From Iamia majanohamensis (GTDB lineage Bacteria; Actinomycetota; Acidimicrobiia; Acidimicrobiales; Iamiaceae): 64,000 nucleotides of DNA. The notes under the pieces were generated by a model. The model was given only the letters and a program-made list of their open reading frames with translations. It did no database searches and was not told the origin of the DNA. Positions 1-64,000 of this stretch are shown here, piece after piece. Within the stretch, counting starts at the first letter, position 1. Every line of letters starts with the position of its first letter. Where the stretch lies: assembly GCF_028532485.1 (NCBI RefSeq), contig NZ_CP116942.1, positions 1,116,001 to 1,180,000 of the forward strand. Direction: 5' to 3'. The position numbers were made by a program, and so were the translations under genes.

Positions 1-1
1 T

Positions 2-724
2 GAAGGCCGGCGGCTCCTCCAGGCGGCCGGTCAGCTCGCCGTCCGCGTCGCGGGCGAAGCGGGCCGTCGGCGGGTCGGGCGTGTCCCGGGTGATGCCGGC
101 GAGGCGCAGCGCGGTGCTGTTGGCGTAGGCCACGTGGGCGTTGCTCTCCAGGACGAACACCGGCGTGTCCGGGGCGAGGGCGTCGAGCTCGGCCCGGGTG
201 GGGGCGGGGCCGTCGACGGTCAGGCTGGGGTCGTACTGGCGGGCCCGCACCCACTCGCCGGGGCCGGCCGTCGCCACCGCGGCGCGCAGGGCGGCGTCGA
301 CGTCGGCCTTGTGCGGGGCGGCCATGGGGCTGACGTCGACCCAGTCCTCGAACAGGACGAACACGAAGTGCATGTGCGGGTCGATGAGGCCGGGGAGCAG
401 TGTGCGCCCGTCGAGGCCGACCACCTGCGTGTCCGGGCCGACCAGGCCCCCGACGTCGTCGCTGCTGCCGACGGCCATGATGCGCCCGTCGCGCACGGCC
501 ACCGCCTCGGCCCGTCCCGGCGTCGCCCCCGACGGGGCGGCCATGGTGAGCACCCGTCCCCCGGTGAGCACGACGTCGGCCCGGTCGCCCCGCCGCCGCT
601 GCCGGTGGGTCGGGCCGGCGGGTCGGGGGCGGCGGGGGAGGGGGTCGGGGCGCTCGAGGGTGGGCAGCACCCCGGTGCCGGCCCGGGCCACGGCCAGGGA
701 CCCCGGGTCACAGGCGATGCACAT
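2..724 (-). CDS. YtcJ-like amidohydrolase, N-terminal 241 residues (runs off the left edge)
   Basis: Metal-dependent hydrolase of the amidohydrolase_3 (YtcJ-like) type; substrate unknown. The ATG is preceded by GGAGG at good spacing. The start MCIACDP resembles a Cys-rich opening I recall in some actinobacterial members. A short beta domain follows (VVLTGGRVLTM near residue 51), then LLPGLIDPHMHF with the HxH metal ligands at residues 117 and 119. The C-terminal catalytic His and Asp residues lie beyond the window. It is the last gene of a leftward pair after the LLM oxidoreductase. Family confidence is good; substrate cannot be inferred. Confidence 0.82.
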   Translation of the reverse strand, partial: MCIACDPGSLAVARAGTGVLPTLERPDPLPRRPRPAGPTHRQRRRGDRADVVLTGGRVLTMAAPSGATPGRAEAVAVRDGRIMAVGSSDDVGGLVGPDTQVVGLDGRTLLPGLIDPHMHFVFVLFEDWVDVSPMAAPHKADVDAALRAAVATAGPGEWVRARQYDPSLTVDGPAPTRAELDALAPDTPVFVLESNAHVAYANSTALRLAGITRDTPDPPTARFARDADGELTGRLEEPPAF

Positions 725-882
725 GGCGGTCCTCCGTCCGTCGGCTCCGAGCACCGTAGGAGGTGCCCGCGCCCTGCGGCGGCGGGCGGTCCCCCGTACC
801 CGCCCCTCCTGCCGGGTGCTGGCGCGGGATCTGGTGGTCCTGGCCCCCGGATCCGACACTGGTTCGGCGGCTCGGTCGGCGG

Positions 883-1911
883 TCAGTCCGGTGCGGCGGC
901 GAGGGCGACGAGGTGCTCGAGGGTGGCCAGCTGGTGGTCGTGGTCGCCGTCGAGCTTGGCCAGCAGGGTGGTGATCCCGGCGGCCCGGTGGAGGGCGATG
1001 CGCTCGGCGATCGCCGCCGGGGTGCCGAGCAGGTTGGTGCCCCGGCCCAGCTCCAGGGGCACGGCGGCCGCGGCCTCGTCCCGTCGGCCGTCGTGCCACA
1101 GGGCAGCGACGTGGGCCACCTCGTCGCCGAAGCCGAGCCGGGTGAAGGCGTCGTTGTAGAAGTTGCGGCCGCCGCTGCCCATGGCCCCGATGGTGAAGGC
1201 GTACCCGTCGGCGTGGCGGCGGGCGGCGGCGTCGGCCTCGGCGTCGTCGGCGGTGACCTCCACCGCCACCGGCGCCACCAGGTCGAGCCCGGCGAGGTCT
1301 CGGCCGGCCCGGGCCGCGCCCTCGCGCAGCGGGGCGAGGAACACGTCGGCCGCCTCGGGCAGGAAGGCGTTGCCCAGCCAGCCGTCGGCCACCTCCCCGG
1401 TGAGGCGCAGGTTGGCCGGCCCCATGGCGGCCACGTACACCGGGACGGGGGCCGGGGCGACGAGGGGGCGCAGGGCCCGGCCCTCGCTGTCGGGCAGCGG
1501 CAGCGGGTACACCTCGCCCTCGTGCTCGAGGCGGTCGCCCCGGCTCACGGTGCGGATGATCTCGATCGTCTCGCGCGTGGCCTGCACCGGGCGGGTGAAG
1601 CGCACGCCGTGCCAGCCCTCCATCACCTGAGGGCCCGAGACGCCGACGCCGAGGCGGAACCGCCCGCCGGAGAGCGACTGCAGGCTGAGGGCCGAGGTGG
1701 CCAGCAGGGCCGGGCTGCGGGAGCCGAGCTGGACCACGAAGGTGCCCAGCCCGATCGACTCGGTCCGGGCGGCCAGGTGGGCCAGCCCGGTGAGGGCGTC
1801 GTAGCCCCACACCTCCGGGACCCACAGCGAGCCCACCCCGATGCGCTCTGCCTCCCGCGCGAAGGCGCCGGCGCCCGGGTGGTGGGGATCGACCATCGCT
1901 GCGACGTGCAC
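883..1911 (-). CDS. LLM-class flavin/F420-dependent oxidoreductase
   Basis: 342-residue luciferase-like monooxygenase-fold enzyme, cytoplasmic, expected to use F420 or FMN; substrate unknown. The family signature is clear: an N-terminal strand AAMVDPHHPGA, ESIGLGTFVVQLGSRSP near residue 51, LSGGRFRLGVGVSGPQ near residue 80, and a C-terminal GTPAAIAERI segment typical of these barrels. Length is normal. GGAGG lies five bases before the ATG. It is divergent from the SRPBCC gene across 90 bases. Actinobacteria carry many paralogues, so specific function is open. Confidence 0.88.
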   Translation of the reverse strand: MHVAAMVDPHHPGAGAFAREAERIGVGSLWVPEVWGYDALTGLAHLAARTESIGLGTFVVQLGSRSPALLATSALSLQSLSGGRFRLGVGVSGPQVMEGWHGVRFTRPVQATRETIEIIRTVSRGDRLEHEGEVYPLPLPDSEGRALRPLVAPAPVPVYVAAMGPANLRLTGEVADGWLGNAFLPEAADVFLAPLREGAARAGRDLAGLDLVAPVAVEVTADDAEADAAARRHADGYAFTIGAMGSGGRNFYNDAFTRLGFGDEVAHVAALWHDGRRDEAAAAVPLELGRGTNLLGTPAAIAERIALHRAAGITTLLAKLDGDHDHQLATLEHLVALAAAPD

Positions 1912-2001
1912 GGGGCCTCCGGTCCGCTTGTCCCCCGACGGGGGTCACCCTACGGTCGCCCCGCCCCGGCGGCCCCGCCGGGCCCGACGTCAGGAGCGGC
2001 G

Positions 2002-2496
2002 ATGCGCTACCGGGACCAACCCACCGTGCAGGTCGAGGAGCGGCTGCGGGGCGACCCGGAGCACATCTGGGCCCTGGTCACCGACATCGACCTCCCGGCC
2101 CGATCCTCCCCCGAGCTCCAGCGCGTGGAGTGGCTCGACGGCGCCGACGGGGTCGTCGTGGGGGCCCGCTTCCGGGGCCACAACCAGAACCCCGACCTGG
2201 GGGAGTGGACGACCGAGTCCGAGGTGGTCGAGGTCGAGCCCGGTCGCCGCTGGGTGTGGGCGGTCGAGGGGCCCGAGGGGACCATGGCCACCTGGGGCTT
2301 CGAGGTCGACCCCGGCCGGGAGGCGGTGACCGTCCGCCAGTTCGCCCGCATGGGCCCGGCCCGCTCCGGGCTCAGCATCGCCATCGACGCCATGCCGGAC
2401 AAGGAGTCCCGCATCGTGTCCCACCGCCTGGCCCAGTGGCGCGAGGCGATGGAGGCCAACCTCGCCGGCCTGCGGGTGCTCGTCGAGGGCGGCTGA
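2002..2496 (+). CDS. SRPBCC (START/Bet v1-fold) family protein
   Basis: 164 residues. The pattern of an N-terminal strand VQVEERLRGDPEHIWALVTDIDLPARSSPELQRVEWL, a GARFRGHN turn, strands in the middle and a long C-terminal helix (HRLAQWREAMEANLAGL) is that of polyketide-cyclase/SRPBCC lipid- or ligand-binding proteins. AGGAG precedes the ATG by six bases. Ligand unknown. It is divergent from the LLM oxidoreductase, so the two may share a regulatory region, but no operator is evident there. Confidence 0.82.
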   Translation: MRYRDQPTVQVEERLRGDPEHIWALVTDIDLPARSSPELQRVEWLDGADGVVVGARFRGHNQNPDLGEWTTESEVVEVEPGRRWVWAVEGPEGTMATWGFEVDPGREAVTVRQFARMGPARSGLSIAIDAMPDKESRIVSHRLAQWREAMEANLAGLRVLVEGG

Positions 2497-2529
2497 GCGC
2501 CTCCCGGCCCGCCCGACCGCCTGCACGGG

Positions 2530-2551
2530 ATCGTGCAGCGCCGCTACATCG
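2530..2551 (+). repeat. Left arm of a 22-base inverted repeat flanking a small gene
   Basis: Matches the reverse complement of 3099-3120 at 18 of 22 positions, sharing TGCAG and CGCTACATCG exactly. The inner part runs into a perfect 13-base palindrome. The right arm covers the presumed LysR promoter, which suggests regulator binding at both ends. Confidence 0.55.
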
Positions 2552-2558
2552 TCGATGT
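2546..2558. promoter_or_regulatory. Perfect 13-base palindrome ACATCGTCGATGT (candidate operator)
   Basis: ACATCG-T-CGATGT lies about 140 bases before the small gene that precedes the LysR regulator. A half-site (CGATGT) recurs at 3099-3104, directly over the LysR promoter. LysR-type regulators usually bind interrupted dyads and often control their own gene, so this is a plausible autoregulatory site; that role is inference. Confidence 0.4.
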
Positions 2559-2694
2559 GGATCTCTGCGATGGACCTGGGGCATCGGCGGGCGGACGATG
2601 GCCCCACGACCCGGACCGCACCTCCCCGTCCGGTGCCCGCCGGACACGGCGGGCACCGGGCCGGAGGCTGGCCCGGCCACCCGAGGAGGCCCCC

Positions 2695-3111
2695 ATGACC
2701 CCGACGACCCGACCCCCGCTCGCCCCGATCGCCCACCCCGCCGCCGTCGAGGCGGCCACCGCCCCGACCGTCGCCGCCCACCTCGACCGCCTGGGCACCC
2801 GCGTGGCGGCCGACGCGCCCCTGGCGGCCGGTCCCCTCGCCGCCCTCGTCGGCCTGCTCGCCGAGGCGGTGGCCGACGCCGGCCACCGGCCGGTGCCCTC
2901 CCCCGGGCCCGACGCCCCGCTCGTCGCCATCCTGCGCACGGCGGGGCTCCTGGCGGCTCGCACCGCCGGCACCGCCGTCGCCCTCCCGCCGGTGCGGGCG
3001 GCGCACGCCGAGGGCCTGTGGGTCGAGGCCGAGGGGCGCCCGGCACCCCGCACCCGGACGGCGCGACCGTCCAGCGCACCGCCACGGTCCGTGCTGGTCG
3101 ATGTAGCGTGA
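2695..3111 (+). CDS. Hypothetical protein, Ala-rich, upstream of LysR gene
   Basis: 138 residues, not recognised. GAGGAGG sits at ideal spacing before the ATG. The middle is Ala/Leu-rich and probably helical (LAAGPLAALVGLLAEAV); the C-terminal third is Arg/Pro-rich. There is no signal peptide and no Cys motif. It ends four bases before the LysR start, in the same direction, and is bracketed by the inverted repeat described above, so it may be a target of that regulator. Low sequence complexity leaves some doubt that it is a real gene. Confidence 0.5.
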   Translation: MTPTTRPPLAPIAHPAAVEAATAPTVAAHLDRLGTRVAADAPLAAGPLAALVGLLAEAVADAGHRPVPSPGPDAPLVAILRTAGLLAARTAGTAVALPPVRAAHAEGLWVEAEGRPAPRTRTARPSSAPPRSVLVDVA

Positions 3112-3120
3112 CTGCATGAT
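3099..3120 (-). repeat. Right arm of the 22-base inverted repeat, over the LysR start
   Basis: Reads ATCATGCAG..CGCTACATCG on the minus strand, 18 of 22 matches to 2530-2551. It contains the TAGCGT hexamer and the LysR start codon, so a protein bound here would block LysR transcription. Confidence 0.5.
3104..3109 (+). promoter_or_regulatory. -10 hexamer TAGCGT, leaderless start for LysR
   Basis: TAnnnT hexamer six bases before the ATG with no Shine-Dalgarno sequence in between, the arrangement of leaderless actinobacterial promoters. Confidence 0.5.
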
Positions 3121-4021
3121 CTCCGACGTGCGCAAGCTGCGGTCGCTGCGGGAGGTGGCCCTGCGGGGCACGATCACCGCCGCGGCCGAGGCCATCGGCT
3201 ACACGCCCAGCGCAGTGTCCCAGCAGCTGGCCGCCCTGGAGGTCGAGGTCGGGGTCCCGGTGCTCGAGCGCCGGGGTCGCAACGTGGCCCTCACCGACGC
3301 CGGGCGCCTCCTGGTCGAGCACGGCGAGGAGGTGCTGGCCGCACTGGAGCGGGCCGAGGCCGCGGTGGCCGAGCTCCACGGCGAGCCGGTGGGGCGCATC
3401 CGCATCGGCGCCCTCGCCAGCGCGGCCTGCTCGCTCGTGCCTGTCGCCCTGCGGTCGGTCACCGCCGCCCACCCGGGCCTGGCCCCCGAGGTGGTCGTCC
3501 ACCCCCTCGACGACACGCTGCGGGAGCTGCGCCTGGGCACCATCGACGTGGCCGTCGACCAGTCCTACGACGTGGCCCCCCACGGCCTGTTCGACGACCT
3601 GGAGCGCACCCTCCTGCTGCGCGAGCCGCTGCTGCTGGTGTCGCCCGCGGCCGACCCCGTCGACCGCCTCGCCGACGCCGCCGACCGGCCGTGGGTGGCC
3701 TCGCCCGACGGCAGCTCCTGCGGCCGGGCCGTGCGCACCGTCCTCGGCGCCGCCGGGGTGTCGCCCACCTTCGCCCACGAGACCGACGACCACCTGGCCA
3801 CCGTCAGCCTCGTGGCCGCCGGCCTGGCCGTGGCCGTGCTGCCCAGCCTGGCCCTGCTGCACGGCGTCGACGGGCTGCACACCGCCGTGGTCCCCGACGC
3901 CCACCGGTCGCTGTGGGCCCTCACCCGCCCCGCGGCCCGCACCCGCCCGGCCACCACCGCGGTCGTCGCGCACCTGGTGGAGGCGGCCCCCGCCTTCTCG
4001 TGGGAGCCGGCCGCGGCCTGA
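3116..4021 (+). CDS. LysR-family transcriptional regulator
   Basis: 301 residues, the normal length. N-terminal winged helix-turn-helix at about residues 4-64 (ITAAAEAIGYTPSAVSQQL, then LTDAGRLLVEHGE), followed by a linker helix and a periplasmic-binding-type effector domain from about residue 90 (GRIRIGALASAACSLVPVAL) to the end. The ATG follows a leaderless-type promoter embedded in an inverted repeat, consistent with autoregulation. The effector and targets are unknown; the preceding small gene is the nearest candidate. Confidence 0.92.
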   Translation: MISDVRKLRSLREVALRGTITAAAEAIGYTPSAVSQQLAALEVEVGVPVLERRGRNVALTDAGRLLVEHGEEVLAALERAEAAVAELHGEPVGRIRIGALASAACSLVPVALRSVTAAHPGLAPEVVVHPLDDTLRELRLGTIDVAVDQSYDVAPHGLFDDLERTLLLREPLLLVSPAADPVDRLADAADRPWVASPDGSSCGRAVRTVLGAAGVSPTFAHETDDHLATVSLVAAGLAVAVLPSLALLHGVDGLHTAVVPDAHRSLWALTRPAARTRPATTAVVAHLVEAAPAFSWEPAAA

Positions 4022-4100
4022 GCGGCGAGGGTCGCCCCGGCGCGGCATCCTGGCCCGACCGGGGGCCGACGGTCGGCGCCCGTCGACGGGAGGACGACAG

Positions 4101-4550
4101 GTGGCCCAGGAGATCCGACGCGTGGTGGTGGGACCCGACGGCGACGGGGGGGTGGCCGTCCGCCGGGACGGACCGGCCCCGGCGCGGGTGGAGCTGCCCG
4201 CGGTGCCGGGCACGACCCTCACCGACCTGTGGCGCTCCGACGAGGTGCCGCTGCCCGCCCCGGGCGAGGACGACCCCACCGCGGCCGACTTCGCCCTCAT
4301 GCCCCCCGGGTCGCTGTTCCGGATCATCGACCTCGGCCCGACCGGCGCGGCCGAGCCCATGTGGCACCGGACGGCATCGGTCGACTGCATCTACATCGCC
4401 TCCGGCACAGCCACCCTCCTCCACGAGGGCGGCGAGGTCGACGTGGCCGCGGGGGACACCGTCGTCGTCGGCGGCGTGACCCACGCCTGGGTCAACCGCG
4501 GCGACGCCCCGTGCCGGCTGGTCGACACCAGCATCGCCCTGGACGGGTGA
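4101..4550 (+). CDS. Cupin-domain protein
   Basis: 149 residues, GTG start behind GGGAGG. The single cupin fold occupies the C-terminal half: MWHRTASVDCIYIASGTATLLHEGGEVDVAAGDTVVVGGVTHAWVNRGDAP. It has the spaced GEVDVAAGDTV turn and a final H, but only two clear His (MWH and THAW), fewer than a typical metal-binding dioxygenase cupin. It could be a small-molecule-binding or isomerase-type cupin. It converges on the beta-helix gene. Confidence 0.82.
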   Translation: MAQEIRRVVVGPDGDGGVAVRRDGPAPARVELPAVPGTTLTDLWRSDEVPLPAPGEDDPTAADFALMPPGSLFRIIDLGPTGAAEPMWHRTASVDCIYIASGTATLLHEGGEVDVAAGDTVVVGGVTHAWVNRGDAPCRLVDTSIALDG

Positions 4551-4586
4551 GCCGACCGGCGACCCTCGGGCGCCGCCCGGACGCGC

Positions 4587-4622
4587 CGCCGCCCGGCCCC
4601 CACGAGCGGGGACCGGGCGGCG
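4587..4622. terminator. Strong hairpin between convergent genes
   Basis: Perfect 10-base stem CGCCGCCCGG/CCGGGCGGCG, extended by four inner C-G pairs after one mismatch, between the ends of the cupin and beta-helix genes. There is no T-run, as is usual in such GC-rich genomes; it could serve both strands. Confidence 0.6.
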
Positions 4623-4664
4623 ACGGTGGTCAGGGTGCGACGGTGGGCCGTCGCACTGGCTGGC

Positions 4665-7424
4665 CTACGGGAAGGCCAGCTGGTTCGGACCGGGCTGGAT
4701 GACGGTGCCGTCGACGGTGAACACGCCCCCGGCGACCGGCTCGTCCTGGTAGACGTTCGGGCCGGTCGGGGCCGTGTTGTTCACGACGCTGGTGTTGGTC
4801 ACGGTCAGGATCCCGCTGGGCGAGTTCCAGAGCCCGCCGCCCTCGTTGGCGGCGCTGTTGTCCTCGACCCGGCTGGCGTCCATGGTGACGGTGCCGGCCC
4901 CACCGAGGTGGAGACCGCCGCCGTTGCCCGGGTTGGCGCCGGTGCCGTTGTCGAGCAGCCGCACGTCGGTGAGCGTGGTCGTGCCGACCAGGCCCGCCTC
5001 GCCGCCGACGACCTCGATGCCGCCACCGGCACGAGCGGACTCGTTGCCGATGATGGTCGTGTCGCTGACGGTGAGGTCGCCGCGCTCGTTGAGGATGCCG
5101 CCGCCGGAGCCGGAGCCGTTGGTGGCGGTGTTGGCCCAGATGGTGGAGCCGGTGACGGTCAGGGTGCCGCCGCCGGTGCCGTCGGTGTTGGACTGGTTGA
5201 AGATGCCACCGCCACCGGCGTCGGCGGCGGTGCCGTTGGCGGCGTTGCCGACGATGTCGCTGTCGGTGACGGTCATGGTGCCCACGGCCGAGTTCCAGAG
5301 GCCGCCGCCCTCGTTGCCGGCCACGTTGGCCGCGATGGAGACGTCCATGATGGTGACCTCACCCGCACCGCTGGTGTGGAGGGCGCCACCGTTGCCGGGG
5401 TTGGCCCCGGCGTCGCCGGTCCACATGAGGCCACGGGTGACCTCGACGGTGCCGACGTTGGTCTCGATGTTGCCACCGGCGCGAGCCGCGCTGTTGTCGA
5501 AGAGGTTCGTGTCGGTCACCACGAGCGTGCCCTCGTCGTTGAGGATGCCGCCGCCGGAGCCGGAGCCGTTGGTGGCGGTGTTGCCGTGGACGCCCGACCG
5601 GCTGACGGTGAGCGTGCCGCCCGTCTCGCCCTCGCCGTCGTTGAACAGGCCGCCGCCGCCCTGGTCGGCGCCGGTGCCCTCCGAGACGTTGTCGCGGATG
5701 ACCGAGGTCTCGACGTCCATGGTCCCCTCGGAGGAGTTCCACAGGCCGCCGCCCTCGGAGGTCGCCAGGTTGTTGATGACCTCGGAGGCGACCACGTCGA
5801 CGTCGCCGGCACCCGTCAGGTGCAGGCCACCGCCGTTGCCCGGGTTGGGCCCGGCCGTGTTGCCGTCGAGGGTGGAGCTGATGAGGCGGGTCGTGCCGGC
5901 GAGGGCCTCGATGCCGCCACCGGCGCGGGCCGCCTCGTTCTGGATCAGCGTGGTGTCGCGGACCTCGAGGGTGCCGCGCTCGTTGAGGATGCCGCCGCCG
6001 GAGCCGGCGCCGTTGGTGGCGACGTTGGCCCAGATGGTGGAGCCCACGACGGTCAGGTCGCCGCCGTCGGTGTTCTCGGCGTTGGCCTGGTTGAAGATGC
6101 CGCCGCCGCCCTCGTCGGCCAGGTCGCCCCGGGCGTCGTTGCCGACGACGTCGGTGTCGGTCACGGTCATGGTGCCCACGGCCGAGTTCCAGAGGCCGCC
6201 GCCCTCGTTGCCGGCCACGTTGGCCGCCACCGAGGTGCCGCGGATCTCGACGTCGCCGGGACCGGAGGTGTGCACGGCGCCGCCGTTGCCCGGGTTGGCC
6301 CCGGCGTCACCGGTCCAGAGGAGTCCACCGTTCACGTCGACGGAGCCGCCGACGGTCTCGATGTTGCCCCCGGCGCGAGCGGCCGAGTTGCTGTACACCC
6401 GGGTGTCGTTGACGACCAGGTTGCCGTTGTTGTTGAGGATGCCGCCGCCGGAGCCGGCGCCGTTGGTGGCGGTGTTGTCGAAGGCGTCGGACTGGAACAC
6501 GAACAGCGTGCCGCCGTCGTTGAACAGGCCGCCGCCGCCGTTGTCGGCCGCGGTGCCCTGGGCGACGTTGCCGACCACGAGGGTGGCGCCGACGGCCATG
6601 GTGCCGGCCCCCGAGTTCCAGAGGCCGCCGCCCTCGGAGGCGGCGGTGTTCCGGAGGACCCGGGAGAAGAACACGTCGACGGAGCCGTTGCCCGTGAGGT
6701 GCAGGCCGCCGCCGTTGCCGGGCGTGGGCCCGGTGGTGTTGCGCTCGAGGGTGGCCACGACCACGCGGGTGCGGCCGCCGTTCGCCTCGATCGCCCCACC
6801 GGCGCGCTCGGCCCGGTTGAAGCTGAGGGTGGTGCGGTTGACCTCGAGGGTGCCGCCGTCGTTGAAGACGGCGCCGCCCGACGCGCCCTCGCCGGTGACC
6901 CGGTTGTCGATGGCGGTCACGTTCTGGAGGGTCAGCTGGCCGGTGGTGCGGAAGGCGCCGCCGGACTCGCCGGCGGGCGTGCGACCGCCCACGACCCGGG
7001 TGGTGCGGATCGACGCCCGCGCGTTGCGCGCCACGTCGAAGGCGCGATCGCCGAGGGCGGAGATGTTGACGGTGGACCCGGTGCCCTCGACGACCACGTC
7101 GCGGGTGATGTCCAGGTCACCCGACGCGGCGCTGGCGTTGCCCGCACCGGTGATGGTCAGGGGGTAGGTGGCCCGGCGGGCCAGGACGACGGTGGTCGAG
7201 CCGGTGAGGGCGTTGGCCTCCATCACCGCGGCCCGCAGCGAGCACCGCCCGGCCGAGTCGGCGCAGCGGCCGTTGCCGGGGCTGGCGTCGACGGTGTCGG
7301 CCGTCGTGTTCACGGTGAAGGTGCGGCTGGGCGCCCCACCTGTCGTCTGTGCCGCCGCGGGTGCGGCGATGCCCAGGAGCAGGGCCAGCCCTGCTCCGAG
7401 GGCGGTGGTCACTGGTCGTCTCAC
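4665..7424 (-). CDS. Secreted right-handed beta-helix protein with five alternating repeats
   Basis: 919 residues from a GTG preceded by GAGGAGG. A signal peptide (VTTALGAGLALLLGIAAPAAAQ, cut near residue 25) is followed by a CSLREA-like segment (CADSAGRCSLRAAVMEAN, residues 54-71) and then Gly/Asn/Thr-rich coils typical of parallel beta-helices. Five large units each contain PGNGG followed by GGGLWNS. They alternate: type A carries GGLHL, type B carries GGA-HTSG preceded by LWTGDAGANPG. No LPxTG or C-terminal membrane anchor is present, so it is probably released or passively attached. No catalytic site is visible. The opposite strand is open for a similar length but encodes no recognisable protein. 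Confidence 0.85.
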   Translation of the reverse strand: MRRPVTTALGAGLALLLGIAAPAAAQTTGGAPSRTFTVNTTADTVDASPGNGRCADSAGRCSLRAAVMEANALTGSTTVVLARRATYPLTITGAGNASAASGDLDITRDVVVEGTGSTVNISALGDRAFDVARNARASIRTTRVVGGRTPAGESGGAFRTTGQLTLQNVTAIDNRVTGEGASGGAVFNDGGTLEVNRTTLSFNRAERAGGAIEANGGRTRVVVATLERNTTGPTPGNGGGLHLTGNGSVDVFFSRVLRNTAASEGGGLWNSGAGTMAVGATLVVGNVAQGTAADNGGGGLFNDGGTLFVFQSDAFDNTATNGAGSGGGILNNNGNLVVNDTRVYSNSAARAGGNIETVGGSVDVNGGLLWTGDAGANPGNGGAVHTSGPGDVEIRGTSVAANVAGNEGGGLWNSAVGTMTVTDTDVVGNDARGDLADEGGGGIFNQANAENTDGGDLTVVGSTIWANVATNGAGSGGGILNERGTLEVRDTTLIQNEAARAGGGIEALAGTTRLISSTLDGNTAGPNPGNGGGLHLTGAGDVDVVASEVINNLATSEGGGLWNSSEGTMDVETSVIRDNVSEGTGADQGGGGLFNDGEGETGGTLTVSRSGVHGNTATNGSGSGGGILNDEGTLVVTDTNLFDNSAARAGGNIETNVGTVEVTRGLMWTGDAGANPGNGGALHTSGAGEVTIMDVSIAANVAGNEGGGLWNSAVGTMTVTDSDIVGNAANGTAADAGGGGIFNQSNTDGTGGGTLTVTGSTIWANTATNGSGSGGGILNERGDLTVSDTTIIGNESARAGGGIEVVGGEAGLVGTTTLTDVRLLDNGTGANPGNGGGLHLGGAGTVTMDASRVEDNSAANEGGGLWNSPSGILTVTNTSVVNNTAPTGPNVYQDEPVAGGVFTVDGTVIQPGPNQLAFP
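5269..5333 (-). repeat. 65-base identical repeat inside the beta-helix gene (copy 1)
   Basis: Identical to 6163-6227, exactly 894 bases (298 codons) apart. The offset equals one A+B repeat pair, so it marks recent duplication or gene conversion between type B units. Confidence 0.85.
6163..6227 (-). repeat. 65-base identical repeat inside the beta-helix gene (copy 2)
   Basis: Second copy of the block at 5269-5333; it encodes the TVTDT-type turn and the VAGNEGGGLWNSAVG coil. Confidence 0.85.
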
Positions 7425-7575
7425 GGATCCTCCTCTGACGGGTGTCGGGGGGTCCATGCGCCGGGAGCGGCCGGTGTCACACCCCGGGCCCGGATTTCTC
7501 CTGGTCCGCCCGGCCGCCGAGCGGGACCGGCGGGATGTGGCTCCGGTACCCTCGCCGCCGACGAGGAGGCGCCGC

Positions 7576-9327
7576 ATGGCCACGCTCATCCGCAACGGCA
7601 CGGTCTTCGACGGCACGGGGGCGCCGCCGGCCGAGGTCGACGTCCTCGTCGGCGACGACGGCCGGGTCGAGGCCCTGGCCCCCAGGGCTGAGGCTCCACC
7701 TGAGGTCGAGGTGGTCGATGCCGCGGGCTGCTGGGTCACGCCCGGGTTCATCGACCTGCACACCCACTACGACGCCGAGCTCGAGGTCCACCCGCAGCTG
7801 TCCGAGTCGCTCCGCCACGGGGTCACCACCACCCTGATCGGCTCCTGCGGGCTGTCGCTCGTGGTGGGGGAGCCCGAGGACATGGCCGACACCTTCTGCC
7901 GGGTGGAGGGCATCCCCCGCGACACCGTGCTGCCCCTCCTCGAGGACATCGTCGACTGGAAGACGCCGGGCGAGTACGTCGACCACCTCCGGTCCCGCCC
8001 GCTCGGCCCCAACGTCATCGGCATGGTCGGCCACTCGACGGTCCGCTCCCACGTGATGGGGCTGGGCCGCAGCCTCGACCGCGCCGTGCGACCCGACGAG
8101 GGCGAGCTGCGGTCGATGGCCGACCTCGTCGAGGAGTCCGTCGACGCCGGGCTCCTCGGCCTCTCGGTGAACCTGCTGCCCTGGGACAAGATGGGCGGCG
8201 ACCGGTTCCGGAGCCGGCCCACGCCGTCGGTCTTCGCCCGCTTCGCCGAGTACCGCCGCCTGGCCGACGTGGCCCGCCGCCGCGACGCGGTCTTCCAGGC
8301 CATCCCCAACGTGCAGACGCGGTGGTCGATCGCCCCGCTGCTCGACCTCAGCCGGCCCCGTGGGGGCCGGGCCCTCCGCACGTCGCTGCTGACCCTCATG
8401 GACGCGCCGCCGGCCATGGGCGCCTACCGGGCCATCGCGGCCGCCGGGGCCCTCTACAACGACCGCCTCGGTGCCCACGTCCGCTTCCAGGCCCTGCCGA
8501 CGCCGTTCGACATCTACACCGACGGCATCGAGAACCCGGTGTTCGAGGAGCTGGGCGCGGGCACCGAGGCGCTCCACCTGGAGGACCTGGTCGCCCGCCG
8601 GGCGCTGATGGGGGCGCCGGTGTACCGGGACCGGTTCCGGAAGCAGTGGACGAGCAAGGTCGCGGCCCGGGCCTACCACCGGGACCTGGCCGAGGCCCGC
8701 ATCGTCTCGTGCCCGGACCACGACCTCGACGGGCGCACCTTCGCCGAGGTCGCCGCGACCCGCGGCGCCGACCCCGTCGACACGTTCCTCGACCTCCAGG
8801 TGGAGCACGGCAACGACCTGCGCTGGTACAGCGTGGTGGCCAACGCCCGGGAGGACCGGCTGGCCTGGATCATGGCCCACCCCACGGCGATGATCGGCTT
8901 CTCCGACGCCGGTGCCCACCTCCGGAACATGGCCTTCTACAACTTCCCGCTGCGGATGCTGAAGCGGGTGCGCGACGCCGAGCGGGCGGGCCGGCCCTTC
9001 CTGTCGGTCGAGGCCGCGGTGCACAAGCTGACCGGCGACATCGCCGACTTCCACCGCATCGACGCCGGCCGCCTGGCCCCCGGGGCCCGGGCCGACCTGG
9101 TGGTGATCGACCCCTCCCGCCTCGACGACAGCGTGGAGGAGGTCCACGAGGAGCCCATGCCCGGCTTCGACGGCCTCGACCGGCTGGTGCGCCGCAACGA
9201 CGCGACCGTGCGGGCCGTCATGGTGGGCGGCCGGGTGGCGTGGCGGGGCGGCACGCCGGCCGACGACCTCGGCACCAGCCGCTCCTACGGCACCTTCCTC
9301 CCCCTCGGCGGGGGCGGCGCCGCCTGA
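7576..9327 (+). CDS. N-acyl-D-amino-acid deacylase-like amidohydrolase
   Basis: 583 residues, ATG behind GAGGAGG. The N-terminal strand domain (LIRNGTVFDGTGAPPAEVDVLV) is followed by TPGFIDLHTHYDAEL with H62 and H64 as metal ligands, then GVTTTLIGSCGLS, GMVGHSTVR and, near the C-terminus, GFSDAGAHLRNMAFYN with the conserved Asp. It closes with the LAPGARADLVVIDP segment of this family. This is the D-aminoacylase/dihydroorotase-like group; the true substrate may be another N-acyl compound. It is divergent from the beta-helix gene. Confidence 0.88.
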   Translation: MATLIRNGTVFDGTGAPPAEVDVLVGDDGRVEALAPRAEAPPEVEVVDAAGCWVTPGFIDLHTHYDAELEVHPQLSESLRHGVTTTLIGSCGLSLVVGEPEDMADTFCRVEGIPRDTVLPLLEDIVDWKTPGEYVDHLRSRPLGPNVIGMVGHSTVRSHVMGLGRSLDRAVRPDEGELRSMADLVEESVDAGLLGLSVNLLPWDKMGGDRFRSRPTPSVFARFAEYRRLADVARRRDAVFQAIPNVQTRWSIAPLLDLSRPRGGRALRTSLLTLMDAPPAMGAYRAIAAAGALYNDRLGAHVRFQALPTPFDIYTDGIENPVFEELGAGTEALHLEDLVARRALMGAPVYRDRFRKQWTSKVAARAYHRDLAEARIVSCPDHDLDGRTFAEVAATRGADPVDTFLDLQVEHGNDLRWYSVVANAREDRLAWIMAHPTAMIGFSDAGAHLRNMAFYNFPLRMLKRVRDAERAGRPFLSVEAAVHKLTGDIADFHRIDAGRLAPGARADLVVIDPSRLDDSVEEVHEEPMPGFDGLDRLVRRNDATVRAVMVGGRVAWRGGTPADDLGTSRSYGTFLPLGGGGAA

Positions 9328-9358
9328 CCGCGGGCGTGCGCCCCACCCGGTCGTGTGA

Positions 9359-9370
9359 TAGGCATGCCTA
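9359..9370. promoter_or_regulatory. DtxR/IdeR-like palindrome TAGGCATGCCTA
   Basis: Perfect 12-base palindrome; on the minus strand it reads TTAGGCATGCCTAT, close to the AGG-N-CCT pattern of actinobacterial metal-regulator boxes. It overlaps a possible -10 (TAACAT, 9369-9374) and lies 64 bases before a small Fe-S-type gene, which makes iron-responsive control attractive. It matches only the core of the 19-base consensus. Confidence 0.4.
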
Positions 9371-9420
9371 ACATGTGGCCGGGGGTGGGTCCGGTGTTCG
9401 GCCCCCGGCGCCGGCGCGGG

Positions 9421-9426
9421 TACGGT
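9421..9426 (+). promoter_or_regulatory. -10 hexamer TACGGT, leaderless-type start
   Basis: TAnnnT seven bases before the ATG of the HiPIP-like gene with no convincing Shine-Dalgarno sequence. Confidence 0.45.
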
Positions 9427-9433
9427 CAGGCAG

Positions 9434-9679
9434 ATGTCGGACTACGAGATCCCGCCTCCCGAGCCCAAAGAGATCGACGAGAAGCTCTCGATGGAGCTCC
9501 AGATCCTCGCCTCCAACGCCGTGCTCAAGGGGCACCCGTCGGGCGACGAGAAGTGCGACAACTGCCTGTACTACCTCGACCCCACCCAGGAGATCTCGTA
9601 CTGCTGGCACCAGAAGCTGCGGATCCTCGTCGGCGGCGAGTGGTGGTGCCAGTGGTGGGAGGAGATCCCCGAGGAGTAG
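9434..9679 (+). CDS. Small HiPIP-like four-cysteine protein (candidate [4Fe-4S] carrier)
   Basis: 81 residues. Cysteines at 41, 44, 57 and 72 give C-x2-C-x12-C-x14-C, and the last one lies in GEWWCQWW. High-potential iron-sulfur proteins have C-x2-C-x(14-16)-C-x13-C ending in G-W-C-x-x-W, so spacing and the C-terminal Trp pattern agree closely. Unlike classical HiPIPs it has no Tat signal, so it would stay in the cytoplasm. The first 38 residues are acidic and Pro-rich. It is followed in the same direction by the DUF202 pair. The alternative is a zinc ribbon, but the aromatic-rich surroundings favour Fe-S. Homology is judged by eye. Confidence 0.65.
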   Translation: MSDYEIPPPEPKEIDEKLSMELQILASNAVLKGHPSGDEKCDNCLYYLDPTQEISYCWHQKLRILVGGEWWCQWWEEIPEE

Positions 9680-9695
9680 GCCCGGGCGGCCTGCG

Positions 9696-10091
9696 GTGAG
9701 CGCCCCCTCGGACGGGCCCCCGAGCCCACCCCGGAGACGGTGGCTGCCGCAGGACCCGCGCACGGTCGGCGACGAGCCCGACTACCGCTTCACCCTGGCC
9801 AACGAGCGCACCTTCCTCGCCTGGGTCCGCACCTCGCTGGCCCTGGCCGCGGGTGGGCTCGGCTCCATCAGCCTGCTGGAGGGCTACGGGGGGTCGGGGC
9901 TGCTCGGCATCGTGCTCCTCACCCTCAGCTTCACCACGGCGGCCAGCGCCTACCGCCGGTGGGCCGCCAACGAGCGCTCCATGCGCCTCGGCGTCCCGCT
10001 GCCGGCGTCGCGCCTGCCGGTCGTGATGGCCGTCGGCACCGCCGTGGTCGCGGTGGTCGCCGCCGTCATGCTCATCGTCGACTCGCCGTGA
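9696..10091 (+). CDS. DUF202 (YidH-type) membrane protein
   Basis: 131 residues from a GTG. It carries the DUF202 signature YRFTLANERTFLAWVRTSLALAAGG followed by three hydrophobic segments (about residues 45-65, 70-90 and 108-128). Function of the family is unknown. The stop codon overlaps the next start by four bases, so the two DUF202 proteins are probably translated together and may form a heteromer. The start is the first GTG after the preceding gene and has only a weak ribosome-binding site. Confidence 0.8.
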   Translation: MSAPSDGPPSPPRRRWLPQDPRTVGDEPDYRFTLANERTFLAWVRTSLALAAGGLGSISLLEGYGGSGLLGIVLLTLSFTTAASAYRRWAANERSMRLGVPLPASRLPVVMAVGTAVVAVVAAVMLIVDSP

Positions 10092-10435
10092 CCGGGGCCC
10101 GCCCCGAGGCCAGCTTCGACCGGGGCCTCCAGCACGAGCGCACCGCCCTGGCGTGGGAGCGCACCGCCATCGCGACCATGGTGGCCGGCCTGGTGCTGGC
10201 CCGGGTGGGGGCCCAGCACGACCGGTGGGTGGTGGCCGCCCTGGGCCTGGCCCAGACGGTGGCGGGTGGGGCGGTGCTCGTGTGGGCCGGGCTGCACTAC
10301 GACGACCTGCACGGCCCCCTGCGCCGGGGCGACGACGTCGTCCACCCCCTCGCGGCCCGGCTGGTGGGCCTCATGGCCGTGGCCGCGTCCGGCGTCGGGC
10401 TCACGTTCGCCGTGCTGGTGGCCCTGCTGGGCTGA
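10088..10435 (+). CDS. Second DUF202-family membrane protein
   Basis: 115 residues, GTG start overlapping the previous stop (GTGA). It retains the motif as LQHERTALAWERTAIATMVAGLVLARV, followed by two more hydrophobic helices. Sequence differs enough from its neighbour to be an old paralogue rather than a recent copy. It ends six bases before the convergent isomerase gene. Confidence 0.8.
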   Translation: MTGARPEASFDRGLQHERTALAWERTAIATMVAGLVLARVGAQHDRWVVAALGLAQTVAGGAVLVWAGLHYDDLHGPLRRGDDVVHPLAARLVGLMAVAASGVGLTFAVLVALLG

Positions 10436-10441
10436 GGCCGG

Positions 10442-11242
10442 TCAGGGCGCGGGCAGGGTGTCGATCCAGCGCCGGAGGGTGGCGGCGTCGGCCACCACCT
10501 GGTCGGGGTCGTCGCCCCGGACGTACTCCAGCAGCACCGGGCGCGGTCGGGGCCCGGGCCCGGTGGTGGCCAGGGCGAGGGCCGGGCGCCACAGCTCGGC
10601 GCCCTCGGCCAGCGGTCGCCGGTCGTCGATCCCGGTCGGGCCCCAGGTGAAGGCGTGGACCGACGCGAGGTGGGGGAGCACGGTGCGCAGCTCCTCCACC
10701 GCCGCCGCCGGGGAGAGGGCCGGGTCCGGCTGCCAGTGGGTGCGGACGTCGGGGCGGTCGAGCTCGGCGAGGAGGGCGGCGCCGGCGGCCGCGGTGTGGG
10801 TCAGCGTGCCGGGGTGGTGCTCGAGGGCGAGGCCGAGGCCCCGGTCCGCGGCGACGTCGGCCAGGGCGGCGGTGAGGTCCCGCACGCGGGCCCGGTCCGC
10901 CTCCGGCGCGTCCGGGGTCACCCCGACCTCGGTCCAGACCCGGACGGTGCTGGTCCCGAGGGCCTCGGCCGCGTCGAGGACGGCCCCGACCTCGCCGCCG
11001 TCGGGGAGGAGGGGCCCGGCTCCGAGGTAGGAGCCGTAGGAGGCGACGTCGATGCCCAGGTCCGCACCGCGCCGGGCCAGGGCTCGGGCCCGGTCGACAT
11101 CGCCGGGCGGCACGTGGACGTCGGCCCCCCACTCGATGGTGGTCACCCCGGCCCGGGCCGCCACCGCGAGCACCTCCTCGGCGGGCAGGGCGCGCAGGGT
11201 GATGGAGCAGAGCCCCACGGCCAGGGCGGGGCCGTCGGTCAC
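10442..11242 (-). CDS. Sugar phosphate isomerase/epimerase-type TIM barrel protein
   Basis: 266 residues, AP endonuclease family 2 fold. Visible strands include VGLCSITLRALPAEEVLAVAARAGVTTIEWGADVHV at the N-terminus, GLALEHHPGTLT with the metal-ligand Glu and His near the middle, and LLEYVRGDD at the end. The GTG overlaps the stop of the upstream dehydrogenase gene by four bases, so the two form an operon, probably a sugar or hydroxyacid catabolic pair. Substrate unknown. Confidence 0.85.
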   Translation of the reverse strand: MTDGPALAVGLCSITLRALPAEEVLAVAARAGVTTIEWGADVHVPPGDVDRARALARRGADLGIDVASYGSYLGAGPLLPDGGEVGAVLDAAEALGTSTVRVWTEVGVTPDAPEADRARVRDLTAALADVAADRGLGLALEHHPGTLTHTAAAGAALLAELDRPDVRTHWQPDPALSPAAAVEELRTVLPHLASVHAFTWGPTGIDDRRPLAEGAELWRPALALATTGPGPRPRPVLLEYVRGDDPDQVVADAATLRRWIDTLPAP

Positions 11243-12252
11243 GCGATGCGGTCCATGTCGGCCGCCACCACCGGGTGGTCCAGCGGCTGGCCAGCGGCCC
11301 AGCGGGCGACCTCGGCGACGGCGAGGTCGCCCATGCGGGCCACCTCCCGCCCCTCGGAGCCGGCGATGTGCGGGGTCAGCACCACGTTGGGGAGGTCCCA
11401 GAGGGGAGAGGTCGGGGGCAGCGGTTCGGGGTCCGGGGTGTCGATGAACGCGCACAGCCGGCCGGTGCCGCACTCGGCCTCCAGCGCGGCGGTGTCGACC
11501 AGGGAGCCGCGGGCCGTGTTGACGAGCCAGGCGCCGTCGCGCATGCGGGCCAGTCGACGGGCGTCGAGCAGGTGGTGGGTGGAGTCGAGGGCCGGGGCGT
11601 GGAGGGTGACCACCTCGGCCCAGGCGCACAGGTCGTCGAGGTCCATCGGCGTCGCGCCCATGGAGGTGGCCTCCTCCGCGGGGAGGTAGGGGTCGCTCAC
11701 CGCCACCTCGGCGTCGAGGGTGCGGAGGCGCTCGAGCACCAGCCGGCCGATCCGCGACGCCCCCACCACGCCCACCCGCAGGCCGCGGGTGCCGAGGTCG
11801 CCGGCGGGACCCACGCCGGCCACGAACGACCGGCCCCGCTCGGCGCGGTACCGGTCCCGGAGGCGGAACACGTCCTTGGCCACCATCACGACGGCGGCGA
11901 AGGTCATCTCGGCCACGGGCACCGCGTTGGCCGCCGCCGCGCTGGACACGGCGACGCCACGGGCCCAGAGGGCGTCGGTCACGGTGCTGCGCACCGACCC
12001 GGCGGCGTAGGCCAGCAGCCCCAGCCGGGGCAGCCGGTCGAGCACGGCCCCGTCGAGCGGGGCGCAGCCCCACCCGCCGACGAGGACCTCGACGGACCCG
12101 AGCAGGTCGGCCGGCGCGGTGGCCAGGTCGAGGGGGCGGCGGTCGACCACGTCGGCCACGCGGTCGAGCGCCTCCCAGGAGGCGGCGGTGAACAGCTGGG
12201 CCTCGATGCCGGGCCACATGGCCAGGGCGGTGACCGGTCGGCGGGGGCTCAC
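11239..12252 (-). CDS. D-isomer-specific 2-hydroxyacid dehydrogenase family protein
   Basis: 337 residues. NAD-binding Rossmann motif VGVVGASRIG near residue 159, the NTARGSLVD segment with the substrate-binding Arg and LTPHIAGSEG with the catalytic His near residue 300. The start is GTG seven bases after a TACGCT hexamer, with no leader. Upstream partner of the sugar isomerase gene. Acting on a sugar acid or hydroxyacid is the likely role. Confidence 0.88.
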   Translation of the reverse strand: MSPRRPVTALAMWPGIEAQLFTAASWEALDRVADVVDRRPLDLATAPADLLGSVEVLVGGWGCAPLDGAVLDRLPRLGLLAYAAGSVRSTVTDALWARGVAVSSAAAANAVPVAEMTFAAVVMVAKDVFRLRDRYRAERGRSFVAGVGPAGDLGTRGLRVGVVGASRIGRLVLERLRTLDAEVAVSDPYLPAEEATSMGATPMDLDDLCAWAEVVTLHAPALDSTHHLLDARRLARMRDGAWLVNTARGSLVDTAALEAECGTGRLCAFIDTPDPEPLPPTSPLWDLPNVVLTPHIAGSEGREVARMGDLAVAEVARWAAGQPLDHPVVAADMDRIA

Positions 12253-12259
12253 CGGGCCG

Positions 12260-12265
12260 AGCGTA
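12260..12265 (-). promoter_or_regulatory. -10 hexamer TACGCT, leaderless start
   Basis: On the minus strand, seven bases before the GTG of the hydroxyacid dehydrogenase; no Shine-Dalgarno sequence between. Confidence 0.5.
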
Positions 12266-12415
12266 GGCAGGTGCCGGCGGGACGGGCCCGCGACGAGGTG
12301 CGGTCTACCCGTGGGACGGGTCGTCGGCGGGCGATCCCCACCCTCGCCCGCCCGGGTGAGGCAGCGGCGCGCCGTCCCTGGTCAGACCGGAGCCGACCAC
12401 GCTCCGCGCGCCGCC

Positions 12416-12421
12416 TATGCT
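12416..12421 (+). promoter_or_regulatory. -10 hexamer TATGCT with a short leader
   Basis: Best -10 match before the DUF1269 gene; the implied leader of about 30 bases carries AGGAGA seven bases before the second of two in-frame ATGs. Confidence 0.4.
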
Positions 12422-12457
12422 CCGGCCCGGTTCCCCACGCGACCAGGAGAGATGCCC

Positions 12458-12952
12458 ATGGCCACCATGACGGTCTGGAAGTTCGACGAGCCCAACGGGG
12501 CCCAGATGGCCGAGGAGAAGCTCGTCGGCCTGTCGAAGCAGGAGCTCATCCACCTCTACGACGCCGCCGTCGTCGAGTGGTACCCGGGCAAGAAGAAGCC
12601 CAAGACCCGCCAGGCCCACAACCTGGTGGCCGCCGGCGCCCTCGGCGGCGCCTTCTGGGGCTGGCTCTTCGGCCTCATCTTCTTCGTCCCGCTGCTCGGC
12701 CTGGCCGTCGGTGCCGCCGCCGGCGCCTTCAGCGGCTCCATGGCCGACGCTGGCATCGACGACGACTTCATCGACTCGGTCCGCAGCCAGGTCACCCCCG
12801 GCACCTCGGCCCTCTTCGTGATGTCGAGCGACGCCGTGATCGACAAGGTCAAGGAGTCCTTCGAGGGCACCCAGGCCCACCTGATCCACACCAACCTGTC
12901 CAACGAGCAGGAGGCCGCGCTGCGCGAGGCGTTCAGCCCCGAGGAGGACTGA
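12458..12952 (+). CDS. DUF1269-family membrane protein
   Basis: 164 residues. After an N-terminal soluble part and a Lys-rich stretch (YPGKKKPKTRQAH) comes a Gly-zipper hydrophobic region (AAGALGGAFWGWLFGLIFFVPLLGLAVGAAAGAF, about residues 54-87), then a C-terminal soluble domain ending in an acidic tail. This is the layout of DUF1269 proteins, associated with stress and membrane adaptation. ATGCCCATG offers two starts; the second is chosen for its Shine-Dalgarno spacing. A 14-base-stem hairpin follows. Confidence 0.85.
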   Translation: MATMTVWKFDEPNGAQMAEEKLVGLSKQELIHLYDAAVVEWYPGKKKPKTRQAHNLVAAGALGGAFWGWLFGLIFFVPLLGLAVGAAAGAFSGSMADAGIDDDFIDSVRSQVTPGTSALFVMSSDAVIDKVKESFEGTQAHLIHTNLSNEQEAALREAFSPEED

Positions 12953-12987
12953 CCCTCGCGGCGCTCCCTGCCGCTGATCCCCACCGT

Positions 12988-13019
12988 CGTCGGGCCCGCA
13001 CCTCCGTGCGGGCCCGACG
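12988..13019 (+). terminator. 14-base perfect stem-loop terminator
   Basis: CGTCGGGCCCGCAC/GTGCGGGCCCGACG with loop CTCC, 36 bases after the DUF1269 stop and before the next start. No T-run. Confidence 0.75.
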
Positions 13020-13076
13020 CCCGGTGACCCGGCGCCCCCGGCGCCCCGTCCCGGCCCCCGGGCCCAGGAGGACACG

Positions 13077-13772
13077 TTGAGCCCGTCCCCGGAGGAGGCG
13101 CCGTCGGAGCCGACGGGCGCAGACCGCACCGCCGTCGAGCCCGTCGACCGGGACACGGAGAGGCTGTCGCGCCTCGAGCTGTTCGCGGTGCTGCTCATGG
13201 CCCTCACCGCGGTGATGACCGCGTGGTCGGCCTTCGAGGCCTCCAAGTGGGGCGGCGTGATGTCGATCAAGTTCAGCGAGGCCAGCGCCACCCGCACCGA
13301 GTCGGTGCGCAACTCGAACCTGGCCAACCGCCAGGTCACCGTCGACGTGGACCTCTTCTCCAGCTACGTCGACGCGGTGGCGAGCGACGACGACGCCGAG
13401 GCGGCGTTCTTCCGGGACCGCTTCCCCGAGCGCCTGGCCGTGGCCGTCGACGCGTGGGAGGAGCTCCGCCCCCTGGAGGACCCCGACGCCCCCGGCACGC
13501 CGTTCGAGATGGAGGAGTACGTCGTCGAGCCCGCCCTCACCGCCGACCGCCTCGAGCGGGAGGCGGACCAGCGCTCGACCGAGGCCCGCACCGCCAACCA
13601 GAACGGCGACAACTACACGATCACCTCGGTCCTCTTCGCCACCGTGATCCTGCTCGCCGCCCTCTCCTCCAAGGTCCGCACGGCCCGGACGGGGCTGGTG
13701 CTCATCGCGCTCGCCGTGGTCGTCTTCGTCGCCTCGGTCGGCATCATCGCCACCTACCCGATCGAGATCTGA
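13077..13772 (+). CDS. DUF4337-family membrane protein
   Basis: 231 residues from a TTG with AGGAGG at ideal spacing, an uncommon start codon here. Layout is one transmembrane helix (LELFAVLLMALTAVMTAWSAFEASKW, about residues 33-58), a soluble, acidic, helical middle, then two C-terminal helices (VLFATVILLAAL, TGLVLIALAVVVFVASVGIIATY). DUF4337 proteins show this arrangement; role unknown. Flanked by hairpins on both sides, so it is probably transcribed alone. Confidence 0.78.
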   Translation: MSPSPEEAPSEPTGADRTAVEPVDRDTERLSRLELFAVLLMALTAVMTAWSAFEASKWGGVMSIKFSEASATRTESVRNSNLANRQVTVDVDLFSSYVDAVASDDDAEAAFFRDRFPERLAVAVDAWEELRPLEDPDAPGTPFEMEEYVVEPALTADRLEREADQRSTEARTANQNGDNYTITSVLFATVILLAALSSKVRTARTGLVLIALAVVVFVASVGIIATYPIEI

Positions 13773-13791
13773 CGCCGTCCCCCCGGTCCGT

Positions 13792-13810
13792 GCACCCGGG
13801 GGCCGGGTGC
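13792..13810 (+). terminator. Hairpin after the DUF4337 gene
   Basis: Stem GCACCCGG/CCGGGTGC with a three-base loop, 20 bases after the stop codon. Confidence 0.55.
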
Positions 13811-13873
13811 GCTAGAAGTGCACGTCACCCCACATGCGGCCCCCCTGGGGCCCCGACCGCGCGAGGAGGCCCC

Positions 13874-14299
13874 GTGGGCCCAGTCGAGGTGCTCGTCATC
13901 GGCTTCCCCGGGAGCCGCTTCAACGGGGACATCGTGCCCAGCCTGGTCGACGTGGTGGAGCGGGGGATCATCTCGATCGTCGACGCCATCCTGGTGAGCC
14001 GGGACGAGGACGGCGGCCTCACCGTCGTCGAGCTGGAGGAGGAGGGTGCCGGCCCCGAGGTCGCCGCCCTCGCCGCCCTGGTCGACGAGGTCCACGACCT
14101 GGTCTCCGACGAGGACGTGGAGGCCCTGGCGGCCGACATCGAGCCGGGGTCCTCGGCCGCCGTGCTGGTGTTCGAGCACACCTGGGCCCTGCCCCTGCGC
14201 GACGCCGTGGCCGGCTCGGGCGGGGTGGTGCTGAGCCAGCTGCGCGTGCCCGGCGCGGTGGTGGACGAGGTGCTCGACGCCGTCGCCGCGCTCGACTGA
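13874..14299 (+). CDS. DUF6325-like protein
   Basis: 141 residues, GTG behind GAGGAGG. It opens with GPVEVLVIGFPGSRFNGDIVPSLVDVVERGIISIVDAILV and is acidic in the middle, matching actinobacterial DUF6325 proteins as I recall them. In that family it is usually paired with a SHOCT-domain protein, as here (39 bases downstream). No membrane segment; cytoplasmic. Function unknown, often linked with stress or membrane maintenance. Confidence 0.7.
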   Translation: MGPVEVLVIGFPGSRFNGDIVPSLVDVVERGIISIVDAILVSRDEDGGLTVVELEEEGAGPEVAALAALVDEVHDLVSDEDVEALAADIEPGSSAAVLVFEHTWALPLRDAVAGSGGVVLSQLRVPGAVVDEVLDAVAALD

Positions 14300-14338
14300 G
14301 CCGACCCGCCCGAACGACCCGAACGAGGAGCAGGACCG

Positions 14339-14713
14339 ATGATGCGACCGATGATGCGAGGCCGACGGATGGGCCGGCCCGGCCTGATCGGCACGATGGC
14401 CCGCACCGCGGTGGTGGCGGGCACGGCGTCGGCGGTGGCCGGTGGCGTGCGCAACCGCCAGGCCACCCGGGCCGAGGCCGCGGCCCAGGAGCAGGCCGAC
14501 CAGCAGGCCACCCAGCAGGCGGCCTACCAGTCCCAGGCCGAGGTGGCCTCGCTCCAGGCCCAGCTGGCCGAGGTGCAGGCGCAGCAGGCGCCCGCTGCGC
14601 CCGGCGGGGGCACCGACCTCATCGCCGAGCTCACCAAGCTCGGTGAGCTGAAGGCCGCCGGGGTCCTCTCCGACGAGGAGTTCGCCGCGGCCAAGGCCAA
14701 GCTCCTGGCCTGA
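14339..14713 (+). CDS. SHOCT-domain protein
   Basis: 124 residues. A basic N-terminus (MMRPMMRGRRMGRPG) is followed by a weakly hydrophobic stretch, a Gln/Ala-rich coiled coil (about residues 45-80), and a C-terminal SHOCT module (LTKLGELKAAGVLSDEEFAAAKAKLL). SHOCT modules act as short oligomerisation tags. Same direction and probably the same transcript as the DUF6325 gene; a strong hairpin follows six bases after the stop. Confidence 0.82.
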   Translation: MMRPMMRGRRMGRPGLIGTMARTAVVAGTASAVAGGVRNRQATRAEAAAQEQADQQATQQAAYQSQAEVASLQAQLAEVQAQQAPAAPGGGTDLIAELTKLGELKAAGVLSDEEFAAAKAKLLA

Positions 14714-14718
14714 CGGGC

Positions 14719-14748
14719 CACGGACCGGCCCCGGGGGGCCGGTCCGTG
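14719..14748. terminator. Hairpin between convergent genes
   Basis: 12-base perfect stem CACGGACCGGCC/GGCCGGTCCGTG with a short C/G-rich loop, between the SHOCT gene and the leftward secreted-protein gene. Confidence 0.7.
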
Positions 14749-14788
14749 ACCCGACGGCGCGGTGCGCCGTCGACCGGGCGGCGGTGCG

Positions 14789-15340
14789 TCAGCCGCCGCC
14801 CTCGGTGGAGCCGTCGTCGGCGGACCCGTCCTCCGCGGGCGGCAGGTCCTCGCCGCGAGGCGGGCCGCGGTGGCCGCCGGGCCCACCCGGCCCGTCGAGG
14901 CCGAGGCCCCCGGGCCCGCCGAGCGGTCCCTCGCCGTCGACCACGGCCTCGACCGCCTCGGGCAGCTCGGCGATGCGCTCCTCGAGGCGGGCCGTCTGGG
15001 CGGCCACGATGTGGTCGACCACGGTCTGGCGGTCCACGCCGTTCGCCTCCGCCACCTCCGCCAGCGTCAGGCCGTCCTCGCGGGCGGCGCGGAGCTCGTC
15101 GGGGGTGGTGCCGAGCACCTCGGCCAGCTCGGCCAGGGCCGCCTCGCGCTCGGCCCGGTGCTCCTCCCGGGCCGCCTCGCGCTCGGTGCCGCCGCCGTCC
15201 TCGGCCGCCGCCTCGGTGGTGGTGGTCGTGCCGTCCTGGGCGCTGCTCGCCACGGGTGTGAAGAGCAGGGCGCCGGCGACGCCTCCGGCGGCGAGCGTGC
15301 TGGCCAGGGCGGCGGCGGCCTTCTTGCGGGTGGTCTGCAT
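14789..15340 (-). CDS. Secreted protein with helix-turn-helix-like core and Gly-rich tail
   Basis: 183 residues, ATG with GAGA upstream. A signal peptide (RKKAAAALASTLAAGGVAGALLFTPVASSAQ, cut near residue 35) precedes a Thr/Asp-rich linker, a charged coiled coil (REEHRAEREAALAELAE) and a segment LTLAEVAEANGVDRQTVVDHIVA that looks like a helix-turn-helix but on an exported protein. The tail is Gly/Pro-rich (GGPGGLGLDGPGGPGGHRG). Similar exported proteins are common in actinobacteria without known function. Confidence 0.72.
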   Translation of the reverse strand: MQTTRKKAAAALASTLAAGGVAGALLFTPVASSAQDGTTTTTEAAAEDGGGTEREAAREEHRAEREAALAELAEVLGTTPDELRAAREDGLTLAEVAEANGVDRQTVVDHIVAAQTARLEERIAELPEAVEAVVDGEGPLGGPGGLGLDGPGGPGGHRGPPRGEDLPPAEDGSADDGSTEGGG

Positions 15341-15361
15341 GTCGTGTCTCTCCTGGGTCGG

Positions 15362-15379
15362 CGAGGACGTCCGTCCTCG
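15362..15379 (-). other. Perfect stem-loop in the leader of the secreted-protein gene
   Basis: CGAGGAC/GTCCTCG with a four-base loop, 22 bases before the ATG on the minus strand. Candidate operator or 5'-leader hairpin. Confidence 0.35.
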
Positions 15380-15473
15380 GTGCCCACCCTGCGCTGCCGG
15401 CCTGGGAGGACGCTGAGAGCAGGGTGCGAGGTCCCGCATGGTCGGGGTCGATCAGCAGCGCCGGCGCCGCCGG

Positions 15474-15479
15474 TACGCT
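15474..15479 (+). promoter_or_regulatory. -10 hexamer TACGCT before the DUF389 gene
   Basis: Nine bases before GTG 15489, slightly longer than at the other leaderless starts. It is the main reason for choosing that start over an ATG at 15537. Confidence 0.35.
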
Positions 15480-15488
15480 CGGGGTCCC

Positions 15489-16559
15489 GTGGGCGACGAG
15501 GCACAGGTCGGACAGGAGGTGGGCGGCGACGAGCCCATGACGCCCCTCGCCGCCGCGGTCGGCTGGACCCGCCGCCAGCTCGTGTCGCCCCCGGACGACG
15601 ACGCCCGCGGCGCGGTCGACGAGCTCATCCCCGACGGCGAGGAGCTGTGGCCCTACGTGGGCAAGTTCGTGGTGCTCACCGTCCTGTCCGCCGGCATCGC
15701 CGCCTTCGGCCTCCTGTCGGACTCCGGTGCGGTGGTGATCGGGGCCATGCTCGTGGCCCCCCTGATGACACCGATCACCGCCACCGCGGCGGCGACGGTG
15801 ACGGCCCACAACATCCGCCTGGTGCGGGCCCTGCTCATCATCCTGGTCGGCACCGCGCTGGCGGTGGCGGTGGGCTACGTCACCACCGTGGTCGCCGGGA
15901 CCCACGTGGTGTCGGCCGACGACCTGCCCCAGGAGGTCCTGTCCCGCACCTACCCGGGGCTGCTCGACCTCGGCATCGCCATCACCGCCGGAGCCGCCGC
16001 GGGCTACATCGCCCCCCGCCGGTCGGTGACCTCGGCCCTCCCCGGCGTCGGCATCGCCGTCGCCCTCGTGCCCCCGCTCGCCACCGTGGGGATCTGCGCG
16101 GCGGTCGGCCTGCCCGCCGACGCCCGCAACGCCATGCTCCTGTTCCTCACGAACCTGGCCGCCATCGTCTTCGCGGCCTCCGTGATGCTGCTGCTCGCCG
16201 GCTTCCGGCCCGACGACCACCCCCGCCGGGGCCTGGGCCGGCGTCTGGCGGTCACCGTGCTGGCGGTGGTGGCGGTGGCCGTCCCCCTCACCCTCCACAC
16301 CCGCGAGACGCTCCGCGACGCCGCCCTCGAGCGGGCCGTCACCCAGTCGGTCGTGGCGTGGGACGAGCAGGCCGAGGTGCGCCAGCTCGAGTCCGACGTC
16401 GACGACGACCTCGCGGTGGTGGAGCTGCTGATCTCGAGCCCCGGCGAGCCGCGGCCGGCGTGGCGGCTGGCCCAGGAGATCCGCTCGCGCGTCGGCGGCC
16501 CGGTCGACCTGCGCCTCCTCTACCAGCGCGACCAGCAGTTCGTGGTCAGCGCCCGGTGA
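15489..16559 (+). CDS. DUF389 (TIGR00341-type) integral membrane protein
   Basis: 356 residues from GTG 15489; an alternative ATG at 15537 would remove 16 residues. The DUF389 core is clear: LSAGIAAFGLLSDSGAVVIGAMLVAPLMTPITATAAATV, then further hydrophobic helices to about residue 250 (GVGIAVALVPPLATVGICAAVGL), and a soluble C-terminal domain. Six or more transmembrane helices. Function unknown. Its stop overlaps the next start by four bases. Confidence 0.8.
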   Translation: MGDEAQVGQEVGGDEPMTPLAAAVGWTRRQLVSPPDDDARGAVDELIPDGEELWPYVGKFVVLTVLSAGIAAFGLLSDSGAVVIGAMLVAPLMTPITATAAATVTAHNIRLVRALLIILVGTALAVAVGYVTTVVAGTHVVSADDLPQEVLSRTYPGLLDLGIAITAGAAAGYIAPRRSVTSALPGVGIAVALVPPLATVGICAAVGLPADARNAMLLFLTNLAAIVFAASVMLLLAGFRPDDHPRRGLGRRLAVTVLAVVAVAVPLTLHTRETLRDAALERAVTQSVVAWDEQAEVRQLESDVDDDLAVVELLISSPGEPRPAWRLAQEIRSRVGGPVDLRLLYQRDQQFVVSAR

Positions 16560-17905
16560 GCCGCCGCCTGCCGGCCCTGCTCCTCTGCTGCCTCCTCCTG
16601 GCCGGGTCGGTGGCCTGCGGCGACGGGGCGTCGGACGGGGCCGAGGGCCCCACGCTGGAGGTGTTCGGTCCCTACCGCGACGTGGAGGCCGACCGCTTCG
16701 TGGCCTCGCTGGACCCGTTCACCGAGGCCACCGGGATCGAGGTCCGCTACACGGGCGTGACCGACTTCGTCTCCGACCTCCAGGAGCGGGTCGGCGAGGG
16801 CAACGACCCGCCCGACGTGGCCATCGTCCCCCAGCCGGGGCTGGTGCGCGAGCTGGCGGCCGACGACGCCCTGGTCCCGCTGGACGGCGCCACCCGCGAG
16901 GCGTTGGCGGCCACCTACGCCGAGGAGGTGGCCCGGCTCGGCGTGGTCGCCGACGAGCAGTACGGCGTCCCCTTCCGGGCCTCGATCAAGAGCCTCGTCT
17001 GGTTCCGGCCGTCGGTGCTCGCCGACCGGGGGTGGGAGGTGCCCACGACCCTCGACGGGCTGGAGGACCTGGTCGCCGAGGTCGAGGACGACGCCGACCT
17101 CGACCCGTGGTGCTTCACCATGGAGGCCGGCACCGCGACCGGGTGGGCCGCCACCGACTGGGTCGAGGACCTCGTCGTGCGCCAGGCCGGCCCCGCCGCC
17201 TACGAGGCCTGGGCCGACGGCGACCTCACCTTCGCCTCGCCCGAGGTGGCCGGGGCCTTCGCCACCTTCGACGCGCTGGTGCTGGCGCGGGGTCGCCTGG
17301 CCGGCGGGCGGGGGACCGCGGTGCAGGTGCCGGTGGCCGACGGCGACGAGGGGCTGTTCGCCGACCCGCCCCGCTGCGCGCTCTACAAGCAGGCCAGCTA
17401 CGCCCTCAGCTGGATGCCCGACGGCACCCGGGTCGGTCCCGAGGGCGACGTCGACTGGTTCGCCCTGCCCGGGGCCGACGCCGACGAGGTCCCGCCGCTG
17501 GTGGTCGGGGGCGACCAGGCCGTACAGATGCGGGAGGGCCCGGAGGCCGCCCGGCTCATGGCCTTCCTCGCCGGCCCCGACGCCGGCCGGCCCTGGGCCG
17601 AGGCGGGCGGCTTCCTCAGCCCCAAGGCCACCTTCGCCCCCGACGCCTACCGCGCTGACGTCGACCGCGAGCTGGCGGGCCTGCTGGCCGACAGCCCCGT
17701 CCTCGCCTTCGACGCCTCGGACCGCATGGCGCCGAGCGTGGGCTCGGGCCTGCTCTGGGACGACATCACCGGCTGGGTCGCCGGGGTCCTGCCCCTCGAC
17801 GAGCTGGCCGCCCAGGTGGACGCGGCCCGCGCCGCCGCCGCGGCCGAGCGGGAGGGGACGGCGGTCCCGGCGCCGTCGTCGACCACCACGACCGCCCCGG
17901 GGTAG
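16556..17905 (+). CDS. Extracellular solute-binding lipoprotein (ABC sugar type), orphan
   Basis: 449 residues, GTG start overlapping the DUF389 stop. A lipoprotein signal (ALLLCCLLLAGSVAC) puts the lipid Cys near residue 21. The mature part is a periplasmic-binding protein: LEVFGPYRDVEADRFVASLDPFTEATGIEVRYTG, then PDVAIVPQPGLVREL and YGVPFRASIKSLVWFRPSVL. It resembles MalE-like group 1 binding proteins. No permease or ATPase gene adjoins it, so it either serves transport genes elsewhere or has another role. The C-terminus is Thr/Pro-rich. Confidence 0.85.
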   Translation: MSRRLPALLLCCLLLAGSVACGDGASDGAEGPTLEVFGPYRDVEADRFVASLDPFTEATGIEVRYTGVTDFVSDLQERVGEGNDPPDVAIVPQPGLVRELAADDALVPLDGATREALAATYAEEVARLGVVADEQYGVPFRASIKSLVWFRPSVLADRGWEVPTTLDGLEDLVAEVEDDADLDPWCFTMEAGTATGWAATDWVEDLVVRQAGPAAYEAWADGDLTFASPEVAGAFATFDALVLARGRLAGGRGTAVQVPVADGDEGLFADPPRCALYKQASYALSWMPDGTRVGPEGDVDWFALPGADADEVPPLVVGGDQAVQMREGPEAARLMAFLAGPDAGRPWAEAGGFLSPKATFAPDAYRADVDRELAGLLADSPVLAFDASDRMAPSVGSGLLWDDITGWVAGVLPLDELAAQVDAARAAAAAEREGTAVPAPSSTTTTAPG

Positions 17906-18016
17906 GTCTCGACCGCCCCGGGGCGGGACTCGACGGCTCCGGTGCGGCGCGGGCCGATCGGTGCGGACGGCCCGACGGCGGCCCACACTGGGCTCCCTCC
18001 CACCCCTGGAGCCCCC

Positions 18017-18955
18017 ATGGCCTGGACCGCCGCCGACATCCCCGACCAGACCGGCCGCACCGCGGTCGTCACCGGCGCCAACGGCGGCCTGGGCCTGGAG
18101 ACGGCGCAGGCCCTCGCCGGCGCCGGGGCCCACGTGGTCATGGCCGTGCGCGACGCGGCCAAGGCCGACGCGGCCGAGGCCCGGATCCGCGCCCGCCACC
18201 CGGGGGCGTCGCTGGCGCGGGTGGCGCTCGACCTCGGCGACCTCGGCTCGGTCCGGGCCGCGGCGGACGCCGTGCTCGCCGACCACGACCGCATCGACCT
18301 GCTGGTGAACAACGCCGGGCTCATGGCCATGCCCCAGCAGCAGACCGCCGACGGCTTCGAGCTCCAGCTCGGGGTCGACCACCTGGGCCACTGGGCCCTC
18401 ACCGCCCACCTGCTGCCCGCGCTGCTGCGGGCCGAGGGGTCGCGGGTCGTCACCGTGACCAGCACGGCCCGCTTCATGGGCCGGCCTCTCGACCCGGCCG
18501 ACCCCCACCTCGAGCGCCGCTACGGCGCCTGGCGCTCCTACGCCCGGGCCAAGATGGCCAACTTCCACTTCGGCCTCGGCCTGCACCGCGAGCTGGGGCG
18601 CGCCGGTGCCGGCACCGCCAGCCTGATCGCCCACCCGGGCCTCTCGGACACCGACCTCCAGGCGACCACGGTGACGGCCGGCGGCGGCGGGTGGATGGGG
18701 GCGGCCTCGCACCGCGTCGCCGCCCTCACCGGGATGTCGCCCGAGGCGGGCGCCCGGCCCCAGCTCCGGGCCGCGACCGACCCCGGGGCCCGCAGCGGCG
18801 AGCTCTACGTCCCCCTGTTCGCGAGCAACGGCCCGGCCGTCCGCCGCCCGGTGCTGCGGCGGTTCGACCTCGACCGGCGCATCGACGAGCTGTGGGCCGT
18901 CTCGGCGCGGGAGACGGGCGTGGCCCTCGACGCGACCGCCGCCCTCGGCCGCTGA
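18017..18955 (+). CDS. Short-chain dehydrogenase/reductase
   Basis: 312 residues. Cofactor motif VVTGANGGLGLE near residue 17, NNAGLMAM with the conserved Asn, VTVTSTARF with the catalytic Ser and SYARAKMAN with the Tyr-x3-Lys pair near residue 176. The long C-terminus and the MAVRDAAKADAAEARI segment place it with the retinol-dehydrogenase-like SDRs that actinobacteria hold in many copies. NADP preference is likely (Arg after the second strand). Substrate unknown. Confidence 0.9.
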   Translation: MAWTAADIPDQTGRTAVVTGANGGLGLETAQALAGAGAHVVMAVRDAAKADAAEARIRARHPGASLARVALDLGDLGSVRAAADAVLADHDRIDLLVNNAGLMAMPQQQTADGFELQLGVDHLGHWALTAHLLPALLRAEGSRVVTVTSTARFMGRPLDPADPHLERRYGAWRSYARAKMANFHFGLGLHRELGRAGAGTASLIAHPGLSDTDLQATTVTAGGGGWMGAASHRVAALTGMSPEAGARPQLRAATDPGARSGELYVPLFASNGPAVRRPVLRRFDLDRRIDELWAVSARETGVALDATAALGR

Positions 18956-18977
18956 TCGGCGCCGGGGCGGCGCCGGG

Positions 18978-19496
18978 TCAGGAGCGGTCGAGCAGGCGGT
19001 AGGTGGCCGCGGTGGCCAGCCCGAACACCAGGTGGGCGCTCAGGTCCCTCGCCAGGGTCTCCCGGTCGTAGGTCCAGATCGGCTCGTAGATGCCGGCCGC
19101 GCCGAGCAGGACGTAGGCGCTGCCCCACGCCGTGGGCCCGAGGAGCAGGCCGAGGGCGGGGGAGGGGCGCCCGCCGCGCCCGGCGGCGAGGCCGTAGAGG
19201 GCGCCCCACTGGGCGCCGGTGGCCCAGTGGACGACGTTGGTCGTGGTCGCGGCGGCCGCGTCGGGCAGCTCGACGCCGACGGCGCCGGCCACCCGTCGGC
19301 CCACCTGGCCGGGCGCGCTGGCCTCGTCGAAGCCGGCCGTGGAGGTGGCCAGGTCCCAGTCGACGAAGCCGTCCTCGCCGCCGCCCCGCCGGTAGCGGCC
19401 CCACCACACGAGGTCCATGGCCAGGGTGCCGACGGCGCCGGCCACCACCCCGCGGACGACGCGACCGGCGAGGCCGGGACCGGGGGCGGACGACAT
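18978..19496 (-). CDS. Hypothetical membrane protein
   Basis: 172 residues, ATG with GGGAGG nine bases upstream. Hydrophobic, with probable membrane helices at about residues 11-30 (VVRGVVAGAVGTLAMDLVWWG), 88-105, 115-135 (LGLLLGPTAWGSAYVLLGAAG) and 152-167. The pattern resembles DUF1440/YagU-like proteins, but I am not certain. It lies between the SDR gene (convergent) and the flavoprotein gene (divergent). Confidence 0.7.
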   Translation of the reverse strand: MSSAPGPGLAGRVVRGVVAGAVGTLAMDLVWWGRYRRGGGEDGFVDWDLATSTAGFDEASAPGQVGRRVAGAVGVELPDAAAATTTNVVHWATGAQWGALYGLAAGRGGRPSPALGLLLGPTAWGSAYVLLGAAGIYEPIWTYDRETLARDLSAHLVFGLATAATYRLLDRS

Positions 19497-19553
19497 CGGC
19501 ACCAGCCTCCCAGACGCCGGGCGCCCGGTCGAGGCCTCCCTCCGCCGGCTCGG

Positions 19554-19559
19554 TAGGGT
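19554..19559 (+). promoter_or_regulatory. -10 hexamer TAGGGT ahead of a leaderless mini-ORF
   Basis: Seven bases before GTG 19567, and thus placed for a leaderless transcript that opens with the 9-codon mini-ORF rather than with the flavoprotein gene itself. Confidence 0.45.
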
Positions 19560-19566
19560 CGGCCGG

Positions 19567-19596
19567 GTGCCGGGCGTCGCAGGGAGGGGGCGATGA
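19567..19596 (+). CDS. 9-residue mini-ORF (MPGVAGRGR) coupled to the flavoprotein gene
   Basis: GTG start at leaderless distance from a -10 hexamer; its TGA overlaps the ATG of the next gene (ATGA) and its codons contain that gene's AGGGAGGGGG ribosome-binding site. Translating it would expose or feed ribosomes to the next start. It may simply be a chance reading of a short leader. Confidence 0.35.
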   Translation: MPGVAGRGR

Positions 19597-20975
19597 GCCC
19601 GACGGGCCCGGACGTGGTCGTCGTGGGCGGTGGCGCGGCCGGGCTCACCGCGGCCCGCGAGGTGCACCGGCGCGGGGCCCGGGCCCTGCTGGTCGAGGCC
19701 CACGCGCTCGGAGGCGACTGCACCTTCACCGGGTGCATCCCCTCCAAGGCGCTCCTCGGCGCGGCGGCCGACGGGGCGTCCTGGGACGAGGCCCTCCGGC
19801 GGGTGCACCGCACCGTCGCCGCCGTGGCCGCCACCGAGGACGCCGCCGCCCTCGGCCGCGAGGGGGTCGAGGTGCGCCACGGCCGGGCCCGGCTCACCGG
19901 TCCGGGGCGGCTCGAGGTCGACGGCTCCGCGGTCGAGGCGGGGGCGATCATCGTGGCCACCGGGGCGACGCCCCTGCTCCCGTCGATCCCCGGGCTCGAC
20001 CGGGTCGACCCCCTGACGAGCGACACCGTGTTCGACCTCGACGCCCGGCCCCGCTCCCTCGCGGTGCTGGGCGGTGGGCCCGTGGGCTGCGAGCTGGCCC
20101 AGGCCTGCGCCCGCCTCGGGGTGGCCGTGACGCTGGTCGAGGCCGAGGGCCGGCTGCTGCCGGCCGAGGAGCCCGACGCCTCGGCGGTCGTGGCCGCCGC
20201 CCTCGCCGCCGACGGCGTCGACGTGCGCACGGGGTCGACCGTCACCTCCGCTGCACCCGGCCGGTCGGGAGGCGTGGCCCTCGAGCTCGACGACGGCACG
20301 GCGGTGGGCGCCGAGCGCCTGCTCGTCGCCGTCGGGCGGCGACCCTCGGGCGCCGGGCTGGGCCTGGAGGAGCTGGGTGCGGAGGTCGATGCCCGCGGGG
20401 CCGTCGTCGTCGACGACACCATGGCCACGTCGGTGCCGGGCATCTGGGCCGCGGGCGACGTGACCGGCCGCCTCGCCCTCACCCACGCCGCCGCCCGCAT
20501 GGCCATGGTCGCCGCCGGCAACGCCACCGGCGGGGCCCGGACCCGCCTGCGCCCGGCCCGCTTCGACGCCGGCCAGGTGCCGTGGGCCACCTTCACCGAC
20601 CCCGAGGTGGGCCGGGTCGGCCTCACCGAGGCCCAGGCCGCGGGCCGGGGCGCCAAGGTGTGCGAGCTGCCCTTCACCGAGCTCGACCGGGCCGTCACCG
20701 CGGGGCGCACCGAGGGCTTCGTGAAGCTGGTCGCCGGCCCCCGGCGGGGGCTGGGCTGGGCCGGCGGCGGCCGGCTCCTCGGTGCCACCGTGGTGGGTCC
20801 CACCGGCGGCGACCTCGTCCACGAGGCCGCCCTCGCCCTCCGCACGGGGATGTTCACCGGGCGCCTGGCCCAGACGGTGCACGCCTACCCGTCCTGGTCG
20901 ATGGCCCTCCAGCTGGCGGCGGCCCAGCTGTTCGCCGAGGTGGGCGGGCGCCGGGCCCGCCCGGCGCGGTCGTGA
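19593..20975 (+). CDS. Mercuric reductase/dihydrolipoamide dehydrogenase-like flavoprotein disulfide reductase
   Basis: 460 residues. FAD motif VVVGGGAAGLTAA near residue 9, redox-active GGDCTFTGCIPSKALL with C43 and C48, NAD(P) motif AVLGGGPVGCELAQA near residue 155, GIWAAGDVTG near residue 285 and a dimerisation domain ending in HAYPSWSMALQ. The C-terminal H-x-Y-P-S-W replaces the usual H-x-H-P-T-x-x-E, and there is no MerA Cys pair at the end, so the acceptor is uncertain. Followed by a thioredoxin-fold lipoprotein gene. Confidence 0.88.
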   Translation: MSPTGPDVVVVGGGAAGLTAAREVHRRGARALLVEAHALGGDCTFTGCIPSKALLGAAADGASWDEALRRVHRTVAAVAATEDAAALGREGVEVRHGRARLTGPGRLEVDGSAVEAGAIIVATGATPLLPSIPGLDRVDPLTSDTVFDLDARPRSLAVLGGGPVGCELAQACARLGVAVTLVEAEGRLLPAEEPDASAVVAAALAADGVDVRTGSTVTSAAPGRSGGVALELDDGTAVGAERLLVAVGRRPSGAGLGLEELGAEVDARGAVVVDDTMATSVPGIWAAGDVTGRLALTHAAARMAMVAAGNATGGARTRLRPARFDAGQVPWATFTDPEVGRVGLTEAQAAGRGAKVCELPFTELDRAVTAGRTEGFVKLVAGPRRGLGWAGGGRLLGATVVGPTGGDLVHEAALALRTGMFTGRLAQTVHAYPSWSMALQLAAAQLFAEVGGRRARPARS

Positions 20976-21028
20976 GGCCGCCGCCCTCCCGCGTGCCGCG
21001 GCCGCCCCGGAGGTGGGAGGCTGGGGCC

Positions 21029-21523
21029 GTGGCCCGCACCCGCTCCCGGATCCTGGCCGGGGCCCTCGTGGTCGCCCTGGTGGCCGTGCTCGCCGGGTGC
21101 GGCGGCGGCGACGACGCCGACACGGCACCGCCGTTCACGGCCGACGTGCTCGGTGGGGGCCAGCTCGACTCCGCCTCCTTCTCGGGCGAGCCCACGGTGC
21201 TCTGGTTCTGGGCCCCGTGGTGCACCGTGTGCCGGGGCGAGGCCCCCGACGTGGTCGCCGCCGCCGAGCAGCTCGAGGGCGAGGTCGACCTGGTCGGCGT
21301 GGCCGGACGGGGGGAGGTGCCGGCGATGGAGGACTTCGTCGAGGAGACGGGCACCGGGGGCTTCGCCCACGTGGTCGACGCCGACGGCACGATCTGGTCG
21401 GACTACGGCGTCCTGTCCCAGCCGTCGTTCGCGTTCATCGCCCCCGACGGCACCGTCGAGACGGTGACCGCGACCTACGACGAGCAGGAGCTGGTCGACC
21501 GCATGGAGGCGCTGGCCGCCTGA
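21029..21523 (+). CDS. TlpA/ResA-like thioredoxin-fold lipoprotein
   Basis: 164 residues from a GTG with GGGAGG at good spacing; an in-frame GTG at 20972 overlapping the previous stop is less likely. Signal with lipobox LAGC (C24), then a thioredoxin fold whose active site is WAPWCTVCRGEAP (C65, C68), and the cis-Pro loop SQPSFAFI. It would act outside the membrane as a thiol-disulfide reductase or oxidase. Its position behind a disulfide-reductase flavoprotein suggests a redox pair, although the two would sit on opposite sides of the membrane. Confidence 0.87.
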   Translation: MARTRSRILAGALVVALVAVLAGCGGGDDADTAPPFTADVLGGGQLDSASFSGEPTVLWFWAPWCTVCRGEAPDVVAAAEQLEGEVDLVGVAGRGEVPAMEDFVEETGTGGFAHVVDADGTIWSDYGVLSQPSFAFIAPDGTVETVTATYDEQELVDRMEALAA

Positions 21524-21532
21524 CCCCTCGCG

Positions 21533-21552
21533 CCGTCGCCGAGGACCGACGG
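21533..21552 (+). terminator. Weak hairpin after the TlpA-like gene
   Basis: Six-base stem CCGTCG/CGACGG with an eight-base loop, just before the next promoter-like sequence. Weak support. Confidence 0.28.
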
Positions 21553-21564
21553 GGTCGCACCTCC

Positions 21565-21570
21565 TACCCT
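21565..21570 (+). promoter_or_regulatory. -10 hexamer TACCCT before a leader peptide
   Basis: Only good TAnnnT hexamer in the gap. It implies a leader of about 50 bases containing GGACC/GGTCC complementary segments before the 14-codon ORF. Confidence 0.35.
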
Positions 21571-21625
21571 GGACCGAACGCCGATCGGCAGCCGCTGGTC
21601 CGCCGTCTGCCGCCAGGAGTGCCCC

Positions 21626-21670
21626 ATGCCCCACCGTCGCGCCACCACGACCACGACGATCGGCCGCTGA
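21626..21670 (+). CDS. 14-residue leader peptide MPHRRATTTTTIGR
   Basis: ATG with a textbook AGGAG six bases upstream. It encodes five Thr in a row plus Ile, and stops one base before the GTG of the next gene, which itself has no ribosome-binding site. The next gene therefore probably depends on reinitiation after this peptide. The Thr run recalls the Thr/Ile codons of the thr operon leader, but the following gene is not an amino-acid biosynthesis gene. Confidence 0.5.
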   Translation: MPHRRATTTTTIGR

Positions 21671-21671
21671 C

Positions 21672-21938
21672 GTGGCCGGCAAGAGCAGGCCGTCGGCCGA
21701 GAAGCGGCGCATCGACAAGGAGCGCCAGGAGAAGCAGGCGGCCAAGCGGGAGCGGCGCCACAACCGGGAGTCCGGCGGCGACGCGGAGCAGGGCGACGGC
21801 CCCAGCCAGGAGGAGCTCATGGAGCGCTTCCGGGTGCTGAGCGAGGCCCACGCGGCCGGCAAGGTCAGCGACGAGGACTTCGAGCCCGCCCGCCACGAGC
21901 TCATGGTCGCCCTCGGCGTCGAGGACCCCGTCGACTGA
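21672..21938 (+). CDS. Small SHOCT-like protein with basic N-terminus
   Basis: 88 residues. The first 35 are strongly charged and helical (RRIDKERQEKQAAKRERRHNRES); the last 40 form a SHOCT-like pair of helices (MERFRVLSEAHAAGKVSDEDFEPARHELMVALG). Cytoplasmic. The GTG lies one base after the leader-peptide stop, so translational coupling is likely. It abuts the convergent MDMPI gene. Function unknown. Confidence 0.65.
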   Translation: MAGKSRPSAEKRRIDKERQEKQAAKRERRHNRESGGDAEQGDGPSQEELMERFRVLSEAHAAGKVSDEDFEPARHELMVALGVEDPVD

Positions 21939-21942
21939 CCGC

Positions 21943-22638
21943 TCAGGCGTCCGGCCCGGGCTCCACCAGGGGCAGGGGCGAGGGCCCGAACACGAAGAGG
22001 CGGTCGAGCGCCGGCCCCGGCGGGGGCTCCCAGTCCATCGCGGCCACCTGGTCGCGGCTGCGGCGGCCGAGGCGCAGCCGCACCACCTCGAACGGGGTGG
22101 TGCGCAGGACGGGCGCGTCGGCCGACCCGCCCGTCGCGTCCGAGCACACCTCACGGCCGTCGGGGAACCGCACCCGCAGGGGCACCGGGGCGCCCTCCAC
22201 CAGGCGGTCGGCCACCACCCGGACGGTGTCGACGTCGCGGGCACCGGGGCGGTCCAGGGCCGTCCGCACGTCGTGCTCGTGGGTCAGGGCGTCGATCATC
22301 CCCGGCCACATCTGGGCGCGCCGCAGGGCGTCCTCCATCAGGGGCGAGCCCTGGCGCCAGGTGTCGGCCAGCACGGCCAGGGACTCGTCGCGGTGCCGGG
22401 CCACCTGCTCGGCGGTCTGGGCCTCCGACGGCGGACCCTGGATGCGGCCCGCGGCGCCGTCCTCGATGTTGCCCACCAGGTGGGCCAGCACGTCGCGCAC
22501 CGTCCACCCCGGGCAGGCCGGGACGGCCACGTCGGCGGCCGCCTCGCCCGCCTCCTCGAGCAGGGCGCAGAGCCGCTCGCGCACCCGGGCGTAGTGGTCA
22601 CCGAGGTCCACGTCCCCGACGACGGCGTCCGACGGCAC
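21943..22638 (-). CDS. Maleylpyruvate isomerase-type (MDMPI/DinB) mycothiol-dependent enzyme
   Basis: 231 residues. N-terminal four-helix metal-binding domain with CPGWTVRDVLAHLVGNIED near residue 42 and LTHEHDVRTAL near residue 118 supplying the His ligands, then the C-terminal MDMPI domain. Such enzymes in actinobacteria isomerise or conjugate substrates with mycothiol; the substrate is unknown. Leaderless-type GTG start. Divergent from the DapA-like/OYE operon, with the two -10 hexamers about 75 bases apart. Confidence 0.85.
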   Translation of the reverse strand: MPSDAVVGDVDLGDHYARVRERLCALLEEAGEAAADVAVPACPGWTVRDVLAHLVGNIEDGAAGRIQGPPSEAQTAEQVARHRDESLAVLADTWRQGSPLMEDALRRAQMWPGMIDALTHEHDVRTALDRPGARDVDTVRVVADRLVEGAPVPLRVRFPDGREVCSDATGGSADAPVLRTTPFEVVRLRLGRRSRDQVAAMDWEPPPGPALDRLFVFGPSPLPLVEPGPDA

Positions 22639-22644
22639 CGGCGC

Positions 22645-22650
22645 AGGCTA
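22645..22650 (-). promoter_or_regulatory. -10 hexamer TAGCCT, leaderless start
   Basis: Minus strand, six bases before the GTG of the MDMPI gene. Confidence 0.5.
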
Positions 22651-22725
22651 CCCACCCCGGGTCGGCGACGGGAGGGGAGGGGCGGCGGACCGCCGCTCGC
22701 TGCCGACCACCTGCGGGGCATGACC

Positions 22726-22731
22726 TAGGTT
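22726..22731 (+). promoter_or_regulatory. -10 hexamer TAGGTT, leaderless start
   Basis: Seven bases before the GTG of the DapA-like gene, no Shine-Dalgarno sequence. Confidence 0.5.
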
Positions 22732-22738
22732 CGCGACG

Positions 22739-23671
22739 GTGCACGCACGCATCCAGCCCGGGCGCACGATCACCGGCATGTCGGCCGTCCTCGTCCCCTT
22801 CACGGCCGACGGGGCGATCGACTGGCCCGCGGTGGAGGCCCACATCGCCCGCACCGCAGCGGCCGGCCTCACCCCGGCGGTGAACATGGACACCGGCTAC
22901 GTCCAGCTCCTGGCCCCGGCCGACGCCGAGCGGGTGCTGGACCTGGCCGCCGAGGTCACCGGCGGCGACTTCGTGGCCGGCGCCTACGTGGCCGACGGCC
23001 CCGGCGACGCCCTCGCCCTCGACGCCTACGAGCGGGCGTGCACGGCGATCGCAGCGCGTGGCGGCACGCCCGTCGTCTTCCCGTCCCACGGCCTCAACGC
23101 CCTCGACGACGACGGCTGGGTCGCAGCCCTGGCCGACCTCGGCGGCCGGGTCGACCGCTTCGTCGGCTTCGAGCTGGGCCCCATGTTCGTGCCCTACGGC
23201 CGCATCCCCTCGCTGGAGGCGTACCGAGGCCTGGTCGGCATCCCCCAGTGCATCGGGGCCAAGCACTCGTCGCTCAGCCGCCAGCTGGAGTGGGACCGCC
23301 TCGCCGTCTGCGACGAGCTGCGGCCCGGGTTCCACGTCTTCACCGGCAACGACCTGGCCATCGACATGGTGGTGTACGGCTCGGACTACCTGCTCGGGCT
23401 GTCGACCTTCGCCCCCGAGGCCTTCGCGGCCCGGGACCGGCTGTGGGCGGCCGAGGACCCCGCCTTCCACGAGCTCAACGACCTCCTCCAGTACCTGGGC
23501 ATGTTCACCTTCCGGGCGCCGGTGCCCGGCTACCGCCACGACGCGGCCATGGCCTTCGTCCTGCGGGGATGGGCCGCCAGCGACACCACCCCGCCCGGGG
23601 CGCCCCGGCGCCCCGAGGCCGACCGGGCCGTGCTGGCCGACATCCTCGAGCGGCTGGAGGCGTGGACGTGA
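22739..23671 (+). CDS. Dihydrodipicolinate synthase (DapA)-family aldolase/lyase
   Basis: 310 residues. It has the TIM-barrel pattern ITGMSAVLVPFTADGAIDWPAVEAHIARTAAAGLTPAVNMDTGY and a candidate Schiff-base Lys at K175 in CIGAKHSSLSRQ, where classical members have G-x-K-D/x-S. The usual active-site Tyr region is not obvious (PVVFPSHGLN). Related proteins cleave or make keto acids; substrate unknown. Its stop overlaps the OYE start by four bases, so the two work in one pathway. Confidence 0.78.
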   Translation: MHARIQPGRTITGMSAVLVPFTADGAIDWPAVEAHIARTAAAGLTPAVNMDTGYVQLLAPADAERVLDLAAEVTGGDFVAGAYVADGPGDALALDAYERACTAIAARGGTPVVFPSHGLNALDDDGWVAALADLGGRVDRFVGFELGPMFVPYGRIPSLEAYRGLVGIPQCIGAKHSSLSRQLEWDRLAVCDELRPGFHVFTGNDLAIDMVVYGSDYLLGLSTFAPEAFAARDRLWAAEDPAFHELNDLLQYLGMFTFRAPVPGYRHDAAMAFVLRGWAASDTTPPGAPRRPEADRAVLADILERLEAWT

Positions 23672-25086
23672 CCACCCGGCTCACCCAGGTCAAGAAGCTC
23701 GACACCCTCGACGCCCTGCGCAGCCACCTGGCCGACCTCGGCGTCGAGCTCCCGGTGGCCGACGCGGCCGAGCCCGACGGCGTGCTGGCCAGCCCGGTCG
23801 AGGTGCACGACGGCTCGGCCGGCACCCTCACCGTGCCCAACCGCTTCGCCGTGCTCCCCATGGAGGGCTGGGACGGCAGCGCCGAGGGCCACCCCACCGA
23901 CCTGGTGCGGCGCCGCTGGGGCCGCTTCGGCGCCAGCGGGTGCGGCCTCGTCTGGGGCGAGGCCACCGCCGTGCGCCACGACGGTCGGGCCAACCCCCAC
24001 CAGCTCGTCCTCGACGAGCGCACGGTCGACGAGGTGGCCGTCCTGCGCGACCTCCTCGCCCCCGAGCAGGTCGCCGGGCTCCAGCTCACCCACTCCGGCC
24101 GGTGGAGCCGACCCGACGGCACCCCCGCCCCCCGCACCGCCTACGCCCACCCGATCCTCGACGGCCGCCTCGGCGTCGACGCCGGGGCCGTCCTCGCCGA
24201 CGACGAGCTCGACGAGCTGGTCGAGGCCTACGTGGCCGCCGCCGTCCTGGCCCAGCAGGCCGGCTTCGCCTTCGTCGACGTGAAGCACTGCCACGGCTAC
24301 CTGCTCCACGAGCTGCTCAGCGCCCACGACCGGCCGGGGCCCTACGGGGGCGACCTCGAGGGCCGCACCCGGTTCCTCCGCTCGGTGGTCGAGGGCATCC
24401 GCGACCGGGCGCCGGGCCTGGCCGTCGCCGTCCGCCTGTCGCTGTTCGACCTGCTGCCCTTCCGGGCCGGCCCCGACGGCACCGGCGAGCCCGACGGGTC
24501 CGGTCCCTACCCCTACGCCTTCGGCGGCGACGGCACCGGCCTCGGCGTCGACCTGGCCGAGACCCACGCCCTGCTCGAGCTGGTCGAGGGCCTGGGCATC
24601 GGCCTGGTGAGCGCCACCGCCGGCAGCCCGTACTACAACCCCCACGTCCAGCGGCCCGCCTACTTCCCGCCCTCGGACGGCTACCAGCCCCCCGAGGACC
24701 CGTTGGTGGGCGTGGCCCGCCAGGTGGCGGCGACCGCCGAGGTGACCGCCCGCCACCCGGGCCTGGCCATCGTGGGCAGCGGCCTGTCCTACGTCCAGCA
24801 GTGGCTGCCCGAGGTGGCCCAGGCGATCGTCGCCTCCGGCGGGGCCGACCTGGTCGGCCTCGGGCGCATGGTGCTGTCGTACCCCGACCTGGCCGCCGAC
24901 GTGCTCGCCGGTCGGCCCCTGCAGACCCGGCTGGTGTGCCGGACCTTCAGCGACTGCACCACCGCGCCCCGCAACGGGCTGGTGTCGGGCTGCTTCCCCC
25001 TCGACCCCTTCTACAAGGACCACCCCCAGCGGGTGGAGCTGACCCAGGCCAAGAAGGAGGCCCGCCGGGCGCAGCGGTCGGGCTGA
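23668..25086 (+). CDS. Old Yellow Enzyme-type NADH:flavin oxidoreductase
   Basis: 472 residues. FMN barrel of the OYE family: LTVPNRFAVLPMEGWDG at the start, LQLTHSGRWSRPDG with the substrate-binding His, FVDVKHCHGYLLHELLS as the family H-x-x-H/N motif region, and GSGLSYVQQWLP near the phosphate-binding end. A C-terminal Cys-rich stretch (CRTFSDCTTAPRNGLVSGC) is unusual for simple OYEs and may bind a cluster or be structural. It overlaps the DapA-like gene and presumably reduces an enone in the same pathway. Confidence 0.87.
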   Translation: MTTRLTQVKKLDTLDALRSHLADLGVELPVADAAEPDGVLASPVEVHDGSAGTLTVPNRFAVLPMEGWDGSAEGHPTDLVRRRWGRFGASGCGLVWGEATAVRHDGRANPHQLVLDERTVDEVAVLRDLLAPEQVAGLQLTHSGRWSRPDGTPAPRTAYAHPILDGRLGVDAGAVLADDELDELVEAYVAAAVLAQQAGFAFVDVKHCHGYLLHELLSAHDRPGPYGGDLEGRTRFLRSVVEGIRDRAPGLAVAVRLSLFDLLPFRAGPDGTGEPDGSGPYPYAFGGDGTGLGVDLAETHALLELVEGLGIGLVSATAGSPYYNPHVQRPAYFPPSDGYQPPEDPLVGVARQVAATAEVTARHPGLAIVGSGLSYVQQWLPEVAQAIVASGGADLVGLGRMVLSYPDLAADVLAGRPLQTRLVCRTFSDCTTAPRNGLVSGCFPLDPFYKDHPQRVELTQAKKEARRAQRSG

Positions 25087-25118
25087 GACCGGCACCCCCG
25101 AGCACCCGGGAGCCTGCC

Positions 25119-25124
25119 TAGCCT
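25119..25124 (+). promoter_or_regulatory. -10 hexamer TAGCCT, leaderless start
   Basis: Six bases before the ATG of the patatin gene; no Shine-Dalgarno sequence. Confidence 0.5.
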
Positions 25125-25130
25125 CGGGGC

Positions 25131-26180
25131 ATGACCGGTCCCACGCGCGTGGCCCTCGCCCTGGGCAGCGGCGGTGCCCGGGGCTACGCCCACATCGGCG
25201 CCATCGAGGTGCTCGAGGAGCGGGGCGCGGAGATCGTCACCATCGCCGGGTCCTCGATGGGGTCGCTCGTCGGGGGCCTGCGGGCCGCCGACCGCCTCCC
25301 CGCCTACACCGAGTGGGTCACCGGCCTCCGCCAGCGCGACGTGGTCCGCCTCCTCGACCCGTCGCTCTCGGCCCCCGGCGCCATCCGGGGCGAGAAGATC
25401 GTGGCCCGGGTGCGCGAGCTGCTCGACGACGCCTCCATCGAGGACCTCCCCATCCCCTTCACCGCGGTGGCCACCGACCTCTTCGCGGGCAAGGAGGTGT
25501 GGTTCCAGCGGGGCCCGGTGCACGCCGCCATCCGCGCCTCCATCGCCATCCCCGGGGTGATCACGCCGGTGGTGCTGAACGGCCGGCTCCTCGCCGACGG
25601 CGGCCTGATGAACCCGGTGCCCATCGCGCCCACGTCGGCCTCCGGCGCGGAGGTCACCGTGGCCGTGTCGCTGGACGGCCCGTCGCGCAGCGACCCCGAC
25701 GGGCCGACGGTGCAGGAGTCGGCCGAGCCCCGCCCGGTGGACGAGTGGATCGACCGGTTCCGCAGCAGCGCCAGCCAGCTGCTCGACCGCGACGCCGTCC
25801 GCTCCGTGCTGGCCCGCTTCGGGGGCAGCGACGGGGACGGCCCCGTCGACGACGCCGTGCCCGAGGAGCTGGTCGAGGAGGTCTTCGGTGCCCTCCCGGC
25901 CGGGCTGGGCAAGTTCGACATGATGAGCCAGTCCATCGACGCCATGCAGACGCTGCTCGTCCGCTACCGGCTGGCCGGCTACCCGCCCGACGTCCTCGTC
26001 TCGGTGCCCAAGGACGCCTGTCGGAGCCTCGACTTCCACCGGGCCGCGGAGATGGTGGCCCTGGGGCGGGAGCTGACGACCGCCGCCCTCGACCGGGCCG
26101 GCATCCTGCCCGGCGAGCCCGCCACCCCCGTCGCCCCCGCCGCGCCCCCGGGGGCTCCCCCGACCGACGACGAGGAGTAG
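25131..26180 (+). CDS. Patatin-like phospholipase (RssA/NTE type)
   Basis: 349 residues. Oxyanion-hole loop GSGGARGYAHIG at residues 12-23, nucleophile S42 in GSSMGS, catalytic D156 in LADGGLMNP. The first 180 residues are the patatin core. The C-terminal half is a helical extension and ends in a Pro/Ala-rich tail. No signal peptide, so an intracellular lipid acyl hydrolase is expected. Leaderless-type start. Confidence 0.9.
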   Translation: MTGPTRVALALGSGGARGYAHIGAIEVLEERGAEIVTIAGSSMGSLVGGLRAADRLPAYTEWVTGLRQRDVVRLLDPSLSAPGAIRGEKIVARVRELLDDASIEDLPIPFTAVATDLFAGKEVWFQRGPVHAAIRASIAIPGVITPVVLNGRLLADGGLMNPVPIAPTSASGAEVTVAVSLDGPSRSDPDGPTVQESAEPRPVDEWIDRFRSSASQLLDRDAVRSVLARFGGSDGDGPVDDAVPEELVEEVFGALPAGLGKFDMMSQSIDAMQTLLVRYRLAGYPPDVLVSVPKDACRSLDFHRAAEMVALGRELTTAALDRAGILPGEPATPVAPAAPPGAPPTDDEE

Positions 26181-26197
26181 CGGCGCGCCCCGGCGGC

Positions 26198-26217
26198 GGC
26201 GGTGGGGGTCGACCGCC
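26198..26217 (+). terminator. Weak hairpin after the patatin gene
   Basis: Stem GGCGGT/ACCGCC with an eight-base loop, 18 bases after the stop. Weak. Confidence 0.28.
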
Positions 26218-26272
26218 ACGCCCGGCGCCGAGGAGGGCGGCGACGTCGCCTGCCGCCCGCGACCGACAGGTC

Positions 26273-26278
26273 TACGCT
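26273..26278 (+). promoter_or_regulatory. -10 hexamer TACGCT with a short leader
   Basis: Lies 27 bases before the ATG of the lipoprotein gene; the leader carries GAGGTGG as the ribosome-binding site. Confidence 0.35.
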
Positions 26279-26305
26279 CTCGCCAGTCGACGCGAGGTGG
26301 TCACC

Positions 26306-26911
26306 ATGCGGTCACGGGCGATGAGGGCGACGGGCGGCGACGCCGGCGGTGGACGGCGCCGGCCTCGGTGGTGGCGGGCGCCGCTCGTGCTCGCCCTGCT
26401 CCTGGGCGCGGCGGCGTGCAGCACCCCCGAGCCCACGGCGGTGGTGACCGACAGCGAGCCGCTGACCTCCGAGGCGCCGCCGACCGATCCCCCCACCACC
26501 GACGACCCCATCGCCACCGACGAGCCCGACCCGACCCCCACGACCGACGCCGGTGGCTCCGATGGGCCGCCCAGCACGTCGACCGAGACCATCCCGGGCG
26601 ACGGCTTCGGCTGCCCGGCCTCGGGCGACACCTCGCTGTTCCCGTGCGACGACGACGACCCCGGCGACGACGTGTGGCACGTGGGCTCCTGCCTGGAGTA
26701 CGACGCCGCCGGCGACGCCTACAACGAGGTGGCGTGCGCAGGGGCCCGGGCCTTCATCAAGGAGCTGGCCCAGCCCCTCGGCGGGACGGCGGGCGAGTGC
26801 TTCTTCGACCACGTGGCCACCGTGGAGCTCACCGATGAGGAGATGCGGGTCTCGGGCCCCGGCGGCGGCCCCGCCGCCGCCGGCAGCATCTGGTGCGTCT
26901 CCGACCCCTGA
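26306..26911 (+). CDS. Hypothetical lipoprotein with Thr/Pro/Asp linker
   Basis: 201 residues. Basic N-terminus, hydrophobic segment APLVLALLLGAAAC (lipid Cys near residue 38), then a long disordered Thr/Pro/Asp spacer (about residues 40-100) and a compact C-terminal domain with paired cysteines (VGSCLEY, EVACAGARAF, GECFFDH, IWCVSDP). The Cys pattern resembles small extracytoplasmic domains following a septum-associated-type linker in other actinobacterial lipoproteins. Function unknown. Confidence 0.75.
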   Translation: MRSRAMRATGGDAGGGRRRPRWWRAPLVLALLLGAAACSTPEPTAVVTDSEPLTSEAPPTDPPTTDDPIATDEPDPTPTTDAGGSDGPPSTSTETIPGDGFGCPASGDTSLFPCDDDDPGDDVWHVGSCLEYDAAGDAYNEVACAGARAFIKELAQPLGGTAGECFFDHVATVELTDEEMRVSGPGGGPAAAGSIWCVSDP

Positions 26912-27046
26912 CCCCGGAGACGGCCATGGGGCTCGCGGTGCCACCGACTGGGTCGAGCTGGCCGAGCTCCTGGATGCGGCCCACCGCCAGGTGGTGCCCC
27001 CGGGCCCGGGTCGGCGCTGACCGAGCGCGGCGCTCCTTGCGCTGGT

Positions 27047-28375
27047 TCAGGTGATCTCGGTGCCGTCGGGGCGGTAGACGTGGATGTGGCCAGTGGGGTC
27101 GCGTCGCACCCGGTAGCCGCGTTCCTTGTCGTGGTTGTGCCTCCCGCAGCCGGGTCCCCCGTTGCCGGGGCATGTACATCCTCCGCCTGATCCGTCGGCT
27201 CGGATCGACCAGGGTCGGAGGTGGTCGCACTGGCAGGCGGTGACGGGGGTGTGGCAGCCGGGCCAGTAGCAGGTGGTCCGCTGGAGCTTGACGGCCAGTG
27301 CGGCGGCGCCGGTGAACAGCCGACGCCGCCGGCCCATGTCGATGACGACGCCGTCGGCGCCGACGACGACCCGCCGGACGTGGCCCACCAGGGCTTGGGC
27401 CACGGCGACGGTGGCCTCGACGGGCCGGCCGTCCAACGTGGAGCACCGGTAGGAGCGGGTGGGGAAGGGGTCGAAGGCGCCTTGGAGGAGGGGGTCGACG
27501 CCGGTGAGGCGGGCCAGCATCCGTTCGAACGTGTGGTGGTCGATGACGATGTTGGTCTCGATGGTGGACCCGGCGGGGGCATCAGCCCGGGCCGTGGCTG
27601 CGGAGCGGAACGCCGCGTGGAGGGCGTCGAAGCGCCGCTGGGCGTCGGTGCGGGGCAGGTCGGATGCCGTGGCGGCAGCGCCACGCTCGGCCCGGGCGGC
27701 ATCCCAGTCGGCGAGGGTCTCCGCCTCGAGGAACGCCTTGAAGATGGATTCGAGCTCGGCGCCGGCGAGGGATCCGCAGCGGCCGGACAGGGTCCAGGAC
27801 CCGTCGAAGCCCTGATGCAACGCGGCGTCGCGGTTCTCGTGGGCTCGTTGGTCGCGGTCGCGGGTGCCGTCCTCGTCGACGAGGCGGACCCAGTCGTCGA
27901 CCATGGCGTCGAAGGCCCGGTACTCCTGAGCCTCGGCCTGGTGGGCGAAGGACTCCTCGTTGGCCTCGACCGCGGCGCGGACCCGGGGGTTGGCGTGGGC
28001 GCGGGCGATGCGTTCGACCTGGCAGCCCCCGATGCGCCCCGAGGCGAAGGCGTTGCGCACTGCGGGCATGGTGCGCAGGGCCCGGGCGCACTGGGCGCGG
28101 CGGTGGGCCTCGGCCGAGGAGAGCTGGGCGAGGTGGCGGACCATGACCTTGGCGGAGGTGTGGCCGTCGAGGACGCAGGTGGCGGTGCGGTCGATCTGCT
28201 CCACGAGGTCGACCTGCACCGACCGCATGCGGCGGGCCTGGGTCTCCAGGGCCACGATCAGCCCGCGGGCGTCGTCGGCGCTGGTGGGTGTGACCCCGGC
28301 GTGTTGGAGGTCGTCGAGCGCAGCGGCGAGGCGCTCGATCGCCTCTCCCGTGGTGGGCTCGCACACCGTCTCCAT
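27047..28375 (-). CDS. DUF222/HNH endonuclease (13E12 repeat-family protein)
   Basis: 442 residues. The N-terminal DUF222 domain (about residues 15-300; LVEQIDRTATCVLDGHTSAKVMVRHLAQLSSAEAHRR is typical) is followed by an HNH nuclease: CYWPGCHTPVTACQCDHLRPWS provides the Cys pair and catalytic His, and CGRHNHDKERGY the later His. The loop between them carries extra Cys (GGGCTCPGNGGPGCG), giving a zinc-rich variant. These proteins occur in many copies in actinobacteria and their role is unsettled. A palindromic element lies 110 bases upstream of its start. Confidence 0.9.
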   Translation of the reverse strand: METVCEPTTGEAIERLAAALDDLQHAGVTPTSADDARGLIVALETQARRMRSVQVDLVEQIDRTATCVLDGHTSAKVMVRHLAQLSSAEAHRRAQCARALRTMPAVRNAFASGRIGGCQVERIARAHANPRVRAAVEANEESFAHQAEAQEYRAFDAMVDDWVRLVDEDGTRDRDQRAHENRDAALHQGFDGSWTLSGRCGSLAGAELESIFKAFLEAETLADWDAARAERGAAATASDLPRTDAQRRFDALHAAFRSAATARADAPAGSTIETNIVIDHHTFERMLARLTGVDPLLQGAFDPFPTRSYRCSTLDGRPVEATVAVAQALVGHVRRVVVGADGVVIDMGRRRRLFTGAAALAVKLQRTTCYWPGCHTPVTACQCDHLRPWSIRADGSGGGCTCPGNGGPGCGRHNHDKERGYRVRRDPTGHIHVYRPDGTEIT

Positions 28376-28382
28376 GCCCCCG

Positions 28383-28388
28383 AGAGTA
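28383..28388 (-). promoter_or_regulatory. -10 hexamer TACTCT, leaderless start
   Basis: Minus strand, seven bases before the ATG of the HNH gene; the spacer is CGGGGGC. Confidence 0.45.
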
Positions 28389-28484
28389 CGCCGGGGGTGT
28401 GACAGCCAGACCGCCCGCAAACCGTTGCACCACAAGGCTTTCGGGTGCCTCCCACCCGCCCCCCGGGACCCGTCACACGACCCT

Positions 28485-28539
28485 CGCGACCTTTGAGCAC
28501 TTGAGCGCCACATGCGGCGCCAACCGCTCAAAGCTCGCG
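28485..28539. repeat. Two-stage stem-loop element, copy A
   Basis: The outer arms 28485-28498 and 28526-28539 pair at 13 of 14 positions (CGCGACCTTTGAGC with GCTCAAAGCTCGCG). Internal loops of 6 and 5 bases follow, then an inner stem GCGCC/GGCGC and the loop ACATGC. Copy B at 52602 has the same core GCCACATGCGGCGC and the same geometry but different paired arms. Copy A lies between the methyltransferase gene and the HNH gene. TTGAGC occurs twice on the left, allowing an alternative register. Confidence 0.75.
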
Positions 28540-28559
28540 GTGGTCGGGGAGGTCAGGCG

Positions 28560-29090
28560 TCAGCGGCGGCGGTCGAGGTGGAGGACGCGGGCGTCGACCG
28601 GGGGAGGGGGGCGGAAGGCGCGGCGCGGGACCCGTCGGCCGAGCTCGGCGTCGAAGGCGCGACCCCACCGGTGCACACCCGGGGCCGACGGCGACGCCCA
28701 GCGCCGGGCCGCCTGGTCCTGCAGGACGACCCGGGCCGAGACCATGCGGCTCCCGGGCTGGAGGAGGCGGCGCAGGAGGGCGGAGGTGACGGCGAAGGGT
28801 GGGTTGCCCACCACGTGGTACGGACGGCGGGGCAGGCGCAGGTCCCGGGCGTCGGCCCGGACCACGACGACGTCGTCGCCGAACCGGTCGCGCAGCTGCC
28901 GGGCGCGCCCGGGGTGCGCCTCGACGGCGACGACGCGGGCGCCCACGGCCAGCAGGGGCACGGTGATGGCGCCCGTGCCGGCGCCGACGTCGAGGACGAG
29001 CGCCCCGGGCCCGATCGGCGACGAGGCGACGAGCCGCGCCGCCTCCCGCTCAGCGAGCTGGTGCCACCCCCACCTCCGAGCGGGGTCCAC
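28560..29090 (-). CDS. Erm/KsgA-type rRNA adenine N6-methyltransferase
   Basis: 176 residues from a GTG that is the first possible start in frame (a stop lies five codons upstream). Motif I VLDVGAGTGAITVPLL near residue 31, acidic loop VVAVEAHPGRARQL, motif IV NPPFAVTSALLRRLL and the basic tail are those of SAM-dependent rRNA adenine dimethylases. The opening RRWGWHQLAEREAARLV matches the actinobacterial Erm-like group. It is shorter than Erm or KsgA (about 250-290), lacking the C-terminal helical domain. May confer macrolide-type tolerance or modify another RNA. Confidence 0.8.
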   Translation of the reverse strand: MDPARRWGWHQLAEREAARLVASSPIGPGALVLDVGAGTGAITVPLLAVGARVVAVEAHPGRARQLRDRFGDDVVVVRADARDLRLPRRPYHVVGNPPFAVTSALLRRLLQPGSRMVSARVVLQDQAARRWASPSAPGVHRWGRAFDAELGRRVPRRAFRPPPPVDARVLHLDRRR

Positions 29091-29219
29091 GGAGGCGCGC
29101 GGTCATCACGGTGATCATGGTCCCAGCCAACGCCGGCGGAGGTCGCCGGAGCAAGCGAGTTCCCGCTCGGCCGAGGCCGTTCCGACGCGCGACGGTGGCC
29201 GCCCCGCCGCGCCGTGGGC

Positions 29220-29225
29220 GATGCT
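29220..29225 (+). promoter_or_regulatory. Weak -10 hexamer GATGCT before the VOC gene
   Basis: Keeps A at position 2 and T at position 6 and lies six bases before the ATG, but lacks the first T. Confidence 0.25.
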
Positions 29226-29231
29226 GCAGCC

Positions 29232-29600
29232 ATGGAGCCACTCGCCGTCCACCACGTCTCGGTCAACGTCGTCGACGCCGACGAGAGCGTCGCGTTCTAC
29301 ACCGACGTGCTCGGCGGGGCGGTCCGCGGCGATCGCCCCGACTTCCCCTTCGGGGGTGCGTGGATCGACCTCGGGAGCACCCAGGTCCACCTGATCGAGG
29401 CCGAGGTGCCACCGAGCCTCGGCCAGCACTTCGCCGTCCTCGTCGCCGACCTCGACGCCGTCGTCGCCGAGCTCCGGGGGCGGGGCCTCTCGGTCGGCGA
29501 CCCCCGCGTCGTGGGCCCCGACCGCCAGACCACCATCAAGGACCCGTCCGGGAACACCATCGAGCTCCACGCCCTGGGGACGACGGGCGCCACCGCCTGA
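29232..29600 (+). CDS. VOC-superfamily (glyoxalase/dioxygenase-fold) protein
   Basis: 122 residues, one complete two-module VOC domain: LAVHHVSVNVVDADESVAFYTDVLGG at the start with the first His ligand, TQVHLIEA, then GQHFAVLVADLDAVVAELRGRGL and DPSGNTIELHAL with the last Glu and His. Four plausible metal ligands are present. The role could be a lyase, dioxygenase or resistance protein. An internal start (M after a six-codon in-frame extension) is chosen because it fits the domain. Confidence 0.85.
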   Translation: MEPLAVHHVSVNVVDADESVAFYTDVLGGAVRGDRPDFPFGGAWIDLGSTQVHLIEAEVPPSLGQHFAVLVADLDAVVAELRGRGLSVGDPRVVGPDRQTTIKDPSGNTIELHALGTTGATA

Positions 29601-29610
29601 CCTCGCGCCC

Positions 29611-29671
29611 GGCCGCAGTCGGCCCGGCCGCAGTCGGCCCGGCCGCAGCCGGCCCGGGCTGCAGCCGGCCC
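29611..29671. repeat. Tandem palindromic 15-base repeat between convergent genes
   Basis: Three tandem copies of GGCCGCAGYCGGCCC plus a diverged fourth (GGGCTGCAGCCGGCCC). Each unit is itself a hairpin, GGCCG/CGGCC. Lies between the ends of the VOC and acyl-CoA dehydrogenase genes, so it may act as a compound bidirectional terminator. Confidence 0.75.
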
Positions 29672-29766
29672 GGGCCCGCGGCATCGGCGCCGCCGGCCCG
29701 GACCTGGGCCGTGCCCGTCGTGCCCGAGAGGGGGCAACCCGTCCCCGCGCGGCGCCGCCCCGCCGG

Positions 29767-31098
29767 TCAGCTGGGGCCGGAGAAGCGGCCCTCGCGACCG
29801 GTGTCGGGGCCGACCGCGGGCTCGTGGTCGTCCTCGTAGCGGGTGAGCTCGGCCCGACCGACCACGTGCCAGTGGACCTCGTCGGGGCCGTCGGCCAGGC
29901 GCAGCGTGCGCTGCCCGGCGTACATGCCGGCCAGCGGCGTCCACTGCGAGATGCCGGTGGCGCCGTGGATCTGGATGGCCTCGTCGATGATCTGGCAGAC
30001 CCGCTCGGGGACCATGGCCTTGACCGCGCTGACCCAGATGCGGGCCTCGGCGTTGCCGGTGAGGTCCATGGCGCGCGCCGCCCGCAGGACCATGAGGCGC
30101 ATGGCCTCGATCTCGATGCGGGCCTTGGCGATGACCTCGACGTTCTTGCCCAGCCGGGCCAGGGGCTTGCCGAAGGCCTCGCGGTTGAGGCCCCGGCGCA
30201 CCATGAGCTCGAGGGCGCGCTCGGCCGCGCCGATCGAGCGCATGCAGTGGTGGATGCGACCCGGGCCCAGGCGCAGCTGGGAGATCTCGAAGCCCCGCCC
30301 CTCGCCCAGGAGCATGTTGGACGCCGGCACCCGCACGTCGGTGAAGCGCAGGTGCATGTGGCCGTGGGGGGCGTCGTCGGCGCCGAAGACGTGCATGGGC
30401 CCGAGGATCTCGACGCCGGGGGTGTCCATGGGCACGAGGATCTGCGACTGCTGGCGGTGGGGCGGTCCGTCGGGGTTGGTCCGCACCATGACGATCATGA
30501 TCTTGCAGCGGGGGTCGCCGGCGCCGGAGATGTAGTACTTCTCGCCGTTGATGACCCACTCGTCGCCGTCCATCACCGCCGAGGTGGCGATGTTGCGGGC
30601 GTCGGAGCTGGCCACGTCGGGCTCGGTCATGGCGAAGGCGGAGCGGATCTCGCCGGACAGCAGCGGCGCCAGCCACCGCTCCTTCTGCTCCGGCGTCCCC
30701 ACCCGCTCCAGCACCTCCATGTTGCCGGTGTCGGGCGCACTGCAGTTGAGGCACTCCGACGCCAGCGGGTTCTTGCCCAGCTCGGCCGCGATGTAGGCGT
30801 AGTCGAGGTTGGAGAGGCCCTCGCCCGTCTCGGCGTCGGGCAGGAAGAAGTTCCACAGCCCGTTGGCCTTGGCCTTGGCCTTCACCCCGTCGAGCAGCTC
30901 CAGCTGGCCCTCGCCGTAGCCCCAGTGCTCGATCCGGCCCTCGCCCAGGCGGAAGAACTCGTCGGTGATGGGGTCGACCTCGTTGGCGATGAACTCCACC
31001 ACCGCCTCGTAGAGCGGGACCGCCTGCTCGGACATGGAGAGGTCGAGGGCGGCGTCGGTGGCGGAGCCGGAGTGCATCCCGGGTGCAGGCACGGGCAT
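29767..31098 (-). CDS. Acyl-CoA dehydrogenase (ACAD10/11-like)
   Basis: 443 residues, slightly longer than typical ACADs. FAD/substrate motif FAMTEPDVASSDARN near residue 152, EKYYISGAGDPRCKIMIVMVRTN near residue 180 and the C-terminal IQIHGATGISQWTPLAGMYAGQRTLRLADGPDEVHW. The DGPDEVH ending and the Y-I-S-G-A-x-x-P motif are those of ACAD10/11-type enzymes rather than the classical short-chain enzymes. FAD flavoenzyme of fatty-acid or branched-acid degradation; chain-length preference unknown. Confidence 0.92.
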   Translation of the reverse strand: MPVPAPGMHSGSATDAALDLSMSEQAVPLYEAVVEFIANEVDPITDEFFRLGEGRIEHWGYGEGQLELLDGVKAKAKANGLWNFFLPDAETGEGLSNLDYAYIAAELGKNPLASECLNCSAPDTGNMEVLERVGTPEQKERWLAPLLSGEIRSAFAMTEPDVASSDARNIATSAVMDGDEWVINGEKYYISGAGDPRCKIMIVMVRTNPDGPPHRQQSQILVPMDTPGVEILGPMHVFGADDAPHGHMHLRFTDVRVPASNMLLGEGRGFEISQLRLGPGRIHHCMRSIGAAERALELMVRRGLNREAFGKPLARLGKNVEVIAKARIEIEAMRLMVLRAARAMDLTGNAEARIWVSAVKAMVPERVCQIIDEAIQIHGATGISQWTPLAGMYAGQRTLRLADGPDEVHWHVVGRAELTRYEDDHEPAVGPDTGREGRFSGPS

Positions 31099-31161
31099 CT
31101 CTCTTCTGCTGGGGGAGGGGGACCCGAGGTTGTCACGTGGCGCCGGGCCGCGCCTCCCGGG

Positions 31162-31617
31162 TCAGGGCTCGGCCGAGCCCCGGTCGCCCATGTCGGGGCG
31201 GTGGCCGGACAGCACGCCGCCGGCGATGTTCAGCACCCGGCGCAGCCGGCCCGGGGCGGTCCACCAGTCGGCGTGGGTGGTGACGACCTTCAGGGCCGCG
31301 GGGGAGGCGCCGTCCTGGAACCAGGCGCCGCTCACGGGGTCGCCCAGGCGGGCCACGGTGGCCTCCTCGGTCACCAGCGTGGCGGTGCCGGCCAGCGACA
31401 CCCAGGTGTCGTCGTCGACGAAGGCGGCGTTGGCCTCCACCTCGCCGGAGGGCACCCAGTCGGCGTCGGCGTCGACCAGGAACCACACCACCCCGTCGGC
31501 GTCGACCCGCTGCACGGTCATGGGGCGGCTGCACAGTCCGTCGGGCCCCGGCGTGGTCACCATGGCCACCCGGATGCCCTCGAGGAGGTCCTGCACCTGC
31601 TGTCCGTCGTCGCTCAT
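31162..31617 (-). CDS. Pyridoxamine 5'-phosphate oxidase-family (general stress protein 26-like) protein
   Basis: 151 residues from ATG; an in-frame start 25 codons upstream is possible but lies over the divergent gene's leader. Split-barrel flavin-binding fold: IRVAMVTTPGPDGLCSRPMTVQRVDADGVVWFLVDADADWV, then NAAFVDDDTWVSLAGTATLV and the C-terminal WF, ALKVVTTHADWW segment. Resembles the general stress protein 26 group that binds FMN, F420 or a related cofactor. Divergent from the MDR reductase gene. Confidence 0.85.
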   Translation of the reverse strand: MSDDGQQVQDLLEGIRVAMVTTPGPDGLCSRPMTVQRVDADGVVWFLVDADADWVPSGEVEANAAFVDDDTWVSLAGTATLVTEEATVARLGDPVSGAWFQDGASPAALKVVTTHADWWTAPGRLRRVLNIAGGVLSGHRPDMGDRGSAEP

Positions 31618-31715
31618 GGCGAGGCCCTGCCCGGCCGCGCCGTGGGCCACACACCCCGGCGGGCGTCGTGGGCCAGACTCCAGCCGTCGCACCCGCCGAC
31701 CCGAGGAGCGCCACC

Positions 31716-32747
31716 GTGCCCACCGACCCCGCCACCGTCCCGTCGGGCCCCAACCGCCGCATCGTGCTGCGACGTCGGCCCCAGGGGCTCCTCCAGGCCG
31801 ACGACGTGGAGATGGTGACCGAGGACATCCCCGAGCTGGCCGAGGGCGAGGCGCTCATGCAGGCCGAGCTGCTGGGCATGGACGCCACGGTGCGCAGCTG
31901 GCTCAACGAGGGCGAGGGCTACCTGCCGGCGGTGGAGATCGGCGAGGTGGTGCGGTGCTCGGGCATCGGTCGGATCGTGGCCACCAACAGCCCGGCCTAC
32001 GAGGTGGGCGACATCGCCTACTCGCTGCCGGGCATGCAGGACTACGCCATCGTCCGCGACGACTTCTTCACCTCGAAGCTGCCGCCGGGCACCGAGCTGG
32101 CCCCCATGCTCTCGGTCTACGGCGCCACGGGGCTGGCGGCCTACGTCGGGCTCATCGACATCGGCCGGGTGCGGGAGGGGGAGACCGTCGTGGTGTCGGC
32201 CGCGGCCGGGGCCACGGGGTCGCTCGTGGGCCAGATCGCCAAGCGCTACGGCTGCCGGGTCGTGGGCGTCGCCGGCACCCCGGAGAAGTGCCGCTTCGTG
32301 GTCGAGGAGCTGGGCTTCGACGCCTGCATCGACCACCGCCGCGACGACCTGCGGGCCGCGCTGAAGGAGCACTGCCCCAAGCGGGTCGACGTGTACTTCG
32401 ACAACGTGGGCGGCCCGGTGCTCGACGCCGTCCTCGGCCGCCTGGCCCAGGGCGGGCGGGTCGCCCTGTGCGGTGCCATCTCGGTCTACAACGACACCCA
32501 CAAGCCACCGGGTCCGGCCAACTACCTCGAGCTCATCAACCGGCGCGGCACCATGCAGGGCTTCATCGCCCTCGACCACTGGGACCGCTTCCCCGAGATC
32601 CGCGAGACCCTCCGCGCCTGGGTGGAGGACGGCTCGCTGCGCCACGTCGAGCACACCTTCGAGGGCCTGGGGTCGGCCGTCGAGGCGCTCAACGCCCTGT
32701 TCACCGGGGCCAACACCGGCAAGGTCGTGGTGCGCGTCGCCGACTGA
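31716..32747 (+). CDS. NADP-dependent medium-chain reductase (PTGR/zinc-free MDR)
   Basis: 343 residues, GTG behind GAGGAG. N-terminal GroES-like domain without zinc-binding Cys, then the cofactor domain VVVSAAAGATGSLVGQIAKRYGCRVVGVAGTPEKC near residue 153 and FDNVGGPVLDAVLGRLAQGGRVALCGAIS. The YNDTHKPPGPANYLELINRRGTMQGF stretch is typical of prostaglandin/leukotriene-type alkenal reductases. Reduces an enal or enone with NADPH; substrate unknown. Confidence 0.9.
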   Translation: MPTDPATVPSGPNRRIVLRRRPQGLLQADDVEMVTEDIPELAEGEALMQAELLGMDATVRSWLNEGEGYLPAVEIGEVVRCSGIGRIVATNSPAYEVGDIAYSLPGMQDYAIVRDDFFTSKLPPGTELAPMLSVYGATGLAAYVGLIDIGRVREGETVVVSAAAGATGSLVGQIAKRYGCRVVGVAGTPEKCRFVVEELGFDACIDHRRDDLRAALKEHCPKRVDVYFDNVGGPVLDAVLGRLAQGGRVALCGAISVYNDTHKPPGPANYLELINRRGTMQGFIALDHWDRFPEIRETLRAWVEDGSLRHVEHTFEGLGSAVEALNALFTGANTGKVVVRVAD

Positions 32748-32762
32748 CGGGGGGCCGGCGCG

Positions 32763-33662
32763 TCACCGCGTGGGGGCGTGGGGCAGGTCGAGGTTCCACC
32801 ACAGGAAGTTGGTGGTCTGGTCGAGGATCTCCTGGCGGTGGGCGCCGTAGGGCACGTGGCCGGCCCCCTGCCACAGGGTCAGCTCGGCCACCAGGCCGCG
32901 CGCCCGGGCCACGTCGATCGTGTTCTGCGCCCACGCGAGCGGGACCCGGTTGTCGGCCGAGCCGTGGAAGAGCAGGGCCGGGGGGTCCCCGGCCGTCGGT
33001 GAGGTGGTGACGCTGGCGCCCGACAGGGACACGGCCGCTCGCACCGTGGAGGCGACGCCGGGGGTGCCCGACGTGCCCACGTCGCCGGACCCGTAGGCGA
33101 CGTTCAGCGCGGTGATGCCGCCGGCCGACGTCCCGGCCACGGCGATGCGTCCGGCGTCGATGCCGTGCTCGGCGGCGTGGGCCCGGAGGAACCGGACGGC
33201 GGCCTGGGCGTCGTGCTTGGCGTCGCGGATGCCGGTCAGGCACGAGGTGGTGACCGTCGCGCCGCACCCCGAGGGGGCCAGGCGGTAGGCGATCGACGCG
33301 GTCACGTACCCCTTGCGGGCCAGGACCGTCGCCTGGTCGACGATCTCCGCCGACGTCCGCGACCCGCCGTCGAACCCGCCGCCGTGGACGAAGACCACCG
33401 CGGGCCGGTGCCGGTGGGTGTCACCCGTCGGCCGGTAGAGGTCGAGCAGGAGGTCCTGGCGGACGCCGCGCTGGTCCACGGCGCTGCCGTAGGTGATGGC
33501 GCTGGTCGTGGTGACCGACGAGAAGAGGAGGTCGCGGTAGCGCAGCGGCGCCGGGCCCTCGGGCACGGTGAGGCGCAGCTCGCAGCCGGCGAGGACGACG
33601 ACGGCGAGCAGGCCGGCGACGAGGAGCCGGAGACGGCGTGGTGCGAGGTGGTGGCGCGGCAT
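32763..33662 (-). CDS. Lipoprotein alpha/beta-hydrolase (esterase, HSL/BD-FAE type)
   Basis: 299 residues. Signal with lipobox LAGC near residue 27, so the enzyme is exported and membrane-anchored. Oxyanion motif VVFVHGGGFDGGSR near residue 88, nucleophile elbow AVAGTSAGGITALN near residue 173, catalytic His in GAGHVPYG near residue 276. The GTSAGG elbow and HGGG motif put it with hormone-sensitive-lipase-like esterases. Two Cys in CGATVTTSC may form a disulfide. Convergent with the MDR gene. Confidence 0.9.
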   Translation of the reverse strand: MPRHHLAPRRLRLLVAGLLAVVVLAGCELRLTVPEGPAPLRYRDLLFSSVTTTSAITYGSAVDQRGVRQDLLLDLYRPTGDTHRHRPAVVFVHGGGFDGGSRTSAEIVDQATVLARKGYVTASIAYRLAPSGCGATVTTSCLTGIRDAKHDAQAAVRFLRAHAAEHGIDAGRIAVAGTSAGGITALNVAYGSGDVGTSGTPGVASTVRAAVSLSGASVTTSPTAGDPPALLFHGSADNRVPLAWAQNTIDVARARGLVAELTLWQGAGHVPYGAHRQEILDQTTNFLWWNLDLPHAPTR

Positions 33663-33733
33663 GGTCCCCCCTGGACGTGGCGACCCCGTGTCTAGCGCGC
33701 GGATCTGGCAGGGACCGGAGGGGGACGGGCCGG

Positions 33734-33739
33734 TAGGTT
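33734..33739 (+). promoter_or_regulatory. -10 hexamer TAGGTT, leaderless start for ilvD
   Basis: Six bases before the ATG; no leader, so no attenuator or T-box type control is possible at this gene. Confidence 0.5.
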
Positions 33740-33745
33740 CGCCCC

Positions 33746-35452
33746 ATGGCTGAAGCTCCCGAGACCCCCGTCGACGTCAAGCCCCGCAGCCGCGACGTCA
33801 CCGACGGCATCCAGAAGGCGCCGGCCCGGGCCATGCTCCGGGCCGTCGGCATGGGCGACGACGACTGGGACAAGCCCCAGGTCGGCATCGCCTCGGCCTG
33901 GAACGAGATCACCCCCTGCAACGTGACCCTCAAGGTGCTGGCCGAGCAGAGCAAGCACGGGGTGCGCGACGCCGGCGGGTGGCCCATGGAGTTCGGCACC
34001 ATCACCGTCAGCGACGGCATCAGCATGGGCCACGAGGGCATGCGGGCCTCGCTGGTGAGCCGCGAGGTCATCACCGACTCGGTCGAGACGGTCGTCCACG
34101 CCGAGCGCCTCGACGGCTTCGTCGGCCTGGCCGGCTGCGACAAGAGCATCCCGGCCATGCTCATGGCCTCGGCCCGCCTCGACCTGGCCAGCGTGCTCGT
34201 CTACAACGGCAGCATCCTGCCCGGCCAGCACGACGGGCGGGCCCTCGACATCACCAGCGTGTTCGAGGCCGTGGGGGCCTACTCCAGCGGTGCCATCACC
34301 GAGGAGGAGCTGTCCCAGGTCGAGCGGCACGCCTGCCCCGGCGAGGGCGCCTGCGGCGGCATGTTCACGGCCAACACCATGAGCAGCATCGGCGAGGCCA
34401 TCGGCATGTCGCTGCCGGGCTCGGCCTCCCCGCCGGCGGTCGACGACCGTCGCCGCGACGACGCCCGCCGGGCCGGCGCCGCGGTGGTCGAGATGCTGCG
34501 CCTCGGCATCACCCCCCGCATGGTGATGACCCACGACGCCTTCGAGAACGCCATCGCCGTCACCTCCGCCCTCGGTGGCTCGACCAACGCGGTGCTGCAC
34601 CTCCTGGCCATCGCCAACGAGGCCGAGGTCGACCTCCACCTCGACGACTTCAACCGCATCGCGGCCAAGGTGCCCCACCTGGCCGACATGAAGCCGGGCG
34701 GCAAGTTCCACATGAGCGACCTCGACAAGGTGGGCGGCGTCCCCGTCGTGATGAAGATGCTGCTCGACGAGGGGCTGCTCCACGGCGACGCCCTCACCGT
34801 CACCGGGCGCACCGTGGCCGAGAACCTGGCCGAGCTCGAGCCGCCGGCCCCCGACGGCGTCGTGGTCCACCCCGTCGACGCGCCCATCCACAGCGAGGGC
34901 GGGCTCAACATCCTGACCGGCACCCTCGCCCCGCAGGGGTCGGTGGTGAAGGTCGCCGGCCTGAGCGCCGACCAGCTGCACTTCGAGGGCTCGGCCCGGG
35001 TCTTCGACGGCGAGGACGCGGCCATGGCCGCCATCCTCGAGGGCTCCATCACCCCGGGCACGGTGCTCGTCATCCGCTACGAGGGGCCCAAGGGCGGCCC
35101 CGGCATGCGGGAGATGCTGGCCATCACCGGCGCCCTGAAGGGCGCGGGGCGGGGGTCGGACTGCGCCCTCATCACCGACGGCCGCTTCAGCGGCGGCACC
35201 TGGGGCTTCTGCATCGGCCACGTCGCCCCCGAGGCGGTCGACGGCGGGCCCATCGCCCTGGTGGCCGACGGCGACCCGATCCTCATCGACGTGCACGAGC
35301 TCCGCCTCGACCTCCAGGTCGACGAGGCCGAGCTCGACCGCCGCCGCCAGGCCGTCACCCACCCGGAGCCCCGCTACACCCGGGGCGTGCTGGCCAAGTA
35401 CGCCCGGCTCGTGCAGGGCGCGGAGACCGGCGCCATCACCAACCCCCGCTGA
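33746..35452 (+). CDS. ilvD: Dihydroxy-acid dehydratase
   Basis: 568 residues, normal length. Dehydrates dihydroxy-isovalerate and dihydroxy-methylvalerate to the keto acids in valine, leucine and isoleucine synthesis. Cluster-binding cysteines are visible as C58 (ITPCN), C131 (AGCDKS) and C203 in [16 protein letters not shown]. The C-terminal half has [26 protein letters not shown] and [11 protein letters not shown]. No other branched-chain gene is nearby, so it is a single-gene locus. The stop abuts the convergent phosphoesterase gene with no gap. Confidence 0.96.
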
Positions 35453-37039
35453 TCAGCCCCCGGGCCCGTCGGTGCCCTCCGACGCCGGGCTCCCGCTGCC
35501 GCGGGGCACCTCGTCGCGGGGGTCGCGGATGACCTCGCGGTCGATGCGGACGTCGGGCTCGTCCACCCCCTCGACGACGATCGAGTCGATGGCCTCGAGG
35601 GCGCCCTCCTCGGTGTCGAAGTAGAGGACCGAGAGGGTCAGCGGCACGGGCTCGTCCTGCTGGAGGGAGCGCAGGCCGGCCCCGCCGGTGGAGCCCTCGA
35701 CCTGGAGCAGGGTGCCGTCGCCCAGGTCCTCGATGGCCTGGCGGTGGGTGTGGCCGGCCAGGACCACGGGCACGGCCCCGCCCAGGTCGGCCGCGGTGCG
35801 GGGGTCGTGGGTGAGGGCGACGTCGACGGGGGGACCGGTCACGTCGTCGAGCTCGTCGCGGACGGTCGCGGCGAAGGCATCGGCCACCTCGTGCTCGTCG
35901 TCGCCGCTGCCCTCCCGGCTCTTGTCGGGCGTGAAGCGGGGGTCGCCGATGCCCCAGAAGCGGAGGCCGCCGACCGTGGCGGTGGTGTCCTCCAGCACCA
36001 CCGCGCCGGGCTGGTCGGCCACCGCCGCCGCCGTGAGCCGGGAGTCGTGGTTGCCCCGGACGTAGAGGTAGGGGACCTCGACGTCGCCGACCAGGTCGAC
36101 GAAGCCGGACTCGAAGCTGGTGCCCCAGTCGTTGATGTCACCGGTGTCGACGACCACGTCGATGGCGAACTGCCCGACGATCTGGTCGATGAGGGTGAAG
36201 GCCTGGGGGTTCAGGTGGAGGTCGCTCACGTGCAGGACGCGGGTGGTGGTGCTGTCGGGCTGGAACGACCGGACGCCCTCCCCGGCCCGGTAGAGCACGG
36301 CGACGTTCTCGACGAGGGCGGCGAGCTGGGCGCTGTAGTCGTCGAAGCGGGCCACCACGTCCCGGGCGTCGCCCACCGCCTCGGGGGCCAGGCTGAGCAG
36401 CCCCGAGTAGCGGGGCTCGGCCACCGACTCGGGTCGCCAGGTCGCGGCGGCCACCCCCATGCCGCCCGCCAGCAGGAGCACCGAGGTGAGGGCGCCGATG
36501 GCGATCTCCCTGGGCCGGAACCGGCGCAGGGCGGTGAGGGCGGCGCCGCCGAGGGCGGCCACCACGAGCGTGCGCAGCGCGAGGGCTCGCACCGCGTCGC
36601 GGACCTGGGCGTCGACGTCCTCCTCCAGCGACGCCAGCAGGTCGGGGTCCTCGGCGATGCGCCGGGCCTCGTCCTCCCGGAGGGCGTCGACCCGGAGCGA
36701 GAGGCCCAACGGCCCGTCGTGGGAGTCGAGCGAGATCGTGCCCAGCGGCGCCAGCTCCACCTCCGTCCCGCCCCCGACGTCGGGGCGCAGCGAGAAGGTG
36801 CCGTCGAAGGGCCCGACCCGGGCCGGCGTGTCGCCCCAGACCACCACCGCCAGCATCGCCCCCACGAGCGAGAGGGCGACGGTGGCCAGGACCCGCCCGG
36901 CGGCACGGGCCAGGCGGCGGGCGCGGGGCGACAGGGCCGGCCGGCGCCGGGGCCCGGCGTCGGTGCCCTCCGCAGGCACCTCCGGCCCGTCGTCGTCCTC
37001 GGCCGCCCCCGCCCGGCGCGGTGACGGGCGTCCTCTCAC
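35453..37039 (-). CDS. Membrane-anchored metallophosphoesterase
   Basis: 528 residues. A charged cytoplasmic N-terminus leads to a membrane helix (about 53-72, VLATVALSLVGAMLAVVVWG), an extracytoplasmic segment, two further helices (about 155-175 and 182-205), then the calcineurin-like domain: VLHVSDLHLNPQ, VVDTGDINDWG, VRGNHDSRL, LTHDPRT and LAGHTHRQ give the complete set of metal ligands. It resembles YkuE/YaeI-type phosphoesterases. GTG start with AAGGA upstream. Leftward, following the kinase gene. Confidence 0.88.
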   Translation of the reverse strand: MRGRPSPRRAGAAEDDDGPEVPAEGTDAGPRRRPALSPRARRLARAAGRVLATVALSLVGAMLAVVVWGDTPARVGPFDGTFSLRPDVGGGTEVELAPLGTISLDSHDGPLGLSLRVDALREDEARRIAEDPDLLASLEEDVDAQVRDAVRALALRTLVVAALGGAALTALRRFRPREIAIGALTSVLLLAGGMGVAAATWRPESVAEPRYSGLLSLAPEAVGDARDVVARFDDYSAQLAALVENVAVLYRAGEGVRSFQPDSTTTRVLHVSDLHLNPQAFTLIDQIVGQFAIDVVVDTGDINDWGTSFESGFVDLVGDVEVPYLYVRGNHDSRLTAAAVADQPGAVVLEDTTATVGGLRFWGIGDPRFTPDKSREGSGDDEHEVADAFAATVRDELDDVTGPPVDVALTHDPRTAADLGGAVPVVLAGHTHRQAIEDLGDGTLLQVEGSTGGAGLRSLQQDEPVPLTLSVLYFDTEEGALEAIDSIVVEGVDEPDVRIDREVIRDPRDEVPRGSGSPASEGTDGPGG

Positions 37040-37163
37040 GGGTCCTTCCTACCGCCGTCCGGTGTGGTCGCGGCCGCGGGGGCCGGAGCGGGCGAGGTGG
37101 GATCCGTCGGCCGGGGGTCGACGGCGACACGGGGTGGTCGCCCGGCCGCGGGTCGCGACGGTC

Positions 37164-38618
37164 TCAGAGGGCGGCGGCCAGCCGGCCGGCGAGGACCTCG
37201 GGGGCCTCGGTGGTGGCCACCTCGGTGGCCTCGGGCCAGGGCGCGAAGGCGGCGGCCATGGCCTCGGCCACCTCCGGGGTGGCCTCCGAGACATCGGTGC
37301 CCTCGGCCGCCCGGGCCCGGATGCGGGCCGCGGCCTCCTCGGCCGGGAGCGTGCAGCGCACCTCGACGAGGCCCGACGAGGTGGAGGCGGCCACGGCCCG
37401 GGCCGCCTCCCGCTCGTCGGCATCGGACCACGACGCGTCGAGCACGACCGACTCGCCCCGGGCCAGCAGCTCGCCGGCCCGGCGTCGCAGCTCGGCGTAC
37501 ACCCGGGCCCTGCGGTCGGGGGCGTAGCGGCCCCGGCCCACGGCCGAGGGCGCGCCGGCGCCGGGCTCGACGTCGTCGCGCACCTCGTCGGAGGAGAGCA
37601 CGACGGCCCCGGTGCGCGCCGCCATCGCCCGGGCCAGGGTCGACTTCCCGGTGCCGGGCGTCCCGCCCACCAGGACCAGGCGGACCCGGCCCCGGGCGAG
37701 GGCGGCGGCGCACAGGTCGACGAAGCGGCGGACGTCGGCGCCGGCCTCGTCGTGGCCCTGCTGCACCCGCACCGCGGCCACCTTGGCCCGCACCGACGCC
37801 CGGTAGGCGACCAGGTGCTCGGCGAGCGACGCGGGCCACCGGTCGGCGGCCAGCTCGGCGTACCGGGCCAGGAAGCCCTCGGCCAGGTCGGGTCGGCCCA
37901 GGTCGCGCAGGTCCATGGCCAGGAAGGCGACGTCGAGGAGCGCATCGCCCCACATCAGGTCGTCGTCGAAGTCCAGGCAGTCGAGGATGCGCACCCCGTC
38001 GTCGAGGACGAAGCAGTCCTCGGCGCGGAGGTCGCCGTGGCCGGCCACGATGCGCCCGCCGGCCACCCGCTGGGCGAGCAGCGGCCCCCGCCCGTCGAGG
38101 TAGGCGGCGACGTCGGCCTCCATGGCGTCGACCTCGGCGGGGGCGACCACCTCGGCGTCGAGCCCCCGCAGCAGGGCGAAGGCCTCGTCCCAGTGCCGGC
38201 GCAGCGTCTCGGGCGTGCCGACCTCGGCGTGGGGGCCGGCCGGGGGGCTGGCGGCGTGGAGGGTGGCGACCTGGTGGGCCACGTCGGCCAGGGCGTCGGC
38301 GACGTCGACCCCCTCCTCGACGAGCCTCGACAGGCGACGGTCGACGGGCATGCGGCGCATGACGACGAGGTGGTCCCACGGCTCGCCGTCTGGGCCGGCC
38401 ACGTCGGCCACGCCGAGGTAGACGTCGGGGACGAGACGGCGGTTGAGGTCGACCTCCCGGTGGCAGGCCGCCTCCCGGGCCTCTCGGGTGCGGAAGTCGA
38501 GGAACCCGAGGTCGACCGGGCGCTTGAGCTTGTAGGCCCGGTCCCCGATGAACACGAGCGTGCTGGTGTGGGTCTCGGCCACCGCCGGCGCGAGGTCGGG
38601 GCCCGGGTCGTCGCTCAC
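37164..38618 (-). CDS. Aminoglycoside phosphotransferase-like domain fused to P-loop kinase
   Basis: 484 residues from a GTG at leaderless distance. N-terminal half is a phosphotransferase fold: YKLKRPVDLGFLDF with the ATP-binding Lys, LVVMRRMPVDRRL, catalytic loop VAGHGDLRAEDCF and metal motif LDFDDDL. C-terminal half is a nucleoside-kinase-type P-loop domain with LVLVGGTPGTGKSTLA near residue 322 and VVLSSDEVRDDV. This fusion is widespread (COG0645/COG2187 types) but its substrates are unknown; a small-molecule or RNA-end kinase is possible. Confidence 0.87.
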   Translation of the reverse strand: MSDDPGPDLAPAVAETHTSTLVFIGDRAYKLKRPVDLGFLDFRTREAREAACHREVDLNRRLVPDVYLGVADVAGPDGEPWDHLVVMRRMPVDRRLSRLVEEGVDVADALADVAHQVATLHAASPPAGPHAEVGTPETLRRHWDEAFALLRGLDAEVVAPAEVDAMEADVAAYLDGRGPLLAQRVAGGRIVAGHGDLRAEDCFVLDDGVRILDCLDFDDDLMWGDALLDVAFLAMDLRDLGRPDLAEGFLARYAELAADRWPASLAEHLVAYRASVRAKVAAVRVQQGHDEAGADVRRFVDLCAAALARGRVRLVLVGGTPGTGKSTLARAMAARTGAVVLSSDEVRDDVEPGAGAPSAVGRGRYAPDRRARVYAELRRRAGELLARGESVVLDASWSDADEREAARAVAASTSSGLVEVRCTLPAEEAAARIRARAAEGTDVSEATPEVAEAMAAAFAPWPEATEVATTEAPEVLAGRLAAAL

Positions 38619-38625
38619 CCCGCGC

Positions 38626-38631
38626 ACGGTA
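38626..38631 (-). promoter_or_regulatory. -10 hexamer TACCGT, leaderless start
   Basis: Minus strand, seven bases before the GTG of the fusion kinase gene. Confidence 0.45.
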
Positions 38632-38688
38632 CCGACGGTCCTGCGGCCCGGGAACGGCCAGAGGTCCCGATCGGTCCTCCGGTCCAAC

Positions 38689-38798
38689 GCGGTGGTGCGT
38701 CACGGGTGACGAAGAGGCGCGCCAGGAGCGGACGGTCTCCCGTTCTGGTGCGGTGGTGCGTCACCGGTGACGATCAGGCGCGTCAGGACGGAGCGGTC
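38689..38798. repeat. Two 49-base direct copies of a nested palindrome
   Basis: Copies at 38689-38737 and 38750-38798 (61-base period) share 23 of their first 24 bases. Each has a hairpin core, CGTCACGGGTGACG or the perfect palindrome CGTCACCGGTGACG (38759-38772). The second copy also has outer arms 38740-38752 and 38779-38791 that pair over all 13 positions with three G-U wobbles, separated by 6+6-base internal loops. Lies between two divergent leaderless promoters. Confidence 0.7.
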
Positions 38799-38833
38799 AC
38801 CGCAGCGCCACCTCGTGGCCACCCGCCCTGCCG

Positions 38834-38839
38834 TAGGTT
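38834..38839 (+). promoter_or_regulatory. -10 hexamer TAGGTT, leaderless start
   Basis: Six bases before the ATG of the AlkP-superfamily gene. Confidence 0.5.
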
Positions 38840-38845
38840 CCGGGC

Positions 38846-40387
38846 ATGCGGAACCCGGCCTCCCTCCCGCCCGACCCGGACCTGGTGCCCCCGGTGCTCG
38901 ACGCCCTCTGCCACCCGGACCTGGCGCCCATCGTCGACCTCGTCGTGACCGCCGACGCCGAGGGCTACGAGGCCCGGGCGGTCGACGGCCGGGTCCGCTT
39001 CACCCGTGCCGACGAGGGCCACGGCTGGCGCTTCGACGTGACCGAGGTGGAGGGGCGCAACCCCCTGGCCGACCAGGCCACCGACCGCTTCGCCGACCTG
39101 GAGGAGGAGCGGGCCCACCCCCACCCCGACCGCACCACCACCAGCTACCCCCACGCCTACGAGATGGTGGCCCAGGCCTTCGACGCCCCGGCCGCCCCCG
39201 ACGTGATCTGCCAGCACACCTCGGCCCACAACTGGGAGGACCAGGGCGGCGAGCGGGGCGAGCACGGCTCGATGGGCGTGGTCCAGTCCCGGGCCCCGTT
39301 CATCCTGGCCGGCAGGGGGGTGGCCCGACGGGGGATCGTCGCCGACTCGGCCCGGCTGGTCGACGTCGCCCCCACGGTCGCCGCGCTGATGGGCGTGGCC
39401 CCGCACCCCGACGGGGTGGGCCTGAACGGCCGACCCCGGGCCGACGCCCTGCTGCGGCGCCAGGACGGCGAGGTCCGCACCGACATGCTCGACCCCCGCG
39501 ACGGCCCGCCCCGCCACGTGGTCGGGTTCCTCTTCGACGGGTGCAACCCCAACGTGCTCCACGACGCGGTGGCCGCGGGCGAGGCCCCCAACGTCGCCCG
39601 CCTCATCGCCATGGGCACGAGCCTCGGCCACGGGGCCTTCGCCTCCGCCCCCAGCGTGACCCTGGCCAACCACACCACGGTCCTCACCGGCGCCCACCCG
39701 GGTCACCACGGCGTGCTCAACAACGCCTGGTACGACCGGGCCGCCGGGCGCCAGGTGATCACCAACTCGCCCGCCACCTGGCCGTGGGCCATGGAGCACC
39801 TGTCGCCCGAGGTCGAGACGCTGCACCACGCGGTGAAGCGGACCTGGCCCGACGCCTTCACCCTGGCGGCCAACGAGCCCTGCGACGCCGGCGCCGACTT
39901 CGGCACCTTCCACATCCTGCGGGCGGGCGACCAGCCGGACCGGCCGCCCGGCCCCGACGACCTCCCCTTCGCCACCGAGCGCTTCGTCCGCCCCGAGAAG
40001 AGCTACCGCACCTCGTCGCGCATCGACCACACCGGGATGGAGATCGCCCTCGGCGTGTGGGGCGACGGCTACCAGGGGCGGCAGTACCCCCGGCCCCGGT
40101 TCACCTGGGTCAACTTCTCGCTCACCGACGCCGCCTTCCACCACGGCGGCCCCTACTCGGAGATCGCCCGGGCCTCGATCCGCGACACCGATGCCCGCAT
40201 GGGCCAGGTGCTCGACGCCGTCGAGCGGGCCGGCGCCCTCGACGACACCGCCTTCCTCCTCGTCGCCGACCACGGCATGGAGGACTCCGACCCGGCGGTG
40301 ACGGGGGACTGGGGCACCGCCCTGGCCGACCTCGGCACCCCGCTGCGGGACGAGGCCTACATGTGGATCTACACCGGCGTGGCCTGA
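38846..40387 (+). CDS. Alkaline phosphatase-superfamily phosphodiesterase with an extra N-terminal half-domain
   Basis: 513 residues. Residues 225-513 form a type I phosphodiesterase/nucleotide pyrophosphatase domain: VVGFLFDGCNPNVL (first metal Asp), PSVTLANHTTVLTGAHPGHHG with the Thr nucleophile, and VADHGMED. The N-terminal 220 residues resemble the second half of the same fold (SAHNWEDQGGERGEHGSMGVVQSRAPFILAG, then DVAPTVAALMGV) without a nucleophile part. The protein therefore looks like a partial duplication or rearrangement. No signal peptide. Substrate unknown. Confidence 0.8.
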   Translation: MRNPASLPPDPDLVPPVLDALCHPDLAPIVDLVVTADAEGYEARAVDGRVRFTRADEGHGWRFDVTEVEGRNPLADQATDRFADLEEERAHPHPDRTTTSYPHAYEMVAQAFDAPAAPDVICQHTSAHNWEDQGGERGEHGSMGVVQSRAPFILAGRGVARRGIVADSARLVDVAPTVAALMGVAPHPDGVGLNGRPRADALLRRQDGEVRTDMLDPRDGPPRHVVGFLFDGCNPNVLHDAVAAGEAPNVARLIAMGTSLGHGAFASAPSVTLANHTTVLTGAHPGHHGVLNNAWYDRAAGRQVITNSPATWPWAMEHLSPEVETLHHAVKRTWPDAFTLAANEPCDAGADFGTFHILRAGDQPDRPPGPDDLPFATERFVRPEKSYRTSSRIDHTGMEIALGVWGDGYQGRQYPRPRFTWVNFSLTDAAFHHGGPYSEIARASIRDTDARMGQVLDAVERAGALDDTAFLLVADHGMEDSDPAVTGDWGTALADLGTPLRDEAYMWIYTGVA

Positions 40388-40500
40388 GCGTCGCGCCCGG
40401 TCCACCCGCCGCCGCGGCGGCACCGCACCTGCACGCGCCCACGACGGGATCCGCCGCCGCGCCCGGACCGGTGCGGGGGCGCGCATGCCCGACGGCAGGG

Positions 40501-40512
40501 GAACATGTGTTC
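40501..40512. promoter_or_regulatory. LexA-type SOS box GAACATGTGTTC
   Basis: Perfect 12-base palindrome matching the GAAC-N4-GTTC consensus of Gram-positive and actinobacterial LexA boxes. It lies at the -35 position of the following promoter, where bound LexA would block polymerase. I found no second perfect copy in the window. Confidence 0.72.
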
Positions 40513-40523
40513 GTCTGCTCGGG

Positions 40524-40529
40524 TACGGT
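40524..40529 (+). promoter_or_regulatory. -10 hexamer TACGGT, leaderless start
   Basis: Six bases before the ATG of the 59-residue gene and 12 bases after the SOS box. Confidence 0.55.
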
Positions 40530-40535
40530 GCGGCC

Positions 40536-40715
40536 ATGGGACGACGGGCCGACCCGGCCAAGGTGCGCGAGGCGCGGCTCTGGGGGGCAGTGGCCCGCCT
40601 GCGCGACGTGTGGGTCGGCGACGCCGAGCAGGCCGCCCGCCTGCGGGCCGAGTGGCCCGGGCTGGCCGAGGTCGTCGACCGCCTGGCCGAGCTGGTCCGC
40701 TGGGACCGACGCTGA
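40536..40715 (+). CDS. 59-residue protein under a LexA-type box
   Basis: Not recognised. Sequence is charged and helical (ADPAKVREARLWGAVARL, then AARLRAEWPGLAEVVDRLAELVRWDRR), Trp- and Arg-rich, with no Cys and no membrane segment. The coding case rests on the promoter, the box and an ATG at leaderless distance. A role in the DNA-damage response is inferred only from the box; a repair accessory, a division inhibitor or a toxin/antitoxin partner are all possible. Neighbours are a small CxxC protein and a LigD-type polymerase. Confidence 0.7.
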   Translation: MGRRADPAKVREARLWGAVARLRDVWVGDAEQAARLRAEWPGLAEVVDRLAELVRWDRR

Positions 40716-40739
40716 GCGGTCCGGTGCGCCGCCCGGGGC

Positions 40740-41000
40740 CTAGTGGGCCACGTCGGGGGCCCGGGGGGAGAGGGCCTCGCTGCAGGCCGCGCACGTGCCC
40801 GCGGCCCACGGGGTGAACGAGCGGCGACCCGGCTCCGGGGCCATGGCCTCACCGGTGCACTGGGCCTTGGCGTGCTCGGGGTCGAGGGCGTGGATGTCGC
40901 CCACGGGCAGCATCCGCCGGGCCCCCCGGTCGCCGTCGTCGGACTTGTGGTCGACGGGCGTCCAGTCCTCGGCGCCCATCACGAAGGAGACGACGGGCAT
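40740..41000 (-). CDS. Small CxxC protein, unknown function
   Basis: 86 residues; GAGG precedes the ATG. N-terminal MPVVSFVMGAEDWTPVD, a central HALDPEHAKAQC stretch and a C-terminal GTCAACSEAL. The three Cys and His residues could make a small zinc site. Leftward, converging on the 59-residue gene. Not recognised beyond that. Confidence 0.65.
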   Translation of the reverse strand: MPVVSFVMGAEDWTPVDHKSDDGDRGARRMLPVGDIHALDPEHAKAQCTGEAMAPEPGRRSFTPWAAGTCAACSEALSPRAPDVAH

Positions 41001-41148
41001 CAGCGGACCTCGTGGCCTGGGCCCGCCCCGGGGGCGCGGGGCGGCTCGGGGGGGCATCGAAGGATGGTGGCTGTGGCCACGGTGACCTCCTCGGTGGTGT
41101 CCCCCACGGCTACCCGGCCGACCGGGCGCCAACCGCGCGACCCTCGGG

Positions 41149-41154
41149 TACCGT
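41149..41154 (+). promoter_or_regulatory. -10 hexamer TACCGT, near-leaderless start
   Basis: Eight bases before the ATG of the LigD-type polymerase gene. Confidence 0.4.
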
Positions 41155-41162
41155 CCCGCGCC

Positions 41163-42137
41163 ATGCCGGACACCGCCCCGACCTGGGACGCACCGACCGA
41201 GGACGAGCTGGCCGCCCTCGATGCGCTGGGGGTCAAGGGCGAGTGGGAGCTCCAGGGCCGCACCCTGAAGCTGACCAACCTGGACAAGGTCCTCTTCCCG
41301 CCCGGGGCCGACGGCGAGCCCGTCACCAAGCGGGACCTCATCCGCTACCACGCCTGCGTGGCGCCGGCGATGCTGCCCTACCTGGCCGGTCGGGCGGTCA
41401 ACTCCAACCGCTTCCCCCAGGGCGTCGACCACCCCGGCTTCTGGCACAAGTCGGTGCCCAGCCACGCCCCGGACTGGATCACCACCTGGCGCTACCCCGA
41501 CGCCCGGCCCGACGACACCGCCCAGACCTACATCGTCCCCGACAGCCCGGCCACGCTGGCCTGGCTGGCCAACTACGGGGCGGTCGAGCTCAACCCCTGG
41601 AACTCCCGCACCGCCACCTGGCGGGAGCCGGCCTGGGCCTACATCGACCTCGACCCCGGGACCGAGACGGACTTCGAGGACATCGTCGTCCTGGCCCGCC
41701 TGCACAAGGTGGTGCTCGACACCCTCGAGGTGCAGGCCGGGGCCAAGGTGACCGGCAAGCGGGGCATCCAGATCTGGGTGCCGATCGGCCCGGGCCACAC
41801 CTTCGAGCAGACCCGGGGCTGGGTGGAGTCCATCTCCCGGGCCGTCGGGAAGTTCGTCCCCGAGATGGTCTCGTGGGCGTGGGCCAAGCGGGAGCGGGGG
41901 GGCAAGGCCCGCCTCGACTTCACCCAGAACGCGGTGAACAAGACCCTCGTGGGCCCGTTCAGCGCCCGTCCCGCGGCGGGGGCGCCGGTGTCGGTGCCGA
42001 TCCTCTGGGAGGAGCTCGACGACCCCGACCTGGCCCCCGACCGGTGGACGATCCGCACCGTCCTCGACCGCCTGGCCGAGGTCGGCGACCCCCTCCGCGA
42101 CCTGGTCGACGTCGACCAGGACCTCCCCGAGATCTGA
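41163..42137 (+). CDS. Stand-alone LigD polymerase-domain (archaeo-eukaryotic primase fold) protein
   Basis: 324 residues containing only the polymerase/primase domain of the NHEJ protein LigD, without ligase or phosphoesterase parts. Metal ligands D162 and D164 in AYIDLDPGTETD; LTNLDKVLFPP and ARLDFTQNAVNKTLVGPFSARP are family motifs. A conserved His position (LigD E-x-H) reads Asn here (VELNPWN, residue 144), and GKRGIQIWVPI replaces the usual G-x-H strand. It may fill gaps or add ribonucleotides during break repair. No Ku or ligase gene is in view. Confidence 0.88.
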   Translation: MPDTAPTWDAPTEDELAALDALGVKGEWELQGRTLKLTNLDKVLFPPGADGEPVTKRDLIRYHACVAPAMLPYLAGRAVNSNRFPQGVDHPGFWHKSVPSHAPDWITTWRYPDARPDDTAQTYIVPDSPATLAWLANYGAVELNPWNSRTATWREPAWAYIDLDPGTETDFEDIVVLARLHKVVLDTLEVQAGAKVTGKRGIQIWVPIGPGHTFEQTRGWVESISRAVGKFVPEMVSWAWAKRERGGKARLDFTQNAVNKTLVGPFSARPAAGAPVSVPILWEELDDPDLAPDRWTIRTVLDRLAEVGDPLRDLVDVDQDLPEI

Positions 42138-42197
42138 CACCGCTCCGCACGGGACGGACCCGCCACATCTCGTGCTGGCGCGGGCCCGCAGGCGCGA

Positions 42198-42728
42198 TCA
42201 GCTCCGGGCTGCCGCACGGACGCCCCGGACGACCTCATCGAGGTCGACCGGGTGGCCGGTGTCGACCTCGAGGACCGGCCAGTCCCCGGCGACGGGCTCG
42301 GACGTCTCGTCCCACAGCTCGTCGGCGGAGCGCACGTCGTCGAAGTGGCCGGCGTGCCGGGTCCCCGCCCGGGCGCGGTAGCGGGCGACGGCCACCTGGC
42401 GATCGCAGCGGCAGAACACCTCGACAACCGTCCCGGGGAGGCCGCCGACGTCGGCGACGGCGAGGGAGCGCCGCAGGTTGCTCTCGACCACCGCGCCCAC
42501 GGGCGATGCGCCCGCGACGGCGAACATGGCCCGCACAGCGGCGCCGCCGATCCGCCGGGAGGCGGCCACGTCGGGGACGGGGAGGACTGCCATCAGCGCG
42601 TCCTTGATCGTGTCCTTGGCCACCAGCGGGAGGGCCAGCCGCTCGGCCAGGGGTGGCGCGAGCGTCGACTTGCCGCTCGCCGGAGGTCCGCACACGACGA
42701 CGAACATGGGGCCGGCCACGCCGACCAT
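42198..42728 (-). CDS. P-loop kinase (AAA_33 type)
   Basis: 176 residues. Walker A CGPPASGKSTLA near residue 13, LVAKDTIKDALM with a conserved D-x-x-K/R pattern, a lid region (YRARAGTRHAGHF) and a C-terminal VLEVDTG strand. It is the small zeta-toxin/chloramphenicol phosphotransferase-like kinase type. Substrate unknown. Leftward; divergent from the first acetyltransferase gene. Confidence 0.85.
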   Translation of the reverse strand: MVGVAGPMFVVVCGPPASGKSTLAPPLAERLALPLVAKDTIKDALMAVLPVPDVAASRRIGGAAVRAMFAVAGASPVGAVVESNLRRSLAVADVGGLPGTVVEVFCRCDRQVAVARYRARAGTRHAGHFDDVRSADELWDETSEPVAGDWPVLEVDTGHPVDLDEVVRGVRAAARS

Positions 42729-42767
42729 CCTGGCCCCGCGACGGCAGCACCGCGGGTCGCGGGCGGC

Positions 42768-42773
42768 GAGGCT
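42768..42773 (+). promoter_or_regulatory. Weak -10 hexamer GAGGCT
   Basis: A2 and T6 conserved, six bases before the GTG of the acetyltransferase; first base deviates. Confidence 0.25.
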
Positions 42774-42779
42774 GGGCCC

Positions 42780-43181
42780 GTGGACGAGCTGAGCTGGGCC
42801 TGGCGATCACCGGTGGACGATGCCGAGCTCGTCGAGCTCGTCGTAGCCCACGGTGGGCGCCCCGAGCCCGGGTGGTGGGACCGCGTCGCTCCCCACAGCC
42901 TGGGCTGGGTGACCGGACGGACGCCGGACGGCCTGCTGGTGGGCTTCGTCAACGTGGCCTGGGACGGCAGCGACCACGCCTTCCTGCTCGACACCAAGAC
43001 CCGGCCGTCGCACCAGCACCGGGGCGTCGGCACGGAGCTGGTGGCGCGGGCGGCGGAGGGGGCCCGGGCGGCCGGGTGCGAGTGGCTCCACGTCGACTTC
43101 ACCGACGACCTGGCGCCCTTCTACCTCGACGTCTGCGGGTTCCGGCCCACCGCGGCGGGCCTGGTCCACCTGCGTCGCTGA
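42780..43181 (+). CDS. GNAT-family N-acetyltransferase
   Basis: 133 residues. Acetyl-CoA motif HQHRGVGTELVARAAEGARAAG near residue 80 and a C-terminal LAPFYLDVCGFRPTAAGLVHL typical of GNAT ends. The N-terminus (ELSWAWRSPVDDAELVELV) is short. GTG start at leaderless distance from a weak hexamer. Substrate unknown. Confidence 0.88.
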   Translation: MDELSWAWRSPVDDAELVELVVAHGGRPEPGWWDRVAPHSLGWVTGRTPDGLLVGFVNVAWDGSDHAFLLDTKTRPSHQHRGVGTELVARAAEGARAAGCEWLHVDFTDDLAPFYLDVCGFRPTAAGLVHLRR

Positions 43182-43222
43182 CCGCGGACGAACCGGGCAC
43201 GACCGGTGCGGAGCGGGTCGGG

Positions 43223-43228
43223 CAGGCT
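43223..43228 (+). promoter_or_regulatory. Weak -10 hexamer CAGGCT
   Basis: A2 and T6 conserved, six bases before the GTG of the second acetyltransferase. Confidence 0.25.
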
Positions 43229-43234
43229 GCTGCC

Positions 43235-43771
43235 GTGGAGCACGAGGCGCACAGGGCCGAGGCCGACGAGGTCACCGTCGAGGTGGTCGACCCGACCGAT
43301 GGGCGGGCCGAGCACTGCCTGGCCCGCTACTACGCGGAGCTCGACGCCCGCATGGCCACCGGGTTCGACCCCGACGCCAGCCTCACGCCGGACCCCGACG
43401 AGGTGCGGGCGCCTCGCGGCGCGTTCCTCCTCGCCACCCTGCGGGGCACACCCGTCGGGTGCGCCGCGCTGAAGCTGCCCGACGCCGCCCCCGCCGAGGT
43501 GAAGCGCATGTGGGTCGACCCGACGGTGCGGGGCCGGGGCCTGGCCCGGCGCCTGCTGGCCGAGGTCGAGGCCCGGGCCGTCGCCGCCGGCCGGCCCACG
43601 CTCCGGCTCGACACCAACGGCGTGCTCACCGCCGCCATCGCCCTCTACCGGTCGGCTGGCTACGTCGAGGTGCCGCCGTTCAACGACGAGCCCCACGCCG
43701 ACCACTGGTTCGAGAAGCGCCTGTCGCAGCCCTCCCGCGCCGACGACCAAGGTGTGCCGGGCACGACCTGA
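43235..43771 (+). CDS. Second GNAT-family N-acetyltransferase
   Basis: 178 residues. VKRMWVDPTVRGRGLARRLLAEVEARA near residue 88 holds the R-G-x-G-L-A acetyl-CoA loop; LRLDTNGVLTAAIALYRSAGYVEVPPFNDEPHADHWFEKRL is the characteristic C-terminal part, with the Tyr that often acts as general acid. Sequence is unrelated in detail to the preceding GNAT. Substrate unknown. Confidence 0.9.
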   Translation: MEHEAHRAEADEVTVEVVDPTDGRAEHCLARYYAELDARMATGFDPDASLTPDPDEVRAPRGAFLLATLRGTPVGCAALKLPDAAPAEVKRMWVDPTVRGRGLARRLLAEVEARAVAAGRPTLRLDTNGVLTAAIALYRSAGYVEVPPFNDEPHADHWFEKRLSQPSRADDQGVPGTT

Positions 43772-43787
43772 CCGTCGGTCGGGGCGC

Positions 43788-43967
43788 TCAGGTGGGGCGG
43801 GGGTCGAACTCCTGGGGCTCGCCCACGGGCTCGCCGTCCTCGGTGACGTGGATGCGGTAGGCGTCGCCCCGGCGGTTGGAGGCGGCCCAGTCGTGGGCGG
43901 CATCCTCGCTCACCAGCGGGGGGCTGAGGTCGCCCGGCTCGGTCTCGACCTTGTAGCTGGTGGTCAT
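43788..43967 (-). CDS. 59-residue hypothetical protein
   Basis: Not recognised. Begins MTTSYKVETEPGDLSPP and ends GEPQEFDPRPT; mostly polar with a central DWAASNRRGDAYRIHVTEDG that could be a small beta hairpin. The ATG lies seven bases after a TAGGAT hexamer. Similar short proteins of this type may be DUF2188-like, but that is a guess. Tail-to-tail with the acetyltransferase gene. Confidence 0.7.
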   Translation of the reverse strand: MTTSYKVETEPGDLSPPLVSEDAAHDWAASNRRGDAYRIHVTEDGEPVGEPQEFDPRPT

Positions 43968-43974
43968 GGCCCCG

Positions 43975-43980
43975 ATCCTA
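43975..43980 (-). promoter_or_regulatory. -10 hexamer TAGGAT, leaderless start
   Basis: Minus strand, seven bases before the ATG of the 59-residue gene. Confidence 0.45.
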
Positions 43981-44010
43981 CGGACGCCTCCCGCGGTCGC
44001 GACGCCCGTG

Positions 44011-44197
44011 ACCTGCGACGCCGGTCAGCGAAGACCGCTGCCGCACGCCGCAGGTCCGGCCCGGCGGCCGGGGAGCCGACGATCTGCGACGCTGGTCAGC
44101 GAAGACCGCTGACGCGCGTCGCAGGTCCGACCCGGCGGCCGGGGAGCCGACGACCTGCGACGCTGGTCAGCGGAGACCGCTGATGCGCGTCGCAGGT
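44011..44197. repeat. Three tandem 71-base repeats, each a two-stage stem-loop
   Basis: Copies of a 45-base palindromic block start at 44011, 44082 and 44153, separated by a nearly identical 26-base spacer. In the third copy the 11-base outer stem ACCTGCGACGC/GCGTCGCAGGT is perfect, followed by 3-base internal loops, a six-base inner stem TCAGCG/CGCTGA and a five-base loop. The first copy has decayed pairing. Lies between the malQ 3' end and the promoter of the 59-residue gene. Confidence 0.85.
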
Positions 44198-44220
44198 CCG
44201 GCGGTCGCGCCGTGGTGGGG

Positions 44221-45540
44221 TCAGCGGCGCAGGCGGCCGGAGGCCTCGACCGCGCCGCGCAGGCGGGCGGCCACCGCCGGGGTGAGGTCGGCGGCGTCGG
44301 CCCGCCAGCGCCACGAGGCGCCCGCCGTGCCCGGCAGGTTCATGCGGGCCTCGGAGCCGAGCCCGAGGACGTCCTGGAGGGGCACGACGGCCAGCTCGGC
44401 CGGCGAGGCCAGGGCCAGGCGCACCAACGTCCACCACGGCTCGGGCTCGACCACGTCGGCCTCGTCGGCGGCGTCGAGCACCGCAGCCTGCACCGACGCC
44501 GGCACCGCCTCCCACCAGCCCCGGGCGGTGTCGTTGTCGTGGGTGCCCGAGTAGCAGACCTGGTGCACGTGGTGGGCCGACGGGTGGTGCGGCGACGGCG
44601 GGCCGCCGGGCGGGGCGTCGAAGCCGAACTGGAGCACGACCATGCCCGGGAACCCGAGGCCGTCGCGCAGGCGCTCCACCGGGGGGGTGATGACGCCCAG
44701 GTCCTCGGCGATCACCGGCAGCGGCCCGAGCTCGGCGGCGGCGGCGTCGAACACGGCGCGACCCGGCCCCCGCACCCACCGGCCCTCGATGGCCGTGGGC
44801 GAGGTCTCGGGCACCTCCCAGTAGGCGGTGAAGCCCCGGAAGTGGTCGATGCGGGTGAGGTCGACGAGCTCGAAGGTGCGGCGGAGGCGGGCGACCCACC
44901 ACCGGTACCGACGGCGGCGCAGGGCGGGCCAGTCGTAGATCGGGTTCCCCCAGCGCTGGCCGGTGGCGCTGAAGGCGTCGGGCGGCACGCCGGCGACGAC
45001 GCCGTCGCGGAAGAGCTCCGGGTGGGCCCGGTGGTCGACGCTGCCGGCGGCCACGTAGATGGGCACGTCGCCGACGAGCCGGACGCCGCGCTCGGCGGCG
45101 TGGGCCCGGAGGGCGCCCCACTCGCGGTCGAAGCGGACCTGGTCGCGCACGGCCTCGCGCCCGCCGGCCAGGGCCTCCCAGTCGCCGATCCAGTCGGCGG
45201 CCCGGGCCCGCAGGGCGTCCTCCTCGTCGAGGGTGACGGGTGCCTCGGGGTGCTCCAGGAGGCCGGGCCAGCCGGCGAAGGCCGAGGCCGACCGGTAGGG
45301 CGAGCCGTGCTCGTCGGGCGGGCCGAGCGGCAGCACCTGCCACCAGGAGGCCCCGGCGGCGGCCAGCCAGTCGACGAAGCGGCGGGCCCCGTCGCCCAGG
45401 CGTCCCCCGGGCACCGATGTGACATGTGCCAGCACCCCGGCCGAGCGGCCCCCGGCGAAGCCCGCATCCCCTTGCAGGGTGGCGTCGCCGGGCGCGACGT
45501 CCGAGGTCAGGGCGGGGGTGGGGGGATCGGGGCGGTGCAT
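44221..45540 (-). CDS. malQ: 4-alpha-glucanotransferase (amylomaltase)
   Basis: 439 residues, compact for a bacterial MalQ. GH77 motifs: nucleophile D232 in RIDHFRGF, acid/base E279 in VIAEDLG and D335 in GTHDNDT. N-terminal SAGVLAHVTSVPGG replaces the usual H-x-T-S-L-P. Transfers glucan segments between chains and handles maltose/maltotriose from the glucan loop. Start at ATG 45540; the upstream reading frame stays open across the divergent gene but has no family support there. Divergent from glgE with only 30 bases between starts, so the two transcripts share a promoter region. Confidence 0.9.
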   Translation of the reverse strand: MHRPDPPTPALTSDVAPGDATLQGDAGFAGGRSAGVLAHVTSVPGGRLGDGARRFVDWLAAAGASWWQVLPLGPPDEHGSPYRSASAFAGWPGLLEHPEAPVTLDEEDALRARAADWIGDWEALAGGREAVRDQVRFDREWGALRAHAAERGVRLVGDVPIYVAAGSVDHRAHPELFRDGVVAGVPPDAFSATGQRWGNPIYDWPALRRRRYRWWVARLRRTFELVDLTRIDHFRGFTAYWEVPETSPTAIEGRWVRGPGRAVFDAAAAELGPLPVIAEDLGVITPPVERLRDGLGFPGMVVLQFGFDAPPGGPPSPHHPSAHHVHQVCYSGTHDNDTARGWWEAVPASVQAAVLDAADEADVVEPEPWWTLVRLALASPAELAVVPLQDVLGLGSEARMNLPGTAGASWRWRADAADLTPAVAARLRGAVEASGRLRR

Positions 45541-45570
45541 AGGTGGTGATCTCGCGGGTAAGGCGTCAGG

Positions 45571-47528
45571 GTGGAGGACGTGCCCGGACCAGCGAACACC
45601 ACCATGCCCCCGCGCATCGTGATCCAGCACCCCACGCCGCTGGTCGACTGCGGGCGGTACCCCTCGAAGGCCACCGTCGGGCGCACCGTCGAGGTGGGGG
45701 CCGACATCTTCCGCGACGGCCACGAGGTGCTCCGCGCCGTGGTCCGCTGGCAGGGTCCGGGCGCCGACTCCTGGGAGGAGTCGCCGCTGCGGGCCGTCGA
45801 CGCCGAGGTCAAGGGCGTGCGCTGGGAGGGCGCCTTCCCCGTCGACCGGCCCGGCCGCTGGACCTGGACGGTCGACGCCTGGGCCGACGACCTGGCCTCC
45901 TGGCGGGTCGAGGTCGAGCGCAAGGTGGCGGCGGGCCAGACCGACCTGGGCGGCGAGCTCTCCGAGGGCGCCCTGCTGCTGGCCGCGGCGGCCGACCGGG
46001 CCCGCACCGCCGGGGCCCGCGCCGACGCCGACGCCCTGGGCGCGGCGGCCACCACCACCGGCGACGCCTCCGCCCCCGACCGGGCCCGGGTGGCGGCCGC
46101 CCTCGGCGCCGACGCCGTGGCCGCCTCCGACCGCCACCCCGACCGCTCCCGGGTCGCCCGCCTCGACCCCGTCGTCGAGGTCGACGTCGACCCGGTGCGG
46201 GCCGCCTTCGGGTCCTGGTACGAGCTGTTCCCCCGGTCCTGGGGCGGCTTCGACGGCGTGACCGCCCAGCTCCCGGCCCTGGCCGAGCTCGGCTTCGACG
46301 TCGTCTACCTCCCGCCGGTCCACCCCATCGGGGTCACCAACCGCAAGGGCCGCAACAACCGCACCGAGGCCGGCCCCGACGACCCGGGCAGCCCGTGGGC
46401 CGTCGGCGGGGCCGAGGGCGGCCACACCGCCCTGCACCCCGACCTCGGCGACGAGGCCGCCTTCGACCGCATGGTGGCCGAGGCCCGGCGCCTCGACCTC
46501 GACATCGCCCTCGACTTCGCCATCCAGTGCTCGGCCGACCACCCCTGGCTCACCGAGCACCCCGAGTGGTTCCAGCGCCGGCCCGACGGGACGCTCAAGT
46601 ACGCCGAGAACCCGCCCAAGAAGTACCAGGACATCTACAACGTCGACTTCGACTGCGACGACTGGCAGGGCCTCTGGGAGGCCCTGCGCGACGTCGTCCT
46701 CCACTGGGTCGACAGGGGCATCCGGGTGTTCCGGGTCGACAACCCCCACACCAAGCCGGTGCCGTTCTGGGAGTGGCTGATCCACACCGTGCGGGCCGAG
46801 CACCCCGACGTGGTGTTCCTGGCCGAGGCCTTCACCCACCGGGCCATGATGCGGACCCTGGCCAAGGCCGGCTTCAACCAGAGCTACACGTACTTCACCT
46901 GGAAGCACTCGCGGTGGGAGCTCACCGAGTACCTGGGCGAGCTGGCCCACGGCGAGGAGCGGCACTACTTCCGCCCCAACATGTTCGTGAACACCCCGGA
47001 CATCCTCACCGCGGAGCTGGCCGAGGGCGGTCCGGCCACGTTCGTCAGCCGCCTCGTGCTGGCCGCCACCCTCTCGCCCAGCTACGGCATCTACTCCGGC
47101 TACGAGCACTTCGAGCGCACGCCGGTGGTCCCCGGGTCCGAGGAGTACCTCGACAGCGAGAAGTACGAGGCCAAGGAGCGCGCCCTCGACGGGCCCCTGC
47201 TCCCGCTGGTCGGCCGCCTCAACCACATCCGCCGGTCCGAGCCGGCGCTCCAGGTGCTCGAGGGCCTCACCTTCCTCGACACCGAGAACGACGCCATCAT
47301 CGCCTACGCCAAGCAGCACGGGAGCAGCACCGTCATCACCGCCGTGTCCCTCGACCCCGACCACGTCCAGGAGGGGGTGGTGGTGGTCCCCGCCGAGCTG
47401 GGCCTGCCCCCGTCCTTCACCGCCACCGACCTCCTCTCGGAGCAGTCGTGGACCTGGCGGCTGGGTCGCAACTACGTCCGCCTCGTCCCCTTCGACGCCC
47501 CCGCCCACGTGCTGCGGGTGGACGTGGC

Positions 47529-47532
<4 letters not shown>
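45571..47532 (+). CDS. glgE: Alpha-1,4-glucan:maltose-1-phosphate maltosyltransferase
   Basis: 653 residues. Extends alpha-glucan with maltose from maltose-1-phosphate. The N-terminal DUF3416 domain ([22 protein letters not shown]) is followed by the GH13_3 catalytic domain with [13 protein letters not shown]-type entry, nucleophile D390 in [10 protein letters not shown] and acid/base E419 in VFLAEAF. GTG 45571 lies six bases after TAAGGC, one mismatch from the leaderless pattern; an ATG at 45604 is possible. Its stop overlaps treS by four bases. Confidence 0.95.
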
Positions 47533-49270
<1,738 letters not shown>

Positions 49271-49274
<4 letters not shown>

Positions 49275-50614
49275 CGGGCATCGACGCCGCCCTCTCCTCC
49301 CTCGACCCCGACGCGCTCACCGCCTGGGTCACCACCCAGCGCTGGTTCTCGGCCAAGTCCCGGGAGGTCACCGTCGACGTCCGCGACGCGGTCCCGCTCG
49401 ACGAGGACGCCGGCCTCGGCCTCCTCGTCGTGGAGGCCCGCACCGCGGCCGGCACCCACGAGCTGTTCCAGCTCCTGGTGGGGGCCGACGGCGACCGCCT
49501 CGACCACGACGCCCTGGCCGACCCGGCCCGCTCGGCCGCCCTGGCCCGCCTCCTCGGCGACGGCGCCCGCGTCGACACCAGCGGGGGCGAGGTCACCTTC
49601 CACTGGGCCGACGACGCCCCCGCCCTCGGCGACCCGCCCGACGTCCGTCCCCTCGGCGCCGAGCAGTCGAACTCGTCGGTGGTCATCGACGACGCCGTGG
49701 TGCTGAAGGTGTTCCGCCACCTCGAGCCGGGGGTGAACCCCGAGCTCGAGATGCTCGAGTTCCTCTCGTCCCACGGGTTCACCGCCATCCCCACCCTCGC
49801 CGGCTGGTACCAGCTCTCGAGCGACGTGCTCGACGCCACCCTCGGCGTGGCCCAGGGCTTCCTCGGCGAGGCGACCAACGGCTGGGACCTGGCCCTCGAC
49901 GAGCTGGGGTCGGGCCGCACCGACCGCCTCACGCCGGGCCTGCGCGACCTGGGCGCGGTGGTGGGGGAGATGCACGCCGTGCTCGGCTCCGACGTCAGCC
50001 GGCCCGAGTTCGCCCCCGAGGCACCCGGCGACGAGGCCCTGCCGCTGTTCATGGCCACCGTCGACGAGGAGATCGAGCACGTCTTCTCGGGCCTGCCCGA
50101 CCACGAGGTGTTCGCCCCCATCGCGGGCCGGGGCGACGAGCTCCGCGACCAGCTGCGCCGCATGTCCCAGGGCGGCTCGGTGGGCCGGCTGATCCGCCAC
50201 CACGGCGACCTCCACCTGGGCCAGACCATGCAGGGAGGTGGACGATGGACGGTCCTCGACTTCGAGGGCGAGCCCAGCCGACCGCTGCTCGAGCGGCGGC
50301 GCAAGCGCTCGCCGCTGCGCGACGTGGCCGGGATGCTGCGCTCGTTCGCCTACGCCGCCTCCGCCGCCGGGCGGGCCGGGGCCGACGTGCCCTCCTCGTG
50401 GGAGTCCGACGCGCGCGACGCGTTCCTCGAGGGCTACCACGCAGCCGTCGACCCGGCCCTGCTGCCGGCGGGCGACGCCGCCGTGGCCCAGGTGCTGGCG
50501 CTGTTCGAGCTGGAGAAGGCGGTCTACGAGCTGCGCTACGAGATCGACAACCGGCCCGAGTGGGCGGCCATCCCGGTGGCCGGCATCGCCCGGCTGATGG
50601 AGCTGGAGCCGTGA
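49271..50614 (+). CDS. mak: Maltokinase
   Basis: 447 residues (also called pep2). Phosphorylates maltose with ATP to the GlgE donor. The N-terminal cap [15 protein letters not shown] is that of maltokinases; [23 protein letters not shown] carries the ATP-binding Lys; [11 protein letters not shown] is the catalytic loop and [12 protein letters not shown] the metal motif. GGAGGTGGG precedes the ATG. Four-base overlaps on both sides. Confidence 0.93.
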
Positions 50615-52578
50615 GCCCCCCGTCCGGCCGTCCCCCCGAGGGCACCGAGGAGCCCCCGGGGACGGGTCGCATCACCCCCACCATCGGCGAGCTCGACCTC
50701 CACCTGCTCGGCGAGGGCCGCCACCTGCGCCTCCACGACGCCCTCGGCGCCCACGTCGTCACCGTCGACGGCGAGCGGGGCACCTCGTTCTCGGTGTGGG
50801 CCCCGGAGGCCGCCGCCGTCAGCGTGGTCGGCGACTTCGACGGGTGGGACCCCGAGGCCCACCCCATGCGGAGCCTGGGCCCCTCCGGCGTCTGGGAGCT
50901 GTTCGTCCCCGGCGTCGGCGACGGTGCCGCCTACAAGTTCGCCGTCCGCTCCCAGGCCGGCGAGGTCATCCAGCACGCCGACCCGCTGGCCCGCCGGGCC
51001 GAGGTCCCCCCGGCCACCGCGTCGATCGTCCACCACCCCACCTACGAGTGGTCCGACGACGGCTGGGTGGAGCGCCGACGCAGCAGCCACCCCTGGACCG
51101 AGCCCATGAGCATCTACGAGGTGCACCTGGGCTCGTGGCGGCGCGACCCGGACCGGCCCGACGCCCAGCTCTCCTACGCCGAGCTGGCCGACGAGCTGGC
51201 CGCCTACGTCACCGACATGGGGTTCACCCACGTCGAGCTGCTGCCGGTGATGCAGCACCCCTTCAGCGGGTCGTGGGGCTACCAGGTCACCTCCTTCTTC
51301 GCCCCCGCCTCGGTGTGGGGGACCCCGGAGGACCTCCAGACGCTCGTCGACCGCCTCCACGCCCACGGCGTGGGCGTGCTCCTCGACTGGGTCCCGGCCC
51401 ACTTCCCCCGCGACGAGTGGGCCCTGGCCCGCTTCGACGGCTCCGCCCTCTACGAGCACGCCGACCCCCGCCGTGGCTCGCACCCGGACTGGGGGACGCT
51501 CGTGTTCAACCACGGGCGCCACGAGGTCCTCAGCTTCCTGCTCTCCAACGCCCTGTTCTGGCTCCAGGACGTGCACGCCGACGGCCTCCGGGTCGACGCC
51601 GTGGCCTCCATGCTCTACCTGGACTACTCCCGCCAGCCGGGGGAGTGGGTGCCCAACGAGCACGGCGGGCGCGAGGACCTCGAGGCCGTGGCGTTCCTCC
51701 AGGAGCTCAACCGGGTGGTCCACGCCGAGGTGCCCGGCACGGTGTCGGTCGCCGAGGAGTCGACCGCCTGGCCCGGCGTGTCGCGCCCCACCGACCAGGG
51801 CGGCCTGGGCTTCGGGTTCAAGTGGAACATGGGCTGGATGCACGACACCCTCGGCTACTTCAGCCGGGAGCCGGCCCACCGCAAGTACCACCACGGCGAG
51901 CTCACCTTCTCGCTCGTGTACGCCTTCACCGAGAGCTTCGTGCTCCCCCTCAGCCACGACGAGGTGGTGCACGGCAAGCGGTCGCTGCTGGAGAAGATGC
52001 CGGGCGACCGCTGGCAGCGCTTCGCCAACCTGCGGGCCCTCTACGGCTACATGTGGGCCCACCCGGGCAAGAAGCTCCTCTTCATGGGGGGCGAGATCGC
52101 CCAGGAGCGGGAGTGGAGCGAGCAGCGCAGCCTCGACTGGCACCTGCTCGAGGACGCGGCCCACGGCGGCGTCCAGTCCCTCGTGCGCGACCTCAACCAC
52201 ACCTACCGGCGCACCCCCGCCCTGTGGGAGGTCGACTCCGACCCCGACGGCTTCTCCTGGATCGAGGCCGACGACGCCGACCGCAACGTGGTCGCCTTCG
52301 CCCGCCACGGGGCCGACGGCACCCCGCCGCTGGTGTGCGTGGCCAACCTGTCCCCGGTGCCCCGCCACGACCACCGCATCGGGTTCCCGTCCGCCGGGCG
52401 CTGGGACGAGGTCCTCAACACCGACGCTGGCGTCTACGGCGGCTCCAACGTCGGCAACCTGGGCGGCGTGGTGGCCGAGGCCGTGCCGTCCCACGGCCAG
52501 CCCGCCTCGGCCGAGGTGGTCCTCCCACCCCTCGGCGTCGTGTGGTTCACCCCCGCCGTCCCCGGGACCTCCGGGTGA
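50611..52578 (+). CDS. glgB: 1,4-alpha-glucan branching enzyme
   Basis: 655 residues. Introduces alpha-1,6 branches. CBM48 ([21 protein letters not shown], about residues 53-110), then a GH13_9 barrel with nucleophile D329 in [16 protein letters not shown], acid/base E382 in [11 protein letters not shown] and D450 in SHDEVVHGK, and a C-terminal beta domain. The N-terminus is a short acidic extension ([11 protein letters not shown]) without the extra N1 module found in some actinobacterial GlgB. GTG overlaps the maltokinase stop. Confidence 0.95.
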
Positions 52579-52601
52579 CCGTCCTCTCGCCGTCACCACC
52601 C

Positions 52602-52652
52602 CGAACCTTGGACGCACCCCCGCCACATGCGGCGCACTCCGTCCAAGGTCCG
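52602..52652. repeat. Two-stage stem-loop element, copy B (between glgB and treZ)
   Basis: Outer arms 52602-52614 and 52640-52652 pair at 12 of 13 positions (CCTTGGACG/CGTCCAAGG within), then internal loops of 6 and 5 bases, inner stem CGCC/GGCG and loop ACATGC. The core matches copy A at 28485 exactly over 14 bases while the arms differ. It is the only real gap in the trehalose-glucan operon and may tune expression of the downstream half. Confidence 0.75.
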
Positions 52653-52663
52653 AGGGGGGCGAC

Positions 52664-54406
52664 GTGAGCGCGCCGTACCCGTGGGAGCGGCCGCTCGGGG
52701 CCACGCCCGACCTGGGCGGGACGACCTTCCGGGCCTGGGCGCCGGCCGCCGCGCAGGTGGCGGTGCGCCTGGCCGACGGCGACCACCCCCTCGCGCCCGC
52801 GGGCCACGGGGTGTGGGAGGCGACCGTGGCCGAGGCCGGCGGGGGCGACGACTACCGCATCGTCCTCGACGGCACGGCCTGGCCCGACCCCCACAGCCGC
52901 TGGCAGCCCGAGGGGGTGCGGGGACCGTCGCGGGTCGTCGACCCGGCCGACATGGCCTGGACCGACGGGGGGTGGACCCCGCCCGACCTGGCCGACCTCG
53001 TGCTCTACGAGCTCCACGTGGGCACCTTCAGCGAGGAGGGCACCTTCGACGGCGCCATCCCGCACCTGGCCGCGCTGGCCGACCTCGGCGTCACCGCGAT
53101 CGAGCTCATGCCCGTGGCCGAGTTCCCCGGCACCCGGGGGTGGGGCTACGACGGCGTGTTCCTCGGCGCGGCCCAGTCGTCCTACGGCGGCCCCCACGCC
53201 CTGGCCCGCCTCGTCGACGCGGCCCACGCCGCGGGCCTGGGGGTGGTCCTCGACGTGGTCCACAACCACCTGGGCCCCACCGGCGCCGACGCCATGACCG
53301 CCCACGGGCCCTTCTTCACCGACACCTACGCCACCCCCTGGGGCGCGGCGCTCAACTACGACGACGCCCTCTCCGACCCGGTGCGGGAGTGGGTGCTCCA
53401 GAGCGTGGGCTGGTGGCTCGGCCCCCTCCACCTCGACGGCCTGCGCCTCGACGCCGTCCACGCCCTGTTCGACCGCAGCGCCCAGCACATCGTGGCCGCG
53501 GTGGCCGAGCGGGCCCACCGCACCCGCCCGGGCGCGCTGGTGATCGCCGAGAGCGGGCTCAACGACCCCAAGGTCATCCGCCCCCCGGCCGAGGGCGGCT
53601 GGGGCTGCGACGCCCAGTGGGCCGACGACCTCCACCACGCCCTGCGGGTGCTGCTCACCGGCGACGCCGACGGCTACTACGCCGACTTCGGCTCGGTGGC
53701 CGACCTGGCCAAGGCCCTGCACCGCCCCTTCGTCCACGACGGGCAGTGGTCCGACGTCCGCCGCCGCCGCTTCGGCGCCCCGGCCGAGGACCGGCCACCC
53801 GAGCAGTTCGTCGTGTTCACCCAGGACCACGACCAGGTCGGCAACCGGGCCCTGGGCGACCGCCCGCCCCGGGAGACCCGGCCCCTGGCCGCCCTGCTCA
53901 CCCTGCTGTCGCCGTTCACCCCCATGCTCTTCCAGGGCGAGGAGCACGGCGAGGACGCCCCCTTCCAGTTCTTCACCGACCACATCGACCCCGCCATCGC
54001 CGAGGCCACCCGGCAGGGCCGGCGCCGCGAGTTCGCCGCCTTCGCCGCCTTCTCGGGCGAGGAGGTCCCCGACCCCCAGGACCCGGCGACCTTCGCCCGC
54101 TCGAAGCTCACCCGGCGGGAGGACCCCCACCTCGCCGCCCTCTACCGCACCCTGCTGCGCACCCGGGGCGAGCTGCCCCCGGGCGACGCCGAGGTGACCT
54201 TCGACGAGGACGAGCGCTGGCTCCGCATGCGCCGGGGCCCCTACGAGGTGGTGGCCAACCTGTCCCGCGGCGTCGCCCGCACCCTGCCGACGTCACCGAC
54301 CCAGGAGGTCGCCGTGCCCACCCACCCCGAGGTCGCCCTCGCCGACGGGCGGCTGACGCTGCCGGCCCTGGGCGGGGCGCTGCTGCGCGAGGCTGACCGA
54401 TCGTGA
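52664..54406 (+). CDS. treZ: Malto-oligosyltrehalose trehalohydrolase
   Basis: 580 residues. Releases trehalose from malto-oligosyl-trehalose. N-terminal CBM48-like domain (TTFRAWAPAAAQVAVRL), GH13_10 barrel: ELMPVAEFPGTRGWGYDGVF, nucleophile D263 in LRLDAVHAL, acid/base E296 in VIAESGLND, D390 in QDHDQVGNR and the LFQGEEHGE segment. GTG behind GAGGGGGG. It begins 11 bases after element B and overlaps glgX by four bases. Confidence 0.94.
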   Translation: MSAPYPWERPLGATPDLGGTTFRAWAPAAAQVAVRLADGDHPLAPAGHGVWEATVAEAGGGDDYRIVLDGTAWPDPHSRWQPEGVRGPSRVVDPADMAWTDGGWTPPDLADLVLYELHVGTFSEEGTFDGAIPHLAALADLGVTAIELMPVAEFPGTRGWGYDGVFLGAAQSSYGGPHALARLVDAAHAAGLGVVLDVVHNHLGPTGADAMTAHGPFFTDTYATPWGAALNYDDALSDPVREWVLQSVGWWLGPLHLDGLRLDAVHALFDRSAQHIVAAVAERAHRTRPGALVIAESGLNDPKVIRPPAEGGWGCDAQWADDLHHALRVLLTGDADGYYADFGSVADLAKALHRPFVHDGQWSDVRRRRFGAPAEDRPPEQFVVFTQDHDQVGNRALGDRPPRETRPLAALLTLLSPFTPMLFQGEEHGEDAPFQFFTDHIDPAIAEATRQGRRREFAAFAAFSGEEVPDPQDPATFARSKLTRREDPHLAALYRTLLRTRGELPPGDAEVTFDEDERWLRMRRGPYEVVANLSRGVARTLPTSPTQEVAVPTHPEVALADGRLTLPALGGALLREADRS

Positions 54407-56541
54407 CCGAGGTGTGGCCCGGCGCCCCCTTCCCCCTGGGGGCCACCTGGGACGGCGAGGGGGTGAACTTCTCGCTGTTCAGCGAGAACGCCACGCGCGT
54501 CGAGCTGTGCCTCTTCGCCCCCGACGGCACCGAGGAGCGCCTCGAGGTGGCCGAGCGCACCAACCTCCACTGGCACTGCTACGTGCCCGGGTGCGGTCCG
54601 GGGACGCGCTACGGGTACCGGGTCCACGGCCCCTACACCCCCGAGGACGGCCTCCGCTTCAACCCGGCCAAGCTGCTCATCGACCCCTACGCCAAGGCCA
54701 TCGAGGGCGGCGTCGACCCCGACGCGGCCAACATCCTCCCCTACGTCCCCGACGGCACCGACACCGCCGACCTCGAGCCCGACGACGAGGACGACGCCGA
54801 CGCCATCCCCAAGTCGCTGGTGATCGACCCCACCTTCGACTGGGAGGACGACCGCCGGCCCCGTCGTCCGTGGAACGAGACGGTGATCTACGAGGCCCAC
54901 GTCAAGGGCTTCACCCGCCTCCACCCCGACGTCCGGGAGGACCTGCAGGGCACCTACGGCGGGCTGGCGTCCGAGGCGTCGATCGCCCACCTCACCGAGC
55001 TCGGCGTCACCGCCGTGGAGCTGCTCCCGATCCACCACAGCATCGACGAGGAGTTCCTCCACGAGAAGGGCCTGTCGAACTACTGGGGCTACAGCTCGAT
55101 CGGCTACCTGGCCCCCCACGCCGGCTACGCCGCCACCGGGTCCGACGGCGAGCAGATCCGCGAGTTCAAGGGCATGGTCAAGGCCCTGCACCGGGCCGGC
55201 ATCGAGGTGATCCTCGACGTCGTCTACAACCACACGGCCGAGGGCAACCACCTCGGTCCCATGCTCTCGTTCAAGGGCGTCGACAACACGTCGTACTACC
55301 GGCTGATGCCCGACGACCCCCGCTACTACATGGACTTCACGGGGACCGGGAACTCGCTCAACCCGGTGAACCCGACGGTGCTGCGGCTCATCATGGACTC
55401 GCTGCGCTACTGGGTGATCGACTGCCACGTCGACGGCTTCCGCTTCGACCTGGCCAGCGCCCTGGCCCGCGAGCTCTACGACGTCGACCGGCTGTCGGCC
55501 TTCTTCGACGTCATCCACCAGGACCCGGTGCTCTCCCAGGTGAAGCTGATCGCCGAGCCCTGGGACGTCGGCCCCGGCGGCTACCAGGTGGGCAACTTCC
55601 CCGTGCTCTGGACCGAGTGGAACGGGATGTACCGCGACACCATGCGCGACTTCTGGCGGGGCAACGCCGGGGTGAGCGAGTTCGCGTCCCGGCTGACGGG
55701 CTCGAGCGACCTCTACGAGTCCGACGGGCGCTCGCCGGTGGCGTCGATCAACTTCATCACCGCCCACGACGGCTTCACCCTCGCCGACCTCACCGCCTAC
55801 GACCAGAAGCACAACGAGGACAACCAGGAGGGCGGGCGGGACGGCACCGACGACAACCGCTCGTGGAACTGCGGCGTGGAGGGCCCCACCGACGACGCCG
55901 AGGTGCTGGCCCTGCGGGCCCAGCAGCGCCGCAACCTCATGACCACCCTGCTGGTGAGCCAGGGCGTCCCCATGGTCCTGGGCGGCGACGAGACGTGCCG
56001 CACCCAGGGCGGCAACAACAACGCCTGGTGCCAGGACAACGAGATCTCCTGGTTCGACTGGGACCACGACGCCGCCGCCCGGGAGATGTACGCCTTCACC
56101 CGACGCCTGGTGGCCCTGCGGCGTGAGCACCGGGTCTTCCGCCGCCGCCACTTCCTCCAGGGCGACACCCGCGACAGCGCGGTGCTGCCCGACGCCTGGT
56201 GGTTCCGACCCGACGGGCGTCGCATGACCACCCGGGACTGGGACCAGGCCGACGGCCACACCGTCGGCCTCTTCCTCAACGGCGAGCAGTTCCCGTACCC
56301 CGACAGCAGGGGTCGCCCCATCACCGACGACTCCTTCCTGCTGCTGTTCAACGCCCACTTCGACGACGTCGAGTTCGTGCTGCCGGCGCGCCGCTTCGGC
56401 ACCACGTGGGCCGTGGAGCTGACGACGGTCGACCCCGCCGTCGAGCCCGGGGCCTGGACCGTCCCCACCCGGGGCACGGTGGCGGTGGCCTCCCGGTCGA
56501 TCACCATCCTCAAGCGGGTGGCCCCGGTGCGCCGTGGCTGA
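54403..56541 (+). CDS. glgX: Glycogen debranching enzyme (isoamylase type)
   Basis: 712 residues. Cuts alpha-1,6 branches of glycogen or limit dextrin, feeding TreY with linear chains. CBM48 (PLGATWDGEGVNFSLFSENATRVELCLF) and GH13_11 barrel: DVVYNHTAEGNHLGP, nucleophile D349 in FRFDLASAL, acid/base E385 in LIAEPWDVG, D456 in TAHDGFTLAD and the NWSCG-like RSWNCGVEG. Same frame overlaps: treZ stop by four, treY start by eight bases. Confidence 0.95.
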   Translation: MTEVWPGAPFPLGATWDGEGVNFSLFSENATRVELCLFAPDGTEERLEVAERTNLHWHCYVPGCGPGTRYGYRVHGPYTPEDGLRFNPAKLLIDPYAKAIEGGVDPDAANILPYVPDGTDTADLEPDDEDDADAIPKSLVIDPTFDWEDDRRPRRPWNETVIYEAHVKGFTRLHPDVREDLQGTYGGLASEASIAHLTELGVTAVELLPIHHSIDEEFLHEKGLSNYWGYSSIGYLAPHAGYAATGSDGEQIREFKGMVKALHRAGIEVILDVVYNHTAEGNHLGPMLSFKGVDNTSYYRLMPDDPRYYMDFTGTGNSLNPVNPTVLRLIMDSLRYWVIDCHVDGFRFDLASALARELYDVDRLSAFFDVIHQDPVLSQVKLIAEPWDVGPGGYQVGNFPVLWTEWNGMYRDTMRDFWRGNAGVSEFASRLTGSSDLYESDGRSPVASINFITAHDGFTLADLTAYDQKHNEDNQEGGRDGTDDNRSWNCGVEGPTDDAEVLALRAQQRRNLMTTLLVSQGVPMVLGGDETCRTQGGNNNAWCQDNEISWFDWDHDAAAREMYAFTRRLVALRREHRVFRRRHFLQGDTRDSAVLPDAWWFRPDGRRMTTRDWDQADGHTVGLFLNGEQFPYPDSRGRPITDDSFLLLFNAHFDDVEFVLPARRFGTTWAVELTTVDPAVEPGAWTVPTRGTVAVASRSITILKRVAPVRRG

Positions 56542-58606
56542 GGGGCCCGGCGGCCTGCCGCTGCTCGCGACCTACCGGGTGCAGCTCACGCCCGAGCTCG
56601 ACCTGGTGGCGCTGCGCGCCCTCGTGCCCTACCTGCGCGACCTCGGCATCTCGCACCTCTACCTGTCCCCGGTGCTGACGGCCCGCTCCGGGTCGACCCA
56701 CGGCTACGACCAGGTCGACCCGACCACCGTCTCCGCCGCCCTGGGGGGCGAGGAGGCGCTGCGGGCCCTGGCCGCCGAGGGCATGGGCCTGGTGCTCGAC
56801 ATCGTGCCCAACCACATGGGCACCGGCGACGAGAACCGCTGGTGGTCCGACCCCGACCTCCGGGAGCGCTTCTTCGACCTCGACCCCGAGACCGGGCGGT
56901 GGCGGCGGTTCTTCGACGTCGACGACCTGGCCGCCCTCCGCCAGGAGGACGGGGAGGTCTTCGCCACCACCCACGCCAAGGTGCGCGAGCTGCTGGCCGA
57001 CGGCACCGTGGCCGGGGTCCGGGTCGACCACCCCGACGGCCTGGCCGACCCCGCCGGCTACCTGGCCCGCCTGGACGAGGCCGCGCCCGGCGACGTGTGG
57101 GTGGAGAAGATCCTCCACACCGGCGAGGAGCTCCGGGACTGGCCGGTGTCGGGGACGGTGGGCTACGAGTTCCTCAACGACGTCACGGCCCTGTTCGTCG
57201 ACCCCGCCGGGGCGGAGGACCTCACCGCCCTGTGGCACGAGGTCTCCGGCGACCCCCGGCCGTTCGTCGAGGTGGCGGCCGAGGCCGAGCGGGAGCAGGC
57301 CGTCACCACCTTCCGCCCCGAGGTCGAGCGCCTGGCCCGGGAGGCCGCCGCCTCCGGCCTCGACGACCTGGCCGACGTCGCCGCCCTCACCGACGCGGTG
57401 GCGTCGCTGCCGGTGTACCGGACCTACGTCGTGCCCGAGCGCGACGAGGTGGCCCCGGCCGACCGCGCCGCGGTGGCCGACGCCGGCATCGACGGTCGCC
57501 TGGCGCGGGTGCTGCTGCTGGAGGAGCGGGGCCACGACGCCTTCGTCACCCGGTTCCAGCAGACCACCCCGGCGGTGACGGCCAAGGGGGTCGAGGACAC
57601 CGCCTTCTACAGGTACCTGCGGCTGCTCGCCCTCAACGAGGTCGGCGGCGACCCGGGCCGGTTCGGCCTCGACGTCGACGCCTTCCACGCGGCCAACGCG
57701 GAGAGGGCACGGCGCCACCCCCGGAACCTGCTGGAGACCTCGACCCACGACACCAAGCGCTCGGCCGACGTCCGGGCCCGGCTCGCCACCCTCGCCGGCC
57801 GGGCGGGGGACTGGGTCGAGCACGTGCACCGGTGGATGGAGGTCACCGCCCCCCTCGTGACCGATCAGGGCCCCGACGACCCCGAGCGCTACCTCGTCTT
57901 CCAGACGTTGCTCGGCGCCTGGCCCATCGACGCCGAGCGCCTGGAGGAGTACCTGCGGAAGGCCCTGCGGGAGGCCAAGCGGACGACGACCTGGGTGGAC
58001 CCCGACGAGCAGCGGGAGGAGGCGGTGATCGGCTTCGCCACCGCCCTGCGCGGCCACCGGCCCTTCCTCGACACCTTCCTGCCCCTGGCCGCCGAGGTGG
58101 GCGCCGAGGGGGCCGAGGTGGGCCGGGCCATGGTGCTGCTCAAGCTGACCTGCCCGGGCGTGCCCGACGTGTACCAGGGCGACGAGCTCGAGGACCTGTC
58201 CCTCGTCGACCCCGACAACCGCCGCCCGGTCGACTGGGACCTCCGCCGGGAGGCCCTCGACGGGCTGCGCGCCGGCACGCCGCCCACCGACGACACCGCC
58301 AAGCTCGACCTGGTGCGCCGGGTCCTGGCCCTGCGGGCCGAGCGCCCCGGAGCCTTCGCCGGCGCCTACCGCCCGGTGGGGGCGGGCGCCGGGACCTGCG
58401 CGTTCACCCGGGGCGACGACGAGGTCCTGGTGGTGGTGGCGACCAGGCCCGACGCCGACGGCACCGTCGAGGTGCCGCCCGGGCCGTGGCGGGCCGTCCT
58501 GGCCGACGGGCCCGACGTCGGGGGAGGGGAGGCGGTGCCCGTCGCCCACCTCCTCGGCGGTCGACGTGGGGCCCTGTGGGTGGTGGGCCCGCCGGCGCCC
58601 GGCTGA
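56534..58606 (+). CDS. treY: Malto-oligosyltrehalose synthase
   Basis: 690 residues, on the short side for TreY (often 700-800). Converts the reducing end of malto-oligosaccharides to a trehalosyl group. GH13_26 motifs: ATYRVQLTPELDLVALRALVPYLRDLGISHLYLSP, nucleophile D165 in VRVDHPDGL, acid/base E191 in WVEKIL and D406 in STHDTKRS; PGVPDVYQGDEL near the end. GTG start eight bases inside glgX. Last gene of the run. Confidence 0.94.
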   Translation: MAEGPGGLPLLATYRVQLTPELDLVALRALVPYLRDLGISHLYLSPVLTARSGSTHGYDQVDPTTVSAALGGEEALRALAAEGMGLVLDIVPNHMGTGDENRWWSDPDLRERFFDLDPETGRWRRFFDVDDLAALRQEDGEVFATTHAKVRELLADGTVAGVRVDHPDGLADPAGYLARLDEAAPGDVWVEKILHTGEELRDWPVSGTVGYEFLNDVTALFVDPAGAEDLTALWHEVSGDPRPFVEVAAEAEREQAVTTFRPEVERLAREAAASGLDDLADVAALTDAVASLPVYRTYVVPERDEVAPADRAAVADAGIDGRLARVLLLEERGHDAFVTRFQQTTPAVTAKGVEDTAFYRYLRLLALNEVGGDPGRFGLDVDAFHAANAERARRHPRNLLETSTHDTKRSADVRARLATLAGRAGDWVEHVHRWMEVTAPLVTDQGPDDPERYLVFQTLLGAWPIDAERLEEYLRKALREAKRTTTWVDPDEQREEAVIGFATALRGHRPFLDTFLPLAAEVGAEGAEVGRAMVLLKLTCPGVPDVYQGDELEDLSLVDPDNRRPVDWDLRREALDGLRAGTPPTDDTAKLDLVRRVLALRAERPGAFAGAYRPVGAGAGTCAFTRGDDEVLVVVATRPDADGTVEVPPGPWRAVLADGPDVGGGEAVPVAHLLGGRRGALWVVGPPAPG

Positions 58607-58680
58607 CCGCGCCGCAGCCCCCGACCGCCGGTCACCCTCGGTGGGCGCGCGGGGACGGAGCGGGCGCGACAGCCGAGAAG

Positions 58681-58717
58681 CACCCCGAAGGGTGAAAGTT
58701 TCGGGTGTTCACCCGAA
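58681..58717. promoter_or_regulatory. Two adjacent palindromes before the sigma-factor gene
   Basis: CACCC-CGAA-GGGTG (58681-58694) and TTCGGGT-GTTC-ACCCGAA (58700-58717). The second covers the -35 region of the presumed sigma promoter. Candidate repressor sites or leader hairpins. Confidence 0.5.
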
Positions 58718-58730
58718 CGAGCACGGGTAA
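58705..58730 (+). promoter_or_regulatory. SigB/F-type promoter GTGT-N16-GGGTAA
   Basis: Fits the actinobacterial SigB-family pattern GNNT-N14-16-GGGTAY except for the last base (A). It ends 11 bases before the ATG of a sigma factor of that family, which suggests autoregulation. Confidence 0.45.
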
Positions 58731-58741
58731 CCCCGACACCG

Positions 58742-59587
58742 ATGACAGCACCGGTCTCCACCCACCCCCGCCACCGCACCCGCACCGCCCGCTGCGACGT
58801 CGCCACCGCCCGCCGTACCGCCCCCGTGCCCAAGGGCGGCGGCGCCGACGGTGCGGTCGACGACGTCGACAGCGAGGTCTGGACCCTCCACGTGCGCTAC
58901 CAGCGCACCCGGGCCACCGAGGACCTCGCCGCCCTGGTCGAGGAGTACCGGGCCTACGCCGCCTCCCTCGCCCGCCGCCTCTACCGCGAGGGGGTGCCCC
59001 TGGAGGACCTCCGCCAGGTCGCCATGGAGGCGCTGGTCATGGCCCTCCAGCGCTTCGACTGCGAGCGCGGCATCCCCTTCTGCGGCTTCGCCACCCCCAC
59101 CATCCTCGGGGCGCTCAAGCGCCACTACCGCGACCAGGGCTGGTCGGTCCGCATCCCCCGGTCCCTGCAGGACCTGGCGGTGCCGGCCCGCGACGCCGCC
59201 GACCGCCTGGCCGCCGACCTGGGGCGCACGCCGCGACCCCAGGAGGTCGCCGACGAGATGGGCGTCGACCTCGACACCCTGCGCCAGGTCGACGCGGCCA
59301 CCCACGCCCGGCGCACCTCGTCGCTCGATGCCCCGCCCCGCGAGGGCTCGGCCCCGACCGAGGTGGGCACCATCGACCGCGACCTCGACCTGATGGAGGA
59401 CCTGACGGCGGTCACCGAGGCCATCCACGTCCTCGACGACCGCAGCCGCCAGGTGCTCTCGCTCTACTTCTTCGAGGAGCTCACCCAGACCGAGATCGCC
59501 GAGCGGTTCGGCGTGAGCCAGATGCAGGTCTCGCGCTGGATCCGCAGCGCCCTCGACCGGCTGCGCTCCCACCTCGTGGCCGGCTAG
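58742..59587 (+). CDS. RNA polymerase sigma factor, SigB/SigF/SigG family
   Basis: 281 residues. A nonconserved N-terminal extension of about 45 residues precedes region 2 (ARRLYREGVPLEDLRQVAMEALVMALQRFDCERGIPFCGFATPTILGALKRHYRDQGWSVRIPRSLQDL), region 3 and region 4 with the helix-turn-helix LTQTEIAERFGVSQMQVSRWIRSALDRL. It is a general-stress or sporulation-type factor. No anti-sigma factor gene adjoins it. It lies 136 bases after treY in the same direction, which puts a stress sigma factor beside a compatible-solute operon. Confidence 0.92.
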   Translation: MTAPVSTHPRHRTRTARCDVATARRTAPVPKGGGADGAVDDVDSEVWTLHVRYQRTRATEDLAALVEEYRAYAASLARRLYREGVPLEDLRQVAMEALVMALQRFDCERGIPFCGFATPTILGALKRHYRDQGWSVRIPRSLQDLAVPARDAADRLAADLGRTPRPQEVADEMGVDLDTLRQVDAATHARRTSSLDAPPREGSAPTEVGTIDRDLDLMEDLTAVTEAIHVLDDRSRQVLSLYFFEELTQTEIAERFGVSQMQVSRWIRSALDRLRSHLVAG

Positions 59588-59741
59588 GCGAGCCCCCCGG
59601 GTCGGCGCCGTCACCCCGACGGGCGTTCCCGGGCCCCGCCCGTTTGGGCGGATCGACCGCCGGGCAGCAGCGCCCCATGCCTGCTGTGAGCACCTCCCAC
59701 CCCACCCGACGATCGGCCGCCCCCCTCGGGGGAGGCGCCTC

Positions 59742-60926
59742 GTGAGGGCCGTCACCTGGCAGGGCTTCCACGACGTCCGGGTCGAGGAGGTCCCCGACCC
59801 GGCGATCGAGGAGCCGACCGACGCCGTCCTCCGCATCACCTCGAGCGGCCTGTGCGGGTCCGACCTCCACCTCTACGAGGTCCTGGGCGCGTTCATGGCC
59901 GAGGGCGACGTCCTCGGCCACGAGCCCATGGGGGTGGTGGAGGCGGTGGGCGCAGACGTGACCGGGCTCTCCGTGGGCGACCGGGTGGTCGTGCCCTTCC
60001 AGATCGCCTGCGGCCACTGCTTCATGTGCGACCGGGGCCTCCAGACCCAGTGCGAGACCACCCAGGTCCGCGACCAGGGGATGGGCGCCGCCTTGTTCGG
60101 CTACACCGAGCTCTACGGCCAGGTGCCGGGCGCCCAGGCCGAGTACCTGCGGGTGCCCCACGCCGACTACGGGCCCATCAAGGTGCCCGACGGCCCCGCC
60201 GACGACCGCTTCCTGTTCCTCTCCGACGTGCTGCCCACCGCGTGGCAGGCGGTGGCCTACGCGGAGGTCGGCCCCGGCGACACCCTCGCGGTCCTCGGTC
60301 AGGGACCCATCGGGTCCATGGCTGCCCGCATCGCCCGCCACCAGGGCGTGGAGACCGTCATCGTCATCGACCCCGAGACCGATCGGTTGGGGCGCGCTGC
60401 GGAGTGGGGCGCCGCCCCCCTGCCCTGGGAGGACCACGACCAGGTCGTGTCCTCGGTGCGGGAGATGACCGACGGGCGGGGCCCCGACGCCGTCATCGAC
60501 GCGGTGGGCATGGAGGCCCACGGCTCCTCGGTGGCCGAGGCGGCCCAGAAGGCCACCGCCCTGCTCCCCGACGCCGTGGCCAAGAAGCTCATGACCACCG
60601 GCGGGGTCGACCGCCTGGCCGCGGTGAGCGCCGCCATCGCCATGGTGCGCCGGGGCGGGACCATCTCGCTGAGCGGCGTCTACGGCGGGGCGGCCGACCC
60701 GCTCCCGCTGATGACGATGTTCGACAAGCAGGTCACCGTGCGCATGGGCCAGGCCAACGTCCGCCGCTGGTCCGACGCCATCCTCCCGCTGCTCGAGGGG
60801 GACGACGACCCGCTGGGCGTCGACGACTTCGCCACCCACCACCTGACCCTCGACGAGGCCCCGGAGGCCTACGCCCGCTTCCAGGACAAGGAGCCCGGCG
60901 TCCACAAGGTCGTGTTCCGGCCGTAG
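59742..60926 (+). CDS. Zinc-dependent alcohol/formaldehyde dehydrogenase (MDR)
   Basis: 394 residues, GTG behind GGGGAGG. Catalytic zinc ligands C38 (LCGSDLHLY) and H60/E61 (GHEPMG); structural zinc Cys at 90, 93, 96 and 104 (ACGHCFMCDRGLQTQC); Rossmann motif VLGQGPIGSMAARIA near residue 184. Length and the insertion after residue 110 fit the glutathione-independent formaldehyde dehydrogenase-like branch. Oxidises an alcohol or aldehyde with NAD(P). Convergent with the following gene. Confidence 0.92.
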   Translation: MRAVTWQGFHDVRVEEVPDPAIEEPTDAVLRITSSGLCGSDLHLYEVLGAFMAEGDVLGHEPMGVVEAVGADVTGLSVGDRVVVPFQIACGHCFMCDRGLQTQCETTQVRDQGMGAALFGYTELYGQVPGAQAEYLRVPHADYGPIKVPDGPADDRFLFLSDVLPTAWQAVAYAEVGPGDTLAVLGQGPIGSMAARIARHQGVETVIVIDPETDRLGRAAEWGAAPLPWEDHDQVVSSVREMTDGRGPDAVIDAVGMEAHGSSVAEAAQKATALLPDAVAKKLMTTGGVDRLAAVSAAIAMVRRGGTISLSGVYGGAADPLPLMTMFDKQVTVRMGQANVRRWSDAILPLLEGDDDPLGVDDFATHHLTLDEAPEAYARFQDKEPGVHKVVFRP

Positions 60927-60969
60927 CCGGGGCCGGGCGAGCGGCGGTGGGGCGGCCGGCCGGGCCCGG

Positions 60970-61446
60970 CTACCGGGCGGCCGTGCCGTCGGGGTCGCTG
61001 CGATCCACAAAGCGGTCACGCGCCCCCGGGCCGTCGAACCCGACGACCGTCCAGGCCCGGGGCAGCCCGGCGCGCCGGAGCGCCTCGACGCGGTGGTTGC
61101 CGTCCTCCAGCGAGAGCTGTCCGTCCCGGAAGGTGGCGATCACCGGGGCCACCTGTTCGCCCCCGGCCTCGATGCGGGCCGCCAGCTCCTCGACGTCGTC
61201 GCGCCAGCCCGAGTCCTCCACGGGCTCGACCACCGGGTGGCCCGCCGGCCCGGCCAGGCGGTGCAGCTGGTCGAGGGGCACCTCGACGGGCCCCAGCCAC
61301 CAGAGCGACGCCTCGCCCAGCTGCTCGGCCAGGTCGGCGTTGTCGCTCCCCGGGCTGGCGAGGAAGTCGCCGACCCAGGTGTGGAGCTGGTCCTGCGCGG
61401 CGGCCTGGCGGGCGCCGTCGATGGTGTGGTCCCAGTCGTTGCTCAC
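60970..61446 (-). CDS. ParB-N-like small protein
   Basis: 158 residues. Contains LSLEDGNHRVEALRRAG, the D-G-x-H-R motif of ParB N-terminal/Srx-fold domains, in the C-terminal half; the N-terminal half is helical (ARQAAAQDQLHTWVGDFLAS). It lacks a DNA-binding domain, so it is more likely a CTPase- or nuclease-like stand-alone enzyme than a partition protein. GTG lies seven bases after TAGCGC, a near match to the leaderless pattern. Last of a leftward group. Confidence 0.72.
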   Translation of the reverse strand: MSNDWDHTIDGARQAAAQDQLHTWVGDFLASPGSDNADLAEQLGEASLWWLGPVEVPLDQLHRLAGPAGHPVVEPVEDSGWRDDVEELAARIEAGGEQVAPVIATFRDGQLSLEDGNHRVEALRRAGLPRAWTVVGFDGPGARDRFVDRSDPDGTAAR

Positions 61447-61495
61447 GGCGCCGGCGCTACCCGCGGCGCCCCCGGGCAACCTGGAGCGCGGGCGT

Positions 61496-62137
61496 TCACC
61501 CCTCCGGGGCGATGATGCCGCGCACGTGGTCGGCCTCGTCGTAGGTGCGGAGCAGCCAGCGATCGGCGAAGGGGTCGTGGTCCCACTCCGTGAGCCCGGT
61601 GTTGGTCGGACGGAGGTGGGCGCTCGTCGCCGGATCGGAGATGCCCAGCAAGACCCGCATCGAGGCCATGATGACCCCGGCGTGGCACACGGCCACGACC
61701 GTCTCGTCCTCGTGCTCGGCGGCCAGACGCCGGAGGGTGCGGGCCACGCGCTCGTGGAAGCCGTTCCAGCTGTCACCGCCGGGAGCGAACACGCGGTCGG
61801 GCTCCGCCTCCATGTCGAAGGAGCCGTAGCGCGCGTTGTAGTCCGCCCAGTCGACACCGTCGGCCTCACCGGTGTGGACCTCGCAGAGGTCGCAGTCGTA
61901 GCCGGCCACGTCGAGGCCCAGGCCCGGGGCGATGATCTCGGCCGTCTCGATGGCCCGGGGCAAGATGCTCGCGACGAGGGTGTCGGCCTCGATGCGCCCA
62001 GTGGCACTCAGGTGGTCCCGCAGGGCGGCGGCCTGGGCCCGACCCAGGGGGGTCAGCCCACCGCACCCCACCGGACCGGCGATGGGCCCGTGGAAACCGG
62101 CATGGGCGTCGCCGTGGCGAACGAGGACCAGTCGCAT
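61496..62137 (-). CDS. Histidine phosphatase-family protein
   Basis: 213 residues. The R-H-G motif VLVRHGDAH is at residues 4-12, phosphate-binding Arg in SILPRAIETAEII near residue 58 and second His in VVAVCHAGVIMA near residue 150, giving the phosphoglycerate mutase fold. Substrate unknown; in this family it could be a sugar phosphate, nucleotide or phosphoprotein. GGAG lies about ten bases before the ATG. Downstream of the response regulator in the same direction. Confidence 0.9.
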   Translation of the reverse strand: MRLVLVRHGDAHAGFHGPIAGPVGCGGLTPLGRAQAAALRDHLSATGRIEADTLVASILPRAIETAEIIAPGLGLDVAGYDCDLCEVHTGEADGVDWADYNARYGSFDMEAEPDRVFAPGGDSWNGFHERVARTLRRLAAEHEDETVVAVCHAGVIMASMRVLLGISDPATSAHLRPTNTGLTEWDHDPFADRWLLRTYDEADHVRGIIAPEG

Positions 62138-62192
62138 CAGCTCGGCTCTCCGACGAGGGCGGGCGTACGTGCCTCACCTGTGTCGCGGCGCA

Positions 62193-62876
62193 TCACCCGA
62201 AGCCGGAGCCGGCCTCGCGGTCCGGCCGGAACCCGTGGTCGATGCCCCACAGCGCGGCCTGCGTGCGGCTGCCGACGTTGATCTTCCGGTACAGCTTCCG
62301 GGTGTGGGTCTTGATCGAGTTGCTGCTCAGGTAGAGCGCCTCGGCGATGGCGGCCGTCGAGAGCCCCTGGGTGATGAGGGCCAGCACCTCGCTCTCGCGC
62401 TCGGTGAGGCCGAAGTCGCGGCCCGGCCAGCGCTTCCCGGCCTCGGCCCGCTCGTCGGCCTGGGTGGCCCCCCGGCCGAGCTCGTGGGTGGCGACGACCC
62501 GCTCGCCGTCGTTGATCTTGACCAGCGAGCGGGCCAGGGCGTCCCCGGTGAGGCCCTTGGAGAGGAACCCCGAGGCCCCTGCGGCCAGGCTCGCCTCGAT
62601 CTGGGTGGGGTCGTTGCCCCAGGTGTAGAGGGCGACGCGGTCCACCAGGGGGTGCTCGCGGACCTCCCGCACGCGGTCCTCGAAGCCTGTGAGGGCGAAG
62701 CACTCGAGGAGGGCCACGTCGGTGTGCTCGAGCGGGGTGCCGTGGTCGTTGCGCTCGACGATGCGCACCCGGTCGGCGTGCGGGGCCAGCAGCGCCGCGG
62801 TGCCCTGCACCACGATCTCGTAGTCGTCGATGACGACGACCCGGACGGCGTCGCCATGGCCGTTCGCGGTGCTCAT
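62193..62876 (-). CDS. NarL/LuxR-type response regulator with a Glu at the phosphoacceptor position
   Basis: 227 residues. Receiver domain with acidic pair D17/D18 (VVVIDDYE) and the conserved K107 (GFLSKGLTG), but the strand that should end in the phosphorylated Asp reads DVALLECFAL, with E58 in that position. The C-terminal LuxR helix-turn-helix is intact (LTERESEVLALITQGLSTAAIAEALYLSSNSIKTHTRKLY). No sensor kinase adjoins it. A natural Asp-to-Glu change can mimic phosphorylation, so it may be constitutively active or controlled otherwise. Confidence 0.88.
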   Translation of the reverse strand: MSTANGHGDAVRVVVIDDYEIVVQGTAALLAPHADRVRIVERNDHGTPLEHTDVALLECFALTGFEDRVREVREHPLVDRVALYTWGNDPTQIEASLAAGASGFLSKGLTGDALARSLVKINDGERVVATHELGRGATQADERAEAGKRWPGRDFGLTERESEVLALITQGLSTAAIAEALYLSSNSIKTHTRKLYRKINVGSRTQAALWGIDHGFRPDREAGSGFG

Positions 62877-62896
62877 CGTGGGTGGCCTGGGTTCAT
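62873..62896 (-). CDS. 7-residue mini-ORF (MNPGHPR) overlapping the response-regulator start
   Basis: ATG with GGAAGG upstream; its TGA overlaps the ATG of the response regulator (ATGA). The regulator itself has only a weak ribosome-binding site, so coupled translation is plausible. An in-frame extension to a 69-residue ORF (start 63082) is open but Pro/Ala-rich and unconvincing. Confidence 0.3.
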   Translation of the reverse strand: MNPGHPR

Positions 62897-63078
62897 CGGT
62901 GCCTTCCGCCGGGTGGGGGGTGGGGCGGCACCCGCCCACTGCGCACCGAGCGGTGCAGAGGAGGTGAGGGCTGGGGGTGACGGGTTGTGCGCCCTCGCCG
63001 GGTGCACATCGGCCCTAGCCCGCGCCGCGGGGTGCGAAACGCATGCCGCCCGGGTCGCGCCGATCTCGCCCGGACGGG

Positions 63079-64000
63079 TCACCCCTGCTCACCGGCGCCG
63101 GCCCGGGCCGCGACCAGCGCGTCCTCGGCCCGGGCGAGCTCGGCGCGCGCCGCCTCGGCCTCCTCGGCGGTCGCCTCCAGCCGGCGCTGGGCCTCCTCCA
63201 CCTCGGCGGCGCACGCCTCCACCCGCGCCTCCGCGGCGGCGAGGGCGTCGGCCGCCGCGTCGCGGGCGGCGGTCGCCTCGGCCACCGCCGCCTGGTGCGC
63301 AGCGCGCTCCCGGGCCTCCCGCTCCCGGGCCTCCTCCCGTTCCCGGGCCTCCTGCTCCTGGGCCTCCCGCTCGGCGGCCCGGCGCGCCGCGGTGGTGCGG
63401 TCGGCGGCGGAGGACCGGCTGGCGTCGTCGGTGGCCGCGTCGCCGGTGGCTGCGTCGTCGGTGGCCGCCTCGTCGGAGGAGCGTCGACGGCGCGGCGTCG
63501 GGCGACGTGCGGGGCCCCGGCGGGGCGCGGGCGACGGGGTCTCGCCGGCCGGCTCCACGACGGGGGCGGGGGAGATCCCGCCCTCGGTGTCGGGGGCGGG
63601 CAGGGCGAGCAGGCGCCCCTCCCCCCAGGCCTGGCGGGAGCCGGGGTCGGCCAGCACCTGGCGGGCCGCCAGGGCCACCTCGGCCGACCCACCGGCCGCC
63701 TCCGCCACCTCGTCGAGAGCGGTCCGCAGCGCGCCCATGGCGGCGCGCACCCGGCCTCCCCGGCCTGCTTGGGCCTCCTCCAGGTCGATGGCGGCGGTCG
63801 AGGCCTGCGCCACCAGGTCGGGATCGGCCCGGCCGATGTCGACCAGCTGCCACACGATCCGGAGCGGCTTGCGCACCCCGGCCAGTGCCGCGGCCTCCTC
63901 CCGGCGCCCCTCGACGCGGAGCGCCCGGGCCCGCTCCGTGCGGGTGGCAACGAAGGCCTCCGGCCCGGCCGCCACCAAGGCGACGACTTCCTCGTCGGGC
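63079..64000 (-). CDS. Coiled-coil protein, N-terminus beyond the window
   Basis: At least 307 residues in frame to the right edge without a start being required. The visible N-terminal part (EEVVALVAAGPEAFVATRTERARALRVEGRREEAAALAGVRKPLRIVWQLV) resembles an actinobacterial protein type seen in mycobacteria whose opening contains F-x-A-x-R-D-x-x-A/K-E-x-R. A disordered Arg/Pro/Asp/Ala segment follows, then a long Arg/Glu/Ala coiled coil to the C-terminus. Function unknown. Confidence 0.7.
   Translation of the reverse strand, partial: PDEEVVALVAAGPEAFVATRTERARALRVEGRREEAAALAGVRKPLRIVWQLVDIGRADPDLVAQASTAAIDLEEAQAGRGGRVRAAMGALRTALDEVAEAAGGSAEVALAARQVLADPGSRQAWGEGRLLALPAPDTEGGISPAPVVEPAGETPSPAPRRGPARRPTPRRRRSSDEAATDDAATGDAATDDASRSSAADRTTAARRAAEREAQEQEAREREEAREREARERAAHQAAVAEATAARDAAADALAAAEARVEACAAEVEEAQRRLEATAEEAEAARAELARAEDALVAARAGAGEQG

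What the first reader, a model, noticed from the sequence alone, without database searches (positions are those of the whole stretch)
40501..40715. Perfect LexA-type box controlling an unrecognised 59-residue gene
GAACATGTGTTC is a complete match to the actinobacterial SOS box and sits at the -35 position of a clear leaderless promoter. The gene encodes a small, Arg/Trp-rich soluble protein that I cannot assign. A LigD-type polymerase gene lies about 450 bases further on. This makes it a candidate undescribed SOS effector.
Basis: partly seen in the sequence, partly recalled or inferred. Interest (0 to 1): 0.7.

Follow-up and report, generated by a model that had tools for sequence, protein, structure and literature searches.

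The report
SOS-box-linked small orphan gene
A high-GC bacterium (resembling an actinobacterium) has a near-perfect DNA-damage (LexA) switch in front of a tiny 59-residue protein gene with almost no known relatives; the switch matches the organism's other SOS switches, but neither switch nor gene is conserved in its kin, so what the protein does is unknown.

Summary
GAACATGTGTTC lies at 40501-40512, 35 bases before an ATG, followed by TACGGT placed for a leaderless start. It belongs to the genome's own LexA motif: matching boxes precede recA, lexA (two), dnaE2 and imuA'-imuB, and overlap the start of dinB (the identical 12-mer) and ruvC. It outscores recA and lexA; about 0.07 such sites per genome are expected by chance. 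The 59-codon ORF looks coding, and one clear homologue exists (G159, another family of the order; 25 of 58 aligned residues identical), which supports the gene and its start codon.

About 870 other whole genomes plus phage, plasmid, viral-contig and GTDB scans gave just that one homologue. It has no SOS box and sits among hypothetical genes of unusual composition. Eight loci with orthologues of the neighbouring LigD-type polymerase (seven related genomes) have neither box nor small gene, and in the window an opposite-strand ORF separates them. AlphaFold gives three helices with no significant structural match.

Best reading: a recently acquired accessory gene placed under LexA repression. LexA control is likely (about 0.85) but untested; a role as SOS effector is unproven (about 0.3). 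Interest is modest.

The parts
40501..40512 (.). LexA (SOS) box GAACATGTGTTC; 14-mer GGAACATGTGTTCG at 40500-40513
   Evidence: PWM score 22.5 bits versus leave-one-out recA 19.6, lexA 18.1, dinB 23.7; identical 12-mer at the dinB start in the same genome
40524..40529 (+). Putative -10 element TACGGT (leaderless start at the A of the ATG, 40536)
   Evidence: sequence; inference from TAnnnT and spacing; the generic sigma-70 scan is negative
40536..40715 (+). 59-aa ORF (P0001), predicted three-helix soluble protein, the likely LexA target
   Evidence: codon log-likelihood; homologue in G159, E 6.2e-9, whose start corresponds; AlphaFold2 pLDDT 81.5, helices 7-28, 30-39, 41-56

Best explanation
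A genuine LexA operator overlaps the promoter of a leaderless monocistronic gene for a 59-aa soluble, basic, three-helix protein. In undamaged cells LexA dimers cover the -35/spacer region and keep the gene off. After DNA damage RecA-driven LexA self-cleavage frees the promoter, along with those of recA, dnaE2, imuA'-imuB, dinB and ruvC. The gene is a sporadically distributed accessory gene that in this lineage sits behind a strong SOS box. Shown: box identity and fit to the genome's SOS motif, coding signal, one remote homologue, absence at the syntenic site in relatives. Inferred: LexA binding, damage induction, leaderless translation, horizontal acquisition. Molecular activity: no direct evidence; the most likely is binding to a protein or nucleic-acid partner, as small helical stress proteins do.
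For: Box matches the sites of lexA (two boxes), recA, dnaE2, imuA'-imuB, dinB and ruvC and scores above recA and lexA. Close relatives use the same box upstream of recA, dinB, dnaE2 and imuA'. The ORF has a coding codon signal, while the in-frame upstream extension from ATG 40485 does not (-12.8 bits), and the homologue starts at the corresponding Met. Homologue local score 117 against shuffled mean 26, maximum 57. No other coding-looking ORF starts just downstream of the box, on either strand.
Against: The single homologue (G159) has no GAACN4GTTC box in its 3-kb locus, although G159 carries such boxes elsewhere, one of them upstream of a uvrA-like gene. No homologue in the other searched genomes of the genus, family, order, class and phylum samples and none at the orthologous LigD-pol loci. 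No expression or binding data. Spacing differs from other SOS promoters here: about 11 nt between box and -10, against 2-5 nt at recA and dnaE2.
Confidence: 0.72

Rival explanations
1. The box is a real LexA site, but the small ORF is a passenger: a young or decaying accessory gene without a role in the damage response, its promoter having picked up or inherited a box. (This overlaps with the best explanation on LexA control and differs only on function.)
For: Gene and box absent from all close relatives at this locus; the homologue lacks the box and lies in a GC3-depressed stretch of hypothetical genes (GC3 about 0.75-0.83 against about 0.97 nearby).
Against: The box is one of the best in the genome, not a degenerate one; the ORF has full coding signal and a conserved core (D-P..V-R, L-R-D, E-W-P) with a remote homologue.
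Confidence: 0.4
2. The box controls the LigD-type polymerase downstream, or a small regulatory RNA, not the 59-aa protein.
For: The polymerase is a repair-type enzyme about 650 nt beyond the box, same strand.
Against: An opposite-strand ORF lies between (40743-41000); the polymerase orthologues in relatives have no full box upstream; the -10 is spaced to start transcription at the ATG of the small ORF; no terminator-like element or inverted repeat suggests an sRNA.
Confidence: 0.06
3. Chance match to the LexA motif next to a random open frame.
For: High-GC DNA is full of spurious long ORFs; a one-genome association.
Against: 0.07 full-core sites of this score expected in the whole genome; the ORF passes the codon test and has a significant homologue.
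Confidence: 0.05

Closest known systems
LexA/SOS regulon of Actinobacteria (Streptomyces venezuelae consensus tCGAAC-N4-GNNCGa, PMC9380542; M. tuberculosis LexA regulon, Davis et al. 2002, cited in PMC5005354)
   Same: Same operator core GAAC-N4-GTTC; core targets recA, lexA, dnaE2, imuA'/imuB, dinB and ruvC carry it here; S. venezuelae also has LexA-controlled hypothetical proteins.
   Different: The 59-aa target matches no family in the libraries searched and is nearly an orphan.
Small SOS-induced regulators or inhibitors (DinI, SulA, YneA, SidA, ChiZ types; from general knowledge)
   Same: Small protein behind a LexA box.
   Different: No match to any Pfam, NCBIfam or PHROG family; no evident transmembrane stretch or LysM domain; no evidence of division inhibition or RecA modulation.
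DUF3072 small protein in the same genome
   Same: Another small protein (79 aa) with a strong LexA box in front (G000:C1:2654377, 21.4 bits).
   Different: Unrelated in family; DUF3072 is an established Pfam family, P0001 is not.

Membership tests
LexA regulon (SOS genes) of this organism | Operator matching the genome's LexA consensus in the promoter region | tested here: met
   Score 22.5 bits versus 18-24 for the known SOS genes; box starts 35 nt before the ATG
LexA regulon (SOS genes) of this organism | Operator conserved upstream of orthologues | tested here: not met
   Only one homologue found (G159), no box there; no orthologue in close relatives. With one remote homologue this is weak negative evidence
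LexA regulon (SOS genes) of this organism | LexA binding and induction by DNA damage, dependent on RecA | not testable with these tools
   Needs EMSA or ChIP-seq and RNA-seq
DUF2740 (PF10872) | Match over the curated gathering score (27 bits) | tested here: not met
   13.8 bits, E 0.05, 19 residues only, not matched by the homologue
LigD-associated NHEJ gene | Conserved neighbourhood with the LigD-type polymerase | tested here: not met
   Eight orthologous polymerase loci in seven related genomes carry no such gene in the 1.5 kb upstream

The most novel reading that the evidence does not exclude
P0001 and its G159 homologue define a new family of small helical proteins, deployed as a DNA-damage effector in at least one lineage under LexA, with the homologue under another control.
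Probability: 0.25. Interest if true: 0.5.

Novelty: new member of a known kind. Interest (0 to 1): 0.32.

Why it matters
If induced, it would add an uncharacterised protein family to the actinobacterial-type SOS response and show how accessory small genes are recruited under LexA. If not, it is a near-orphan gene beside a good operator. Either way the genome-wide box list gives a predicted SOS regulon for this organism.

Tried and rejected
Pfam, NCBIfam, PHROGs and PDB sequence searches of P0001: nothing beyond a sub-threshold DUF2740 match. Whole-genome searches: 41 relatives, 397 of the order, 396 of the phylum, 395 of the class, and 33 of G159's family; samples overlap, about 870 genomes searched for P0001 or the two-row profile in all. 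Weak hits below G159 were inspected for the better-scoring rows and are out-of-frame or unrelated stretches; the weak class hits were not inspected one by one. GTDB, viral, plasmid and phage scans negative or insignificant. Foldseek against PDB and BFVD: no match at E <= 0.001. Rejected: control of the LigD-pol, sRNA, chance box. A PADLOC scan failed because my coordinates included a stop codon, and I did not repeat it. A loose resemblance of the G159 upstream sequence (CTGTCGCAC-N8-TAGCGT) to the PafBC RecA-NDp promoter, as I recall that motif, was noted; the passages read from the paper consulted did not print the motif, so it is not claimed.

Full report
Observation. The 12-mer GAACATGTGTTC is at 40501-40512 and is the only site within two mismatches in the window apart from its own reverse complement. 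A 59-codon ORF starts at ATG 40536 and ends with TGA 40713-40715. TACGGT at 40524-40529 lies 6 nt before the ATG and, if GAACAT serves as the -35, 17 nt after it: a plausible leaderless promoter, though a generic sigma-70 scan does not call it.

Is the box real? The window lies at 1,116,001-1,180,000 of a single-contig 4.58-Mb genome. GAACRNNTGTTC occurs at nine places there, the reversed control at none; the looser GAACNNNYGTTC gives 17 forward hits against 2 in the control. The sites fall at lexA (two boxes, 2680014 and 2680039), recA (2699622), imuA'-imuB (1314779), dnaE2 (1325747), dinB (3980256, the same 12-mer) and ruvC (2026322, where the box overlaps the start). The imuA' assignment rests on position before imuB and on sequence character; Pfam gave it no family. 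A weight matrix made from those seven sites without the target scores the target 22.5 bits, above leave-one-out recA (19.6) and lexA (18.1) and near dinB (23.7); 0.07 full-core sites of that score are expected by chance in the genome, and the next-best site in the window scores 15.0. The published Streptomyces consensus tCGAAC-N4-GNNCGa (PMC9380542) has the same core.

Is the gene real? Its codon log-likelihood is 39.5 bits, against 57 +/- 13 for true coding chunks of the same length and a maximum of 29.5 in 450 non-coding-frame chunks. The in-frame extension to ATG 40485 scores -12.8, favouring the downstream start. A homologue exists in G159, in a different family of the same order (E 6.2e-9; 25 of 58 aligned residues identical; local score 117 against a shuffled maximum of 57), and it begins at the corresponding methionine. 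Identical-residue codons differ synonymously in 9 of 25 cases.

Is it conserved, and is the box conserved with it? No other homologue was found in the other genomes searched for it (about 870 in overlapping samples of relatives, order, class, phylum and G159's family) or in GTDB, viral, plasmid and phage collections. The three congeners lack it. Eight orthologous LigD-pol loci in seven related genomes have no full box and no such gene upstream. The G159 homologue has no GAACN4GTTC in 3.1 kb, yet G159 has strict boxes elsewhere, one of them before a uvrA-like gene. Its surroundings are hypothetical genes with GC3 near 0.75-0.83, next to genes at 0.96-0.98, as in an acquired stretch.

What is it? 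Library searches give nothing. AlphaFold2 on the two-row alignment predicts helices 7-28, 30-39 and 41-56 at mean pLDDT 81.5 (pTM 0.54); Foldseek finds no match at E <= 0.001 in PDB or BFVD. The protein is basic (12 Arg, 1 Lys against 5 Asp, 5 Glu) with no hydrophobic stretch long enough for a membrane helix. Of four Trp only W40 (in E-W-P) is shared with the homologue, so Trp richness is not a family trait.

Mechanism. The simplest account is LexA occlusion of the -35/spacer region, relieved on LexA cleavage, giving a leaderless mRNA for a small partner-binding protein. Control by LexA I put at about 0.85; a functional role in the SOS response at about 0.3. The LigD-type polymerase (PF21686) is a separate gene beyond an opposite-strand ORF, and its nearness is best treated as coincidence.

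Verdict. Observation confirmed, interpretation partly supported: a well-supported predicted LexA-regulon gene of unknown function with almost no phylogenetic support.

Noticed in passing
G000:C1:2654377 (L005 1501-1512; gene L005:1252-1488 -): A second small LexA-box gene in the same genome: a 79-aa DUF3072 protein (Pfam E 2e-30) with CGAACGGGTGTTCG shortly before its ATG (21.4 bits). Conservation of that box with DUF3072 was not tested.
   Followed up: partly
L121, L115, L132, L123, L136, L117, L119 (relatives G016, G012, G014, G009, G001); L018 in G000: DUF222 proteins (three with an HNH domain hit) are the most frequent strict-box targets in the related genomes: 7 of 23 loci, usually with the box overlapping the start codon. 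This parallels the LexA-regulated 13E12 repeat family of M. tuberculosis (PMC5005354, PMC4181829).
   Followed up: partly
G000:C1:2373271 (L004:1538-2404 +): A 289-aa protein without a Pfam match has CGAACAACCGTTCG (17.1 bits) 37 nt before a TTG start; possible further LexA target.
   Followed up: no
window 41163-42134 +: Stand-alone LigD-type primase-polymerase; in several relatives (L082, L084, L085, L086) the orthologue follows an ORF that looks like the LigD phosphoesterase domain (R-F-V-V-Q-R-H-R-A...), which is not adjacent here. The phosphoesterase identification is by eye.
   Followed up: no
G000:C1:734248 (L020): GGAACCAGTGTTCG overlaps the GTG start of a ClpC-like ATPase (13.9 bits); may be chance.
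   Followed up: no

Follow-up and report, generated by a model that had tools for sequence, protein, structure and literature searches.

Tandem imperfect palindromes behind malQ in Iamia majanohamensis belong to a dispersed repeat family with near-constant spacing

What kind of element is the short tandem array that lies just behind malQ in Iamia majanohamensis? The window, that is, the whole 64,000-nt stretch of DNA that was analysed, came with an earlier note in which three tandem 71-base nested-hairpin units were described and a strong terminator, a protein-binding array or a fixed mobile unit was proposed. The array was recovered by TRF at 44010-44202 (period 71, 2.7 copies, score 330), and the 45-nt blocks began at the three starts given there, 44011, 44082 and 44153 (Table 1). 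Units 2 and 3 carried the claimed 11-bp outer stem, 3-nt internal loops, 6-bp inner stem and 5-nt loop, and unit 1, which had been called decaying, was less well paired than the other two. Folded as 48-nt single-stranded DNA, units 1, 2 and 3 gave -19.0, -21.4 and -24.1 kcal/mol, with z values of -5.3, -6.0 and -7.6, respectively, and 0 of 200 shuffles was equally stable in each case. No Rfam 15 match above the gathering score was found in the 64-kb window, and a known structured RNA was thus rejected. There was no sign of the array as coding sequence, a candidate rejected because the units recur only between called genes. A separate tandem repeat with a 450-bp period (3.3 copies, 70% matches) was seen at window positions 5001-6477.

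Table 1. Coordinates of the array, its neighbours and related units (window positions unless a locus is named)
Feature	Position	Strand	Remark
F1 unit 1	44011..44055	-	least well paired; minus is the strand on which the core reads CAGCGGTC
Spacer 1	44056..44081	.	nearly identical to spacer 2; no relation to the spacers of other loci
F1 unit 2	44082..44126	-	
Spacer 2	44127..44152	.	
F1 unit 3	44153..44197	-	most stable of the three
malQ, 4-alpha-glucanotransferase	44221..45540	-	PF02446; stop codon ~22 nt from the array
59-aa ORF	43788..43967	-	same strand as malQ and downstream of the array; without a Pfam match
Element A of the earlier note, F2 unit	28487..28538 (model-match span)	+	end of the DUF222 gene unit
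Element B of the earlier note, F3 unit	52605..52649	+	
DUF222 unit copies	window 27047-28538; L137:3677-5171; L142:1562-3046; L152:3657-5150		
F4 and F5 doublet loci	L299:14925-15032 and L303:10924-11040		random sample of the I. majanohamensis genome

When the whole genome, a single contig of 4.58 Mb, was searched at the DNA level, array-like matches were returned from far outside the window. The pattern CTGCGACG-N20..34-CGTCGCA occurred 20 times per strand, one longer unrelated match being included among the 20 forward matches, against 0 for the reversed pattern. With a covariance model built from 22 units, 25 units were found at 13 loci (3 single, 8 double, 2 triple), and this family was designated F1; the malQ array, between malQ and the 59-aa ORF, is one of the triples, so that similar units do exist elsewhere. 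The spacings between units were 71 (8), 72 (3) and 82 bp (1), and most F1 loci were direct pairs or triples 71-72 bp apart, in which the units were alike and the spacers, of 24-25 nt, unrelated. The units, ~47 bp long, could be aligned without gaps for 22 of the 25 (those at 1945850, 3769914 and 4361650 are absent from the alignment). The outer arms CCTGCGAC and GTCGCAGG were nearly invariant and the interior was variable, while the asymmetric core CAGCGGTC was invariant in all 22. Of the inner pairs, 19-31 and 21-29 were each formed in 4 of the 22 units and 22-28 in 3; the nested inner stem is almost confined to the malQ array copies, and the trait kept throughout F1 is the outer dyad with the asymmetric core. 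Overall covariation in the 22 aligned units was not above that of shuffles. Beside one F1 pair (L003:1682-1897), a 23-bp near-perfect hairpin was observed together with a G-rich minisatellite whose units, 14-16 nt long, are GGGTCAGCGGTTGGGG-like.

The family appeared to be restricted to this species, since no F1 was found in 23 other genomes of the bacterial family; the mobile unit of the earlier note is supported in so far as the units are dispersed and species-restricted. The exact F1 pattern also had no match in genome_contigs or viral_contigs. The control pattern of family H, which lies in another genome of the genus (G015), was likewise unmatched in genome_contigs, and the silence of F1 there is therefore weak evidence.

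Two sister families, F2 and F3, were present in the same genome with 31 further units at 22 loci. They have the core CGCCACATGCGGCG in common and differ in their arms. The remark that elements A and B share the architecture of the array was right, A falling in F2 and B in F3. The spacings in F2 and F3 were 62 (5), 72, 59, 61 and 63 bp. The F2 arms covaried beyond most shuffles, with 11 two-sided-change cells against 6.7 and 16 of 500 shuffles as high. Furthermore, an unbiased scan of 400 kb of the genome yielded two doublet families, F4 (period 62) and F5 (period 71).

The F2 model had matches in 10 of 24 genomes, I. majanohamensis included; outside this genome, the better matches proved to be other palindromes, and chance probably accounts for some of the weakest. 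In G013, 23 palindromes were found, nearly all single, with one pair at a spacing of 94, and in G002 there were 31, with spacings of 74, 73, 72, 72, 72, 77, 84, 96, 118, 73 and 74. An unbiased scan of 800 kb of G015 gave family E (three loci at 62), families H and J (both at 70-71, with five and three loci, respectively) and further rows at 148, 115, 45 and 42; a scan of 400 kb of G002 gave spacings of 83, 73, 73 and a weak 96, and G016 carried one locus with a pair of another family at 70. Scanning malQ-like loci (52 kb) and DUF222 loci (113 kb) revealed no palindrome pair. Taken over I. majanohamensis and its relatives, the palindromes were ~47 bp, imperfect and usually bordered by CG, and different species carried different sequence families; these often formed direct pairs, whose periods were near 62, 70-74 or 82-84 bp.

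With genes called by our own unsupervised ORF caller, all 35 F1-F3 loci of I. majanohamensis lay outside genes, mostly 6-30 nt behind a stop codon. The neighbouring genes ran in the same direction at 23 loci, converged at 8 and diverged at 4. Among the same-direction loci, 19 of 23 were closer to the 3' end than to the next 5' end (p 0.0013). Measured against the available bases in this genome, the deficit of divergent loci (4/35, p 0.10) was not significant and no enrichment of convergent ones was found (8/35, p 0.62). The position was checked at 17 loci in G013, where 23 units had been found, and at 8 in G002, where there were 31 units: all 17 loci in G013 (11 of them convergent) and all 8 in G002 were beside a gene 3' end, and none in either genome was divergent. 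The loci of I. majanohamensis occurred in either orientation relative to the gene, a tolerance that is expected of a hairpin; 17 of the 35 were single units, and each of the 18 multi-unit loci had its units in one orientation. The suggested strong terminator agrees with the position just behind stop codons and is not supported by the sequence: a T-tract followed the stem at 0 of 35 loci, and none was predicted at the malQ array. A canonical intrinsic terminator was thus rejected, the stable hairpin near the stop being present and the T-tract absent. The flanks towards the elements were somewhat C-rich (0.53 and 0.48 C against 0.44 at 187 control gene ends), which is a weak signal. The U-tract-less intrinsic terminators and hairpin clusters described in an extract of another study (PMC8355165) are similar in having stable hairpins shortly behind the stop; the elements here differ from them in their repeated sequence families, invariant core and fixed period. 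The invariant core is mostly unpaired, and a plain hairpin would not need such a core.

The spacers, with the element taken as 47-48 nt, were mostly 14-15, 24-26 or 35-36 nt long. A constant 26-base spacer had been claimed for the array; constancy of sequence held inside the malQ triple, whereas at other loci the length was kept and the sequence was unrelated. F1 units were 0.883 identical within loci and 0.764 between loci. The spacers of different loci were 0.455 identical (0.409 when shuffled), hardly above the flanks, for which 0.476 and 0.443 were obtained (0.449 and 0.404 when shuffled). The triples carried copied spacers, and at three loci the spacer resembled its own flank, a sign of local duplication there. 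When the first spacing of each locus was used, the Rayleigh R at 10.5 bp was 0.87 for 20 loci of I. majanohamensis and 0.74 for 44 values drawn from four genomes. Omitted from this test were later spacings of multi-unit loci (e.g. 77), the G015 rows 148 and 115 (identity 1.0) and 42 and 45 (GC-rich), and the weak G002 row 96 (L315); the 17 distinct family values were chosen by hand. As the spacings are partly inherited within families, this result describes the data firmly but is a weak test.

Spacing in steps of about one helical turn would fit the protein-binding array of the earlier note. In that case some protein or enzyme would recognise two palindromes lying on the same helical face, and the paired units would be its DNA sites; it might be a roadblock or a nucleoid or supercoiling clamp. 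Selection would then act on the spacing and not on the spacer sequence. The length classes of unrelated spacers, the recurrence of these periods in three genomes among unrelated families, the Rayleigh values and the invariant, mostly unpaired core all argue for it. However, since arms and cores differ among the several families of one genome, either several proteins or a reader of shape would be required, 17 of the 35 loci and nearly all of those in G013 are single, spacings of 77, 94, 96 and 118 are outliers, and the spacing test is not independent where family spacings may be inherited; we consider this reading somewhat unlikely. A broader proposal is that the bacterial family holds a superfamily of geometry, in which many unrelated sequence families form direct pairs of ~47-bp palindromes with unrelated spacers of ~15, 24-26 or 35-36 bp and an end motif tied to the period, with GAACCTTG-like ends mostly at 62 and GTTC(C)TG-like ends at 70-72. 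Geometry rather than sequence would be conserved, either because a protein that recognises shape maintains it or because an insertion enzyme measures out the length, and there might be a link to DUF222 nucleases. This is possible, if doubtful.

CRISPR arrays consist of a repeat, an unrelated spacer of near-constant length and a further repeat. The loci described here are similar in having repeats separated by unrelated spacers of near-constant length, but differ in that there are only two or three repeats, the spacers of triples are copied and the loci are many and dispersed. An integrase might add 15 or 24 bp at a palindrome and duplicate the ~47-bp target, in the geometry of CRISPR uptake; in its favour, paired units can be identical (47/47), and the spacer, nearly constant in length, bears no relation to the flanks or to other loci. 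This explanation was judged very unlikely, because the spacers of triples are always copied and never new, the three loci with spacers like their own flank point to local duplication, three spacer stretches had no match in viral_contigs, and gene conversion within old pairs would look identical. Phage-derived spacers were rejected, the three stretches, of 20 nt each, being unmatched in viral_contigs.

According to the excerpted text of a survey of REPs (Di Nocera et al. 2013, PMC3733652), these sequences occur as several families per genome, in intergenic positions near gene 3' ends. The present elements resemble REPs and BIMEs as short dispersed palindromes of several, often species-specific families, with dimers and a place near 3' ends (PMC3733652). 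On the other hand, they are 45-49 nt long, compared with 20-40 nt for REPs, their dimers are direct (18 of 18 multi-unit loci) rather than inverted, and their periods near 62, 70-74 or 82-84 bp are unlike those of REPs, direct dimers being called absent or under-represented in the same text (PMC3733652). Furthermore, F1 has no conserved unpaired GTAG or CGTC tag, CGTC being found solely inside the paired right arm. For the Y1 transposase (PF01797), there were 0 matches in the I. majanohamensis genome and positive controls in 5 of 14 genomes, and a RAYT/Y1-driven REP was therefore rejected; the CGTC-tagged REP families have no dedicated transposase either, in the excerpted text (PMC3733652). 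REPINs, which an extract of a second study (PMC3116915) presents as mobilised by RAYT, are comparable in that a palindrome doublet is the likely unit, but their doublets are inverted, those here are direct, and the present genome has no PF01797 protein. Since length, tag, dimer orientation and Y1 gene all failed to agree, the elements are regarded as a variant of the REP/BIME type and not as members of it. The literature searched, with most subscription journals outside it, listed nothing on such elements in this lineage. That pairs of different families in related bacteria have almost equal spacing suggests an undescribed variant of repeat element.

A possible mobiliser was met in F2. A 1.49-kb gene unit encoding a DUF222 protein occurred in four copies, ~90% identical, in the I. 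majanohamensis genome, and it ran from the stop codon of the gene to an F2 palindrome ~110 nt upstream of the start. The palindrome of the fourth copy was degenerate. An in-frame TAG was noted in one of the four copies. An HNH motif in the protein was recognised by eye; Pfam gave DUF222 only. This unit resembles the REP13E12/HNH/DUF222 elements of mycobacteria, as given in an extract (PMC10589994), in being a multi-copy 1.5-kb DUF222 unit, here F2-ended; it differs in that the F2-ended form was found at four of 12 DUF222 genes and none was beside F1. A general link with DUF222 was rejected, 8 of the 12 genes having no adjoining F1, F2 or F3 and none having F1. The F2-ended unit is a possible mobiliser. 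G015 likewise had a multi-copy DUF222 unit (L217, L220, L224, L228, L232, L236, L239, L242 and L245), with a hairpin GGTGAGCCCGCC..GGCGGGCTCACC behind the stop. At L236 and L242, a second palindrome, CCACGGANGGTGCC.GGCACCNTCCGTGG, flanked the unit on both sides, and it was also found in G015 away from DUF222 genes.

The doublets might also be purely selfish: a transposase or nuclease would copy them, and behind genes they would be tolerated although they do nothing for the host. Species-restricted families, mixed orientation, an F2 palindrome at the end of a four-copy gene unit and the failure to find a conserved position are in agreement with this. Neutral decay would, however, affect all parts alike, while the core and arms are nearly invariant and the interior and spacers diverge; the genome also has no Y1/RAYT gene and no DUF222 gene beside F1. 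We regard it as unlikely.

Comparison of corresponding sites gave one orthologous gene interval with elements in both genomes, a single F1 unit in I. majanohamensis (3769914; L132:3015-3063) and a pair of another family in G016 (L115:411-528); this is a single case from two species of one genus, and the elements are behind different genes. The G015 orthologue of malQ (74% identity) lies ~8 nt from another gene and has no element there, and so offers no clean empty site. None of the syntenic gaps listed with the G015 sample contained an element of a known family. Neither an empty site nor movement of a unit was observed, which counts against the explanation that we prefer below. Different palindromes were seen just upstream of the same oxidoreductase-like gene in two genera (L098:1501-1552 in G015 and L099:1501-1552 in G003); the I. 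majanohamensis orthologue had an F2 pair on the opposite side.

The explanation that we tentatively prefer, at somewhat less than an even chance, is that these are REP-like palindrome doublets, probably mobile and non-autonomous, which may be kept at gene 3' ends as bidirectional transcript ends, insulators or barriers to 3' decay. Units would be spread by some enzyme as non-autonomous mobile elements, and recombination over the 71-bp period may have turned doublets into triples, whose spacers would for that reason be copies. Behind genes, a stable hairpin or cruciform might act between neighbours as a bidirectional transcript end, insulator or 3'-decay barrier, and doublets probably persist there because this structure serves. 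A bidirectional role at gene 3' ends would be the most probable function. Counted for this explanation were the dispersed family, the 3'-end position in either orientation, the F2 covariation, the copied spacers of trimers and the similar placement of REPs. Counted against it were the T-tract at 0 of 35 loci, the F1 covariation not above shuffles, the invariant yet mostly unpaired core and the non-significant divergent and convergent placement; the fixed spacing, which termination does not account for, is a further point against it.

The finding would extend REP-like repeats to a genome in which no Y1/RAYT gene was found, and in the form of direct, evenly spaced doublets, which the excerpted REP survey calls absent or under-represented (PMC3733652). 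The near-constant spacing over unrelated spacers provides a testable handle on what holds or makes the pairs. Moreover, a widespread protein family of unknown function gains a candidate partner in the F2-ended DUF222 unit.
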